Shown piece after piece: positions 1 through 64,000 of a DNA stretch of 64,000 nucleotides. This stretch comes from Siphonodentalium dalli. Lineage: Eukaryota; Mollusca; Scaphopoda; Gadilida; Siphonodentaliidae. The notes beneath the pieces are model-generated. The model ran no database searches, had not been told where the DNA came from, and saw nothing but the letters and a program-made list of their open reading frames with translations. The position numbers were made by a program, and so were the translations under genes. The DNA is taken from positions 155,428,875 to 155,492,874 of the forward strand of contig CP136062.1 in NCBI GenBank assembly GCA_032622095.1, given 5' to 3'. How positions within the stretch are numbered: the stretch's first letter is position 1; the number at the start of each line of letters is the position of its first letter.

Positions 1-1150
1 TACCACAGGTCGATGTCTCACTTGACACAGCTGCCCTAGTATCCCCATAACTCCTGCACCACACATCAATGGATGTACCCCTCTGCACAAGTGGGCAACT
101 TTAGGGATTCTTTATTATGATCAATTAGCAGCAAGCATTAGAAAAAAAAACAGTGGTATATATGGAGACAAGTAAGTGTTGATCGAGTTCGCATGGTGAA
201 TATCTATGCACTCCTGATGGCGATTCCTCAATAAATCACCCGAATAGCTTAAAGTGAAATGGGTTTTGTACAACAAGGCAAGTTTGAAAGTCACATGTGA
301 AATTAAAGACAAGTCATGGATAGATGTCTGAAATATCAGAGCTCATGGAACTATGTATGATATGTCACTGATATGGACAGGAATGTCACCCCAAGAACCT
401 CGGGTTGCAGTCCGTTCTGGGTAGGGCGACACATATCCGCGTTGCTCTCAAGCACCGGCGATAACGGCATACTGTACTTGCATATTTTCCCAAACACGTC
501 TCGTGTTGCCCTCGTTTCCATCGATCACACTTACGTGACTATAGATATAAAGAACCATAGTTGACATTGCTATGTGGATTATGCATGGCGGCATGTTAAT
601 CGGCGTCATTACTGTGGCATCATTGTAAAGTACACAAGAAATTGACAAAGCATAGTGAATTGTTTGATGATAACATAAGAGAGGATCGCAGTTCACGTCT
701 AAGGTTTGGAGTCCTCTCTTAAGTGTTCAGTCTTTTAGAACCAAGAGCGTTTGGTGAGAAGATTTAATTGCACGATATTTGAAAGTAGAAATAATTCATC
801 AAATTGCTCTCTTAAGTTTCACAATTAGTGTTTTCCTTTAAATTATATATATATAATGTTCGAACTTGTGTCCCTGGTATGCAGTCAGCAACAAAACATG
901 CTAAACAGATGGGTGAGGTACATGTGGTATTGGAATCCGGTGTATGATTTACAGCTGAAATGCGGGCATATAACTATATGTCAGTACATGTATATTAATA
1001 ACCTCTATATATTTTCGGCTTAGACAACGCGTTCGTATTATGTATGTTAGCTGAAATGCAGAATATTAACTTATCAGTACAAGGTTCCACCCCGTTTTTC
1101 ACAACAAAGTACCAAATTGTGTACACATGTGGATTGTCTTGTGACGGTCT
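1..1150. repeat. Dispersed repeat R, copy 1 (left end cut by window)
   Basis: This matches 30,490-31,745 and 38,076-39,385. Shared landmarks are the opening TACCACAGGTCGATGTCTCA, the block around 373-560, and the stretch from about 840 to 1150. The matching 60-aa open frame seen in all three copies (373-564 here) has no recognised domain and is best explained by repeat homology. On the minus strand the unit carries GGGCCCGGGTAGAAT in the other copies, a word reminiscent of conserved mollusc repeats; that resemblance is from memory and is an inference. The element class is unknown. Confidence 0.8.
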
Positions 1151-1239
1151 TGTATATAATCCACACCAAACTGCTCAGTGCGATAATCAGGGGACACAGT
1201 ATCTCTGTGCACATGTCTGCTGATGATAATTAGCTGTAC

Positions 1240-1400
1240 ATTTCTGGTGACAACCCCTATTGCTTTACAACTATAATGGAACAGTGCAATTATTTTGTGA
1301 AATCGTGGATGGTGGCCAATAAACTGAAACTAATTAGTGACAAAACTGAAGAAATGTGAGTGTCTAATCTGGCATACGTAAAGAAAGTTAGCATATATGT
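1240..1400 (+). repeat. LINE 3' tail-like segment
   Basis: The stretch around 1290-1370 (TTTTGTGAAATCGTGGATGG, then CAATAAACTGAAAC and GACAAAACTGAAGAAATGTG) resembles the sequence just after the LINE ORF2 stop at 36,361-36,430. It is therefore probably a fragment of a related LINE 3' untranslated tail. The same fragment is repeated in copy B at about 39,480-39,640. Confidence 0.5.
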
Positions 1401-1593
1401 TATGACTTTTGATGACACTCAAGTTCACACTCCTACAAGCCACATATGCAAGGCAATATACACTGAACTTCGGCGACATTGGAAAATGAGAAAATACATT
1501 CAAAACGACTCAATTTTTTAAAAACGTTAGTCATCTCTAAGTATCAGTAGACCTGACTACAACAATTCTATTTTAATTGGTGTACTATATAAT

Positions 1594-1795
1594 CAGGTAT
1601 CTCAGCGTCTGCAGAAAACTGTTGCAAGGATAGTTCTCTGTCGTAGAAGATCTGAAGACAGATGCAATCTGCAAGAATTACATTGGCTACCTGTAGCAGA
1701 CATAATTCTGTATATACGACGGGGAACTATCCTAGCATATATTCAATGGTATGAAACACGCGATCCGTGGAATATATCACTTCATTCTTCCACTG
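1594..1795 (+). pseudogene. LINE reverse transcriptase C-terminal fragment
   Basis: One open frame of about 67 codons reads QRLQKTVARIVLCRRR, then NLQELHWLPVADIILYI and later ETRDPWNISLHS. The pattern of RLQ..AARIV, a basic stretch, then LHWLPV is the conserved C-terminal part of CR1/Rex/Jockey-type LINE reverse transcriptase proteins, after the catalytic palm. No palm domain or upstream ORF is present, so this is a truncated dead copy. A dispersed repeat follows immediately. The same fragment sits at 39,831-40,030 in copy B, so it predates the duplication. Confidence 0.75.
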
Positions 1796-1885
1796 CCCTT
1801 CAAGTTTGTGGACATTCAATGTTAGCCATCCTTGCGTACTTGCCTTGAGGGCTTATTGAAATGCTACTCTAGTGAGTAGTTTAAG
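1796..1885 (+). repeat. Dispersed repeat D, short copy
   Basis: The block CTTCAAGTTTGTGGACATTC followed by a CTTGCCTTGAGGGCT segment occurs here, again at about 2750-2830, and inverted at about 28,350-28,430. It directly follows the LINE fragment and may be part of the 3' region of that LINE family. Confidence 0.65.
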
Positions 1886-2605
1886 AATACCAATGCTGAT
1901 AAATAACTTTAGGAATAGCCATTAAATAAATAAATATTACACAAACATATCTTGTAAAAAGTTGGCAAGTCTGATTTAAAAAGGTGATCCACACCGAGTG
2001 ACCAGACATCTTACTAGCATAGCTGCGCTGAATGTGGGATCCCACATTTCATAAAACCAAGAGACAGTGAATATTATAATGCATTCTGGAGGACTATTGC
2101 CTACATGTCTCTGAATGGTGTAGAAACCTACCAAATTATAAAAATACGTCTCTTGTGAGAGAGTTTCGACAGCCTGTGCACCATGCACGCCCGCATCGCC
2201 GAAGTGAATTAAGTCACATTAACGTAGTAGATAATTATACAAATTATCGCGGTATATTTGCTTAAACATATGGTATATAATACCAATCTCATAATGGAAA
2301 GTATCATTTGTTACGTCTTGATTATCTAACCGAGGAACGGCAAGAGTTGATGCTTGAAATTAACACATGCTTCCAATAATAATTCATACTGGAATCGCAA
2401 AGGGAAATTACTGTTTAAAGTTAAATAGCCCTAAATAAAACAAGCAAATATGATACAACTCGACATTCCGATTTGTTAGCACCAAATTGGGCACCACTAT
2501 TTAGCAAATTCCCGCCACATTTATAGTTATATCCTTGATATAAGTACTTTAATGGTGTGGTTTATAGATACATGAGTGACGGATCGACGCCATTGGTGTC
2601 AGGGC
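1886..2605. other. Non-coding stretch, no gene seen
   Basis: AT-rich sequence. The open frames are short, in atypical composition, and match copy B only because the whole block is duplicated. No domain or RNA structure was recognised. Confidence 0.6.
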
Positions 2606-2617
2606 GGGGGGGGGGGG
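2606..2617 (+). repeat. Poly-G run (12 G)
   Basis: Twelve consecutive G after AGGGC. Copy B has the same length of run at 40,853-40,864 with an extra GA just before it. Confidence 0.95.
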
Positions 2618-2689
2618 TCACACATAATGACAACAACTATATTGTAGAATTCCACTAAACTTGTATGATATATTTATAATGTATAATGT

Positions 2690-3120
2690 ATTCAAACGTT
2701 TGAGGCGCGGGTCCAGTGGAATACATTATTTTTCTTTCTTTCGCTTTCCTTCAAGTCTATGGACATTCAATGTGAGTCATCCGAACTTGCCTTGAGGGCT
2801 GACTGAAATGCTACGCGGATGAGTCTTTATTCGTCTCCATGGTATAATATGAACTTCTGTCGTACATCTCCATCAACCTTGTATAAAATGTTCTCAACGC
2901 CATGCTATAGGGAGTCTAATGGTTTAGTTTAACCATACGTCAGTCGATGTCATGGTTGGGGACCAAGGAAGGAACATGATACAAACTTCTTTGTCATCGA
3001 TTGCCACCAGACGAATACATAATGGAATTTAGATTGTACATGGCATTTAGGGTATGATTTAAAGTTGGCAAAGTGCACCGTCGAAGTGAATGATGGACCC
3101 GAAGCTCTTTATAATGTGTT
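2690..3120 (+). repeat. Dispersed repeat D, long copy
   Basis: This block contains GGGAGTCTAATGGTTTAGTT, then CAGTCGATGTCATGGTTG, and TGGCATTTAGGGTATGATTT. The reverse complement of 28,030-28,490 matches it along its whole length with about 20-25% difference by eye. It is thus an older interspersed family present in both orientations. Its class is unknown. Confidence 0.75.
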
Positions 3121-4282
3121 TTCACTGGGGCCCGAACCATTCAATTGTATAAAGGTTACACCCCCACTATTTAAGAACCAAATAAGTCCAATATGAACAT
3201 ATGTGGATATTTAAGTCAGACATGAACCTATTTGTACGAGAGTGTTCTGGAAATGTATATGTATGCGTCTATATGATATACTGCACTACATGGTGTACTT
3301 TAAAGTCACATGGCGGTATGCGCTCCGAAATACACCTAATAATATTCGCTGTAGATTTTTCCCGGTATCGAAATAGGTCGAGATATACTTCCATTTTACG
3401 GCAGTATAGTCCCAGACAGACGCATTGAACTCATACAAAATATTACTTTGAAGACGGTGTTTGGGTGCTAAACAAACAACAGCCATGTCACGGCATGGCA
3501 CATTAAAGATAATTCTGTGTTACGCTATTCCTGATATTGTAGAAATAAAGAGCGTTTGTTTCACTTCTGTGCGAAAAATTGAAAACAGCTGGAAGATGTC
3601 TGTAACCATGGCAATTATTTATCAGAGCATATATATGATGCCGGAATATAAATAGTTCGTGTATCTGTCAACCTATATTATACCTCCTACTAAATTAGGC
3701 AGACACATATTTGGAAGCTCGAAAGAGCCATGTCCGTTTAACATACTAAACACATGGTGCGTTCTAAATCAGGAATCGAAGTCGGATAAACCATATTGTA
3801 CGACCTTGCCTAAACCTACACACAAGGCTCGTCCTGATTGGTCCGTATCCTGTATTCCCATGCAGACGCGGACCGTCCTTTTGTAGTACAATTCTAGATA
3901 TTTTTAATTGTACCACAAACAATGTGGTACAATCAGTGAAATGCTGCCAACGCCTCGAAATTTCAGAAGTCAAACCATACGGCCATTGGCTAATGTCATG
4001 CTAAAGACTGAAGAAAGAGACATATAATGACTAACTACTGTATTATACTGATTTTTATTTAAGTTAGAACAAAAATAAGTCTTAAGTGAATTTGTTTGCC
4101 ACAAAAACAATGGAAAGGGGTTGTCGTTCAATAGTGACGCTATGTTTCACTATCAGGTCTAAGAGAAGAATTGTTTGGTGGAAAATCTTACCACGCAGAG
4201 CTAGAAACTGGGCTATTATATAACAGTTTGAACATATGTCACTACAATTTCGACCAAACCATACAGTCGAATTACAAAAGAA
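3121..4282. other. Non-coding stretch upstream of RGK copy A
   Basis: No gene was recognised. Several short open frames (for example 3201-3428 and 3659-3886) have near-identical partners in copy B, but the differences between copies are not concentrated at third codon positions and no domain is visible. A small perfect hairpin (TTGTACCACA and TGTGGTACAA around AACAA) lies at about 3908-3932. Confidence 0.6.
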
Positions 4283-4400
4283 ATAAATTCACTGCGCATC
4301 GACGTGTATAGTAGAATTTGACCACATAAACTTATTGTACTACCCCGCTTCGCGTCGTCCTACAATCAGTTTATTTGTGGCCGATGCGCAGTGTATTTAT
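4283..4400. repeat. Palindromic hairpin element, copy A
   Basis: The left arm starts ATAAATTCACTGCGCATCG (4283-4301) and the right arm ends CGATGCGCAGTGTATTTAT (4382-4400). An inner pair, CCACATAAAC..TTGTA against TACAATCAGTTTATTTGTGG, extends the stem toward a loop with CCGCTTCGCG. The whole 118 bp can fold as one imperfect hairpin. Copy B (42,534-42,651) pairs better in both arms, with ATACAC opposite GTGTAT and ACTGATTGTA opposite TACAATCAGT. Confidence 0.8.
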
Positions 4401-5440
4401 GTCTTAAATAGATAAGAGCAACATTTCTATAAAGTGTCGCACAATTAACTAAACTTATATAGTCATCTCCGTGATATGATGTATTCGTTTTAAAGTATAG
4501 TTTTCATACTCATAAGAGTCGCCGATAGATAAAGGAATCGCTATATGGCTAGTTAGGTGTTTCACAGTGGGCAGATAGGCGCCGTTGGGTATGAGGAGCT
4601 AGAAAACAACAGCATTTATTATAGGCATCAACATGATACTAATCGTGCGGCTTGAAGATAAAGATTTTCTGAATTGGGGTGGAGTTGATGCATTAAATTG
4701 AAAAAGACGGAGTTACCGATATCAAAATGTTTGGTTAGTTTTTAAAGATCTACAGTCCGATTTAACACCAGATGACCGAATTATTTGAGATAATGACCAG
4801 CTTACCGGGACAATGAAAAAGGAAAACTGAATTCAATTATCATCTGTTCTATGGCACGAGCGTCGCGACAATTGACAAAGGCATATACACCAGGTTTACG
4901 CGTATACAATATCATAATTAGAAATGCTGTGTATTATATTCCATGTTTGGGCAACGGAATCATAGCTTCTCTTTATCAGAGACACTCTTTAACAGAGATC
5001 GCTGGAATATTGCTCAGTCGACATAAATTGAAGTCGACATCTGACCATCGAGACCTCCCACTAATGGACCCAATCATCCTTATTTTGTGAATCAACGTTA
5101 TTGCTGAGTACTCAGTTGTGATACAATCTGTAAGATTACTGTGGTAATAATCTTCTATAACCGATGTCTATTACACGTCCATGTTGTGTTTACTTCTTGA
5201 CACGGGTCGAATTAATGGTGTTAAACTAAAGACAACAATGTGATTCAGGGTATATGATCCATGTATAAGATTGACGTTGTATTATGCCAATTTGTGGAAA
5301 ACATAAACTACCTTGACCAAATATATTCCTATCAAATGTCCCCATAAAATGTTCACGTCACTTTAACCTGGACAACGCCGGGTCACCATGCTAGTACTAT
5401 ATATAGCATGTAATAAAATGCGTAGGAGCTGGGAGGAACA
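4401..5440. other. Upstream region of RGK copy A
   Basis: AT-rich, with no gene recognised. The sequence is nearly the same in copy B (42,652-43,690). It may contain distal regulatory sequence for the RGK gene, but nothing specific can be pointed to. Confidence 0.5.
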
Positions 5441-5447
5441 CACTACT

Positions 5448-5453
5448 CACGTG
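5448..5453. promoter_or_regulatory. E-box CACGTG upstream of RGK copy A
   Basis: The core lies in CTCACGTGAC, about 70 bp before the TATA-like box and 180 bp before the start codon. TCACGTGA-type palindromes are classic bHLH-zip sites. It is conserved in copy B at 43,695-43,700. Function is inferred. Confidence 0.45.
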
Positions 5454-5517
5454 ACTATTTCTGGCAAGCAACGTTAGAATGTGATTATTTATTATAATTA
5501 GATGAGGATTCAGCGTC

Positions 5518-5526
5518 CTATATAAA
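5518..5526 (+). promoter_or_regulatory. TATA-like box, RGK copy A
   Basis: CTATATAAAGAG lies about 105 bp before the ATG in an otherwise ordinary upstream region, at a distance that fits a core promoter with a short 5' leader. In copy B the same place reads CTATATATAGAG (43,765-43,776). Confidence 0.5.
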
Positions 5527-5630
5527 GAGTCGTAGATAGGGACACCACTCATAACGCATTTGCAACTCATCAGTTAATAAACCATCGCTGACATTTATAT
5601 CGCACCTTCGATATCCTGTAATTTGTCAAA

Positions 5631-5955
5631 ATGTCTCGTCAAAATTATAAAATTAATGCTGAGGATCGTGACATATACTCCTGTCGTTCTTTCAGCTTCA
5701 CATCAAAAGGACTGATCAATAAGGGGGATTCGATGCAATCTCTGAGTGACGTAAGCCTAACATCAAGTAGTGGCGAATCGAGCGATAGTTCTTCCCGTAC
5801 TTCTAGCTGTTCTGACTTCTTTTACGCAGACGAATCGGTGCTACGCCAAGAATGCTGCCGTGTAGCTGTCGTAGGTTCACATGGCGTTGGGAAGACGGCC
5901 CTGATACGACAATTTATGACGTCAGAATACGTTGGTGATGTCGACGATGTGGAAG
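5631..5955 (+). CDS. RGK copy A exon 1
   Basis: It starts at ATG in TCAAAATGTCT and encodes residues 1-108 plus the first base of codon 109. It contains the Ser-rich N-terminus and the P-loop. It ends GTGGAAG before the donor GTTGGT. The phase is confirmed by exon 2, which supplies AA to make Glu109. Confidence 0.9.
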
Positions 5956-8900
5956 GTTGGTACCGTTAATTTATTTTATTGTTTAAAGATTCGAATGGGC
6001 ACCTAATTAGTACCTAAGGTAATTTCCAGATAATATCAATATCAAATATAACCAGAACGCGCCACATGGCTTTTTGTCTCTGGAAGTTACATAATTATAA
6101 TACATAAGACATGACTTTGTTCAGGAAATTGAACGGCACCGATCTCCAGTACCGGGGCTGTATACAAATCATATATTCCTTTCTTCAAATCGTCCATTGA
6201 TGAACTCGCGACTACAAAACAAGGTAAACTGTTCATGTTAGAAATTACACGTGAAAAACATATTTACGGATATCCTTTTTTAAGTATGTCCCTTGTAATT
6301 TGAGTTCATGTCCTCGGTTCCGTTTGTAATCAGCGAATACAAAATATTAACACCGGTCCGTGTTATACAAACCGTTCTGATATATAGAAACCTCGATAAA
6401 ATCGCCCCTAAGTCGTCTATTATTCATATATTTGAGTTTTACGATGCGTAAACCAGACATAAGAATAAACGCGATGTGTTGCATCCCAAAGGGATAATTA
6501 CACTCACTTCATTTGCTGTAGTATTTTCCCCATCGATATCCAAATATTAAATGCTTTTAAATAGGGTAATTATATTGGTATGGGAATGGACGTTGCATAT
6601 TAAATTTCGCTATGACAACGCAAGACGTCGCGGCAACGTCACTACAAAGTTCCCAATATTTAACAATAGTTCACATTTAATCTATGTGTGTATATAAGTG
6701 TATTACGGGTTGATAGTTTTCACTAAAATAACTATAATTATTAATCGACGTATCATAACAAAATGACAGATTGAATGGCATTTATCGTGTCCGACCAAAA
6801 ACTGTTCGCAATATACAGATATGGTAAATGGACCAATATCATATCAATTAGCCAGGCTGCTTAACAAAAGGTAAACAAATGTACGACAGATTATAAGACA
6901 TCGCTATCGCGACGAGCACTGACGGAAATCGTTATTGTATGCTGTAACCCTTGCTACACTAAAGCATCATTGAATAGTTGTGATCCCAAATGAAATGTTC
7001 AGACAATAAGCTCAACAAACGACCATTGTCTTTGTTGAACTTATTATCTGGACGGTTCCCTCAACAAATAGGGCTCCTTCTGCTATATTATGTATCTGTC
7101 GTCTGTTTTTATCACATAACATGCCTCCAAACAAATAATAGACTATTCCAACATACCGTCGTGCGTGCAAGTGAGTTAATTGTGGTCCTAAATATTCACA
7201 TAGGTTCATATTGAACTAATTTGATTATGACATAATCCCATAGAGAGCTTATACGGTTATTATATGTCGCGTCGATGAAAAAGTGACAAAAGAATTCCAA
7301 TATGGGCTTATTTATTATTGAAAGAGTCCCATAATGGACTGTTTTAAAACCCGCTTATATGTCCACATAGAGCATACATTGAGCCTATTTCGCACACAAA
7401 AACAAGCCCGTTATAAGCTTATTTTCACGAGAACAGGCTGATTATTCATATGTACACTTTCCAACTGACTATGAAAATCCATTTAGTATAGCAAGAGTTA
7501 ATGCCCCTCACCCAAAGTTAACTTAGTTAAGTATAAAATATTGGAAACGTTTACAACATAGCTGTGACATTGACAGATAATTTTCCCGAGAATACGAAGC
7601 CGGTATATTATTACGTCATGAATTATCAACCAACATGTATCATACCTCCTTCCAAATTATGTTGACAGAATTTGGAATCTCGAATGAGTCATTTGAGGAC
7701 TTAAAATATTTGTCAAATTTTACTCTTCAGGTACCAAATCGCTTCTATAATAATAAATAATTTCAGAAATCAAATAAATCATTACATACATTATTGTTTT
7801 GGCCATATGAGAGGAAGCTTCATTAATTTTGTGTCACAATGTTGATTTTATGATTTATTACATAGCACAGCCCCATATATTGCAATGAAGAATAAACCAG
7901 CCACATTTAGGCCAATACATTATTGCGGATCACCGCCTAACGATATATTAAGACATGTCTCCTCAGACCTTAAAATATATCTAGTAGTAATTTTAAATTC
8001 CTAGGCAAATATTTTGACAAGAACATTACAATAAAATTGAAAATGTCGACAAAAAAGCTTGGAAACACGGAAGATTTCTAACACAGTGTTTTTGGCAAAA
8101 AAAAAGCTTGGCATCACAAATTATTAACACCGATATGGAGAATAACAGTGTCGGTAAGATGATGTCATGTTTTATATTGCTTGCTACTATTTCCAGTTCC
8201 GCCTTTTCTAGCTATGCCTCTGCTGTAACAGTGCTGTTCACAATTGGTATTCTGAAATTCGATTTGTTGTTTGCATTGATTCATTCGCTATATTCCAGAA
8301 GATGATGACGATAACATCAAACAGGTGTCTGTCATGTTAAATGGAGAACAAGTATGGCAATGCTTTAACGAGGAACTAACACATCAGGTATGATCTAATC
8401 CATACCACGGACATTTTGCTCCTATTCACTGTCTAAAATATATTTCATGCTAGAAATTAAATATAATGACGGCCGGTACGACTATATATATCTCGAGTTT
8501 TAAATTAAAGATGTATTCATGTTTCCAAACCACCCGTAACTGGCATGGGGCGACAAATGTGTTTACTTAAAGTACACATTTCAAAGATAACATATAGCAT
8601 ATAATTTTTTTATCAGTCGATGTATTCGCCTACAATTACAATACTTAAGTTAAGAAATACGTTATGATTACATATATAATAAAGCTGAGTGTAAAATTTT
8701 CAAGAGTGGAATTGTGGTTTTAACCACGAGTCTTTTGGCGAGTTTTTAAAACCACAATTCCACTCGTGGTGACAATGTGGTAATGATGGTCCTATATTTG
8801 AGGGGCACACTTACTCAATTTAAGATATTACGGAAGTAGTGGCACGGGTTACTGTTTATTTAGCAAGTGTCTAAACTCGAGGGAAATGTGCGGCCCAAGC

Positions 8901-11900
8901 AGCCCAACATATTTATTGATTTATTTTAATTGTGATTTTGCGAAATAGTGAATTGGCATATACTAATAAATGACGCTTCCGCGTGCATCGTCTTGGTCGC
9001 TGCGGGACTTTCAACTCTTCCAAAAAACAGGATCTTTGTTTGTAATGTATGTCAGTAAGTGCCTATTCGGGGTACCAGTTACAACAACAACAATAACAAC
9101 ATCCAGCCTATGATTCATGGAAAAATGTTATTAAAAAGTTGATGTACATGATACAATCTAAACGCACAAATACGAAAACAAAGTTGTTTAAATGAGAACT
9201 TTACAAGAAATATTGTTGTCGCTCTGAAACTTCGAAACTATGAAATAACTGGATACACAATTAATTATCAAACAAGAGTATTTTATGTGTCACGTCTCGT
9301 TCCGAAAATATCATTATACACACCATCTGATAACGCAGTTTATTCAGGGACGGGTGTTAAACAGTTATTTGAAAGATGACTGAAAGTTGAACCCACAACA
9401 CTTACACAATGTACGTATGCCTGGGTTGGGCACAGGCTAGAATTTCATATTTGACACATAAATCATTTTAATGTGGGCCGGTATCAAGGTTAAAAATGGT
9501 CACCACTCGGATTTCGAAAACAAATTTATTTCATGCAGATGACAAATTTTGATAAGTGAGACCAGTATATGTAGCCACTGTTTCGCGGACATCGCTGCTA
9601 CCTGATACGGGTGTGGTAAAAGTAAAATGAAACATTATTTTCAAAACTAACAAAACATGCTCTAATTATAACCAACCTTTTCTCAATACACACACCACAT
9701 CCCTTTTACCCCTACTGAACATTTGAAACCAGACTGTCACCTTAATGGGCGTGTCATTTCGTTTGTTTGCGATGGAGACCATATCTTCACATGCTATGTA
9801 TGATAATATGTATAATGATCGTTGACACGCCATGTATATTTTCAACCGCAATAAGCAATATTGGTTGCGGTTTAACGCCACGTGGATATTTTCCCCCATC
9901 ATATTTTGTTTGAAAAGGTCTAAAAGGCTATTACTATAAATTATTTAAGCTCACACTTCTTGAATGAAATTTTAATAAAATTTCAGTCGTCCACTGTACC
10001 TTGCAGTGTGAATGTTAGCATTTCAGTTAAGATTAAAAGAGCATGATACCTTGAAGAAGTACATATCATTTGAAGAAACATCAATGACGACATATACACA
10101 TTGATGTGGACAAAGGCGACATATGCCAATATGTACACAAGCAGAGTGGTATATATAACATGAAATGTTCCTTCTAAGTCGGTAGATTTGCCGAAACATT
10201 GTTAGTGAGAATATTGTCAAATTGATGCGATGCCAAACACTCCTGCACGGTGATAAAATAAATTGGAGAATAATCTTTCTCACAGTATTTATAATTAACA
10301 GATAATATATCAAAACACATCATCATTATTATATATTAAATAAATGCAGTGAATATGGCGAAATAGTTTTCATTAGTTTATCGCCGATTGTTGCGTCCAG
10401 AATCGAGAAGTAAATATCTACATTTGAGCGAAGTTCAGATATTTTCTATGGAGTACTCACTATTTGCTTGACATTTTCGGCGATGTTAGTAGAATGACAC
10501 ATTCACCAAATTGGCATAGCACAGGATACTAATGGTGATATTTGCTGGTCTTGCAATGACTTGCATGTGACATTCCAGTTTCTGCAGGTGTGGGTGCAGA
10601 CATAAGACAGGGTGCATATCGAATCAACTTAACAAATAATAATTGTGATATTTAGAGAAGGGACACTCCAGTTTCAGCAGGGCCGGGTGTAAAATGATGG
10701 GAGCATCAAACCAGTGCACACTAACTATAATATGAACCCTCAACACAATGCCTGGTTAGAGCACAGGTTTATGCTTTAAGATTTGGTTGCAGCATTATTA
10801 TTTTAATTGGGATAGCAATAGACAGAGTGACATACACCCCTTGGTATTATGTGACACAAACGACATTTTCGAGCATAACTGGAAGAACGCTATTTCCTAA
10901 CTCCAACATCAAAACTGTTCTAAATACTCACCATTGGGATTTTCAAAAACAAATTTGTTTTAATGCAGATGATAAATGTAGGTGGTAAAACGGCATCAGC
11001 GTCGGTGGCCACTGTTTTGCAGAAATCGGTACTACTGCGGGTGGGAGGCAACGTAGTCTGAAACAATATTTTTTCAAAACTCAAAGAAACCCGATAAAGC
11101 TCACAAATTAATAACTAACATTCTCTCAATACACGTGGCATATCCAAGGTGCCAGCAAACACTGGTACACTATTTTAAGAAATTTTGAGCGACAAATGTT
11201 GAGTGTCGCACCATTATCTAAATGAAAATCGTACAAGGATTTGTAGAAATTGGCTGGAATCCTGAAAACATATTATAGTTTATTGATATTTAAAGTGACT
11301 TAAATGCGAGGGTTTATTACGCTGTGATATTTTTGTCTTTTTTGGAGATAATGTTTTAGTTTTGCCACTTTCCTTCAATATCACGTTAAAATATGTCTCT
11401 TGTGCCTAAATCGACAGTAATCCGTAACCACACTAAGGGCGTCTCATTCTGTACAAGCTGGCGGTGTATGTCTTGGTCAAAAGCCATGACTAGTGCTTGA
11501 TCAATCAATTGAACATAATGCTCGATTATTCCTGGATGATAATTTACAAGATGCTGATGTTGAGAGGGGGTTCATCGGTCTTTGTCTTGAATACATTTGT
11601 TCTGGATATTCCTCTCGTTATAACTATTAAAGTCGGCATTTCTACGTTGGCCTTAAGTTTTGTTATATGATGAGTCAGTCGTTTCCTATGATTGCCAATA
11701 CTGGAAATGACACTGAGACACTGTTTTTTTGTATATATGTAAATGTTTAGACAATATGTAGTCGGTACGGGTGGGGCATGGAAAGTGTTTTGGACGTGTG
11801 CATATTATATCCACTGCCCCAGCTGCGTGGCGCTATTTGGTTATATTTAAAAAATGCTCGTTGCGAGGTGTGAATTGGGAGTCTGGCGGTGTAGAACCTT

Positions 11901-14900
11901 CACAAATGGCGGGGCAACATGTGTCGTATATACTGATTTGTAATTGGTGGAAGAAATTAATCTATTTGCCCGCATGCTGAAAAAACAAATTCTTTAAATA
12001 CAAATTTGTTGAAAATAATCAAGGATTTTGATTTGAGTTGCCTGCTCCTATAAATTTTATCTAGACTAATGGCATTGAAATATTATATTGTACGAAATTT
12101 ACCAACACTGACTGATATGCCAAGCACCAGAACAACATGTATGGCATTGTTGATTAGACACCATCAATTGAACAGGGATTAAACAAAGATGGTGGAAAAA
12201 GAGTCATGAGCTATTTTAGAATCTGGATATCCAGCATTTCTCTACGATGTACAACTCAACTTGAGCAACCTGGGTATATGCTGCTCAACTTTAAACAACT
12301 AGGATATCTACCGTATACTATATGCACCGTTTGGTGGAAATCGACTCGTCCGACGACAAGTAAAACCAATTTAATTAAACAGTGGTGGTGTAGAAAGTGG
12401 GGGTGACTGAACATAGCTGCTGTTATGACAAATTCATATTAACATACGAACATGTCACTGAATATAGTTGGGTGTCACGACCTTAGGAAAACATCAAATT
12501 TGAATCTCTGAAAGATGACAATAACTCTAACCATAACTCTAACCGGAACGCGACCTCAATCCTAACCCGAACCGGTATGGGACGGTACCCTAACACTAAC
12601 GAGGACGGAACCGTACCATAACACAAACCGAGACGGGACCATAAACTGATCCGTAACTCTAACAGGGATACGACGGGACCTTAAGCATAATCCTAACCGG
12701 GACGGGACCTTCGTCCGGGCGGAACAATCGGTACCGAACCATAACTCTAACCATAACTCGGGGCAAACATCAAATTTGAATCCCTGGAAGATGACGTGGG
12801 GCAGAAACAAAATACTGATTTCCAAACATGACAATAAAGAGACAGTTTCAACATATGTTTATATTACATGAGTTTAATCCGTAACATGATACGGACATAT
12901 ACGTTCAGAAGAGATATCCGTCATGGCTACTGGTTGAGGTGGTTACTTCAAATAAACGAGATAAATCACTACCATGACTAATCTACGATATGAGCATCAC
13001 ATTGAATCCTGATAATAAAGGAATATGAGAACGGTAACATGGGAATATGGACATCGAGGTGTTATCCTGTAATCAGGTAAGATTTAATCTAGTAATTAAT
13101 GAGGACCTATGTTGACATTTCTGCTCAAATTTTATTTCAATGAATTATGTTTAAGGAGACTAATTACCACCACCCAACTACCACATACAAGTTCGAACTG
13201 ATTTATGATAATATATTCCACGCACAGGAACAATTATTCAAAACATTACTATTTATGGTTTTGCGCAATCATTCCGAAACTCGTTCTGTATGTGACTAGT
13301 TCGTATCTATAGTAAAATATATAAGTTTACTGAACCAATTCGATAGTGTTTCGTGTAATGTTGTCGTTGGTAGCTATATAATATTATACAGATACATACC
13401 ATTGTTGGAAGGTTATACTATACAGTTCTAGTTTGATGTAAGCAGATCACTCAACAAAAATATTTCCATGATGTTGAGTTGTTAACTTATTACACACTAT
13501 AACAATAATTTAAGTTCGCTGGAAAATCAGGTTACTCAACGAGGAAGCCTACAACTGTAAGAGTTTACGCTTACCTGGTTGTTCTCCCTTTTACAGAATA
13601 TGGTTCCAACTCATGACTGCGAAATCTACGTAGTTGTCTACTCGCGAGGAGACCGGAAGTCCTTTCGCCACGCAATTGACATCCTGTTCCATTTGCGCCG
13701 AGTGAGCAAAGTCACCAAGCCCATCATTTTGGTGGAGAACAAGTGCGATCTTGTCCGGACAAAGGTCATCGCCGCCGGAGGTGAGTACCGTGTCTTTGCC
13801 AAACACTGAATTACTAGTAGTTTCCGAATGAAATGTTCAGATAAGTTCTACAACCGGCCAGTGTAGAAACTATTTTCTGAACATTATATATAGGTATGAC
13901 TCATCTGCACTTGTATTATATGTTCGTCTGTCGTCTGCTAATAATATGTCATTCCAATATATACTGTTATACCTGATGGGAGAAACTATTTTGTGATGAC
14001 ATGGTTAACATCTCCATGGACAGTTTATTACATATATTATTTCAGATGTTCTAGCAATGGGTCAATATCTTCAAAAGTTTAAATATGTTCACTAGACGCA
14101 CAAAACACTTAAATATACTTTACCTAGATCCAGCTATGTATGGGGCCATCTCCAACTCTCTTCAATAGAATATATGCAATAAATTAATGAATTTGAGTCG
14201 TCGTGCATGAGTGAAAAAAACAGTAATTTAGTCTATTACATCGCCCATGAAGAGTATGTACTGTCGCAAAGGGAGATAAATCATGAGTCAGAAATAAGCT
14301 AAATGTTTTTGAGCAGAAATAACAATTCTAAATTAAATTGAACGTGAGTTGAATCCTTGTGAACATCTGCAGTACACCGGTTTATCACATAATTAACCGT
14401 TAACCCCGTCCCAATGTTTTAGTAAGACACACGTGTATTATCGCTGCGCGCAGTGACGTAAGGGCTTATATCAATGGTGTCGAAGCCAATTCGGGGACTT
14501 TATTATTATGTTAAACATAATGTAATTACGATATTCGATTTTTGTTGCGTTATTTAGTGTTGGGTGTGAGATAACATGGTTGATACGGGTTGTTGACAAA
14601 ATTGTTCAACATGAAAAGACACATTTGAAATTACATATATTCGCTCTTGAATGTGCATTTACATCATATTTGGTTGTGATAAGGAACTCAATATTAATTT
14701 TGTTAACCCCAGCCTTTTCGAGGTCGTTTTTCCTCGCTTATGTGTGACTGTGATAAAATGGATCTTAAATTCGTCGCATTTCTATGCGAATTGTATTATT
14801 CCAATAAATTCGATTCTAGCCTCACAAAAGCTCGGTTCGAATATAATTTAGTGCACTCGGTTGATTACTTTCGTATACATGTGCGACTCATTAGATATCC

Positions 14901-15404
14901 TCTATGTTTCAAGTTGTTCTTTTGTAGGAAAATTGTTTTGACTTGAAAATCAGGAAGTGGTGTTTTGGAAGAAAGAGTGCCAAATTGCAAAATGGTATCC
15001 TCTCTGACAAATGCACAATTGTTTGCGCTCTATAATTACACTAGAGTTGCAGTGAATCCACAATTGTTATGATGCTGCTTTCTTTATGAAATATTTACTT
15101 TGTGAATTTGTTTCCATGGCCTCCGATGTTGAAACAAGCTACCTCTGCCCCTCCTTGACATTCATTTTAACTTTCGAATGTCTCTTTTTTTACAGAAGGG
15201 AAAAAAGTCGCCCTGTCATACAACTGCAAATTTGTGGAGACATCGACACTCTTCCATCACAACGTGGATGAGTTGTTGGTCGGTATTCATAAACAAAACT
15301 CTTTGCACAACAACGCGCGAACAGGCTCAGGGAGGAAGATGAAGGCACTTTTACCACGCATTTTCAAGAGTAAAGCATCCTGTGAAAATTTGATGAAATT
15401 ATAA
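5631..15404 (+). CDS. RGK-family Ras-related GTPase, copy A (spliced, 4 exons)
   Basis: Joining 5631-5955, 8299-8387, 13597-13780 and 15196-15404 gives one open frame of 268 aa. Every junction is GT-AG and phases match (1, 0, 1). The N-terminal extension (1-75) is rich in Ser. The P-loop is G82-SHGVG-K88-T89. The switch II region (119-134, VSVMLNGEQVWQC) lacks the usual DxxG, as in RGK proteins. NKCD at 186-189 is the G4 base-recognition motif and ETST at 214-217 is G5. The tail is basic (GRKMKALLPRIFKSK) and ends with C262-ENL, like the invariant SCHDLSVL-type end of Rad/Gem/Rem. RGK proteins inhibit high-voltage-activated calcium channels through the beta subunit and affect the cytoskeleton, acting at the plasma membrane; that role here is inferred from family. 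Length is normal for the family. Confidence 0.93.
5956..8298 (+). other. RGK copy A intron 1
   Basis: Donor GTTGGT, acceptor TATTCCAG. AT-rich, with no gene inside. Position 6694-6696 (ATA) is the empty site of the Crypton-like insertion found in copy B. The segment from about 6989 shares words such as GAAATGTTCAGA with intron 3 (around 13,826), which suggests an old dispersed repeat in both introns. Confidence 0.8.
8299..8387 (+). CDS. RGK copy A exon 2
   Basis: 89 bp encoding the end of codon 109 to residue 138 (acidic EDDDDN, then VSVMLNGEQVWQCFNEELTHQ). It follows acceptor TTCCAG and precedes donor GTATGA. The VSV-LNGE pattern is the beta-strand before the RGK-type switch II. Confidence 0.87.
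8704..8765. repeat. Hairpin related to the Crypton end, copy A
   Basis: A perfect 20-bp stem: GAGTGGAATTGTGGTTTTAA (8704-8723) pairs with TTAAAACCACAATTCCACTC (8746-8765). The 22-bp loop carries CCACGAG and TTTTGGCGAG. The same loop and stem words (TTGTGGTTTTAACCACGAG and TTTGGCGAG) form the core of the large hairpin at 44,897-45,037. The flank AAATTTTCA is also shared. Confidence 0.9.
12489..12519 (+). repeat. 31-bp direct repeat, left of satellite island
   Basis: It begins AAACATCAAATTTGAATC and ends AAAGATGAC. It matches 12,765-12,795 with two differences. The satellite island lies exactly between the two. Confidence 0.85.
12520..12764 (+). repeat. Small satellite island in RGK intron 2, copy A
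   Basis: GC-rich degenerate repeats of ACTCTAACC and GGGACGGGACC type, the same words as the large satellite at 16.2-19.3 kb. It is inside AT-rich intron DNA and bounded by 31-bp direct repeats. The minus-strand open frame here (12,562-12,834) is a by-product of the repeat. Confidence 0.85.
12765..12795 (+). repeat. 31-bp direct repeat, right of satellite island
   Basis: AAACATCAAATTTGAATC then CCTGGAAGATGAC. Partner of 12,489-12,519. Confidence 0.85.
13597..13780 (+). CDS. RGK copy A exon 3
   Basis: 184 bp encoding residues 139-199 plus one base. It follows CCCTTTTACAG and precedes GTGAGTACC, a near-consensus donor. It contains YVVVYSRGDRKSF, the beta-strand 4 region, and IILVENKCDLVR, the G4 motif. 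The composition is clearly more GC-rich than the introns. Confidence 0.93.
13781..15195 (+). other. RGK copy A intron 3
   Basis: Donor GTGAGT, acceptor TTTTTTTACAG with a good pyrimidine tract. AT-rich, with no gene recognised. Confidence 0.8.
15196..15404 (+). CDS. RGK copy A exon 4 (3' end)
   Basis: It encodes residues 200-268 and stops at TAA 15,402-15,404. It contains ALSYNCKFVETST (beta-5, helix and G5), the basic KMKALLPRIFKSK stretch and the Cys-containing C-terminus SCENLMKL that identifies the RGK group. Confidence 0.93.
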
Positions 15405-15753
15405 TTTATCATTCACCTGTTCAGCAACATTCAGAGTATGAAATGATGTTATTATAACAATTGTTATATATTTATCATCGGTTATGTGAGATCGTGTAGC
15501 ACGAGTGCTGTGTGGTAATGTGTTATCTTTGTCAGTGTTGAGAAGGAAACATGTATACCATTTTAAACAGAGAATACTTGAAGCTAATAACCATATCCTG
15601 TCATCCATTTGTAACTCAGATATATTCAAATCGAAATTATTCAAAATCATGGAATCATATGTTGTACACTTAGCTGCATATGTATATATAACATAAACGT
15701 AGCATATAACGTATGATTATTTTGTAAGTTATGGATAATTATGTATAGTCTGA

Positions 15754-15759
15754 AATAAA
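15754..15759 (+). terminator. Polyadenylation signal, RGK copy A
   Basis: AATAAA in CTGAAATAAAACT, 350 bp after the stop codon. It is conserved at 56,771-56,776 in copy B. Confidence 0.6.
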
Positions 15760-15780
15760 ACTATATATCCATGTAGAGCA

Positions 15781-15908
15781 TTATCATCATCACCATTATC
15801 ACCGTTGTCATCATCATGGTCATTATCGTAATCATCATAACTGCTATCTGTTATCACAATCAACATCAACATCATCGCCGGCATCATCATATTCATCGCC
15901 GTCGTCTT
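15781..15908 (+). repeat. Degenerate ATC trinucleotide microsatellite, copy A
   Basis: Imperfect ATC/ACC/GTC array directly after the likely gene end. Copy B has a slightly shorter version at 56,797-56,922. Confidence 0.85.
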
Positions 15909-16159
15909 AAGTAATCACCACCAATTGTTTGGATTATATGAGCATTGACGGTTAACTATTTCGGTCGTAAATATATCTACACGCGCTTCCATTCATCAAA
16001 CGTGGTGAATTCCGTTACTAATTCCTTATTGATCATTCGGCAAAATCCGAGAACGGTGGGAAATTACCTCTCATTCGTAAGCGGCCAACGGGGCCGAACA
16101 CAATTAGGATCAGCTTTCAAAAAGTGGCCTGAAAATGAGTTACCGCTCTGGTCTGTCAG

Positions 16160-19100
16160 GAAAATTTCGGGACCGGATGACTCGGAACTTTAACCAGGAC
16201 AGGCGTGTTGGGACCCTAAAGGGACGGGACAGTAATTCTAGCTGGACCCGGGCCGTGGCTATTAATCTAACCGCGGGCGGGACAAATCGGTACCCTAACC
16301 CTAACCGGGGCGGGACGCGACTCTAACATTAACTGGGACGCGACCTTAGGCCTAACCCTAACCGGGACGGCATCTTAACCCTAACACTGAACAGGACGAC
16401 GCGGTATCCTAACCCTGACCGGACGGGACTATAAGTTGTATGTGGGTGTTCGGAACGGATTGTAACTTAACCATAACCGAACCTGGGCCCTACCCCGGAG
16501 CGAAACGGTGCGGGACCCCAACCTTAACCCAGACTGGACGAGACCGTAATTCTAGCTGGACCGTGACTCATAGTTCTAACCGCGGACGGAACAAGTCGGG
16601 ATCCTAACCGGGGCGGGACGAAACCCTAACTCTAACCGGGACGGGAAATAAAGCATAAACATAACCCTAACGGCAGCTTAACTCTAAGACTGAACAGGCC
16701 TAGTCCGACCGGACGGGACCATAACCTTTATGTTGGGGTCGGAGTGACTGTAACTTTAACCCTAACCGGATCGGGGCCCTATCCAGGAACTGAACGGGGC
16801 GGGGCCGTAAGCCAGGCAGGACGGGACCTTGACCCAACCCTGACGGGACATTAACACTGGCTACACCAATAACCCTAAACCTAAACGGCACTGGACGGCT
16901 CTGAACGGGAATTTAACCCTAGCCCTAACCGAGACGGGACCATGACGCTAACCGTTAGGGGAACCCAATACTAACCGGGACGTGACCACTGACCCTAACC
17001 TATTCGGGACGGGAGCTTAACCCTAACTCTAACCGGGACGGTTGGAACCTAACACTAACAATACTCGTAACCTGATGGTGGATCCGGATGGTCCGTACAT
17101 CGGACGGGACGAGCCGGGACCATAACAAGGAAGAGACGGGACCATAGGACGGTACCCTATCTCTAACCGGAACCCTAACCCTACCCCGGGGCGGAAGTCA
17201 GGGGAGGGACGTTAAAACTAATCATAACCATAACCGGGACGGCACCAGTCGGGGGCAATAACAATAACTGAAAAGAGGCCTTAAGCCTAACCACAAAGGG
17301 GACGGGACCTAAACCTTAATACGGACCAGAACGGGAGGTTAACATAACTACAACCGGGACTGGTGCTAAACCCTAACCCGTACCGAACGGGCGGGATTCT
17401 AATTTGGATGTGGTGGTTCGGAACGGTACTGTAACATAATCATGTCGGGGGTCTGACACGGAAATTAATTGGGCGGGACCCAAACACTAACAGGGCGGGG
17501 CCTATGCCCAACCCTGACCGTGACGGGACCTCAACCCTTGGCAAAACCATAACCCAAACCCTAAAGGGACTGGACGGTTCGGGCGGGAACTTAAACACAA
17601 CACAACTAACCTGGTCAGGGCCCTATCACTAACCGGTACGGAGCCTTAAACATAACCTTGGCGGGAGTTTAACCCTATCTGGTACGGGATGTTACTACAG
17701 TACTAACTGACAACAATCGTTACCTGGCGGGTAAACCCGACCTCGGACGGGACGAATCGGGACCCTAACCAGGACGGCACCCTAATATAACCTTTAACTG
17801 AACGTAACTGGTTGGAACGGGACCTTAACACTAAACGTAACCATAAAACCTGACGTTAACACTAACCATAACCGGGACTGTACGGCTCTGGGCTGGAATT
17901 TCATAATAACCATAACTGGGACGGGACCAGTCGGGACCCTAACACTAACCTGGACTGGACCTTTGTCCGATTCCTAACTCGAACTTGGACGGGACCTTGA
18001 GCCTAACCCATAACCGGGAAGGGACGGGACCACAACAAGGGCGGTATCCTAACAGTAGCAATAACTGGACGGATTGGAACGGGACCTTAACCCTAACCAT
18101 TACCCTAAACCGGGACCAGTGTCATGGGACGTCCGGGACGTTAACACTAACCTTAACGATAACCCTAACCGGGACTGGACGGCTCTGAACTGGAAATTCA
18201 CCAGAACCTGACTGCGACGAGACCAGTCGGATTCCTAACACTAACCGGGACTCGACCTTAGAGCCATATCCCTAACTCTAACTTGGACGAAACATTGAAC
18301 CTAACCTTAACCGGGACGGGAGCTTAACCCTGACAATAACCGGGGAGGTACCCCAAGATGGACGTGGCGGGATGGGACCATAACTCTAACCCTAACCGGA
18401 CGGGACGAGTCGGGAAACTAACCCGGGATGGAGAGAGACACTAACCCTACCAGAGTATGACCCTAACCATAACTGTGACTGGACGGCTCGGGAATGTAAA
18501 TTAGGCCTAACACTAACCCTAACTGGGACGGACCCTACCACTAACCGAAACGTTACGGTACCTTAAACCAACACCCAACTCAAACCGTGGCGGATGGGGC
18601 TGGACCTTAAGCCTAACCTAATTATGAGTGGACCCTGACTCGAACCGCGACATGGTCTTAACCTTATCTCTAACCGGAAGGGGACCGTAACACTATCCGA
18701 GATGTGACGGGACCGTAAACCGAGCCCTAACTCTAAGCGGGACTCGACATTAAAACTAACTCTAGCTAATCCGGGGAGGATGGGACCCAACCCTAATCGG
18801 GACGGAACCGTAACCCTAATTCTAACAGGTACGGGACTCTAACCCTTACAGGACGGGATGTAAACCTTAACCCTAACTGGTACTTGACCTTAAACCTAAC
18901 TCTAAGCCGAACCGTGTAGGGACGGGCCCTTAACCATAACTCTAACCGGGGCGGGACCTTTAGGTTCCCCTACCCAACCGCGGCGGTGTGTGCCGGCCCT
19001 TAATCCTACACTAATCCGAATGCCAGCGAGAGGACATTAAACCTATCTCTAATCCGAATCGGGGCGGGACGGGACCTTAACACTACCCATAACCGGGACG

Positions 19101-19330
19101 GGGCTGGACCCACACACTGACCGTAATCGGCACGGGACGATAAGGGCCGTGACGGGACCCTAGTATAACAGGGATAGATCGAGATGGGACCTTTATACTA
19201 TAGCACTAATCATAAACGGGACAGGACGGGGCGGATCCTAACCCTAACTGGGACGGGACCCTAACCATAACCGGGATGGACGGGATGGGACAGCGGGCGC
19301 GGGTAGTGACGGTAACGGGGCGCGCGGGCG
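16160..19330 (+). repeat. Large degenerate telomere-word satellite, copy A
   Basis: About 3.2 kb of GC-rich degenerate repeats mixing CCCTAACC-type words (TACCCTAACCCTAACCGGGG at 16,291-16,310) with GGGACGGGACC-type words. The rough unit is about 20-25 bp, but the period is irregular. CCCTAA is the metazoan telomere hexamer on this strand, yet pure hexamer arrays are absent. All open frames inside are repeat artefacts. It contrasts sharply with the AT-rich flanks. Confidence 0.9.
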
Positions 19331-22221
19331 GAGCAACTCGTAGTTGTGTTGGTTGGGGCGTCACTGTACGTCTGTTTTCGACCAATTGGCACTGATGTTC
19401 TAATTTTTTCGGTCCAAATTATCGCCCCATGCACTTTCACTTCAATGTTCCAGACCGAGCATAGCAGCAACTAATATTCGGAAACTTTTTGAAACTCGAT
19501 CCAAATTTACTTCGGCTAAATCGAATTCTATCCAGCTATTATTTACATATACTTCTGAACACCTGATATATACATATTTTTTGTTTTGAACTATCAACGT
19601 TAGCGTTGTTAAAGTAATGAGAGCGGGTCTCAAGTTACAAAGAGGACATACTAATAACGCTGTCAATGGCTACCGTGTTAAACCTGTTTACCCTGGAAGC
19701 CTATAACATTGTAGAGGTCGGTTGTTTATTATGACATCAAGGTGAACATATCCATACTGCACATGGCGTCACTTTATATTGCAACCAGTCTTTTCGCTTG
19801 CTTCTTGAATTAACGAACAGCAGAGGAATATCTGCTGGTTGCTTTCATGTTTTCATTTCAATTCAATATGTTGGGACGTTTGTACACCCGCAATCCGATA
19901 TTTGACTAAGAGATGATTATAATTTTGCGTAGAAGTACAATTTAGTTTTATCTTATCGAATATGCCATTTCATTTTATGCCATTGTCTGATTTATTTGAT
20001 TTATATTCGTGAATAATCCTGTGTCTTTCAATTGTTCTTGGCTGATAGCGATTCACGTGATTAGATTCATATATCTGTATGTGGCTCATGTTATCGTTTC
20101 TACATTGTGTATCATGGTTTTGCATGCTTCAATATCTACTGGTTAATTTATTTTGGCTTTTATGTGTTAATTTCATTTCATTCGAGACTTTTGTAACGTA
20201 CATAAATTGCCCACAACTCGATATTTGGCCAAGCGATTATTCAACTTTTGCATAGAAGTAAACTTTATTTTTTGAAAATATCATTTTATCATGACATTCA
20301 CTGATTTGTATGATTGTTATTCATGCGCTCTAAATAATCCTGTCACTTCCAATTGTCGATTCGTGATCTTGAATCACGTGATCATATTCATATATTTGGC
20401 GATTGCTCAAGCCGATGTTCTATGTTTTCACGTTTACTACACATAGCGATTACGCAGACCAATGTTCTACATGTACGTTGTAATATGTATTACATTATGT
20501 TGATTGTGTTCATGGTATACATTGTCCCGAATGTCCTTAACCAGACACCACATGTAAGCGAAAAATAAATTTGTCGGATCGGAATAATGGACTTTGTCTC
20601 ACTTACTCCCTATGCATGGAAATTGCTTTAATAGGCATCAAACCAGTGACATTACATAACTACGGTCTTTACTTATTGTATACAAATTAATAGAAGTTCA
20701 GTAAAAATAACTATAATTTGATTAAGTCTCTTTAATCCGTGTTATCGAAGAAAATATATCGTCAAATGTATAGCGTATTGGGGTACTATTACTTGTACAA
20801 CCACTTATCTCACATATATCCTAGATTCGTTTAGTTTGCAACTGATGGTAAATTGTGTTCTTAGTATTTTGTTGAAAGGTAACTGATATGTATACTGTTG
20901 ATACGTGCGGTTCCAGCTGGACTATACGCACCCCTGATCAAGACTTAGTGGTCCTGCTAATGTGATGTGATGTGATGCTGGTGGTCTCTGCTGAATTGCT
21001 ATAATGCGATTCGGGCGAACTGATGCTGTTAAGACAAAGTACCGTTATTTTTCAAATGTTGTCATTTTCTGGGTGTATGGCTAATACGAGCGGTTTGGAA
21101 TAAGACCAGTGCATGTTTGGAACATAAAAAACATAGACATTTTGAACAAATATAATAATGGCTGCTCTGGTGTTTGCAAAACGATGTGAATTGCCATCTT
21201 GCTATAGTCAATTCGTCACAACTAGTACAACCAATATAAACATATCTCGCAATATATATGTGTTGGAATGTTTGATACACACAATGGCTTTTCATATTGC
21301 AGATTTTCCGAACGCCGCACAAACGACAATTTTAGAACAAATAACGTACATGTTCTTAACAGCGTAAATTTGCCATGACAGCATCTTAGCAATTCAACAG
21401 GGCCCACCAGCATCGCATCACATTGGCGGGATCAGTTGACCAGTTGTGATACTGTAATAGGATGAAACTTTAATGGTCTGACTGTATTTGTGTTCGAGGG
21501 TACGCCAATACATGGGATTCGTTAATCAAATAATTTATTATTGCGACAGTTCTTTAATCTTAGTGTTCGATATTCCGAGAGTTCGATACTTAAGAATTTA
21601 CAGCGACGTGGACATGAATAACAGTCGGGCCTCATCAACATAAAATAAATGTTCCCCGAGGCATCACCATGCGCAAAAGAATCCCACCGGTATCAACTTT
21701 AAACACCATACATACATTTGGGAACAGACAATTAACACACGCGTATATATAATTGCGTAAATGATACACAAATATCCAAATGTTTGTCTTTGTCGTGTCT
21801 TATACATGTATGTTACAACATATGTGACTTATTGGTGCTCTATATAAAGATTCACGTACATGCACGTGCGTGAGCGACACATACACGTGTAATAATTTAA
21901 CGCGATGCTGAAACGGATGCCAGCTTCCGTATGTGAGGAAACTACATGCTATTCTGAAAGCTAGCGCGACCTACATGTATATTTACATATTCGCGACTTT
22001 CGGACAATCGAATAATCGTAATATCTAACTATCTGACAAACGAACTGCCTAATTTTTTCGTCATTTGACAAATATACAACATTCATATTTGAGAATAAGT
22101 GGGACAGTTGAAGCACAGGTCCCCAGATCAAAGATTTACTCCACCCCCAATAATACTTAATCCCATAGAAATGTATTCAACTTGGCGGGGCCTAATTTTT
22201 ATTTATTTTTTTCACTAAAAA
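19331..22221. other. Non-coding stretch between satellite and foldback, copy A
   Basis: AT-rich, with no gene recognised. A related pair of segments (about 19,850-20,060 and 20,160-20,360) shares words such as TTTTGCRTAGAAGTA and TCATTTTAT, which suggests an old internal duplication. TTAA at 21,029-21,032 is the empty target site of the MITE found in copy B. Confidence 0.65.
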
Positions 22222-23237
22222 AACAGGTTCAAAATAGAAAACAAATATTTGTGTTACATAAAGGCCTCATATATACGTAGAAATATATTTTCTTACTCAT
22301 CAATTTGATGTATCCCGTGTAAAAACATGGTCCAGAAAAACTCCTGTTATGAGCACAGGTCTGACGGAAACCGGCTGTTGAAATCCCTCGATCGAGATGG
22401 AGTCCGCTCAACTCGGTCAAAGAGCCGGATTTTGACCACACCGACTTGTGCTTCGAAAACGCACTAAACGGTAAGTAGAATATATATATTATACATAATT
22501 AGAAGCGGAATCACGGCATCATATCTCTCGTATTTATTTAAATAATCAGTTTCATAAAACCGGAAGCAAATTTAAATTGTCCAAAACAAGCCATTTTGTA
22601 AGTAAGCTGATATGACGTAACACTAATTTGTCATTGGCCCAATATAAATCAAATATATAACGAAGAAGTAATGTACATACGCTCTAAATATTTACGAAGT
22701 TATATTCTTGTCCATGTGTATGTTTTCAAATCGGCATTCGTGTTAATTCAATCTTTATCTATTCTTTTCATTTTTTATAAATACATATTGTGTTGCATAG
22801 AATTATAAATAGTACTCACGGCAGACTCGCATAAAATGGCTGGTTTTGGAAAATTTATATTTGCTTCCGAATTCATGAATCTGATTTTTTTCAATAAATA
22901 CGCGAGATACGATGACGTGATGTGGCCAGATTGGTTTGGGTGTGTCAGTAATTAATTCCGCTTCTAATGATGTATAATATATATATTTTACTTAACGTTG
23001 AGAGTTTTTGAAGCGCAAGTCGGTGTAAAAATCCGACTCGCTGACCCAGTTTAGCGGGCACCATCTAGAACGAGTGATTTTAGCAGTCGGTTTGCTCCAG
23101 ACCTGTGCTCATATCCGGAGTTTTTCTGAACCAATTTTACACGGCATACTTAAAATTGAAGAGTAATAAAATATCTTTCTACCTATATATGAAGCATTTA
23201 TGTTGCTAACATTATTTTTGTGTGTTTTGAACCTGTT
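22222..23237. repeat. Foldback (long inverted repeat) element, copy A
   Basis: The left end AACAGGTTCAAAA (22,222-22,234) is the exact inverse of TTTTGAACCTGTT (23,225-23,237). Imperfect pairing continues inward for about 400 bp on each side, for example AGACCTGTGCTCAT on the right against ATGAGCACAGGTCT on the left, and AAGCGGAAT against ATTCCGCTTCT. No transposase ORF is present. It resembles a non-autonomous foldback DNA transposon. Confidence 0.82.
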
Positions 23238-23650
23238 TGTGGACTTTGAAAAAGTTATAACAAATTAGGGCCGTCCGCGTTCGATACCTTTCTATTATAG
23301 GAAGAATATAGGGGCGGTGCATTTTTGTTTTTGTTCTGGCGACCTGTGAGTTAAAGATGCCCAAATTTGATAAAATACAAAATACACCTAATGTGACAAA
23401 ATACACAAAATTTGACAAAAACAAATCTTTGGCAACATAAGCATGGACGCTATCATAGACGATATTGGAATGTTTGCTAGACTGACCACAGTCAAACGTG
23501 CTAAAAAGTTGCTCTTTTGAAATTCGACATTTGGCCATCAATACTTCATAATGATAATGCAGGGTTCGTTGTGCCATTCATTTTCGTGTATACAAACTGT
23601 GCATTTGAAGGTTGTTTGCTGTCAAACCGTCAGGGCATCTTTAAGTCATC
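23238..23650. other. Non-coding stretch next to foldback
   Basis: A 121-aa minus-strand open frame (23,212-23,577) has no recognised motif and overlaps the foldback end. It is probably chance. Confidence 0.5.
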
Positions 23651-26600
23651 GCTAGCAACGTTAGATGTCCTCACAAAACCTAAGTATACACAATGATGCG
23701 AGTCTTTCCAGTAGGAGCGTGGACGAACAAAGTATGAGGAGTTCCAACTCTAGAACATCCTACATACAGTTGTCCATGCGAAAATTAAGAGAGTTGTAAA
23801 CAAACAACAAATACAGTTTGGCCTTGAGACTGATTAATTGAAATGGCATAGCTCAATTTTTGATTTTAGTTTCTTAAACCGAAACGGAATGTCAGATGGT
23901 ATGGGGGTGTGCATGGCATAAACACATATTCTCCCTTACCACAGCCAGGCAGAATAGTAGCCACAATGACATGCGCCAATAGCTTAGTGACCACCAGCCG
24001 TGTTCCGTTGAAAATGTTGCGCAGACGCATGGTTTTGCTCCTGCTTTCAGCCAAATATTGTGAAGAGGAAGACATGGTGGCTCTAATAAATTAAATTATG
24101 TGCGATAGGTGACAACCTCTGATGAATCTGTAACAACGTCAACTGATGTGTAGGAATGGGAGCTCCCGGGCATTTCATTAACACGTTTGTTGTTGATGCT
24201 GTTCAGTCACAGACATTGGCACAATAATTGCAAGTTTACATAGACAAGTAATGTTTTGATAGTGGTCGCGTAGGCTTGAGAATACACGTGAAACGGGGAA
24301 GGATCCACACACCATCATCGTCTAAAAACACTTTAGTTTCTCTAAGTTGTTGTAATGTTCGAGCGAACTGTGCGAAAGCTGGTTCCCATGGAGTTGTGCT
24401 CGCAGCGATTTATGGTTACCACGGTGCCGCAACGAAGAAGACTTCACGCAAGCCTGGTTCCGTCAGCTTTCGTCCCCCTGGTAATGACTGGTAAAGTTTG
24501 CCTAAAGTCACCAGACAACATGACAGTGAGTCTCCCCATTTGTGGATTTGTATCCCGTACGTCTTTTAATGTTATGTCAATTGCCTCCAATGCTCTGGTA
24601 TGTGCCACTGTGCATTCATCCCATACAATCATGTGTCACGTTCTGAAAAATTGCGCAAGTCCGGAAGTTTTGGAAATGTTGCAAACCGGAGCATCATTGG
24701 TGACCAAGTCCAAAGACAACTTAAAGGCAGAATGAGCTGTGGCAGCATTACCCGACGAAGCAACATGTTCGTGACGAAGTTTCCCCAGTTCCAGCAGGTG
24801 CATCGTGAAAACATATTCCTCCAGTATGAGATTGCACTCGACCGATGGTGGAATATGCTACCCTTTATTCGTGTAAAAGGTTTTTTTTCATTTTCATTAA
24901 TGTATCCGACCAAAGAATCGATGTCGTTGAATGTTTGCCGTAATATCTCGTTGTCAGAATGTTCAGCTCGGTTCAGTTTGATGCCGACCAAGCGTATGCA
25001 GTCCTTTTCCTCGCATAGCAATAACCCTGTCTTCTATATATATTAATGCGACAATGAAGACCTCATCACTGTAGGCACTTTCCATTTCCGGGTATCTTAA
25101 TTGAACCTGGTGTTTAAAATCTTCAGAAAAATCATCCCGTTATTGGTATAGTATTAAAGGATCACAAACTTCACATGTTTTGAGGATAATTGCAGAGAAT
25201 TCGGAGGCTTGTTGCTGAATGCGATGCCGAAGCTTTCATTAAAGTTGCATCCCATTTGGTATCGTCTTCGAGCAGTTCGCGCTTAACGCATGCTTCTCGG
25301 TAAGTAGCGCATACGTCGCCATCCTCAATCCGGAGATCTGCAAACGAAGTTGGACAACTGACTTCACGTAGGAGTAGTCTTTAAAAAAAACATGAATGTT
25401 GGTTGGGATGGACGGTGTGTACTCCATAAAGCAGTATCAAGTCTAATATCAGCATGATTGTCTAGAGCACCTCAGTTTCTTCAAGTTCATCTGTTGTTAC
25501 ACCACGTGTAGTTGGGTGGTATTGGGTTATAAACCAACGTTTGTGCAAAGGAATCTTCTTGACACAGTTGAAAGAAACCCGTCAGTATAGTATCTCACGG
25601 TGATATTGCTGCGTTATCGGTGGGTAGAATAAACCCGCTGACCATTTTCCAACTGGACAGCAAGTTGTTGGATGGCAGGATGTCGTTCGTGGATTGGAAA
25701 TCCAGATATCCTCCACAAAGCTTCATTGCTGCTTATATATCGGCCCATCTGGTATTGGGTAACTTCATCGTGGACATCTTGCTGAAGTGCATGCATAGCA
25801 GGATCCGATGTTTTGTTGTCGCCTTCGAGCAATTCGCGCTTAACACATGTTTCTCGATAAGTAACACAGACGATGCCATCCACAGTCCGGTGATCTGCAA
25901 AAACGTGGGAGGTGGGACCCTTGACTTCATGTAGTAGTCTTAAAAGGAAACATTCATGTTGGCTGGAATGGACGGTGTATAATCTCCCTATAGCAGTGTC
26001 GTGTCTAATTAGAGCATTGTATTCTACAACAGAACCTCGTTTTCTTCTATTCCATCTGTTGTTACGCTACGTGCAATAGGATTGTACCTGGTGATAAAAC
26101 AACGTTTGTGCCAAGGAATCTTCCTGACACAGTGCTATTGCCTGATTTGCAGCATTATCGGCGGTAAAATAAACCCGCTGACCATTTTCCAAATGGACAG
26201 CAAACTGTTAGATGCCATGATGTTGTTAGTGGACTAAAATTTCAAATATCCCATAAACCTTCATTGTTGTGTATATATCTGATTGCTTTTAAACCACCGT
26301 CTCCAGGTCTCCTTCGCATGTAAGAAGGATACTCATCCTCGGCTGTTTTAGTCTCCAGAATTAACGATTCGCGGTACCGTTTCTTGCACTTATTGTCTTT
26401 CATGCACGGTGATTTGTGTTTATTGGAATTGAATGGACCGTGTACCATTATTTTGTGTCTCGACAATGTCGAAGAGCCATCTGTCTGTTGCAGGATATGG
26501 AAGCTCTGCCGATATGATGGTTTCAAGCTGGTTGGATTGAATTTTGGTGATGAGCCAAATCAAAATATGCGCATGCGGCAACGAATTATATGGTGGACTT

Positions 26601-27430
26601 TTGGCACCGCACTGGTCCGGCAATTTGGGACTTTGTCATGAGGTCCATTACTTTCAGTACTAGGTGGAATGTCAGTGAGATAATGTCTGTGGACGTAAGT
26701 TTGACCAAGAAGAAGCTCACATTGTGTTTCCTTCCATTTTGAATTACATGTGATTGTTATAAGTAGATCGGATCGGTCGTAATGCCGAACAAAGGTCATG
26801 GCATGAAATGACAGGCATAAAAGTCCATACAAGAGACGGTCTTTCTATAGTTTCACCTGCCTGTGGAATTCCAAAGTGATAACCCTCTTCCCCATTCACA
26901 AACAACAGAGGATACAATAGGACATCATGCTATCTGTGTTTCGATGTTGCGTCTGAGATTATTATATCTGCATTTTAAAACAATATCCCTGGTTTCATAT
27001 ACCCAACTAGTCACGATCACAGCTACTTCGTTGCATTACGGTGCATTAAAACGGCGAGCATGCTCTCCAGATTGAACATTGTCAGCATCAATGACGACTT
27101 CTTGTTCTTGTCTATGTGCACATTCCAAGGTGTACTTAGACCTTTGAACGCTATTGGTTGAATGTAGCATGTTCTGTAATTTCACAATGATATCAAATCG
27201 TGTTCCTTGGTTTCCGTTGTATCTACTCTGCGTCTGGCTCTGAGGATCTCGCACAAAGTAAAGTTGTAGATATCGAGGTTGTTCGTCAGGCAGCGGCTGG
27301 AGTGATCCGAATATGTGGTAAACCTGCCCTTGGACTTTAGATATAGGCATACGCCCTCCTTCTCCGTTGATATTGGGACCTATCGATGTTATCTGAACTG
27401 CGATATTGTAGTTGAATGTTATTCAGAAAA
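23650..27430 (-). pseudogene. Helitron Rep/helicase remnant
   Basis: Read on the minus strand, pieces appear in the normal order of a Helitron protein across several frames. First is the Helitron-like N domain (KVQGQVYHIFGSLQPLPDEQ, about 27.35 kb). Next come DRSDLLITITCNSKW and the HUH nuclease segment LPHAHILIW (about 26.6 kb), then SPCM..NKC and YMRRRPGDGG. The NGQRVY linker follows, then the PIF1-like helicase with IVWDECT (Walker B) and SGDFRQTLPVI (24.6-24.4 kb). The end has NGTRLVVTKLL..VIVATILPG (24.0 kb) and FSHGQLYVGCSRVG (about 23.75 kb). Many stops and frameshifts and a missing Tyr-motif region show it is dead. Intact versions encode rolling-circle transposases. Confidence 0.92.
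25230..26290 (-). repeat. Tandem duplication inside the Helitron remnant
   Basis: The segment encoding RYISSNEALWRI, LENGQRVY and VTYRETCVKRELLE occurs twice in a row, at about 25,230-25,800 and 25,810-26,290. The DNA shares long blocks such as AATAAACCCGCTGACCATTT. The two copies have diverged, so the duplication is old. Confidence 0.8.
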
Positions 27431-28029
27431 TGTTTCGATTCGGGCGTGGTGCCGACCAGAAGACTCCGATGGTTCTAGACGCATGGTTATTCTCATCGTT
27501 CAGATATGTACCCCACATAATATATAATATAAAAAAAACTGCTGTGTTGAGAGCCCCATGCTATTATAATTAAACTGTATAATTGAATAATGCGCATATC
27601 GTTCTACAGAGGTACATATACCGCGGTTCGTTCTAGATGAAACAACCGAGCCGAACACTGAAACAAACGCAAAAAAATGTATTAATGTCAATTTTGCCCC
27701 CATTTGTGGCCAAATTATCCACCACATAATTAATTATGTTGTGCATCAGCGACACTTTTTAGAAACGTTTATCTTATCTATTATGGTCTTAATCCAATTA
27801 ACCGACATCAATTCCCGTTCAGTATATCATGTAGACGTCTACATATCAGTTTATATGAAAATCGTTGAATTAGTTTTATCAATTGTGTTGCTCCTCATCC
27901 GTGATATCAATTCCTGACCCAAAATGGAAGCCAGCCGGAACATTTATGCTACGTCATTAGTGTTCGTGTAGCGCAGATATCTACATATACGTTTGGGGAC
28001 ATCCAGGATACAAATGTGTTGTCAATCTT
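27431..28029. other. Non-coding stretch beyond Helitron N-terminus
   Basis: AT-rich. It may hold the 5' end of the Helitron, but no clear terminal signature was identified. No gene seen. Confidence 0.5.
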
Positions 28030-28490
28030 GGTGGTTCGCCCAATCATTGACTTCGGCGGTGGAACGTTTGCAACTTTAAATCATACCTTAAATTCCATGT
28101 ACAATGGACATGACTATATATAGGTTTGGTGGAAATCTAAATTGACATCAGCAAAGCGTGTATCATGTTTGAGCTCTTTCACTGATCCACAACTGTGACA
28201 TCGACTTTCGTATCCTTAAACCAAACCATTAGACTCCCTATAATCGACTACAGAATATTTTTTTATAAATGTGTGGTCTGTGTCATTTGGGGACCTTTAA
28301 ACTACATCATTAATGCCACTATGATGGAGCTGGCTAACGACTCGTCAACTTAGCTTTTCAATAACCCCCAAGGCAAGTATGCAAGGATGACTCACATTTA
28401 ATGACCACAAATTTGAAGGACAGCGAACGTAAGAAATGATTTAATCCACCGAGCCCGTTTCTTATACCATTGAATTGTATGATAAATGTG
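28030..28490 (-). repeat. Dispersed repeat D, inverted copy
   Basis: The reverse complement matches 2690-3120, with landmarks such as TAGGGAGTCTAATGGTTTGG and GGTATGATTTAAAGTTG on the minus strand. It provides the only inverted copy of this family in the window. Confidence 0.75.
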
Positions 28491-30144
28491 TTTTGGGAGG
28501 ATAATTTTACTTTAAACAGTTAACCATATATACCGCGTTCATATATCTAATGGTGGTTTCTTAATAACAGGGTCGTTTGATTCTATATTTTATGGAAATA
28601 CTAATAATGCAACACGTTCGAAAGAGATTCATAGAATTGTGGGTTGTTGTTGCTGCTGAAAATGTTCATGGGGAGTGATAGACCATCAGTCATGATAACG
28701 ATATGGTACAAGTCTGAGTTAAGAATAAGATTGGAATGGGCTTAGAGTAGTCATATCGGTTATCACAGGTAGAGTTTATAGTTTTGTTTAGAATGAGCTG
28801 TTAGTATTTTTGAATGACTCGGTGTACTCGCACCAACGGACTGAAGGCCGTTGATACTTGCGCGAGTTATTGCTATATATCCATTGCTCTTGTTAGTCTG
28901 ATAACATTGGATCATTCAACGTGGCAATTTACAAACTTAGTTGGCGAAATGCTTTGTCCTAGAGATGTAATTCTGTACTTCTGCAACTTTGTACAGTGGG
29001 TTCGGGTGTTATATCAAGGGATCCACAAAGACACTTGTGGGTTGTCAAGTTGCAGGTATCATTTAATGACTGGAGAGGCGAATTCCTTTCGGATGTCGCT
29101 ATAATCAGTACGGGTGGTGGTCGGCGATGAATTGTGTGTTTGTATGATCATTTAAATCACTGCAGTTGAGTCTGGGGCGGGTGTGGTTAATATGTGTTTG
29201 CCTGGTATTAGCTTCATAATAATGTTGGTTAACTCCCTGGTCCCCATTTAGGAACTCTGTAAATTATGCCAGGGACGCATAACTTGTTTCGTTGTGGTCG
29301 ATATTATTCCATAGGTCTATTGTTGAGGGAATTGAAGGCAGCGGAGCCGAACGTCGAGGCTTGGGGGAATTGGCCTGTCGGGTCTAAACATTTGTTATTT
29401 GAAAGCTTGTTGGGGTATCAGAGGCTTGCCGGACATCATTTTGTTCCCACCCGGTTTCCTTGTCATCGGAGAAACTTTCAGCCTTCGCAGCAACGTTACT
29501 TTTGGTGTGAAATACCGATCTTTTCCAAGAGGGTGGTATTTTCAATTGATCTGGGGGGAATAGTTTGGTTAGGGATCTTCTTTCTGGATTATATGGTACG
29601 GTCGTTGGTTGGAGTATTCATGAGGTTATTCACTTTCGCATAAATTAAAATTTTTACGAAGTGTCGGCTCGTTTGCCTACATTGGTGCTCGGCGTAATCA
29701 ACCATGTATTGTTTGTCATTTGTGTTTGCTGATGTTTGGTATTCTTCTTAATAGTTTTGTGATGCCATAGCATATTGTTTGTGTCGCCGGCGTCATCCCG
29801 CATTTGTAAACATCTGGCCACTTCCATAGCCGTCGATCGCACATGAGTAGTGGGTCCTCGGTCGATCGTGATTTGGGAGGCCGTCTGACCAAAGTCAAGT
29901 GACGAAATGTCCTTTCTTTTTGTTGTAATTGAACTGTATATCATATTATTACTCATTTTACCTTGTGGGTCTGCAGTTGTATTCCGTTTTCCCGGATACT
30001 TAGTTTATATACTGTCTATTGCACGGAAGCGAGGAATATCGTCCAGAGAACTACGATGTTAGGTATCAGTAAAACTTGGTGGATGGTCAATCTTTCGTTT
30101 TTTTAGTTGCCAAATGAAAATAAAAGCAGATGATCGACAACTAT
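28491..30144. other. Unresolved region with several medium open frames
   Basis: Plus-strand open frames of 96 aa (28,814-29,104) and 125 aa (29,266-29,643) and a minus-strand frame of 100 aa (29,654-29,956) occur here. None has a motif that can be named securely. The plus-strand pieces SKHLLFESLLGYQRLAGH and RDVILYFCNFVQW weakly recall DIRS/Ngaro-type tyrosine recombinases, which would make this a decayed retroelement. It is slightly more GC-rich than the surroundings. Confidence 0.3.
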
Positions 30145-31745
30145 CCCAGCAGACACCTCGGACTACCCATCGAATTATGGTCGGGCCAAAGACTGGTACA
30201 TAGCCGGAGCGGTGACCCCTTAGTCACTGCTTATACCAGCCTCTTGGTACATCACCACAATGAGACAGGCGTTAGCAGTACACTATTGAAACATTTATAA
30301 GTCATGAAGACGAAATTAACGGCACAACATATATGATAAACAGAACACACAACTAGATACCAGAAACAAAATAACAGGTGGCAGAAATTTAATCTGAAAC
30401 ACTGTGAGTATCGTGACTAGCCGATTGATTGAGCCGGGTCAACTCAACCACCCGTATTGAAGAGATGTAGAACCAAAGAGGACCATGAGCTAAGCCATTA
30501 CCACAGGTCGATGTCTCACTTGACACGGCTGCCCTAGTATCCCCAGAACTCCTGCACCACACATCAAGGGATGCACCCCTCGACAAAAGTGGACCACTTT
30601 AGGGTAAATCTTTGGGGGATTCTTAATAAGTGAACCTATTCTACCCGGGTCCATACGGGGATGATTTCTTTGTTATGATCAATGGGCAGCAAGCAAAACA
30701 AAATAGTGGTATATGTGGAGACAAATAAGTGTTGATAGAGAACGCATGGTGAATATCCATGCACTCCCAATGGCGATTCGTCAATAAATCACCCGAATAG
30801 CCTAAAGTGAAATGGGTTTTGTATCAGATGCTGAAATGCGTCTACGATTATGTTAACTTGACGGATTGCAATAGCTGTTCAACATAATTATAACAAGGCA
30901 ATTTTGAAAGTCACATGTGAAACTAAAGACAAACTATGCATAGATGTCTGAAATATCAGAGCTCATGGAACTATGTATGATATGACACTGATATGGACAG
31001 GAATGTCACCCCAATAGCCTCGGGTGGCATTCCGTTCTCGATCGGGCGATACACATCCGCGTTGCACTCAAGCACCAGCGACAACTGTATACTGTACTTT
31101 CATATTTGCCCAAACACGTCTCGTGTTGCCCTCGTTTCCATCGATCACACCTACGCGACTATAGATATAAAGAACCATATTCGACATTGGTATGCGACTT
31201 ATGCATGATGGCATATTAGCGAACTATCCATCGGCGGCATGAATGTGGCAATAATTTTTCCACCAATACCCATCTTACAATTGGGTATACATAAGGACTT
31301 GATAAAGCATACTGAGGTGTGAGATGATAACATAAGAGAGGATAGCACAAGTCTGAGTATTTTAAGTCCTCTCCTCTAAGTTTTTCATTCTTCTAGAACC
31401 AAGAGCGTTTGGTGGGAAGATTCCATTGCACGATATTTGAAAGTAGAAATAATTCATCACATTGCTCTTTTAAATTTTTACAATTATTTTGTCCTTTAAC
31501 GTATATATATAATGAACTAACTTGTGCCCCTTCCCTGGTATGCAGTCAGCAACAACCTGCTAAACCGAGGGGTGATATACATGTGACATTGTCATCCGGT
31601 GTATGATGTACAGCTGAAATGCGGGCATATAACTATACTTCAGTAATGCAGAATATTAACTCACCAGTACAAGGTTACAGTCCGTTACACCCTATTTCCC
31701 AGAACAAATTACCAGTGGTGTACGCTTGAGGATGTTCTTGGGACG
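30145..31745. repeat. Dispersed repeat R, copy 3
   Basis: It matches 37,815-39,385 from about 30,235 onward and copy 1 from 30,500. Blocks such as GAGACAGGCGTT, CCACCCGT.TTGAAGAGATGTAG and TACCACAGGTCGATGTCTCA align throughout. It lacks an internal segment of about 80 bp present near 39,215-39,295 and has several private indels. It is more diverged from copies 1 and 2 than those are from each other. Confidence 0.8.
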
Positions 31746-32039
31746 GAGACTCGTGATACGAGAATACCGATTTCTGGTTTCGCAGTAACGATACAGGTTA
31801 TTTCTTTGATTGTTCATCATTCGCACGTTAGGTTGATTTTACAACTATTTATTTATATTATTCTCACATTGTTTGATATCACACTGCCGTTATGGTACAT
31901 TCATACGCTTGCAATATTGCACTGAAAACTGCAGAAATGCCAGCTGTAAAATAGTCAAAAACGGATTTTTTTGACAGTTGTCAACCAATAAGCTTTAACA
32001 ATGATCATGTAGAACTGCGATTGTTTGCATGATTGCTGA
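31746..32039. other. Non-coding stretch
   Basis: No gene or repeat recognised. Confidence 0.5.
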
Positions 32040-32325
32040 TTGATTGGTTTGGGTTTAAGGTCACTTTCAGCAGCCAAGACCATAATACGACATTGCCAGT
32101 TTTAGTGGTGGATGAAATCCGCACATTTACGGCTAATCTAAACTCTCGTCGGCCATGTGCGGCAAACCACTGGCCATCGGCGAGTGATTGGCAACTCCAC
32201 CAGATAACGATTTCAAGTTAGAATGTCCATGATGGAAATATCTGGATTTGAACCCTCATCGCCAGCGCTGGAGGGCGAGTCGGCTTGAAGTTGTACCCCT
32301 ATCCGACTGAGCCATCGATACACCC
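32040..32325 (-). repeat. tRNA-derived SINE
   Basis: Reading the minus strand from about 32,322, an A box TGGCTCAGTCGG (32,303-32,314) and a B box GGTTCAAATCC (32,244-32,254) sit about 49 bases apart, the spacing of an RNA polymerase III internal promoter. The tRNA-like head does not form good acceptor or T stems, so it is not a functional tRNA. A body of about 170 bp follows and ends ACCTTAAACCCAAACCAATC, then AATC-like repeats near 32,030. That order fits a tRNA-SINE of a kind common in molluscs. Confidence 0.8.
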
Positions 32326-33640
32326 GCGTGATTGCTGATATCGCTGAGCTATTTACAATTATATTAAGAACACAGTGCGTGTTGGTATTCTTATGCCGGT
32401 CAAAATAATGTCACTTGATATGTTGGAATGTGAGATCGACACGGCCAGCGCCATCGATGGGATGCTGCTGATATATATACGAGTACCATAAATGTTACAT
32501 AGAGATGAGATGGTGCGCCCGCACTTGGCTCAACGAAGAAATGCGGCGACTTTCTGACCTTCGATAAATCGCAGTGTAAGTCACCCTTGTAACATACATA
32601 CACTATTTAATCTGAATCTGTATTATCAAACTTTCCAACTATTGGACATTCCCATCGTAACACAACCAATGGTTGATAAGTCTCAACTGATTGCTGCATT
32701 TCAGTCAAAAATTCGGTCCTTCAGTCTAAACACACAATAATACTCTTTGTTATATCAAATTATCAGCACAAAATTCAAAATAGTTTCGTCGGAAATTTCC
32801 AATTAATGTTGTGTCAGGCATTAAATGTTAAACTGTTGTACTCTTGGAAATCCACCCTGACACACGTCCCTGGTGGTAAGTATTGCATTGATTGAAATAT
32901 AGGTTTATACAAATACTTGAGTATGTTCATATATAGTAACTAATTGGGCTATCCGGCGTTGTCCATGCGAGTTAGAATGTATTTTTGATATGCTTTATTT
33001 GAGTACTAAATTTACATAATCATAGCCTACACACAATAATTTACTGCATAGGTGTATATATGTATACATATGTATATATGATTGATGTATCAATGTCAAA
33101 GAATAACCATTGCCACTGCTGTCAAGACCCCCACCATGACAAAAGCAATTTTCAACACAACTTTATTACACCAATGCAGTGTTTAAGATAATCGCTAGAC
33201 TATGTTCGCCCGGGTTCTAACCCAAACATATTCGAAAATCTGCACCTCTCAATGTGCCATTCCGATCGCTACATTGCCATTTCGATAATAAATGAGAAAC
33301 TGTTCAAGCTCATTGAATTAAGCACATTTGAAACAACGAATACCCATACTGAGTTATTGCCTCCATAAATCTTACGTTTGGTGAAGTTGGCGACAATGTT
33401 AGTGTCCATTCTGCCAGCCCCCGTCACCCTAGCTCACAATTTTCTGATTTGAGAAGTACCACTATTATGCCACGTCATGAGAGTGCTCGCGTATAACGGA
33501 GAAGCGTATACATGCATAATTAAGTACGACAATCGCCGATACCAAAATGTTATATCAACGCCCCTCCCCGATACACAATTCGTATCAAGGACAACCACTA
33601 ATTCATCATTTGGGAATAAATTATTTGATAAAATACTAAT
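32326..33640. other. Non-coding stretch
   Basis: No gene recognised. It contains a short alternating TATA/TACA palindromic run near 33,054-33,080 and otherwise unremarkable AT-rich DNA. Confidence 0.55.
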
Positions 33641-33690
33641 TTAAAAAAAAAAAAAAAATACTAAAACAAAATACAGAACAAAAAAAAAGA
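33641..33690 (+). repeat. A-rich tract
   Basis: A run of about 16 A at 33,643-33,658 followed by further A clusters. It could be a retroposon tail, but no matching element body was recognised beside it. Confidence 0.6.
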
Positions 33691-33963
33691 ATAATAATAT
33701 GCATAAGAAAGAGGATAACAGCAAAATCACTCAACATTATATTAAGACAAAACAAAACAATTGTGGTGCAAAATAAGGAAATGTCCGATAAAAATGACTG
33801 GACAATTTCTTAAATGAGACCATTAAATTGGGTGGATAATAATTGAATTAACTTACTGGAAATTCCCAACTTATCCCAAGTCCGCTAAGTTAGATATATT
33901 GTAGGCCCATGTACCTATCATCGCCACTCTCCAATGGATTAAAATTTTCAAACTAGTACTTCA

Positions 33964-34196
33964 TTCCGTCCAGCTGATGGAAACTCCCAAATTGACACCC
34001 CTATAATAAAGGTTCGAATGGTTTCCAAATGATGACCTTTCTGTCCAGATGTTGGAAACCTCAACAAATACCCCTATAATAAAGGTTCGAATGGTTTCCA
34101 GCTGATGACCATTCTGTCCAGATGTTGAAAACTCCCCAACTGACACCCCTATAATAAAGGTTCGAAAGGTTTTCAGCTGATGACAATTCAATCCAA
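33964..34196. repeat. Three-unit tandem repeat of about 74 bp
   Basis: The marker CCCCTATAATAAAGGTTCGA recurs at 33,998, 34,071 and 34,146, giving spacings of 73 and 75 bp, with CCAGATGTTGGAAAC-like words between. The 76-aa minus-strand frame across it (FRTFIIGV repeated) is a repeat product. Confidence 0.9.
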
Positions 34197-34719
34197 ACCG
34201 TTGACCGAAATTAGGACATCATTCCAATTTTGGTCCAAAAATAGAAGAATTAAAACAATTTCAACCATTTTTAGTTTAAACATATTTATTTGTCTAATCT
34301 ATAAAACCCATCACATATAGCACATATATTGTGGAATTGGAGGACAGGTGCTAAATCACTTATGGGTACCCATCTCCCATATCACTGATAAATAAATAAT
34401 TAGTAATAGCAAACCAACTTGACTACAAAACAAGTTGAACATATCATCGGTCACCCCCACCATTTTTGTCATGTTCCTCCAACTAACTTACCAGGCATGG
34501 ATGACATTTCCAACTGCTAAACGTTTTACCAAGGTTGCAGGTGAGACACCAAATACAAGTTTGTGAAACCCGAGTTCCAACTTTAAAACAACCCGTTTGT
34601 TTTAAACTTGATATCCAGTCTAAATATAACGGTGAATGCTCAGCAATTGACATGGATTTCACAATTTCATTCGTCACCGAACGGTTAATTCCAATCTGCA
34701 TCCCACCAAATTCCCAACT
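34197..34719. other. Non-coding stretch before LINE fragment
   Basis: No gene recognised. A 72-aa minus frame and a 62-aa plus frame overlap and show no motif. Confidence 0.5.
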
Positions 34720-36363
34720 ATAGAGAAAACGGACGACACGACGCTCGTACTTGTTGGTTCTGAAAATAGTCTACGTGAATCGTACTTAACACTGGACGAA
34801 TTTGCTCGGATATCGAGTCTGCCCATAAATCCTGAAAAATATCAAGCAGGCATGGATAGGGATAGGGTCACAAAATAAAATACGACAAGCTATTACGGAA
34901 CTAAACCTGTCTACTGTAAGCATTTAAAAAAAATTTAGGGATACATTTCGACACTAATTTAATAATCATGAATATAAAATACAATGATAGACTCGAAGAT
35001 ATAGAAAATATCACAAACATTTGGAAACACAGACTCCTGACCCCTTTAGGTAGAATAACATTTGTCAAATCCCTCATCTTACCAAAATCGACCCACTTAT
35101 TTATAACTCTTCCACGTCCAGATACAGCTTTTTTGAAAGCCCTAAATACCTGTTTATACAATTTCATTTCGAATTCCAAACGTGATAGAATACAAAGCAA
35201 ACAACTATGTGCCGACCATATGCGCGGAGGTTTGAAGATGATTAATGTTGAAAACTTTGAGAGCGCCATGAAAATTAACTGGATACGACGCTTGATTTGC
35301 AAACAATCGAAATGGGCTTCATTGTGCAATACCACCCCTTTCTTAAACGACCCACTATCTCTCACTTACCATGCAAATTACATTGTAAAGCAAACAAACA
35401 AGTTCGCAAATCCATTCTAGAGAGAAGATTTCGGCGCATGGTGTAAACTTATGCGATCAAATAATTCAAATAATAATATTATGGCCTCAAATATCTGGAA
35501 TAATCCGAATATATAAATCGGAGGTTCGTCGATCAACTTTAAATCTTGGAGAGATGCGGGGATATATTTTATAAATGATCTATTCCAACCAGATAGTAAA
35601 TGCCATACCCCATATACATTATATTCAACTTTCAACATCGTGTCGATTTCATAACAATCAGCAACACAATACGTCATATACTGTCATTGGCAAGTTCTCT
35701 TAATCAACCCTTAATTCGTGTACCCTGCACATGCCCACACAATAATCTTCCTCAGATACTCCGTGACTTAAAAGGCGGACAATTATTTTACACAATTCTA
35801 GCAAGTGGGAACACTATGCCGAATGCATGCCAAAAATGGGAATACGAAATAGGCGAATAGATAGAAAATTGGGAAGATTATTTGAGCATTCCCTTTAAAA
35901 TCGGTACGAAATTACAGTGGCTCCAATTCAGAATCAATACACGAATTATTAGTACCAATACATTTCTGAAGGTGGCTAACATTCGAGTCGATGGTTTTTG
36001 TAATCGCTGTCAAAACATACAAGAAACAAATACTAATATTTGCTGGGATTGTCCCCATGTCCAAACTTTTATAAACGAAATTTTAACATGGACAAGAAAC
36101 AACCAATTCCCCGTTGATCTACAAAAAATAATATCATTTTCGGTATAGTTCATGAACACAGAAATTAAAAAAGTTATATTTTCCTGCTGGTTTTGAAACA
36201 ATATATGTATAGAACAAAATTCACGCCCATGCAGTTGTCTCGCTTGTTCATTTGTGATGTCAAATTTAGATATGAATGCGAGAGATACAGCGCAAAATGT
36301 AATATGAATCGTGACTTCGATAACCAGTGGCTGACACTTCGATATGCCTTAAAAATTCTGTGA
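34720..36363 (+). pseudogene. L1/Tx1-like LINE ORF2, 3' part
   Basis: This is a 5'-truncated LINE. The first frame holds the reverse transcriptase motif C as TDDTTLVLVGSENSL followed by LPINPEK. After a frame change comes NLGIHFDTN, then WKHRLLTPLGRITFVKSLIL, CADHMRGGLKM and SAMKINWIRRL (34,968-35,420). Next are KSWRDAGIYFINDL and the zinc-binding region FCNRC..(N)..CWDCPHVQTF near 36,000-36,065. The C-terminus RYECERYSAK..DFDNQWLTLRYALKIL stops at TGA 36,361-36,363. The order and motifs match L1/Tx1-type non-LTR retrotransposons. At least three frame changes and several stops make it inactive. The first Asp context (Thr before DD) is also altered from the usual ADD. Confidence 0.88.
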
Positions 36364-36440
36364 AATTGTGGATATTGCTCAATAAACTAGAAACAAAACT
36401 GAACTAATGTGGGTATCTAAACGCAGCAACTGTGTTTAGA
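36364..36440 (+). repeat. LINE 3' untranslated tail
   Basis: It follows the ORF2 stop and contains TGCTCAATAAACTAG and CAAAACTGAACTAATGTGGG, similar to 1290-1370. The exact end is not clear. Confidence 0.5.
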
Positions 36441-36879
36441 CAAAGCCATGAATTATACCAATATTAAACAAAATACATACAAATAAAAACACAGAAACCA
36501 GAGCGAGAGTGCAAACCATTGTGCAAACACAGATAACACATAATATCAAAATAGACAACAATACTGCTTTGAGAACAGCCAAGATATAAAACCTGTATAA
36601 AATTAGACAGCAAAATTTAATTTAATTTAACAAGGCTCCGCATATAACATTTGAAGTAGCTGGCAAATAAACCTCATGAATGATTGATAATATATTTATA
36701 ATCTGTTGAATATGGGGTCAATTCAACAAGTCGATAATTAGGTAGTTGACTTAGTAGTTGATCCCTCGCCCAACAGCCAGCCTCCCTCCAGATAGCATAC
36801 ATGGTATCCACTTCCCTCCATGCTAACATGTTCTCTCGAAGCATAGCATCGAACATTAAAAACTCAAAGATCAAACGCT
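36441..36879. other. Non-coding stretch between two LINE remnants
   Basis: AT-rich. A 66-aa minus-strand frame (36,674-36,874) lies next to the ORF1 remnant and may be its decayed tail or chance. Confidence 0.4.
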
Positions 36880-37795
36880 GTTTCCGAGAGTCAAAGATTT
36901 GACAGATTTTGGAGATTTTTGTTTTTGAACAATATGATCAACTTGCATAGATTGTTTCGGATGATCTGTCTCGACAGAGGAGACGTAATCCATTACTTGC
37001 GCTACTGGTTCTGGAACAGGAATAGTATCACTATTCCTGCACGTGCGTTGCTAGTGATACACTGACGAGTTTAGTTTGACTCTGTGTTTGAGTGCTGTCG
37101 TCAGCACACGTTTTGTAGACCCTATTGTTGAGTACGTAATCTGTGGCCGAGGACAAACTATTTTCTTAGCATCTATATATGACATATTCGTCTCAGCAAT
37201 ATATCATTGAATCTTGAATTCATACTCCAAATTGGGACATGGACGATCCATTGAAGCATGTTAACCTTGAGAGTTTGAACATTTTTTAATACTCGTACAA
37301 TCCTTATGACCAGGAATGGAAAAGTGTGCGCACCTGGTTTCTTCACTTTTACAATGTTCATGGTCATAGCCTTGACGGTTAAAACATTGAAATGGGTTTG
37401 GAACATATTTGCTTATATCCGTCTTCATATACCGAACCTTCAATGTGTCGTTGGATGGTCGCAACGACTGAAGGTCAAAAGATAAATATTCAACGGAACG
37501 ATTTGACCATCAGCTGTCTTAGTAAGTCTACGGACTTCTGGAACTCCCTGTGGTGTTCTCAGCCAATATCTCTGATTCAAAGGAATCAGATATATCGCGA
37601 ATTCTCAACACAGCTCTACTACTGTTCAATGACTTGAGAGGTGTGATCAATATTGGTGTTTGTGCAATAGATATTAATTGCATAAGAGCGTTTGCTTGAA
37701 TTTTTCTTGAACATTCGATCAGAAGAGATCCATTTAGTGGCCAGTCCTGATCGGTATGACAAATTTTAATTGTTCGGCTATGCTTTGTAGCGTTT
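36880..37795 (-). pseudogene. LINE ORF1 (gag-like) remnant with decayed zinc knuckles
   Basis: The minus strand reads DWPLNGSLLIECSRKIQANA and PLKSLNSSRAVLRIRD, then the block YVPNPFQCFNRQGYDHEHC followed by CAHFSIPGHKDC and KKCSNSQG-HAS. This is the typical ORF1 nucleic-acid-binding protein of Jockey/I-type LINEs in invertebrates, with three CCHC knuckles, here damaged (CFNC became CFNR). The tail continues as NMSYIDAKKIV. Frame changes and stops show it is inactive. It abuts repeat R copy 2. Confidence 0.78.
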
Positions 37796-37814
37796 TATCA
37801 ATCACATACTTCAC

Positions 37815-39385
37815 ACATCAGCCTCTCGGTACCTCGCCATAATGAGACAGGCGTTTACAGTATAGTATTGAAACATTTAAGCCACGAAGACGAAATTTAT
37901 GGCAAAACACACACGAAAAACAACACACAACTAGACACCAGAAACAAAATACAGCAGACGGCAGAAATGTAATCTGAAAAACTGTGAGCGACGTGGCTGA
38001 TTGATTGGACAGGGTCAACCCAACCACCCGTCTTGAAGAGATGTAGGACCAAAGAGGACCATGAGCTAAGCCGTTACCACAGGTCGATGTCTCACTTGAG
38101 ACGGCTGCCCTAGTATCCCCAGAACTCCTGCTCCACATATCAAGGGATGCACCCCTCGGCAAAAGTGGGCCACTTTAGGGGATTCTAACCCCTGGCAGTG
38201 GGACAGTAAACCTATTCTACCCGGGCCCACACGGGGAAAGATTTCTTTATTATGATCAATTGGCAGCAAGCATTAGAAAAACAGTGGTATATATGGAGAC
38301 AAGTAAGTGTTGATCGAGTTCGCATGGTGAATATCGATGCACTCCCAATGGCGATTCCTCAATAAATCACCCGAATAGGTTAAAGTGAAATGGGTTTTGT
38401 ATCAGATGCTGAAATGCGTCTACGATTAGGTTAACGTGTCGGATTTCGATAGCTGTTCAACTTAATTATAACAAGGCAAGTTTGAAAGTCACATGTGATA
38501 TTAAAGACACGTCATAGATAGGTGTCTGAAATATCAGAGCTCATGGAAATATGTATGATATGTCACTGATATGGACAGTAATGTCACCCCAAGAGCCTCG
38601 GGTTGCATTCCGTTCTCGATCGGGCGATACATATCCGCGTTGCTCTCAAGCACCGGCGATAACTGCATACTGTACTTGCATATTTGCCCAAACACGTCTG
38701 GTGTTGCCATCGCTTCCATCGATCACACCTACGCGACTATAGATCTAAAGATCCTTATTTGACATTGCTATGTGGATTATGCATGGCGGCATGTTAATCG
38801 GCGTCATTACTGTGGCATCACTGTAAACAATAATTATTCCTCCAATACCCATCTTATAACCAAGAGTACACAAGAAATTGACAAAGCATAGTGAATTGTT
38901 TGATGATAACATAAGAGAGGATCGCATATCAGGTCTAAGGTTTTGAGTCCTCTCTTAAGTGTTCAGTCTTTTGGAACCAAGAGCGTATTGGTGAGAAGAT
39001 TTAATTGCACGATATTTGAAAGTAGAAATAATTCATCAAATTGCTCTCTTAAGTTTCACAATTAGTGTTTTCCTTTAAATTATATATATATAATGTTCGA
39101 ACTTGTGTCCCTGGTATGCAGTCAGCAACAAAACATGCTAAACAGATGGGTGAGGTACATGTGGTATTGGAATCCGGTGTATGATTTACAGCTGAAATGC
39201 GGGCATATAACTATATGTCAGTACATGTATATTAATAACCTCTATATATTTTCGGCTTAGACAACGCGTTCGTATTATGTATGTTAGCTGAAATGCAGAA
39301 TATTAACTTATCAGTACAAGGTTCCACCCCGTTTTTCACAACAAAGTACCAAATTGTGTACACATGTGGATTGTCTTGTGACGGT
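37815..39385. repeat. Dispersed repeat R, copy 2
   Basis: The most complete copy beside copy 3. It starts at CATCAGCCTCTCGGTACCTC and continues into the left part of duplication copy B. The minus-strand frame 37,818-38,162 has a partner at 30,389-30,586 but no recognised domain. It sits exactly where copy B begins. Confidence 0.82.
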
Positions 39386-39830
39386 CTTGTATATAATCCA
39401 CACCAAACTGCTCAGTGCGATAATCATGGGACACAGTATCTCTGTGCACATGTTTGCTGATGACAATTAGCTGTACATTTCTGGTGACAACCCCTATTGC
39501 TTTACAACCATAATGGCACAGTGCAATTATTTTGTGAAATCGTGGATGGTGGCCAATAAACTGAAACTAATTAGTGACAAAACTGAAGAAATGTGAGTGT
39601 CTAATCTGGCATACGTAAAGAAAGTTAGCATATATGTTATGACTTTTGATGACACTCAAATTCACACTCCTACAAGCCACATATGCAAGGCAATATACAC
39701 TGAACTTCGGCGACACTGGAAAATGAGAAAATACATTCAAAACGACTCAATTTTTTAAAAACGTTAGTCATCTCTAAGTATCAGTCGACCTGACTACTAC
39801 AATTCTATTTTAATTGGTGTACTATATAAT

Positions 39831-40030
39831 CAGGTATCTCAGCGTCTGCAGAAAACTGTTGCAATGTTAGTTCTATGTCGTAGAAGATCTGACGACAGAT
39901 GCAATCTGCAAGAATTACATTGGCTACCTGTAGCAGACATAATTCTGTATATACGACGGGGAACTATCCTAGCATATATTCAATGGTATGAAACACGCGA
40001 TCCGTGGAATATATCACTTCATTCTTACAC
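39831..40030 (+). pseudogene. LINE reverse transcriptase C-terminal fragment, copy B
   Basis: Same fragment as 1594-1795, with NLQELHWLPVADIILYI intact. One difference (TTAGTT for ATAGTT) creates an ATG-like start for a 76-aa frame, but it is still only a LINE tail. Confidence 0.75.
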
Positions 40031-42533
40031 TGCCCTTCAAGTTTGTGGACATTCAATGTTAGCCATTTGCGTACTTGCCTTGAGGGCTTATTGAAATGCT
40101 ACTCTAGTGAGTAGTTTAAGAATACCAATGCTGATAAATAACTTTAAGAATAGCCATTAAATAAATAAATAAATATTACACAAACATTTCTTGTAAAAAG
40201 TTGGCAAGTCTGATTTCAAAAGGTGATCCACACCGAGTGACCAGACATCTTACTAGCATAGCTGCGCTGAATGTGGGATCCCACATTTCATCAAAACCAA
40301 GAGACAGTGAAAATTATAATGCATTCTGGAGGACTATTGCCTACATGTCTCTGATTGGTGTAGAAACCTACCAAATTATAAAAAAAATACGTCTCTTGTG
40401 AGAGAGTTTCGACAGCCCGTGCACCATGCACGCCCGCATCGCCGAAGTGAATTAAGTCACATTAACGTAGTAGATAATTATACAAATTATCGCGGTATAT
40501 TTGCTAAAACATATGGTATATAATACCAATCTCATAATGGAAAGTATCATTTGTTACGTCTTGATTATCTAACCGAGGAACGGCAAGAGTTGATGCTTGA
40601 AATTAACACATGCTTCCAATAATAATTCATACTGGAATCGCAAAGGGAAATTACTGTTTAAAGTTAAATAGCCCTAAATAAAACAAGCAAATAAGATACA
40701 ACTCGACATTCCGATTTGTTAGCACCAAATTGGGCACCACTATTTAGCAAATTCCCGCCACATTTATAGTTATATCCTTGATATAAATACTTTAATGGTG
40801 TGGTTTATAGATACACGAGTGACGGATAGACGCCGTTGGTGTCAGGGCGGGAGGGGGGGGGGGGCACATAATGAAAACAACTATATTGTAGAATTCCACT
40901 AAACTTGTATGATATATTTATAATGTATAATGTATTCAAACGTTTCAGGCGCGGGTCCAGTGGAATACATTATTTTTCTTTCTTTCGCTTTCCTTCAAGT
41001 TTATGGACATTCAATGGGAGTCATCCTTGCGTACTTGCCATGAGGGCTGATTGAAATGCTACGCGGATGAGTCTTTATTCGTCTCCATGATATACTATGG
41101 ACTTCTGTCGTACATCTCCATCAACCTTGTATAAAATGTTCTCAACGCCATGCTATAGGGAGTCTAATGGTTTAGTTTAACCATACATCAGTCGATGTCA
41201 TGGTTGGGGATCAAGGAAGGAACATGATACAAACTTCTTTGTCATCGATTGCCACCAGACGAATACATAGTGGAATTTAGATTGTACATGGCATTTAGGG
41301 TATGATTTAAAGTTGGCAAAGTGCACCGTCGAAGTGAATGATGGACCCGAAGCTCTTTATAATGTGTTTTCACTGGGGCCCGAACCATTCAATTGTATAA
41401 AGGTTACACCCCCACTATTTCAGAACCAAATAAGTCCAATATGAACATATGTGGATATTTAAGTCAGACATGAACCTATTTGTACGAGAGTGTTCTGGAA
41501 ATGTATATGTATGCGTCTATATGATATACTGCACTACATGGTGTACTTTAAAGTCACATGGCTGTATGCGCTCCGAAATACACCTAATAATATTCGCTGT
41601 AGATTTTTCCCGGTATCGAAATAGGTCGAGATATACTTCCATTTTACTGCAGTATAGTCCCAGACAGACGCATTGAACTCATACAAAATATAACTTTGAA
41701 GACGGTGTTTGTGTGCTAAACAAACAACAGCCATGTCACGGCATGGCACATTAGAGATAATTCTGTGTTACGCTATTCCTGATATTGTAGAAATAAAGAG
41801 CGTTTGTTTCACTTCTGTGCGAAAAATTTAAAACAGCTGGAAGATGTATGTGACCATGGCAATTATTTATCAGAGCATATATATGATGCCGGAATATAAA
41901 TAGTTCGTGTATCTGTCAACCTATATTATACCTCCTACTAAATTAGGCAGACAAATATTTGGAAGCTCGAATGAGCCATGTCCGTTTAACATACTAAACA
42001 CATGGTGCGTTCTAAATCAGGAATCGAAGTCGGATAAACCATATTGTAATACGACCTTGCCTAAACCTACACACAAGGCTCGTCCTGATTGGTCAGTATC
42101 CTGTATTCCCATGCAGACGCGGACCGACCTTTTGTAGTACAATTCTAGATATTTTGAATTGTACCACAAACAATGTGGTACAATCAGTGAAATGCTGCCA
42201 ACGCCTCGAAATTTCAGAAGTCAAACCATACGGCCATTGGCTAATGTCATGCTAAAGACTGAAGAAAGAGACATATAATGACTAACTACTGTATTATACT
42301 GATTTTTAGTTAAGTTAGAACAAAAATAAGTCTTAAATGAATTTGTTTGCCACAAAAACAATGGAAAGGGTTCGTCGTTCAAAAGTGACGCTATGTTTCA
42401 CTATCAGGTCTAAGAGAAGAATTGTTTGGTGGAAAATCATACCACGCAGAGCTAGAAACTGGGCTATTATATAACAGTTTGAACATATGTCACTACAATT
42501 TCGACCAAAACATACAGTCGAATTACAAAAGAA
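40031..42533. other. Non-coding upstream region of copy B with repeat D
   Basis: Counterpart of 1796-4282. It holds the short D repeat (40,032-40,105), a 12-G run (40,853-40,864) and the long D repeat (about 40,930-41,335). No gene was recognised. Confidence 0.65.
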
Positions 42534-42651
42534 ATAAATACACTGCGCATCGACGTGTATAGTATAATTTGACCACATAAACTGATTGTACTACTCCGCT
42601 TCGCGTCGTCCTACAATCAGTTTCTTTGTGGCCGATGCGCAGTGTATTTAT
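42534..42651. repeat. Palindromic hairpin element, copy B
   Basis: Arms ATAAATACACTGCGCATCG (42,534-42,552) and CGATGCGCAGTGTATTTAT (42,633-42,651) are perfect inverse repeats. The inner arms AAACTGATTGTA and TACAATCAGTTT also pair perfectly. It is a cleaner fold than copy A (4283-4400), so copy B seems closer to the ancestral state here. Confidence 0.85.
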
Positions 42652-43690
42652 GTCTTAAATAGATAAGACCAACATTTCTATAAAGTGTCGCACAATTAAC
42701 TAAACTTATATAGTCATCTCCGTGATATGATGTATTCGTTTTAAAGTATAGTTTTCATACTCATAAGAGTCGCCGATAGATAAAGGAATCGCTATATGGC
42801 TAGTTAGATGTTTCAAAGTGGGCAGATAGGCGCCGTTGGGTATGAGGAGCTAGAAAACAACAGCATTTATTATAGACATCAACATGATACTAATCGTGCG
42901 GCTTGAAGATAAAGATTTTCTGAATTGGGGTGGAGTTGATGCATTAAATTGATAAAGACGGAGTTACCGATATCAAAATGTTTGGTTAGTTTTTAAAGAT
43001 CTACAGTCCGATTTAACACCAGATGACCGAATTATCTGAGATAATGACCAGTTTACCGGGACAATGAAAAAGGAAAACTGAATTCAATTATCATCTGTTC
43101 TATGGCACGAGCGTCGCGACAATTGACAAAGGCCTACACCAGGTTTACGCGTATACAATATCATAATTGGAAATGCTGTGTACTATATTCCATGTTTGGG
43201 CAACGGAATCATAGCTTCTCTTTATCAGAGACACTCTTTAACAGAGATCGCTGGAATATTGCTCAGTCGACAGAAATTGAAGTCGACATCTGACCATCGA
43301 AACCTCCCGCTAATGGACCCAATCATCTTTATTTTGTGAATCAACGTTATTGCTGAGTACTCAGTTGTGATATAGTCTGTAAGATTACTGTGGTAATAAT
43401 CTTCTATAACCGATGTCTATTACACGTTCATTTTGTGTTTACTTCTTGACACGGGTCGAATTAATGTTTAAACTAACGACAACAATGTGATTCAGGGTAT
43501 ATGATCCATGTATAAGATTGACGTTGTATTATGCCAATTTGTGGAAAACATTAACTACCTTGACCAAATATATTCCTATCAAATGTCCCCATAAAATGTT
43601 CACGTCACTTTAACCTGGACAACGCCGGGTCACCATGCTAGTACTATATATAGCATGTAATAAAATGCGTAGGAGCTGTGAGGAACACAC
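42652..43690. other. Upstream region of RGK copy B
   Basis: Counterpart of 4401-5440, with few differences. No gene recognised. Confidence 0.5.
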
Positions 43691-43694
43691 TACT

Positions 43695-43700
43695 CACGTG
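43695..43700. promoter_or_regulatory. E-box CACGTG upstream of RGK copy B
   Basis: Conserved with copy A in the same context (ACTCACGTGACTA). Confidence 0.45.
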
Positions 43701-43764
43701 ACTATTTCTGGCAAGCAACGTTAGAATGTGATTATTTATTATAATTAGATGAGGATTCAGCGTC

Positions 43765-43776
43765 CTATATATAGAG
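43765..43776 (+). promoter_or_regulatory. TATA-like box, RGK copy B (altered)
   Basis: CTATATATAGAG replaces CTATATAAAGAG of copy A, a single A-to-T change in the TATA core. It is about 105 bp before the ATG. Confidence 0.45.
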
Positions 43777-43878
43777 TCGTAGATAGGGACACCACTCATA
43801 ACGCATTTGCAACTCATCAGTTAATAAACCATCGCTGCACATTTATATCGCACCTTCGATATCCTGTAATTTGTCAAA

Positions 43879-44152
43879 ATGTCTCGTCAAAATTATAAAA
43901 TTAATGCTGAGGATCGTGACATGTACTTCACATCAAAAGGACTGATCAACAAGGGGGATTCGATGCAGTCTCTGAGTGACGTAAGCCTAACATCAAGTAG
44001 TGGCTGTTCTGACTTCTTTTACGCAGACGAATCGGTGCTAGACAAAGAATGCTGCCGTGTAGCTATCGTAGGTTCACATGGCGTTGGGAAGACGGCGCTG
44101 ATACGACAATTTATGACGTCAGATTACGTTGGTGATGTTGACGATGTGGAAG
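43879..44152 (+). CDS. RGK copy B exon 1
   Basis: 274 bp, 51 bp shorter than in copy A and still in phase. It starts at the equivalent ATG and ends before donor GTTGGT. Confidence 0.9.
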
Positions 44153-47100
44153 GTTGGTACCGTTAATTTATTTTGATTGTTTCAAGATTCGAATGGGTAC
44201 CTAATTAGTACCTAAGGTAATTTCCAGATAATATCAATGTCAAATATAACCAGAACGAGCCACTGGCTTTTTGTCTCTGGAAGTTACATAATTATAATAC
44301 ATAATACATAACTTTGTTCAGCAAATTGAACGGCACCGATCTCCAGTACCGGGGCTGTATTCAAATCATATATTCCTTTCTTCAAATCGTCCATTGATGA
44401 ACTCGCGACTACAAAACCAGGTAAACTGTTCATGTTAGAAATTACACGTGAAAAACATATTTACGGATATCCTTTTTTAAGTATGTCCCTTGTAATTTGA
44501 GTTCATGTCCTCTGTTCCGTTTGTAATCAGCGAATACAAAATAATAACACCGGTCCGTGTTATACAAACCGTTCTGATATATAGAAACCTCGATAAAATC
44601 GCCCCTAAATCGTATATTATTCATATATTTGAGTTTTACGATGCGTAAACCAGGCATAATAATAAACGCGATGTGTTGCATCCCAAAGGGATAATTACAC
44701 TCACTTCATTTGCTGTAGTATTTTCCCCATCGATATCCAAATATTAAATGCTTTTAAATAGGGTAATTATATTGGTATGGGAATGGACGTTGCATATTAA
44801 ATTTCGCCATGACAACGCAAGGCGTCGCGGCAACGTCACTACAAAGTTCCCAATATTTAACAATAGTTCACAGTTAATCTATGTGTGTATATATAGAATA
44901 CACCCATAGTAGCCGAGAATAACAAATTTTCACCACGAGTGGTATTGTGGTTTTAACCACGAGCCTTTGGCGAGTGGTTAAAACCACAATACCACGAGTG
45001 GTGAAATTTTTTTATTCTCGGCTACTATGGGTGTATTTTGCTTATACCATAATTATTATTCTTTAGTCGCTTCGTAAATGTATTTACTGGTATTGCTACT
45101 TTGTTGTTAAAATGCAGTGACCCAAATATTCGAAGCTACCAGGAATGTGGGACACGCGTAGCAATACATACTTCAAGGTCATTCCGTGATCCGCCACTTT
45201 CTGGGGCATCAATCAACTGATATGAATACACATTCAGATTTCAATCATTGAAGATAACAGTAACAATCTATGTTTGATTTAAATGGCTGTATTTTAATAT
45301 ATTAATGACATCAAAACAATATCCAATTTTGAATAAATCTTTGAATGAATCTAACACATGAACTATTTTTTTGTTGGGAACAAAGTTGGAGTCAGTTAAA
45401 ATCCAACGTGGGAAATTCGAACATTAAAATGCACTGTTTTCATTCACTTCCTGGCAAATGGATATTTAAATTGTCAATCTGTATGTGGTTGTTGCTGAAC
45501 AAAGAAGATAAACTTCTCCCAACTGTTGACGGAATGTCAAAGTCGCGCATGTTTACGTTGACAGTTTTCGAATTTTGTGTGCAGGAAAGCACATTGCAAG
45601 ATGCAGTTTCGTTGGGTTGCACATTTTCGCTTCTTGTTGTGACTATTGAACTTTCTTGGATTGGAACTATGTCCATGGAGTGATTGGAATTACTTGACCG
45701 TGGATTAGACTTAGAGTTGTTTCCGGAGGTAAGTGTTGACATTGTGCTGCTCAATAGGAGTGAACACCTTTCCCTTTCCTTTTCACCTGATGTTGAATAA
45801 TTGTTTATACTGGCCAAATTTTTATGCCCAGTAATTGCGGCTATATCAATAGGCGCCACATCATTTTCACGAAGCTTTTGCACAAGGTGTTTTCGAGCGC
45901 TCGTATTTGTCAATCTTTTATTTTCGTCGAGACCACCTTGTTTCGCCATGACCGACATCAATGTTGAAAGTTTATTCACTCCAACTTTTTGGCGCTTAAA
46001 CCACATATCGGCAGGGTGTTCAACTGGTGTTGTACGAGGCGCGATGTAAAATGGATCCTCTGATCCATTCCATCCAGATGGCCGTTTACTGGCATACAAC
46101 ATGTATATGTAGACTGGGTTACGTTCATCGGTTTCTTCTGTGCTGTACATTTTTGGTGCAGTTTCGCGCACGTTTCTAATATCCGCGCCTGTCCTGGTTT
46201 TCGTCTGTCTCTCATTCAACTGGAGATACTGTTTTCCATCATTTGTTGTTGTCAGCATCGCGTCACCCCACTGCAAATTGTAATGCTCCTGCACTCCCCG
46301 TAAACCAAACTGCACAGTGTTATTGAACCAAAGTGTATTCAGAATAGAAATTGGCGTTTTTTCTCCAAGAATTTTCTTTTCGTACAATAGGTCTATCTCA
46401 TAGTCACAGATTGGTTCCGCTTTCTTTGGCTTATTTCCTTTGCCACACCTTTTAAACTGCTTTTGTTTAGCGATTAATGCCCTACGTGATGTTTCGAAAG
46501 AGTCATCCTGCTTGTTCATCACTGAGGTGCCATACTTGTGCCGCTTTAAATATCGATCAAAACTAGAAATTTGTCCTCTTAGTGAACTGGGCTCGAAATC
46601 AGTTCCATCTTTCCGCCGAACACTCAGAATGTACTTTGCAATTAGGGGGTCAAGCTCGATTACCGGTATCTCATGAATTTCTCTTGATTCCGACTGTGCA
46701 GCTAGAAATACCTTTAATAGTCGAATGTCAGTCATAGATTGTTTCAGTGTGTGCTTGCTTTGCTGGTCTGTGATGAAACTTTCTACACTGTCACTGTTCA
46801 ATTCAGCAAATCTCTGTGCATCATTAGGCATACTATTTGGATAGTTATGTGGAGGTGTATCTGCCTCAGCTGGCTCATTGATCACAGGACTGGTGTCTGC
46901 ATCCATTCCCATGCCATGTTCACTGTCTGCTGATTCTTCATTGTGATCATTGTGATTGTCAAATTCACCTGTACTTTCTAAATCCAAGCTATCATTGGAA
47001 TTATCATTCATTTCTGTGGTAAAATTCTGCATTAGTTCATGGTCATTAAAGATGTCGTCTAAATCACTTGCACAAGTAAAGCCTCCGAACATTTTAACAA

Positions 47101-50100
47101 ATATAATAGCAAATTGTTGTTGTAAAATTGTAAGCAGTCGTTCGCTTTAAAAACACGGACGCAGACGAACATGTGCGTTTGTTTTTGTTTACATTCTCAA
47201 CAGAGGTCACCGACCTAGATAAACGATTTTGACTCAGTCGGTGCAGCTGGATAAAACATCGTTAAACTAACTTTAAACTGTCATTTTTCGACAAGTAAAC
47301 ACTAGTATATGGAATTGTGTATTATATATCTATGTATTCAGACCACTCATCGCATTTAAGAGCGTTTTGGATTCGAAAAAATGTGTATTTACTTCGCGAA
47401 GCGGGCGTGACGAAAAATTGGGCCAAATATCGACAGCGAGGTCGCCAAAGGTCAACTGCGGTGTAGTTCTACTGTGGGTATAAAGCTTAACCCACGAAGT
47501 GCCGTTGAAATATTTACACAACAGTAAAAATTTACACCAATAGTACGAATCTTTATACCCACAGTAGGGTGTAAAGATGAAATTTACAAAATAGGTGTTA
47601 TACACACAATAGCATAGCCAATTATGGTATAAATAAGTGTATTACGGGTTGATAGTTTTCACTAAAATAACTATAATTATTAATCGACGTATCATAACAA
47701 AATGACAGATTTAATGGCATTTATCGTGTCCGACCAAAAACTGTTCGCAATATACAGATATGGTAAATGGACCAATATCATAGCAATTAGCCAGGCTGCT
47801 TAACAAGAGGTAAACAAATGTACGACATATTATAAGACATCACCATCGCGACGAGCACTGACCGAAATCGTGATTGTATGATGTAACCCTTGCTACACTA
47901 AAGCATCATTGAATAGTTGTGATCCCAAATGAAATGTTCAGACAATAAGCTCAACAAACGACCATTGTCTTTGTTGAACTTATTATCTAGACGGTTCCCT
48001 CAACAAATAGGTCTCCTTCTGCTATATTATGTATCTGTCGTCTGCTTTTATCACATAACATGCCTCCAAACAAATAATAGACTATTCCAACATACCGTCG
48101 TGCGTGCGAGTGGGTTAATTTTGGTCCTAAATATTCACATAGGTTCATATTGAACTAATTTGATGATGACATAATCCCATAGAGAGCTTATACGGTTATT
48201 ATATGTCGCGTCGATGAAAGAGTGACAAAAGAATTCCAATATGGGCTTATTTATTATTGAAAGAGTCCCATAATGGACTATTTTAGAACGCGCTTATATG
48301 TCCATATAGAGCATATATTGAGCCTATTTCGCACACAAAAACAAGCCCGTTATAAGCTTATTTTTCACGAGAACAGGCTGACTATTCATATGTACACTTT
48401 TCAACTGACTATGAAAATCCATTTAGTATAGCAAGAGTTAATGCCCCTCACCCAAAGTTAACTTAGTTAAGTATAAAATATTGGGAACGTTTACAACATA
48501 GCTGTGACATTGACAGATAATTTTCCCGAGAATACGAAGCCGGTATATTATTACGTCATGAATTATCAACCAACATGTATCATACCTCCTTCCAAATTAT
48601 GTTGACATAATTTGGAATCTCGAATGAGTCATTTGAGGACTTAAAATATTTGTCAAATTTTACTCTTCAGGTACCAAATCGCTTCTATAATAATATATAA
48701 TTTCAGAAATCAAATAAATCATTACATACATTATTGTTTTGGCCGTATGAGAGGAAGCTTCATTAATTTTGTGTCACACTGTTGATTATATGATTTATTA
48801 CATAGCACAGCCCCATATATTGCAATGAAGAATAAACCAGCCACATTTAGGCCAATACATTATTGCAGGATCACCGCCTAACGATATATTAAGACATGTC
48901 TCCTCAGACCTTAAAATATATCTAGTAGTAATTTTAATTTCCTAGGCAAATATTTTGACAAGAACATTACAATAACATTGAAAATGTCGACAAAAAAGCT
49001 TGGAAACACGGAAGATTTCTAACACAGTGTTTTTGGCCAAAAAAAAGAAGCTTGGCATCACAAATTATTAACATCGATATGGAGAATAACAGTGTCGGTA
49101 AGATGATGTCATGTTTTATATTGCTTGCTAATATTTCCAGTTCCGCTTTTTCTAGCTATGCTCCTGCTGTAACAGTGCTGCTCACAATTGGTATTCTGAA
49201 ATTCGATTTGTTGTTTGCATTGTTTCATTCGCTATATTCCAGAAGATGATGACGATAACATCAAACAGGTGTCTGTCATGTTAAATGGAGAACAAGTCTG
49301 GCAATGCTTTAACGAGGAACTAACAAACCAGGTATGATCTAATCCATACCACGGACATTTTGCTCCTATTCACTGTCTAAAATATATTTCATGCTAGAAA
49401 TTAAATATAATGACGGCCGGTACGACTATATATATCTCAAGTTTGAAATTAATGATGTATTCATGTTTCCAAACCACCCGTAACTGACATGGGGCTACAA
49501 ATGTATTTACTTAAATTACACATTTCAAAGATAACATATAGCAGATAATTTGTTTTTCAGTCGATGTATTCGCCTAGAATTACAATACTTAAGTTAAGAA
49601 ATACGTTAGGATTACATATAGAATAAAGCTGAGTGTAAAATTTTCAAGAGTGGAATTGTGGTTTTAACCACGAGTCTTTTGGCGAGTTTTTAAAACCACA
49701 ATTCCACTCGTGGTGACAATGTGGTACTGAGGGTGCTATATTCGAGGGGCACACTTACTCAATTTAAGATATTACGGAAGTAGTGGCACGGGTTACTGTT
49801 TATTTAGCAAGTGTCTAAACTCGAGGGAAATGTGCGGCCCAAGCAGCCCAACATATTTCTTGATTTATTTTAATTGTGATTTTGCGAAATAGTGAATTGG
49901 CATATACTAATAAATGACGCTTCCGCGTGCATCGTCTTGGTCGCTGCGGGACTTTCAACTCTTCCCAAAACCAGGATCTTTGTTTGTAATGTATGTCATT
50001 AAGTGCCTATTCGGGGTTCCAGTTACAACAACAACAATAACAGCATCCAACCTATGATTCATGGAAAAATGTTATTAAAAAGTTGATGTACATGATACAA

Positions 50101-53100
50101 TCTAAACGCACAAATACGAAAACAAAGTTTTTTAAATGAGAACTTTACAAGAAATATTGTTGTCGCTCTGAAACTTCGAAACTATGCAATAACTGGATAC
50201 ACAATTCATTATCAAACAAGAGTATTTTATTTGTCACGTTTCGTTCCGAAAATATCATTATACACACCATCTGATAACGCAGTTTATTCAGGGACGGGTG
50301 TGTAAATAAGGAGCACAGTTAATTGAAAGATGACTGAAAGTTGAGCCCACAACACTTACACAATGTATGTATGCCTGGGTTGGGCACAGGCTAGAATTTC
50401 ATATTTGACACATAAATCATTTCAATGTGGGCCGGTATCAAGGTTAAAAATGGTCACCACTCGGATTTCGAAAACAAATTTATTTCATGCAGATGACAAA
50501 TTTTGAGAAGTGAGACCAGTATATGTAGCCACTGTTTCGCGGACATCGCTGCTACCTGATACGGGTGTGGTAAAAGTAAAATGAAACATTATTTTCAAAA
50601 CTAACAAAACATGCTCTAATTATAACCAACCTTTTCTCAATACACACACCACATCCCTTTTACCCCTACTGAACATTTGAAACCAGACTGTCACCATAAT
50701 GGACGTTTCATTTCGTTTGTTTGCGATGGAGACCATATCTACACATTATATGTATGATACTATGTATAATGATCGTTGACACGCCATGTACATGTATATT
50801 TTCAACCGCAATAAGCAATATTGGTTGCGGTTTAACGCCACGTGGATATTTTCCCCCATCATCTTTTGTTTGAAAAGGTCTAAAAAGCTATTACTATAAA
50901 TTATTTAAGCTCACACTTCTTGAATCAGATAATTTTAATGAAATTTCAGTCGTGCACTGTACCTTGCAGTGTGAATGTTAGCATTTCAGTTAAGATTAAA
51001 AGAGCATGATACCTTGAAGAAGTACATATCATTTGAAGAATCATCAATGACGACATATACACATTGCTGTGGATAAAGGCGACATATGCCAATATGTACA
51101 CAAGCAGAGTGGTATATATAACATGAAATGTTCCTTCTAAGTCGGTAGATTTGCCGAAACATTGTTAGTGAGAATATTGTCAAATTGATGCGATGCCAAA
51201 CACTCCTGCACGGTGATAAAATAAATTGGAGAATAATCTTTCTCACAGTATTTATAATTAACAGATAATATATCAAAACACATCATCATTATTATATATT
51301 AAATAAATGCAGTGAATATGGCGAAATAGTTTTCATTAGTTTATCGCCGATTGTTGCGTCCAGTATCGAGAAGTAAATATCTACATTTGAGCGAAGTTCA
51401 GATATTTTCTATGGAGTACTCACTATTTGCTTGACATTTTCGGCGATGTTAGTAGAATGACACATTCACCAAATTGGCATAGCGCCTGAATACTAACATA
51501 TTAGTTTCACGTACCTGCACAGGATACCAATGGTGATATTTGCTGGTCTTGCAATGACTTGCATGTGACATTCCAGTTTCTGCATGTGTGGGTGCAGACA
51601 TAAGACAGGGTGCATATCGAATCAACTTAACAAATAATAATTGTGATATTTAGAGAAGGGACACTCCAGTTTCAGCAGGGCCGGGTGTAAAATGATGGGG
51701 GCATCAAACCAGTGCACACTAACTATAATATGAACCCTCAACACAATGCCTGGTTAGAGCACAGGTTTAGGATTTAAGATTTGGTTGCAGCATTATTATT
51801 TTATTGGGGATATAAATAGACAGAGTGGCATAGACCCATTAATATTATGTGACACAAACGACATTTTCGAGCATAACTGGACGAACGCTATTTCCTAACT
51901 CCAACATCAAAACTGTTCTAAATACTCACCATTGGGATTTTCAAAAACAAATTTGTTTTAATGCAGATGAAAACTTGTAGGTGGTAAAACGGCATCAGCG
52001 TCGGTGGCCACTGTTTTGCAGAAATCGGTACTACTGCGGGTGGGAGGCAACGTAGTCTGAAACACTATTTTTCAAAACTCAAAGAAACCCGATAAAGCTC
52101 ACAAATTCATAACTAACATTCTCTCAATACACGTGTCATATCCAAGGTGCCGGCAAACACTGGCACACTATTTAAAGAAATTTATCCCTATTGATAATTG
52201 GAAAATGTTGAGTGTCGCACCATTATCTAAATGAAAATCGTATAAGGATTTGTAGAAATTGGCCTGGAACCCTGAAAACATATTATAGTTTATTGATATT
52301 TAAAGTGACTTAAATGCGAGGGTTTATTACGCTGTGATATTTTTGTCTTTTTTGGAGATAATGTTTTAGTTTTGCCACTTTCCTTCAATATCACGTCAAG
52401 ATATGTCTCTTGTGCCTAAAACGACAGTAATCCGGAACCACACTAAGGGCGTCTTATTCTGTACAAGCTGGCGGTGTATGTCTTGGTCAAAAGCCATGAC
52501 TAGTGCTTGATCAATCAATTGAACATAATGCTCGATTATTCCTGGATGATAATTTACAAGATGCTGATGTTGAGAGGGGGTTCATCGGTCTTTGTCTTGA
52601 ATAAATTTGTTCTGGATATTCCTCTCGTTATAACTATTAAAGTAGGCATTTCTACGTTGGCCTTAAGTTTTGTTATATGATGATTCAGTCGTTTCCTAGG
52701 ATTGCCAAAACTGGAAATGACACTGAGACACTGTTATTTGTATATATGTAAATGTTTAGACAATATGTAGTCGGTACGGGTGGGGCATGGAAAGTGTTTT
52801 GGACGTGTGCATATTTTATCCACTGCCCAGCTGCGTAGCGCTATTTGGTTATATTTAAAAATTGCTCGTTGCGAGGTGTGAATTGGGAGTCTGGCGGTGT
52901 AGAACCTTCACAAATGGCGGGGCAACATGTGTCGTATATACTGATTTGTAATTGGTGGAAGAAATTAATCTATTTGCCCGCATGCTGATAAAACAAATTC
53001 TTTAAATACAAATTTGTTGAAAATAATCAAGGATTTTGATTTGAGTTGCCTGCTCCTATAAATTTTATCTAGAATAATGGCATTGAAATATTATATTGTG

Positions 53101-56100
53101 AGAAATTTACCAACACTGACTGATATGCCAAGCACCAGAACAACATGTATGGCATTGTTGATTAGACACCATCAATTGAACAGGGATTAAACAAAGATGG
53201 TGGAAAAAGAGTCATGAGCAATTTTAGAATCTGGATATACAGCATTTCTCTACGATGTACAACTCAACTTGAGCAACCTGGGTATATGCTGCTCAACTTT
53301 AAACAACTATGATACTACCGTATACTATATGCACCGTTTGGTGGAAATCGACTCGTCCGACGACCAGTAAAACCAATTTAATTAAACAGTGGTGGTGTAG
53401 AAAGTGGGGGTGACTGAACATAGCTGCTGTTATGACAAATTCATATTAACATACGAACATGTCACTGAATATAGTTGGGTGTCACGACCTTAGGAAAACA
53501 TCAAATTTGAATCTCTGAAAGATGACAATAACTCTAACCACAACTCTAACCGGAACGAGACCTCAATCCTAACCCGAACCGGTATGGGACGGTAACCTAA
53601 CACTAACGAGGACGGAACCGTACCATAACACAAACCGAGACGGGACCATAAACTGATCCGTAACTCTAACAGGGGCACGACGGGACCTTGAGCATAATCC
53701 TAACCGGGACGGGACCTTCGTCCGGGGCGGAACAATCGGAACCGAACCATAACTCTAACCATAACTCGGGGCAAACATCAAATTTGAATCCCTGGAAGAT
53801 GACGTGGGGCAGATCAAAATAATGATTTCCAAACATGACAATAAAGAGACAGTTTCAACATCTGTTTATATTACATGAGTTTAATCCGTAACATGATACG
53901 GACATATACGTTCAGAAGAGATATCCGTCATGGCTACTGGTTGAGGTGGTTACTTCAAATAAACGAGATAAATCACTACCATGACTAATCTACGATATGA
54001 GCAACACATTGAATCCTGATAATAAAGGAATATGAGAACGGTAACATGGGAATATGGACAGCGAGGTGTTATCCTGTACTCAGGTAAGATTTAATCTATT
54101 AAGTAATGCGGACCTATGTTGACATTTCTGCTCAAATGTTATTTCAATGAATTATGTTTTAGGAGACTACTTACCAACACCAAACTACCACATTAAGTTC
54201 GAACTGATTTATGATAATATATTCCATGCACAGGGACAATTATTCAAAACATTACTATTTATGGTTTTGCGCAATCATTCCGAAACTCGTTCTGTAGGTT
54301 GTGTATGTGACTAGTTCGTATCTATAGTAAAATATATAAGTTTACTGAACCAATTCGATAGTGTTTCGTGTAATGTTGTCGTTGGTAGCTATATAATATT
54401 ATACAGATAAATACCATTGTTGGAAGGTTATACAATACAGTTCTAGTTTGATGTAAGCAAATCACTCAACAAAAATATTTCCATGATGTTGAGTTGTTAA
54501 CTTATTACACACTATAACAATAATTTAAGTTCGCTGGAAAATCAGGTTACTCAATGAGGACGCCTACAACTGTAAGAGTTTACGCTTACCTGGTTGTTCT
54601 CCCTTTTACAGAATATGGTCCCAACTCATGACTGTGAAATCTACGTAGTTGTCTACTCGCGAGGAGACCGGAAGTCCTTCCGCCACGCAATTGACATCCT
54701 GTTCCATTTGCGCCGAGTGAGCAAAGTCACCAAGCCCATCATTTTGGTGGAGAACAAGTGCGATCTTGTCCGGACAAAGGTCACCGCCGCCGGAGGTGAG
54801 TACCGTGTCTTTGCCAAACACTGAATTACTAGTAGTTTCCGAATGAAATGTTCAGATAAGTTCTACAACCGGCCAGTGTAGAACCTATTGTCTGAACATT
54901 ATATATAGGTATGTCTCATCTGCACTTGTATTATCTGTTCGTCTGTCGTCTGCTAATAATATGTCATTCCAATATATACTGTTATACCTGATGGGAGAAA
55001 CTATTTTGTGATGACATGGTTAACATCTTCATGGACAGTTTATTACATATATTATTGCAAATGTTCTAGCAATGGGTCAATATCTTCAAAAGTTTAAATA
55101 TGTTCACTAGACGCACAAAACACTTAAATATACTTTACCTAGATCCAGCTATGTATGGGGCCATCTCCAACTCTCTTCAATAGAATATATGCAATAAATT
55201 AATGAATTTGAGTCGTCGTGCATGAGTGAAAAAAACAGTAATTTAGTCTATTACATCGCCCATGAAGAGTATGTACTGTTGCAAAGGGAGATAAATCATG
55301 AGTCAGAAATAAGCTAAATGTTTTTGAGCAGAAATAACAAATCTAAATTAAATTGAACGTGAGTTGAATCATTGTGAACATCTATAGTACACCGGTTTAT
55401 CACATAATTAACCGTTAAACCCGTCCCAATGTTTTAGTAAGACTCACGTGCATTATCGCTGCGCGCAGTGACGTACGGGCTTAGATCAATGGTGTCGAAG
55501 CCAATTCGGGGACTTTATTATTATGTTAAACATAATGTAATTACGATATTCGATTTGTGTTGCGTTATTTAGTGTTGGGTGTGAGATAACATGGTTGATA
55601 CGGGTTGTTGACAAAATTGTTCAACATGAAAAGACACATTTGAAATTAAATATATTCGCTCTTGAATGTGCCTTTACATCATATTTGGTTGTGATAAGGA
55701 ACCCAATATTAATTTTGTTAACCCCAGCATTTTCGATGTCGTTTTTCCTCGCTTATGTGTGACTGTGATAAAATGGATCTTAAATTCGTCGCATTTCTAT
55801 GCGAATTGTATTATCATCTTCCAATAAATTCGATTCTAGCCTCACAAAAGCTCGGCTCGAATATAATTTAGTGCACTCGGTTGATTAATTTCGTATAAAT
55901 GTGCGACTCTTTATATATCCTCTATGTTTCAAGTTGTTCTTTTGTAGGAAAATTGTTTTGACTTGAAACCCAGGAAGTGGTGTTTTGGAAGAAAGAGTGC
56001 TAAATTGCAAAATGGTATCCTCTCTGACAAATGCACAATTGTTTGCGCTCTATAATTACACTAGAGTTGCAGTGAATCCACAATTGTTATGATGCTGCTT

Positions 56101-56423
56101 TCTTTATGAAATATTTACTTTGTGAATTTGTTTCCATGGCCTCCGATGTTGAAACAAGCTACCTCTGCCCTCCTTGACATTCATTTTAACTTTCGAATGT
56201 CTCTTTTTTTACAGAAGGGAAAAAAGTCGCCCTGTCATACAACTGCAAATTTGTGGAGACATCGACACTCTTCAATCACAACGTGGATCAGTTGTTGGTC
56301 GGTATTCATAAACAAAACTCTCTGCACAACAACGCGCGAACAGGCTCAGGGAGGAAGATGAAGGCACTTTTACCACGCATTTTCAAGAGTAAAGGATCAT
56401 GTGAAAATTTGATGAAATTATAA
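43879..56423 (+). CDS. RGK-family Ras-related GTPase, copy B (spliced, 4 exons)
   Basis: Joining 43879-44152, 49243-49331, 54612-54795 and 56215-56423 gives 251 aa with intact GT-AG sites and the same phases as copy A. It lacks two stretches of the N-terminal extension (SCRSFS, 6 aa, and 11 aa ending in CSDFF context), both in frame. The P-loop GSHGVGKT, NKCD, ETST and C-terminal SCENLMKL are unchanged. Replacements include RQ to DK before the P-loop, E to D in FMTSDY, H to N and E to Q in the last exon, and A to G near the terminal Cys. Intron 1 carries the antisense Crypton-like element. Expression cannot be judged from the sequence, but nothing marks it as a pseudogene. Confidence 0.92.
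44897..45037. repeat. 141-bp hairpin at the left end of the Crypton-like element
   Basis: The outer 26 bp (44,897-44,922, beginning AATACACCCATAGTAGCC) is a perfect inverse of 45,012-45,037. After small mismatches the stem continues through ACCACGAGTGGT and ATTGTGGTTTTAACCAC to a GCC-TTT-GGC tip near 44,966. The two ACCACGAGTGGT boxes face each other in the same sense rather than inverse, so only the GA centre mismatches. The inner core is shared with hairpins at 8704-8765 and 49,648-49,709. Confidence 0.93.
45440..47092 (-). CDS. Crypton-like tyrosine recombinase (QRICH1/KIAA1958-type domain)
   Basis: An uninterrupted ORF of 550 aa, by far the longest in the window. Residues 1-110 are acidic and low-complexity. 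Residues 118-200 form the SAM-like core-binding region (TDIRLLKVFLAAQ, LDPLIAKYILSVRRKDG, LRGQISSFDRYLK). The catalytic domain follows: LRG with R265, TKTRTG with K298, SARKH with R400, TGHKN with H423 and NNYS with the likely nucleophile Y432. After 440 comes a Ser/Asn-rich tail. This domain type is known from Crypton transposons and the host genes KIAA1958, QRICH1 and ZMYM2. Because it sits in a clean insertion with an empty counterpart, a transposon origin is favoured over a host gene. The HxxR box carries Thr instead of His at 397. Confidence 0.88.
   Translation of the reverse strand: MFGGFTCASDLDDIFNDHELMQNFTTEMNDNSNDSLDLESTGEFDNHNDHNEESADSEHGMGMDADTSPVINEPAEADTPPHNYPNSMPNDAQRFAELNSDSVESFITDQQSKHTLKQSMTDIRLLKVFLAAQSESREIHEIPVIELDPLIAKYILSVRRKDGTDFEPSSLRGQISSFDRYLKRHKYGTSVMNKQDDSFETSRRALIAKQKQFKRCGKGNKPKKAEPICDYEIDLLYEKKILGEKTPISILNTLWFNNTVQFGLRGVQEHYNLQWGDAMLTTTNDGKQYLQLNERQTKTRTGADIRNVRETAPKMYSTEETDERNPVYIYMLYASKRPSGWNGSEDPFYIAPRTTPVEHPADMWFKRQKVGVNKLSTLMSVMAKQGGLDENKRLTNTSARKHLVQKLRENDVAPIDIAAITGHKNLASINNYSTSGEKERERCSLLLSSTMSTLTSGNNSKSNPRSSNSNHSMDIVPIQESSIVTTRSENVQPNETASCNVLSCTQNSKTVNVNMRDFDIPSTVGRSLSSLFSNNHIQIDNLNIHLPGSE
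47470..47567. repeat. Subterminal inverted repeat at the right side of the Crypton-like element
   Basis: CTACTGTGGGTATAAAG (about 47,470-47,486) and CTTTATACCCACAGTAG (about 47,551-47,567) are perfect 17-bp inverse repeats around a loop of about 64 bp. The inner word ACCCACAGTAG resembles ACCCATAGTAG in the left hairpin. Confidence 0.85.
49243..49331 (+). CDS. RGK copy B exon 2
   Basis: 89 bp, same phases as copy A. One replacement (THQ to TNQ) and one silent change. Confidence 0.87.
49648..49709. repeat. Hairpin related to the Crypton end, copy B
   Basis: Same perfect 20-bp stem as copy A (49,648-49,667 with 49,690-49,709), so it was present before the duplication and before the Crypton-like insertion. 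Confidence 0.9.
53496..53803 (+). repeat. Satellite island with flanking 31-bp direct repeats, copy B
   Basis: Direct repeats at 53,496-53,526 and 53,773-53,803 enclose about 246 bp of the GGGACGGGACC/CTAACC satellite, as in copy A (12,489-12,795). Confidence 0.85.
54612..54795 (+). CDS. RGK copy B exon 3
   Basis: 184 bp. Four differences from copy A, of which one changes the protein (KVI to KVT). Confidence 0.93.
54796..56214 (+). other. RGK copy B intron 3
   Basis: Counterpart of 13,781-15,195. No gene recognised. Confidence 0.8.
56215..56423 (+). CDS. RGK copy B exon 4 (3' end)
   Basis: 209 bp, stop TAA at 56,421-56,423. Five differences from copy A, three of them amino-acid replacements (H to N, E to Q, A to G). 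Confidence 0.93.
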
Positions 56424-56770
56424 TTTATCAGTCACCTGTTCAGCAACATTCAGAGTATGATATGATGTTAATATAACAATTGTTATATATTTATCATCGG
56501 TTATGTGAGATCATGTAGCACGAGTGCTGTGTGGTAATGTGTTATCTTTGTCAGTGTTGAGAAGGAAACATGTATACCATTTTAAACAGAGAATACTTGA
56601 AGCTAATAACCATATCCTGTCATCCATTTGTAACTCAGATATATTCAAATCGAAATTATTCAAAATCATGGAATCATATGTTGTACACTTAGCTGCATAT
56701 TTATATTACATAAATGTAGCATATAACGTATGATTATTTTGTAAGTTATGGATAATTATGTATGGTCTGA

Positions 56771-56776
56771 AATAAA
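56771..56776 (+). terminator. Polyadenylation signal, RGK copy B
   Basis: AATAAA, about 350 bp after the stop, conserved with copy A. Confidence 0.6.
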
Positions 56777-56796
56777 ACTATATATGCATGTATAGC

Positions 56797-56922
56797 ATTA
56801 TCATCATCACCATTATCACCGTTGTCATCATCATGGTCATTATCGTAATCATCATAACTGCTATCTGTTATCACAATCAACATCATCATCGCTGGCATCA
56901 TCATATTCATCGCCGTCGTCTT
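56797..56922 (+). repeat. Degenerate ATC microsatellite, copy B
   Basis: Counterpart of 15,781-15,908, slightly shorter in the CATCAACATC part. Confidence 0.85.
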
Positions 56923-57169
56923 AAGTAATCACCACCAATTGTTTGGATTATATGAGCATTGGTGGTTAACTATTTCGGTCGTAAATATATCTACACGCGC
57001 TTCCATTCATCAAACGACGTGAATTCCGTTACTAATTCCTTATTGATCATTCGGCAAAATCCGAGAACGGTGGGAAATTACCTCTCATTCGTAAGCGGCC
57101 AACGGGGTCGAACACAATTAGGATCAGCTTTCAAAAAGTGGCCTGAAAATGAGTTACCTCTCTGGTCTG

Positions 57170-59985
57170 TCAGGAAAATTTCGGGACCGTATGAACTTTA
57201 ACCAGGACGGGCGTGTTGGGACCCTAAAGGGACGGGACAGTAATTCTAGCTGGACCCGGGCCGTGGCTATTAATCTAACCGCGGGCGGGACAAATCGGTA
57301 CCCTAACCCTAACCGGGGTGGGACGCGACTCTAACATTAACTGGGACGGGACCTTAGGCCTAACCCTAACCGGGACGGCAGCTTAACCCTAACACTGAAC
57401 AGGACGACGCGGTATCCTAACCCTGACCGGACGGGACCATAAGTTGTATGTGGGTGTTCGGAACGGATTGTAACTTAACCATAACCGGACCAGGGCCCTA
57501 CACCGGAGCGGAACGGTGCGGGACCCCAACCTTAACCCAGACTGGACGTGACCGTAATTCTAGCTGGACCGTGACTCATAGTTCTAACCGCGGACGGAAC
57601 AATTCGAGATCATAACCGGGGCGGGACGAAACCCTAACTCTAACCGGGACGGGAAATAAAGCATAAACATAACCCTAACGGCAGCTTAACTCTAAGACTG
57701 AACAGGCCTAGTCCGGCCGGACGGGACCATAACCTTTATGTTGGGGTAGGAGGGACTGTAACTTTAACCCTAACCGGATCGGGGCCCTATCCAGGAACTG
57801 AACGGGGCGGGGCCCTAAGCCAGGCAGGACGGGACCTTGACCCAACCCTGACGGGACATTAACACTGGCTACACCAATAACCCTAAACCTAAACGGCACT
57901 GGAAGGCTCTGAACGGGAATTTAACCCTAGCCCTAACCGAGACGGGACCATAACGCTAACCGTTAGGGGAACCCAACACTAACCGGGACGGGACCCCTGA
58001 CCCTAACCTATTCGGGACGGGAGCTTAACCCTAACTCTAACCGGGACGGTTGGAACCTAACACTAACAATACTCGTAACCTGATGGTGGATCCGGATGGT
58101 CCGTACATCGGACGGGGCGAGCCGGGACCATAACAAGGAAGAGACGGGACCACAGGACGGTACCCTAACTCTAACCGGAACCCTAACCCTACCCCGGGGC
58201 GGAAGTCAGGGGAAGGACGTTAATACAAATCATAAGTTCATAACCATAATCGGGACGGGACCAGTCGGGGCAATAACAATAACTGAAACGAGGCCTTAAG
58301 CCTAACCACAAAGGGGACGGGACCTAAACCATAATACGGACCAGAACGGGAGGTTAACATAACTACAACCGGGACTGGTGCTAAATCCTAACCCGTACCG
58401 GACGGGCGGGATTCTAATTTGGATGTGGTGGTTCGGAACGGTACTGTAACTTTAAACATACTCATGTCGGGGGTCTAACACGGAAATGAAGTGGGCGGGA
58501 CCCAAACACTAACAGGACGGGGCCTATGCCCCAACCGTGACCGTGACGGGACACCAACCCTTGGCACAACTATAACCCAAACCCTAAAGGGACTGGACGG
58601 TTCGGGCGGGAACTTAAACACAACACAACTAACCTGGACAGGGCTCTATCACTAACCGGTACGGAGCCTTAAACATAACCTTGGCGGGAGTTTACCCCTA
58701 TCTGGGACGGGAAGTTACTACAGTAATAACTGACAACAATCGTTACCTGGCGGGTAATCCCGACCGCGGACGGGACGAATCGGGACCCTAACCAGGACGG
58801 CACCCTAACCTTTAACTGAACGTAACTGGTTGGAACGGGACCTTAACACTAACCGTAACAATAAAACGGGACGCGGCCAGGGGACCTGACGTTAACACTA
58901 GCCATAACCGGGACTGTGCGGCTCTGGACCGGAATATCACAATAACCATAACTGGGACGGGACCAGTCGGGACCCTAACACTAACCGGGACTGGACCTTT
59001 GCCCGATTCCTAACTCGAACTTGGACGGGACCTTGAGCCTAACCCATAACCGGGAAGGGACGGGACCACAACAAGGGCGGTATCCTAACAGTAGCCAGAA
59101 CTGGACGGATTGGAACGGGACCTTAACCCTAACACATTACCCTAAACCGTGACCAGTGTCATGGGACGCCCGGGACGTTAACACTAACCATAACGACAAC
59201 CCTAACCGGTAATGGACGGCTCTGAACGTGAAATTCACCGTGGCGGGATGGGACTGGACCTTAAGCCTAACCTAATTGTGAGTGGACCCTGACCCGAACC
59301 GAGACAGGGTCTTAGCCTTAGCTCTAACCGGGAGGACACCGTAACACTATCCGAGATTTGACGGGAGCGTAAACCGAGCCCTAACTCTAAGCGGGACTCG
59401 ACATTAAAACTAACTCTAGCTAATCCGGGGAGGATGGGACCTAACCCTAATCTGGACGGAACCGTAACCCTAATTATAATAGGTACGGGACTCAAACCCT
59501 AACAGGACGGGATGTAAACCTTAACCCTAATTGGTACTGGACCTTAAACCTAACTCTAAGCCGAACCGGGTATGGACGGGCCCTTAACCATAACTCTAAC
59601 CGGGACGGGACCTTTAGGTTCCCCTACCCAACCGCGGCGGGTGTGTGCCGGCCCTTAATCCTACTCTAATCCGAATGCCAGCGGGAGGACATTAAACCTA
59701 TCTCTAATCCTAATCGGGGCAGGATGGGACCTTAACACTACCCATAACCGGGACGGGACTGGACCCACACACTGACCGTAATCGGCACGGGACGATAAGG
59801 TCCGTGACCGGACCCTAGTATAACAGGGATAGATCGAGATGGGACCTTTACACTATAGCACTAATCCTAAACGGGGCAGGACGGGGCTGGATCCTAACCC
59901 TAACTGGGACGGGACCCTAACCATAACCGGGATGGGACAGCGGGGGCGGGTAGTGACGGTAACGGGGCGCGCGGGCGAAGCAAAT
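57170..59985 (+). repeat. Large degenerate telomere-word satellite, copy B
   Basis: Counterpart of 16,160-19,330 and collinear with it for most of its length, so the two arrays have not been reshuffled since they separated. A stretch of roughly 370 bp of copy A (about 18,207-18,590) is missing at about 59,237, and small blocks differ elsewhere. Confidence 0.9.
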
Positions 59986-61679
59986 CGTAGTTGTGTGGTT
60001 GGGGCGTCACTGTACGTCTGTTTTCGACCAATTGGCACTGATGTTCTAATTTTTTCGGTCCAAATTATCGCCCCATGCACTTTCACTTCAACGTTCCAGA
60101 CCGAGCATAGCGGCAACTCATATTCGGACACTTTTTGAAACTCGACCCAAATTTACTTCGGCTAAATCGAATTATATCCAGCTATTATTTACATATACTT
60201 CTGAACACCTGATATATACATATTTTTTTATTTTGAACTATCAACGTTAGCGTTGTTAAAGTAATGAGAGCGGATCTCAAGTTACAAAGTACACATACTA
60301 ATAGCGCTGTCAATGGCTACCGTTTAAAACCTGTTTACCCTGGAAGCCTATAACATTGTAGAGGTCGGTTGTGTATTATGACATCAAATTGAACATATCC
60401 ATACTGCACATGGCGTCACTTTATATTGCAACCAGTATTTTCGCATACGTCTTGAATTAACGAACAGCAGAGGAATATCTGCAGGTTGCTTTCATGTTTT
60501 CATTTCAATTCAATATATTGGGACGTTTGTACATCCGCAATCCGATAATTGACTAAGAGATGATTATAATTTTGCGTAGAAGTACAATTTAGTTTTATCT
60601 TATCGAATATGCCATTTCATTTTATGGCATTGTCTGATTTATTTGATTTATATTCGTGAATAATCCTGTGTCTTTCAATTGTTCTTGGCTGACTCGCGAT
60701 AGCTATTCACGTGATTAGATTCATATATCTGTATGTGGCTCATGTTTTCGTTTTTACATTGTGTATCATGGTTTTGCATGCTTCCATATCTACTGGTTAA
60801 TTTATTTTGGCTTTTATGTGTTAATTTCATTTCATTCGAGTCTTTGGTAACGTACATAAATTGCCCAAAACCCGATATTTGGCCAAGCGATTATTCAACT
60901 TTTGCATAGAAGTAAACTTTATTTTTTGAAAATATCATTTTATCATGACATTCACTGATTTGTATGATTGTTATTCATGCGCTCTGAATAATCCTGTCAC
61001 TTCCAATTGTTGATTCGTGATCTTGAATCACGTGATCATATTCAAATATTTGGCGATTGCTCAAGCCGATGTTCTATGTTTTCACGTTTACTACACATAG
61101 CGATTACGCAGACCAATGTTCTACATGTACGTTGTAATGTTTATTACATTATGTTGATTGTGTTCATGGTATACATTGTCCTGAATGTCCTTAACCAGAC
61201 ACCACATGTAAGCGAAAAATAAATGTGTCGGATCGGAATAATGGACTTTGTCTCACTTACTCCCTATGCATGGAAATTGCTTTAATGGGCATCAAACCAG
61301 TTACATTACATAACTACGGTCTTTACTTATTGTATACAAATTAATAGAAGTTCAGTAAAAATAACTATAATTTGATTAAGTCTCTTTAATCCGTTTTATC
61401 GAAGAAAATATATCGTCAAATGTATAGCGTATTGGGGTACTATTACTTGTACAACCACTTATCTCATATCTCCTAGATTCGTTTCGTTTGCAACTGATGG
61501 TAAATTGTGTTCTTAGTATTTGGTTGAAAGGTAACTGATATGTATACTGTTGATACGTGCGGTTCCAGCTGGAATATACGCACCCCTGATCAAGACTTTA
61601 TGGTCCTGCTAATGTGATGTGATGCTGGTGGTCTCTGCTGAATTGCTATAACGCGATTGGGGCGAACTGATGCTGTTAA
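59986..61679. other. Non-coding stretch after satellite, copy B
   Basis: Counterpart of 19,331-21,032. No gene recognised. Confidence 0.6.
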
Positions 61680-62173
61680 AGGCACGTGAGGCCTTACTTG
61701 TCGAAAATATTCATATTTGTTCCAATCACCGTAAACAGAAAAACATTAAAACGCATACAGTTTCGTTCATATATACCATGACCATCGCGTAAACAGCATG
61801 TTATCATAAAGATTTACTATATTTTACCTAAGCAAGAGCAAGATTGTGTTACAGAAGACAGCACAGTGCTGCTGGCTAATCACACACAAATGGCATAAAC
61901 GCTCTTTATTCGTTCCATATCAGGAATTCACCAACAAAGAACGCTCTTTATTTTTAACATCATAATATAAACAAACACCAGAAAAGTAACTTTTTATGCT
62001 TTTGTTTACATAACAATGGTCAAAGATATGACAATAACATACTGTTTATGCGATATTTCTTATTTGTATACGGACAAAGTCTGTCTACATTTTGTTGTTC
62101 TTTCTGTTTGTGGCGTTATTTGACGGGTGGAAATATTTTCACAGGATACCCACCGCCAAGGCCAACCGTACCT
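61680..62173. mobile_element. 494-bp MITE with TTAA target duplication (copy B only)
   Basis: TTAA at 61,676-61,679 and 62,174-62,177 flanks an insert absent at 21,029-21,032 of copy A. The ends are imperfect inverted repeats: AGGCACGTGAGGCCTT at the left and AGGTACGGTTGGCCTT read inward from the right. There is no transposase ORF, so it is non-autonomous. TTAA duplication points to a piggyBac-type or similar transposase; the end sequence was not recognised. Confidence 0.88.
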
Positions 62174-62177
62174 TTAA

Positions 62178-63369
62178 GACAAAGTACCGTTATTTTTCAA
62201 ATGTTGTCATTTTCTGGGTATATGGCTAATACGAGCGGTTTGGAATAAAACCAGTGCATGTTTGGAACATAACAAAACATAGACATTTTGAACAAATATA
62301 ATAATGGCTGCTCTGGTGTTTGCAAAACTATGTGAATTGCCATCTTTCTATAGTCGATTTGCCACAACTAACACAACCAATATAAACATATCTCGCAATA
62401 TATATATGTGTTGGAATGTTTGATACACACAATGGCTTTTCATATTGCAGATTTTCCGAACGCCGCACAAATGACAATTTCAGAACAAATAACGTACATT
62501 TTCTTAACAGCGTAAATTTACCATGACAGCATCTTAGCAATTCAACAGGGCCCACCAGCATCGCATCACATTGACGGGTCCAGTTGACCAGTTGTGAAAC
62601 TGTAATAGGATGAAACTTTAATGGTCTGACTGTATTTGTGTTCGAGGGTACGCCAATACATGGGATTCGTTAATCCAATAATTTATTATTGCGACAGTTC
62701 TTTAATCTTAGTGTTCGATATTCCGAGAGTTCGATACTTAAGAATTTACAGCGACGTGGACATGAATAAAAGTCGGGCCTCATCAACATAAAATAAATGT
62801 TCCCTGAGGCATCACCACGCGCAAAAGAATCCCACCGGTATCAAATTTAAGCACCATACACACATTTGGGAACAGACAATTAACGCACCCGTATATCTAA
62901 TTGCGTAAATGATACACAAATATCCAAATGTTCGTCTTTTTCGTGTCTTATACATGTATGTTACAACATATGTGACTTATTGGTGCTCTATATAAAGATT
63001 CTCGTACATGCACGTGCGTGAGCTACACATACACGTGTAATAATTTAACGCGATGCTGGAACGGATGCCAGCTTCTGTATGTGAGGAAACTACATGCTAT
63101 TCTGAAAGCTAGCGCGACCTACATGTATATTTACATATTCGCGACTTTCGGACAATCGAATAATCGTAATATCTAACTATCTGACAAACGAACTGCCCTA
63201 ATTTTTTCGTCGTTTGACAAATATACAACATTCATATTTGAGAATATGTGGGACAGTTGAAGCACAGGTCCCCAGATCAAAAATTTACCCCACCCTCAAT
63301 AATACTTAATCCCATAGAAAGGTATTCAACTTGGCGGGGCCTAATTTAAAAAAAAAAATTCAGTCAAAA
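62178..63369. other. Non-coding stretch, copy B
   Basis: Counterpart of 21,033-22,221. No gene recognised. Confidence 0.6.
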
Positions 63370-64000
63370 AACAAGTTAAAAATAGAAGAATTTTGTTTTT
63401 GTTACATAAAGGCCTCATATATACGTAGAAATGTATTTTCTTACTCTTCAATTTCATGTATCCCGCGTAAAAAATGGTTAAAAAAACTCCTGTTATGAGC
63501 ACAGGTCTGACAGAAACCGGCTGTTGAAATCCCTCGTTCGAGATGGTGTCCGCTCAACTCGGTCAAAAAGCCGGATTTTTACACTGACTAGTGCTTCAAA
63601 AACGCCCTAACCGGTAAGTAGAAAAATATAGTATACATCATTAGAAGCGGAATCACGGCATCATATCTCTCGTATTTATTGAAAAATCAGTTTCATAAAA
63701 CCGGAAGAAAATTTAAATTGTCCAAAACAAGCCATTTTGTAAGTAAGCTGAAATGACGTAATACTAATTGGCATTGGCCCAATATAAATCAAATATATAA
63801 CGAAGAAGTAATGTACATACGATCTAAATGTTTACGAAGTTATATTCTTGTCCATGTGTATGTTTTCAAATCGGCATTCGTGTTAATTCAATCTTTATCT
63901 ATTCTTTTAATTTTTTATAAATACATATTGTGTTGCATAGAACTATAAATAGTACTCACGGCAAACTCGCAAAAAATGGCTGGTTTTTGGAAAATTTTAA
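63370..64000. repeat. Foldback element, copy B (cut by window end)
   Basis: Matches 22,222 to about 22,860 of copy A. The left terminal repeat is more diverged here (AACAAGTTAAAAA in place of AACAGGTTCAAAA). Confidence 0.8.

Follow-up and report, generated by a model that had tools for sequence, protein, structure and literature searches.

Animal Cryptons of the CryptonA group are DNA transposons with a single DUF3504-type tyrosine recombinase (YR) gene and with non-autonomous deletion derivatives; how they move, and even where their ends lie, has so far been unclear. Fungal and oomycete Cryptons carry terminal direct repeats of 4-6 bp, and no terminal repeats were found in those of animals (Kojima & Jurka 2011, PMC3212892). 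According to the same paper, Crypton recombinases gave rise to the conserved vertebrate genes ZMYM2/3/4, QRICH1, KCTD1 and KIAA1958. Helentrons, Helitron2 and DINE-1 are described (PMC4067079, PMC3627910) with a 5' terminal and a 3' subterminal inverted repeat, a 3' stem-loop, tandem repeats and mostly no target-site duplication (TSD), and compensatory changes in end hairpins are reported there for one Helitron2 pair. The bacterial integron attC/IntI pair is a YR system with hairpins conserved in structure and variable in sequence, with stem imperfections and possible one-strand exchange (PMC2727003, PMC4792948). Terminal hairpins and lack of a TSD are also noted for IS200/IS605 (PMC3627910).

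Here we describe an element found in a 64,000-nt stretch of the Siphonodentalium dalli genome (the window), where it interrupts one copy of a tandem array. Its features, and the corresponding empty site, are as follows.

6690..6698, plus strand: empty site in copy A, TAT|ATA, with the insertion point between 6693 and 6694.
44891..47632, minus strand: whole element, 2,742 bp, reading 5'-TTATACC...TTCTATAT-3' in the YR sense; limits from six empty tandem copies and the borders common to other genomic copies.
44891..44896, plus strand: left terminus ATATAG (YR-sense 3' end TTCTATAT-3'), with ATATA exact at 17 of 20 sites.
44897..45037, no strand assigned: terminal hairpin with 69-nt arms, a 3-nt loop and two tandem G.A internal mismatches.
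45042..45054, plus strand: inner copy of the 13-bp inverted repeat, TTATACCATAATT, the YR-sense 3' subterminal repeat.
45440..47092, minus strand: 550-aa YR open reading frame (DUF3504, E 6.9e-27).
47469..47612: subterminal motif TTTAYACCCAYAGTAG at 47469 (minus), 47531 (plus), 47552 (plus) and 47597 (plus), partly as iterons of ~21 bp.
47598..47603, plus strand: TTATAC, inverted partner of the first six YR-sense 5' bases, possibly forming a small 5' hairpin.
47620..47632, minus strand: 13-bp inverted repeat, the exact right border and YR-sense 5' terminus.

The 2,742-bp insert (44,891-47,632) is present in one of seven tandem site copies. The remaining six are empty: copy A, correctly taken as the uninterrupted site in the preliminary description, and five further copies fetched around the window. 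Between the filled copy and the nearest empty one, the flanks show differences at 3 of 960 bases. With six of seven copies empty, excision from copy A, as opposed to insertion into copy B, is rejected. The tandem unit itself has as a fixed component a diverged hairpin core that lacks the ORF (8694-8772 and 49638-49716).

The borders had been read to within a shared 3-bp ATA, which proved to be an over-reading. The left end of the element itself is ATATAGAATAC, its ATATA being exact in 17 of the 20 sites read, and the empty counterparts of copies C1_270 and C3_45 are without this end sequence. This rules out ATA as a TSD, and the shared ATA is for the most part the ATATA with which the element itself ends, with no duplication of the target. 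Because the left ATATA belongs to the element, its best limits are 44,891-47,632. Zero target duplication fits seven filled/empty comparisons; outside the window array, each empty partner is a related copy of a repeat and not an allele. The fit is exact in four (the window array, a copy nested in another copy, C1_270 and C3_45) and shows small differences in three: in C1_106 one base is missing near the joint, and in C4_114 and C8_18, the latter in satellite units, the length is correct with mismatches by the joint. Insertion sites follow a loose TAT|AWA without target duplication; at 20 sites read in the YR sense, the 5' flank is T in 18 and the 3' flank is A in 13, T in 4 and G in 3. No constant direct repeat is present, and the element departs from the fungal type of Crypton, which has short direct repeats and no inverted repeats.

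Both 13-bp inverted repeats proposed from the window are present and match exactly (45042-45054 with 47620-47632). The right one is the exact border, while the left one sits inward of the hairpin and is not terminal. With up to 4 mismatches allowed, motif TTTAYACCCAYAGTAG matches the element 7 times, compared with a mean of 1.1 (maximum 4) in Markov sequences and 0-3 in window controls, and iterons were also seen at the right ends of other copies. The candidate 5' hairpin is weak (-3.2 kcal/mol for 36 nt), and when longer stretches are folded it does not belong to the optimum structure.

Dispersed full-length copies in the 2.23-Gb genome have both borders in common, and YR-less, non-autonomous deletion derivatives retain both ends; the hairpin is therefore part of the element. 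Its arms occur in 26 of the 28 left ends read (a few of which are duplicates of one insertion), bearing out the 141-bp hairpin as the left end. Different ends in other copies had been named as the result that would refute the preliminary description; full-length copies were found to share the same two borders. The S2 array unit L119+L120 gave no tblastn match to a YR (lowest E 0.21), and its ORFs of at least 120 codons were inspected by eye; the S2 copy within it is a non-autonomous element of ~908 bp. The ORF-less hairpin core of the tandem unit (8694-8772) might suggest two unrelated nested elements, with a palindromic repeat inserted by chance beside a recombinase element. The common borders, the arms in 26 of 28 left ends and the retention of both ends in non-autonomous copies already contradict this, as do hairpins at the same place in other YR families, and we consider such nesting extremely improbable.

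The element encodes the claimed intact 550-aa YR (45440-47092, minus strand) as its one long ORF; no reverse transcriptase, DDE transposase or RepHel (HUH plus helicase) is encoded within it. The Pfam matches up to E 1 include PF12012 (E 6.9e-27) and a weak Phage_integrase, and GCR1_C is not among them. This is the composition of animal Cryptons, a DUF3504-related YR with no C-terminal GCR1_C. The catalytic residues align at R265, K298, R400, H423 and Y432, in agreement with the YR pattern R-(K)-HxxR-H-Y; in the six S1 copies examined, T397 takes the place of the first H of HxxR, and T also occurs there in 4 of 24 other alignment rows. The same residue in six S1 copies rules out T397 as a sign of catalytic decay in the window copy. 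Relative to its closest copy, the window ORF differs at 14 nonsynonymous and 4 synonymous codons, about neutral change in recent copies. The frame is open over 550 aa in the window copy and two others, which, together with the single filled copy among seven tandem copies, supports the recent activity that had been proposed.

Folding of the hairpin (44897-45037) gives z = -19, and no other palindrome in 264 kb exceeds the scan threshold. It has a ~40-bp outer stem, a 2x2 mismatch, a 21-23-bp inner stem, a G.A-rich mismatch and a tiny loop. Compared with subfamily S2, 95.2% of 875 cells are paired; two-sided changes number 81 cells versus 34.4 in shuffles, and covariation reaches 0.240, against 0.096 in shuffles and no more than 0.048 when slid, the S1/S2 difference being mostly one split between two clades. 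Counted by pairs, no excess is seen either in pairs with two-sided change (16 versus 15.1 shuffled, 180 of 500 shuffles as high) or in further pair types (23 versus 25.7). The internal mismatches are kept between S1 and S2 and in other YR families. The fold-energy difference between the strands is small, the antisense strand being better in 23 of 29 rows that are non-independent. Lying ~400 bp 3' of the YR stop codon, the hairpin could conceivably be an RNA structure in the 3' part of the YR transcript, with a role in its termination, processing or stability, instead of a signal at a DNA end. This is very unlikely: YR-less derivatives retain the hairpin, its G.A mismatches sit on the strand antisense to YR mRNA, one-sided changes of the G-U type are scarce relative to two-sided ones, and it ends just 6 bp short of the element terminus.

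The genome contains two further YR families, at 63% and about 49% identity, whose ends are arranged in the same way but differ in sequence. A 12-bp repeat lies at the 5' end and recurs in inverted form ahead of a hairpin of ~145 nt, which is followed by TTCTATAT-3'. Their hairpins are about equal in size and similar in geometry, and the YR frames of the four copies whose ends were read have no internal stops. Across the three families the ends have diverged along with the recombinase, and the shape of the hairpin has been preserved while its sequence has not. YR families at 41-46% identity also exist in the genome. The suggestion of a distinct YR transposon family is fair as regards a Crypton variant, its end layout being that of two other YR families as well. 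We file the element as such a variant because of its 13-bp subterminal inverted repeat, its hairpin and the lack of a constant direct repeat; it differs from described Cryptons in having subterminal inverted repeats of 12-13 bp, precisely defined borders and, at the 3' end, a long hairpin. Hairpin ends and inverted repeats had been considered foreign to the usual Crypton description.

Because the layout matches Helentron/Helitron2 ends (12-15-bp subterminal inverted repeats, a 3' stem-loop and no TSD), the main rival is a rolling-circle element of this kind that captured a Crypton YR long ago and is moved by a RepHel encoded elsewhere, with the YR as cargo or helper. In the YR sense the arrangement agrees with published descriptions of Helentrons/DINE-1 and Helitron2 (PMC4067079, PMC3627910), including a terminal 5' repeat with a nested short inverted repeat, a 3' repeat upstream of the stem-loop, a 5' T and tandem repeats. 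Yet the full-length element codes for a YR and no RepHel, its target is mostly T|A in the YR sense and not TT, and its 69-nt arms are roughly tenfold longer, far exceeding the 5-10-bp palindromes given for HINEs (PMC4067079). Each of the three YR families, across identities down to about 49%, keeps matching ends of its own, and the four copies whose ends were read in the two other families have YR frames free of internal stops, which would not be expected of cargo. We thus regard capture by a Helentron as unlikely.

The comparisons argue that the element is probably an autonomous Crypton-type DNA transposon, which its YR would move via a joined circle, with the hairpin as a structured end signal. 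The YR would join both ends into a circle with the joint AATTATGGTATAA|ATATAGAATAC, and this joint would then recombine with a target resembling TAT|A. Candidate YR binding sites are the inverted repeats and iterons, while the hairpin may mark or activate the 3' end in an extruded or single-stranded form. With up to 3 mismatches allowed, the predicted right-end-to-left-end joint occurs 15 times in the genome, 3 times exactly, against 0 for the control, and 11 of the 13 fetched align upstream of the joint to the element's right end; these joints are a genomic head-to-tail arrangement, right end abutting left end. Counted against the Crypton explanation are the lack of a TSD, the 3' hairpin, the subterminal repeats and the head-to-tail copies, all also expected of a Helentron, as well as the T in place of the HxxR histidine, the near-neutral recent ORF change and the two hairpin measures not above shuffles. 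With precise ends, a target rule, a predicted circle joint and substrates that carry natural deletions, the proposed reaction is open to testing.

More tentatively, animal Cryptons might use an attC-like folded hairpin, the YR reading the ~145-nt shape on one strand and transferring it without a second exchange. At attC-type sites, which have R/L boxes, recombination is specific to a single strand, selected by extrahelical bases. The likeness to attC/IntI lies in the YR, the conserved structure with variable sequence and the stem imperfections; the integron system is bacterial, whereas the hairpin here belongs to the end of an autonomous transposon. If true, the attC-like reading would explain why the left joint carries the element's ATATA (17 of 20 exact) with no mixture with target, and it would be, to our knowledge, the first eukaryotic single-strand YR transposition system. 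IS200/IS605 elements likewise have subterminal hairpins, no TSD and joined ends, and differ in their HUH Y1 transposase and small palindromes. Hairpin geometry that outlives its sequence in three YR families, at ends arranged like those of Helentrons, points either to a striking convergence of two unrelated enzyme classes or to a folded-DNA YR mechanism that is not confined to bacteria.

A study of bivalve transposons (PMC10294476) does not mention Crypton. End homology of the mussel contig L001 was rejected, the arm similarity not being above shuffles (148 of 1000 reach it), and L002, a weak prokaryotic match, was dropped. The only comparable feature of the mussel contig is a large palindrome downstream of a decayed YR.

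The 2,742-bp element (44,891-47,632, minus strand) has a single long open reading frame of 550 aa on the minus strand, with a match to DUF3504 (E 6.9e-27), and the intact tyrosine recombinase (YR) gene of the preliminary description was thereby borne out. The ORF also gives a weak match to Phage_integrase and a sequence match to QRICH1 in PDB (E 1.8e-07). We detected 185 homologues; among the 120 listed, the named relatives are mainly bivalves, plus cnidarians and one gastropod. When 24 of the 185 were aligned with the ORF, R265, K298, R400, H423 and Y432 were found to fall in conserved columns. In place of the first H of HxxR, all six examined copies of the element's own subfamily (S1) have T, which also occurs in 4 of the 24 other alignment rows. 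The 550-aa frame is open in two of six other full-length copies. A protein search of the genome (assembly of 2.23 Gb in 9 contigs) with the YR yielded at least 83 matches (best 79 of 2,084 candidates scored), including YR families at 41-46% identity.

The window and 100 kb on either side form a tandem array of one segmental duplication (264 kb; retrieved as L006-L025), the main blocks of which are ~94-99% identical. These 264 kb contain seven copies of the insertion site, six empty and one filled. Copies A and B are two of these seven, and the absence of the element from copy A is confirmed. Only 3 of 960 flanking bases differ between the filled copy and its nearest empty relative; the insertion is therefore young, in keeping with the recent activity proposed earlier, and excision was ruled out as the origin of the filled/empty difference. 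The duplicated unit also contains:

8694-8772 and 49638-49716: an ORF-less, diverged hairpin core, kin to the hairpin of the element and present seven times in the 264 kb; probably the relic of an older element end.
16222-16803 and 57230-57815: short arrays of tandem repeats with many CTAACCC / CCGGGACGG units, a telomere-like motif.

Seven sites allowed a comparison of filled with empty versions; outside the window array, the empty partners are related repeat copies rather than alleles. At four of the sites (the window array, a nested copy in the retrieved sequence L055, and copies C1_270 and C3_45), no base is gained or lost where the two versions join. One base near the joint is missing in C1_106. 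In C4_114, and in C8_18 when compared with neighbouring satellite units, the length is correct and mismatches lie next to the joint. Insertion occurs without target duplication, and the precise empty site in the array is confirmed. The 3-bp ATA overlap reported at its borders is a coincidence of element end and target, because the C1_270 and C3_45 targets lack the left ATATA except for its first A. The 20 sites with both ends read reveal a target preference of T (14/20), A (18/20) and T (13/20) before the joint and A (18/20) and W (19/20) after it, with T at +8 in 16/20.

In a DNA search for further copies (best 40 of 2,193 candidates scored), the longest start at element position 1-3 and end at 2740-2742, so that full-length copies have the same two borders; C7_149, with a shortened hairpin, starts at position 98. 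Left ends read ...ATATAGAATACACCC... and right ends ...AATTATGGTATAA up to the border. In a non-autonomous form, ~1-381 is joined to 2223-2742; the YR gene is gone and both ends are kept. Hairpin arms are present in 26 of 28 left ends, a set that includes a few duplicates of single insertions (e.g. C2_28.54/C2_28.45, C1_269/C1_270); of the remaining two, N_C5_160 reflects a parsing error and C4_140 lacks an arm match. These counts, and the retention of both ends by YR-less copies, support the earlier view that the hairpin is part of the element. The left arm lies 87 to 148 bp from the inner repeat, or 507 bp in one case with another repeat inside. In the non-autonomous copy at L056:147-700, another palindromic repeat is inserted in the hairpin loop.

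Ends were compared in two further YR families, two copies each. The hairpin of subfamily S2 belongs to the family at 63% identity, in which both ends bear the subterminal repeat TTATACCATGAC; in the other (copies 49% and 48% identical) both ends bear TTATCCACCGCT and the hairpin sequence is unrelated. Fold z-scores are -24.4 and -21.2, respectively (one copy each, 100 mononucleotide shuffles). The three YR families have in common the 3' end TTCTATAT, a distance of 151, 152 or 156 nt from 3' repeat to terminus, and a hairpin of ~141-146 nt with an internal mismatch after ~40 pairs. The ends have diverged together with the recombinase.

The hairpin is conserved as a structure, though most of the signal comes from a single S1/S2 split: the S2 stem differs in sequence from that of S1 and is again almost fully paired. 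Across 16 near-full-length hairpins (10 S1-like, 6 S2; shortened hairpins left out), 95.2% of 875 cells are paired versus 86.1% in shuffled sets, and both-sided changes occur in 81 cells versus 34.4. The covariation score is 0.240 versus 0.096 shuffled (0/500 as high), and at most 0.048 when slid. Pairs with two-sided change (16/55 versus 15.1 shuffled) and further pair types (23 versus 25.7) show no excess in this set. Tandem GA/GA mismatches are kept at the same positions in nearly all S1 and S2 rows, which argues against simple arm-to-arm homogenisation. The antisense strand folds better in 23 of 29 rows, by at most 3.7 kcal/mol, a difference too slight to support any argument. A very strong palindrome (z -20.7) also lies ~200 bp downstream of a decayed YR at L001:2258-2519, on a contig of a Bathymodiolus brooksi symbiont assembly that probably belongs to the mussel host.

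No terminal repeats are reported for animal Cryptons (Kojima & Jurka, PMC3212892), and short direct repeats are named as the hallmark of Cryptons in a curation guide (PMC8969392). Among the titles and abstracts listed by searches of open-access papers, with Repbase outside this scope, we found none describing a Crypton with such ends, and absence from print is not claimed. Movement by a Helentron-type carrier with a captured YR gene is a live alternative, as Helitron2/Helentron ends are described with the same layout as the element; the hairpins in these accounts are, however, smaller, and a RepHel protein is present (PMC3627910, PMC4067079). Helitron2/Helentron-like elements are reported as abundant in oyster genomes (PMC8268682). 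The element is a Crypton variant, ordinary in enzyme class but not in its ends, and in this sense the proposed distinct family of YR transposon is upheld.

The YR would act on the described ends, with the hairpin presumably recognised as DNA and a circle as the putative intermediate. The left joint carries the ATATA of the element, exact at 17/20 sites, and the right joint carries target sequence. Staggered two-strand exchange followed by repair should give mixtures, so one-strand exchange, by analogy with integrons (PMC2727003, PMC4792948), is a real possibility. The predicted 30-bp head-to-tail joint (right end plus left end) occurs 15 times in the genome at up to 3 mismatches, 3 of them exact, whereas the reversed control occurs 0 times at this threshold. 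Thirteen of the 15 were retrieved; for 11 of these, the sequence upstream of the joint aligns to the right end of the element. L107 starts at the joint and L112 was recognised by its terminal motif only, as was a fourteenth joint, in L080. Such joints are consistent with a circle, not proof of one. The partners often belong to different subfamilies, which makes insertion into element ends the probable origin of at least some of the joints. Near position 590 of L126, the 3' end of the ~49% YR family abuts the apparent 5' end of another copy (TTATCCACCGCTCA), possibly a head-to-tail joint in a second YR family. Near position 575 of L122 and L124, (T/G)TATACCC follows both 63%-family copies and resembles the 5' end of the element, TTATACC, perhaps as a target mimicking an element end.
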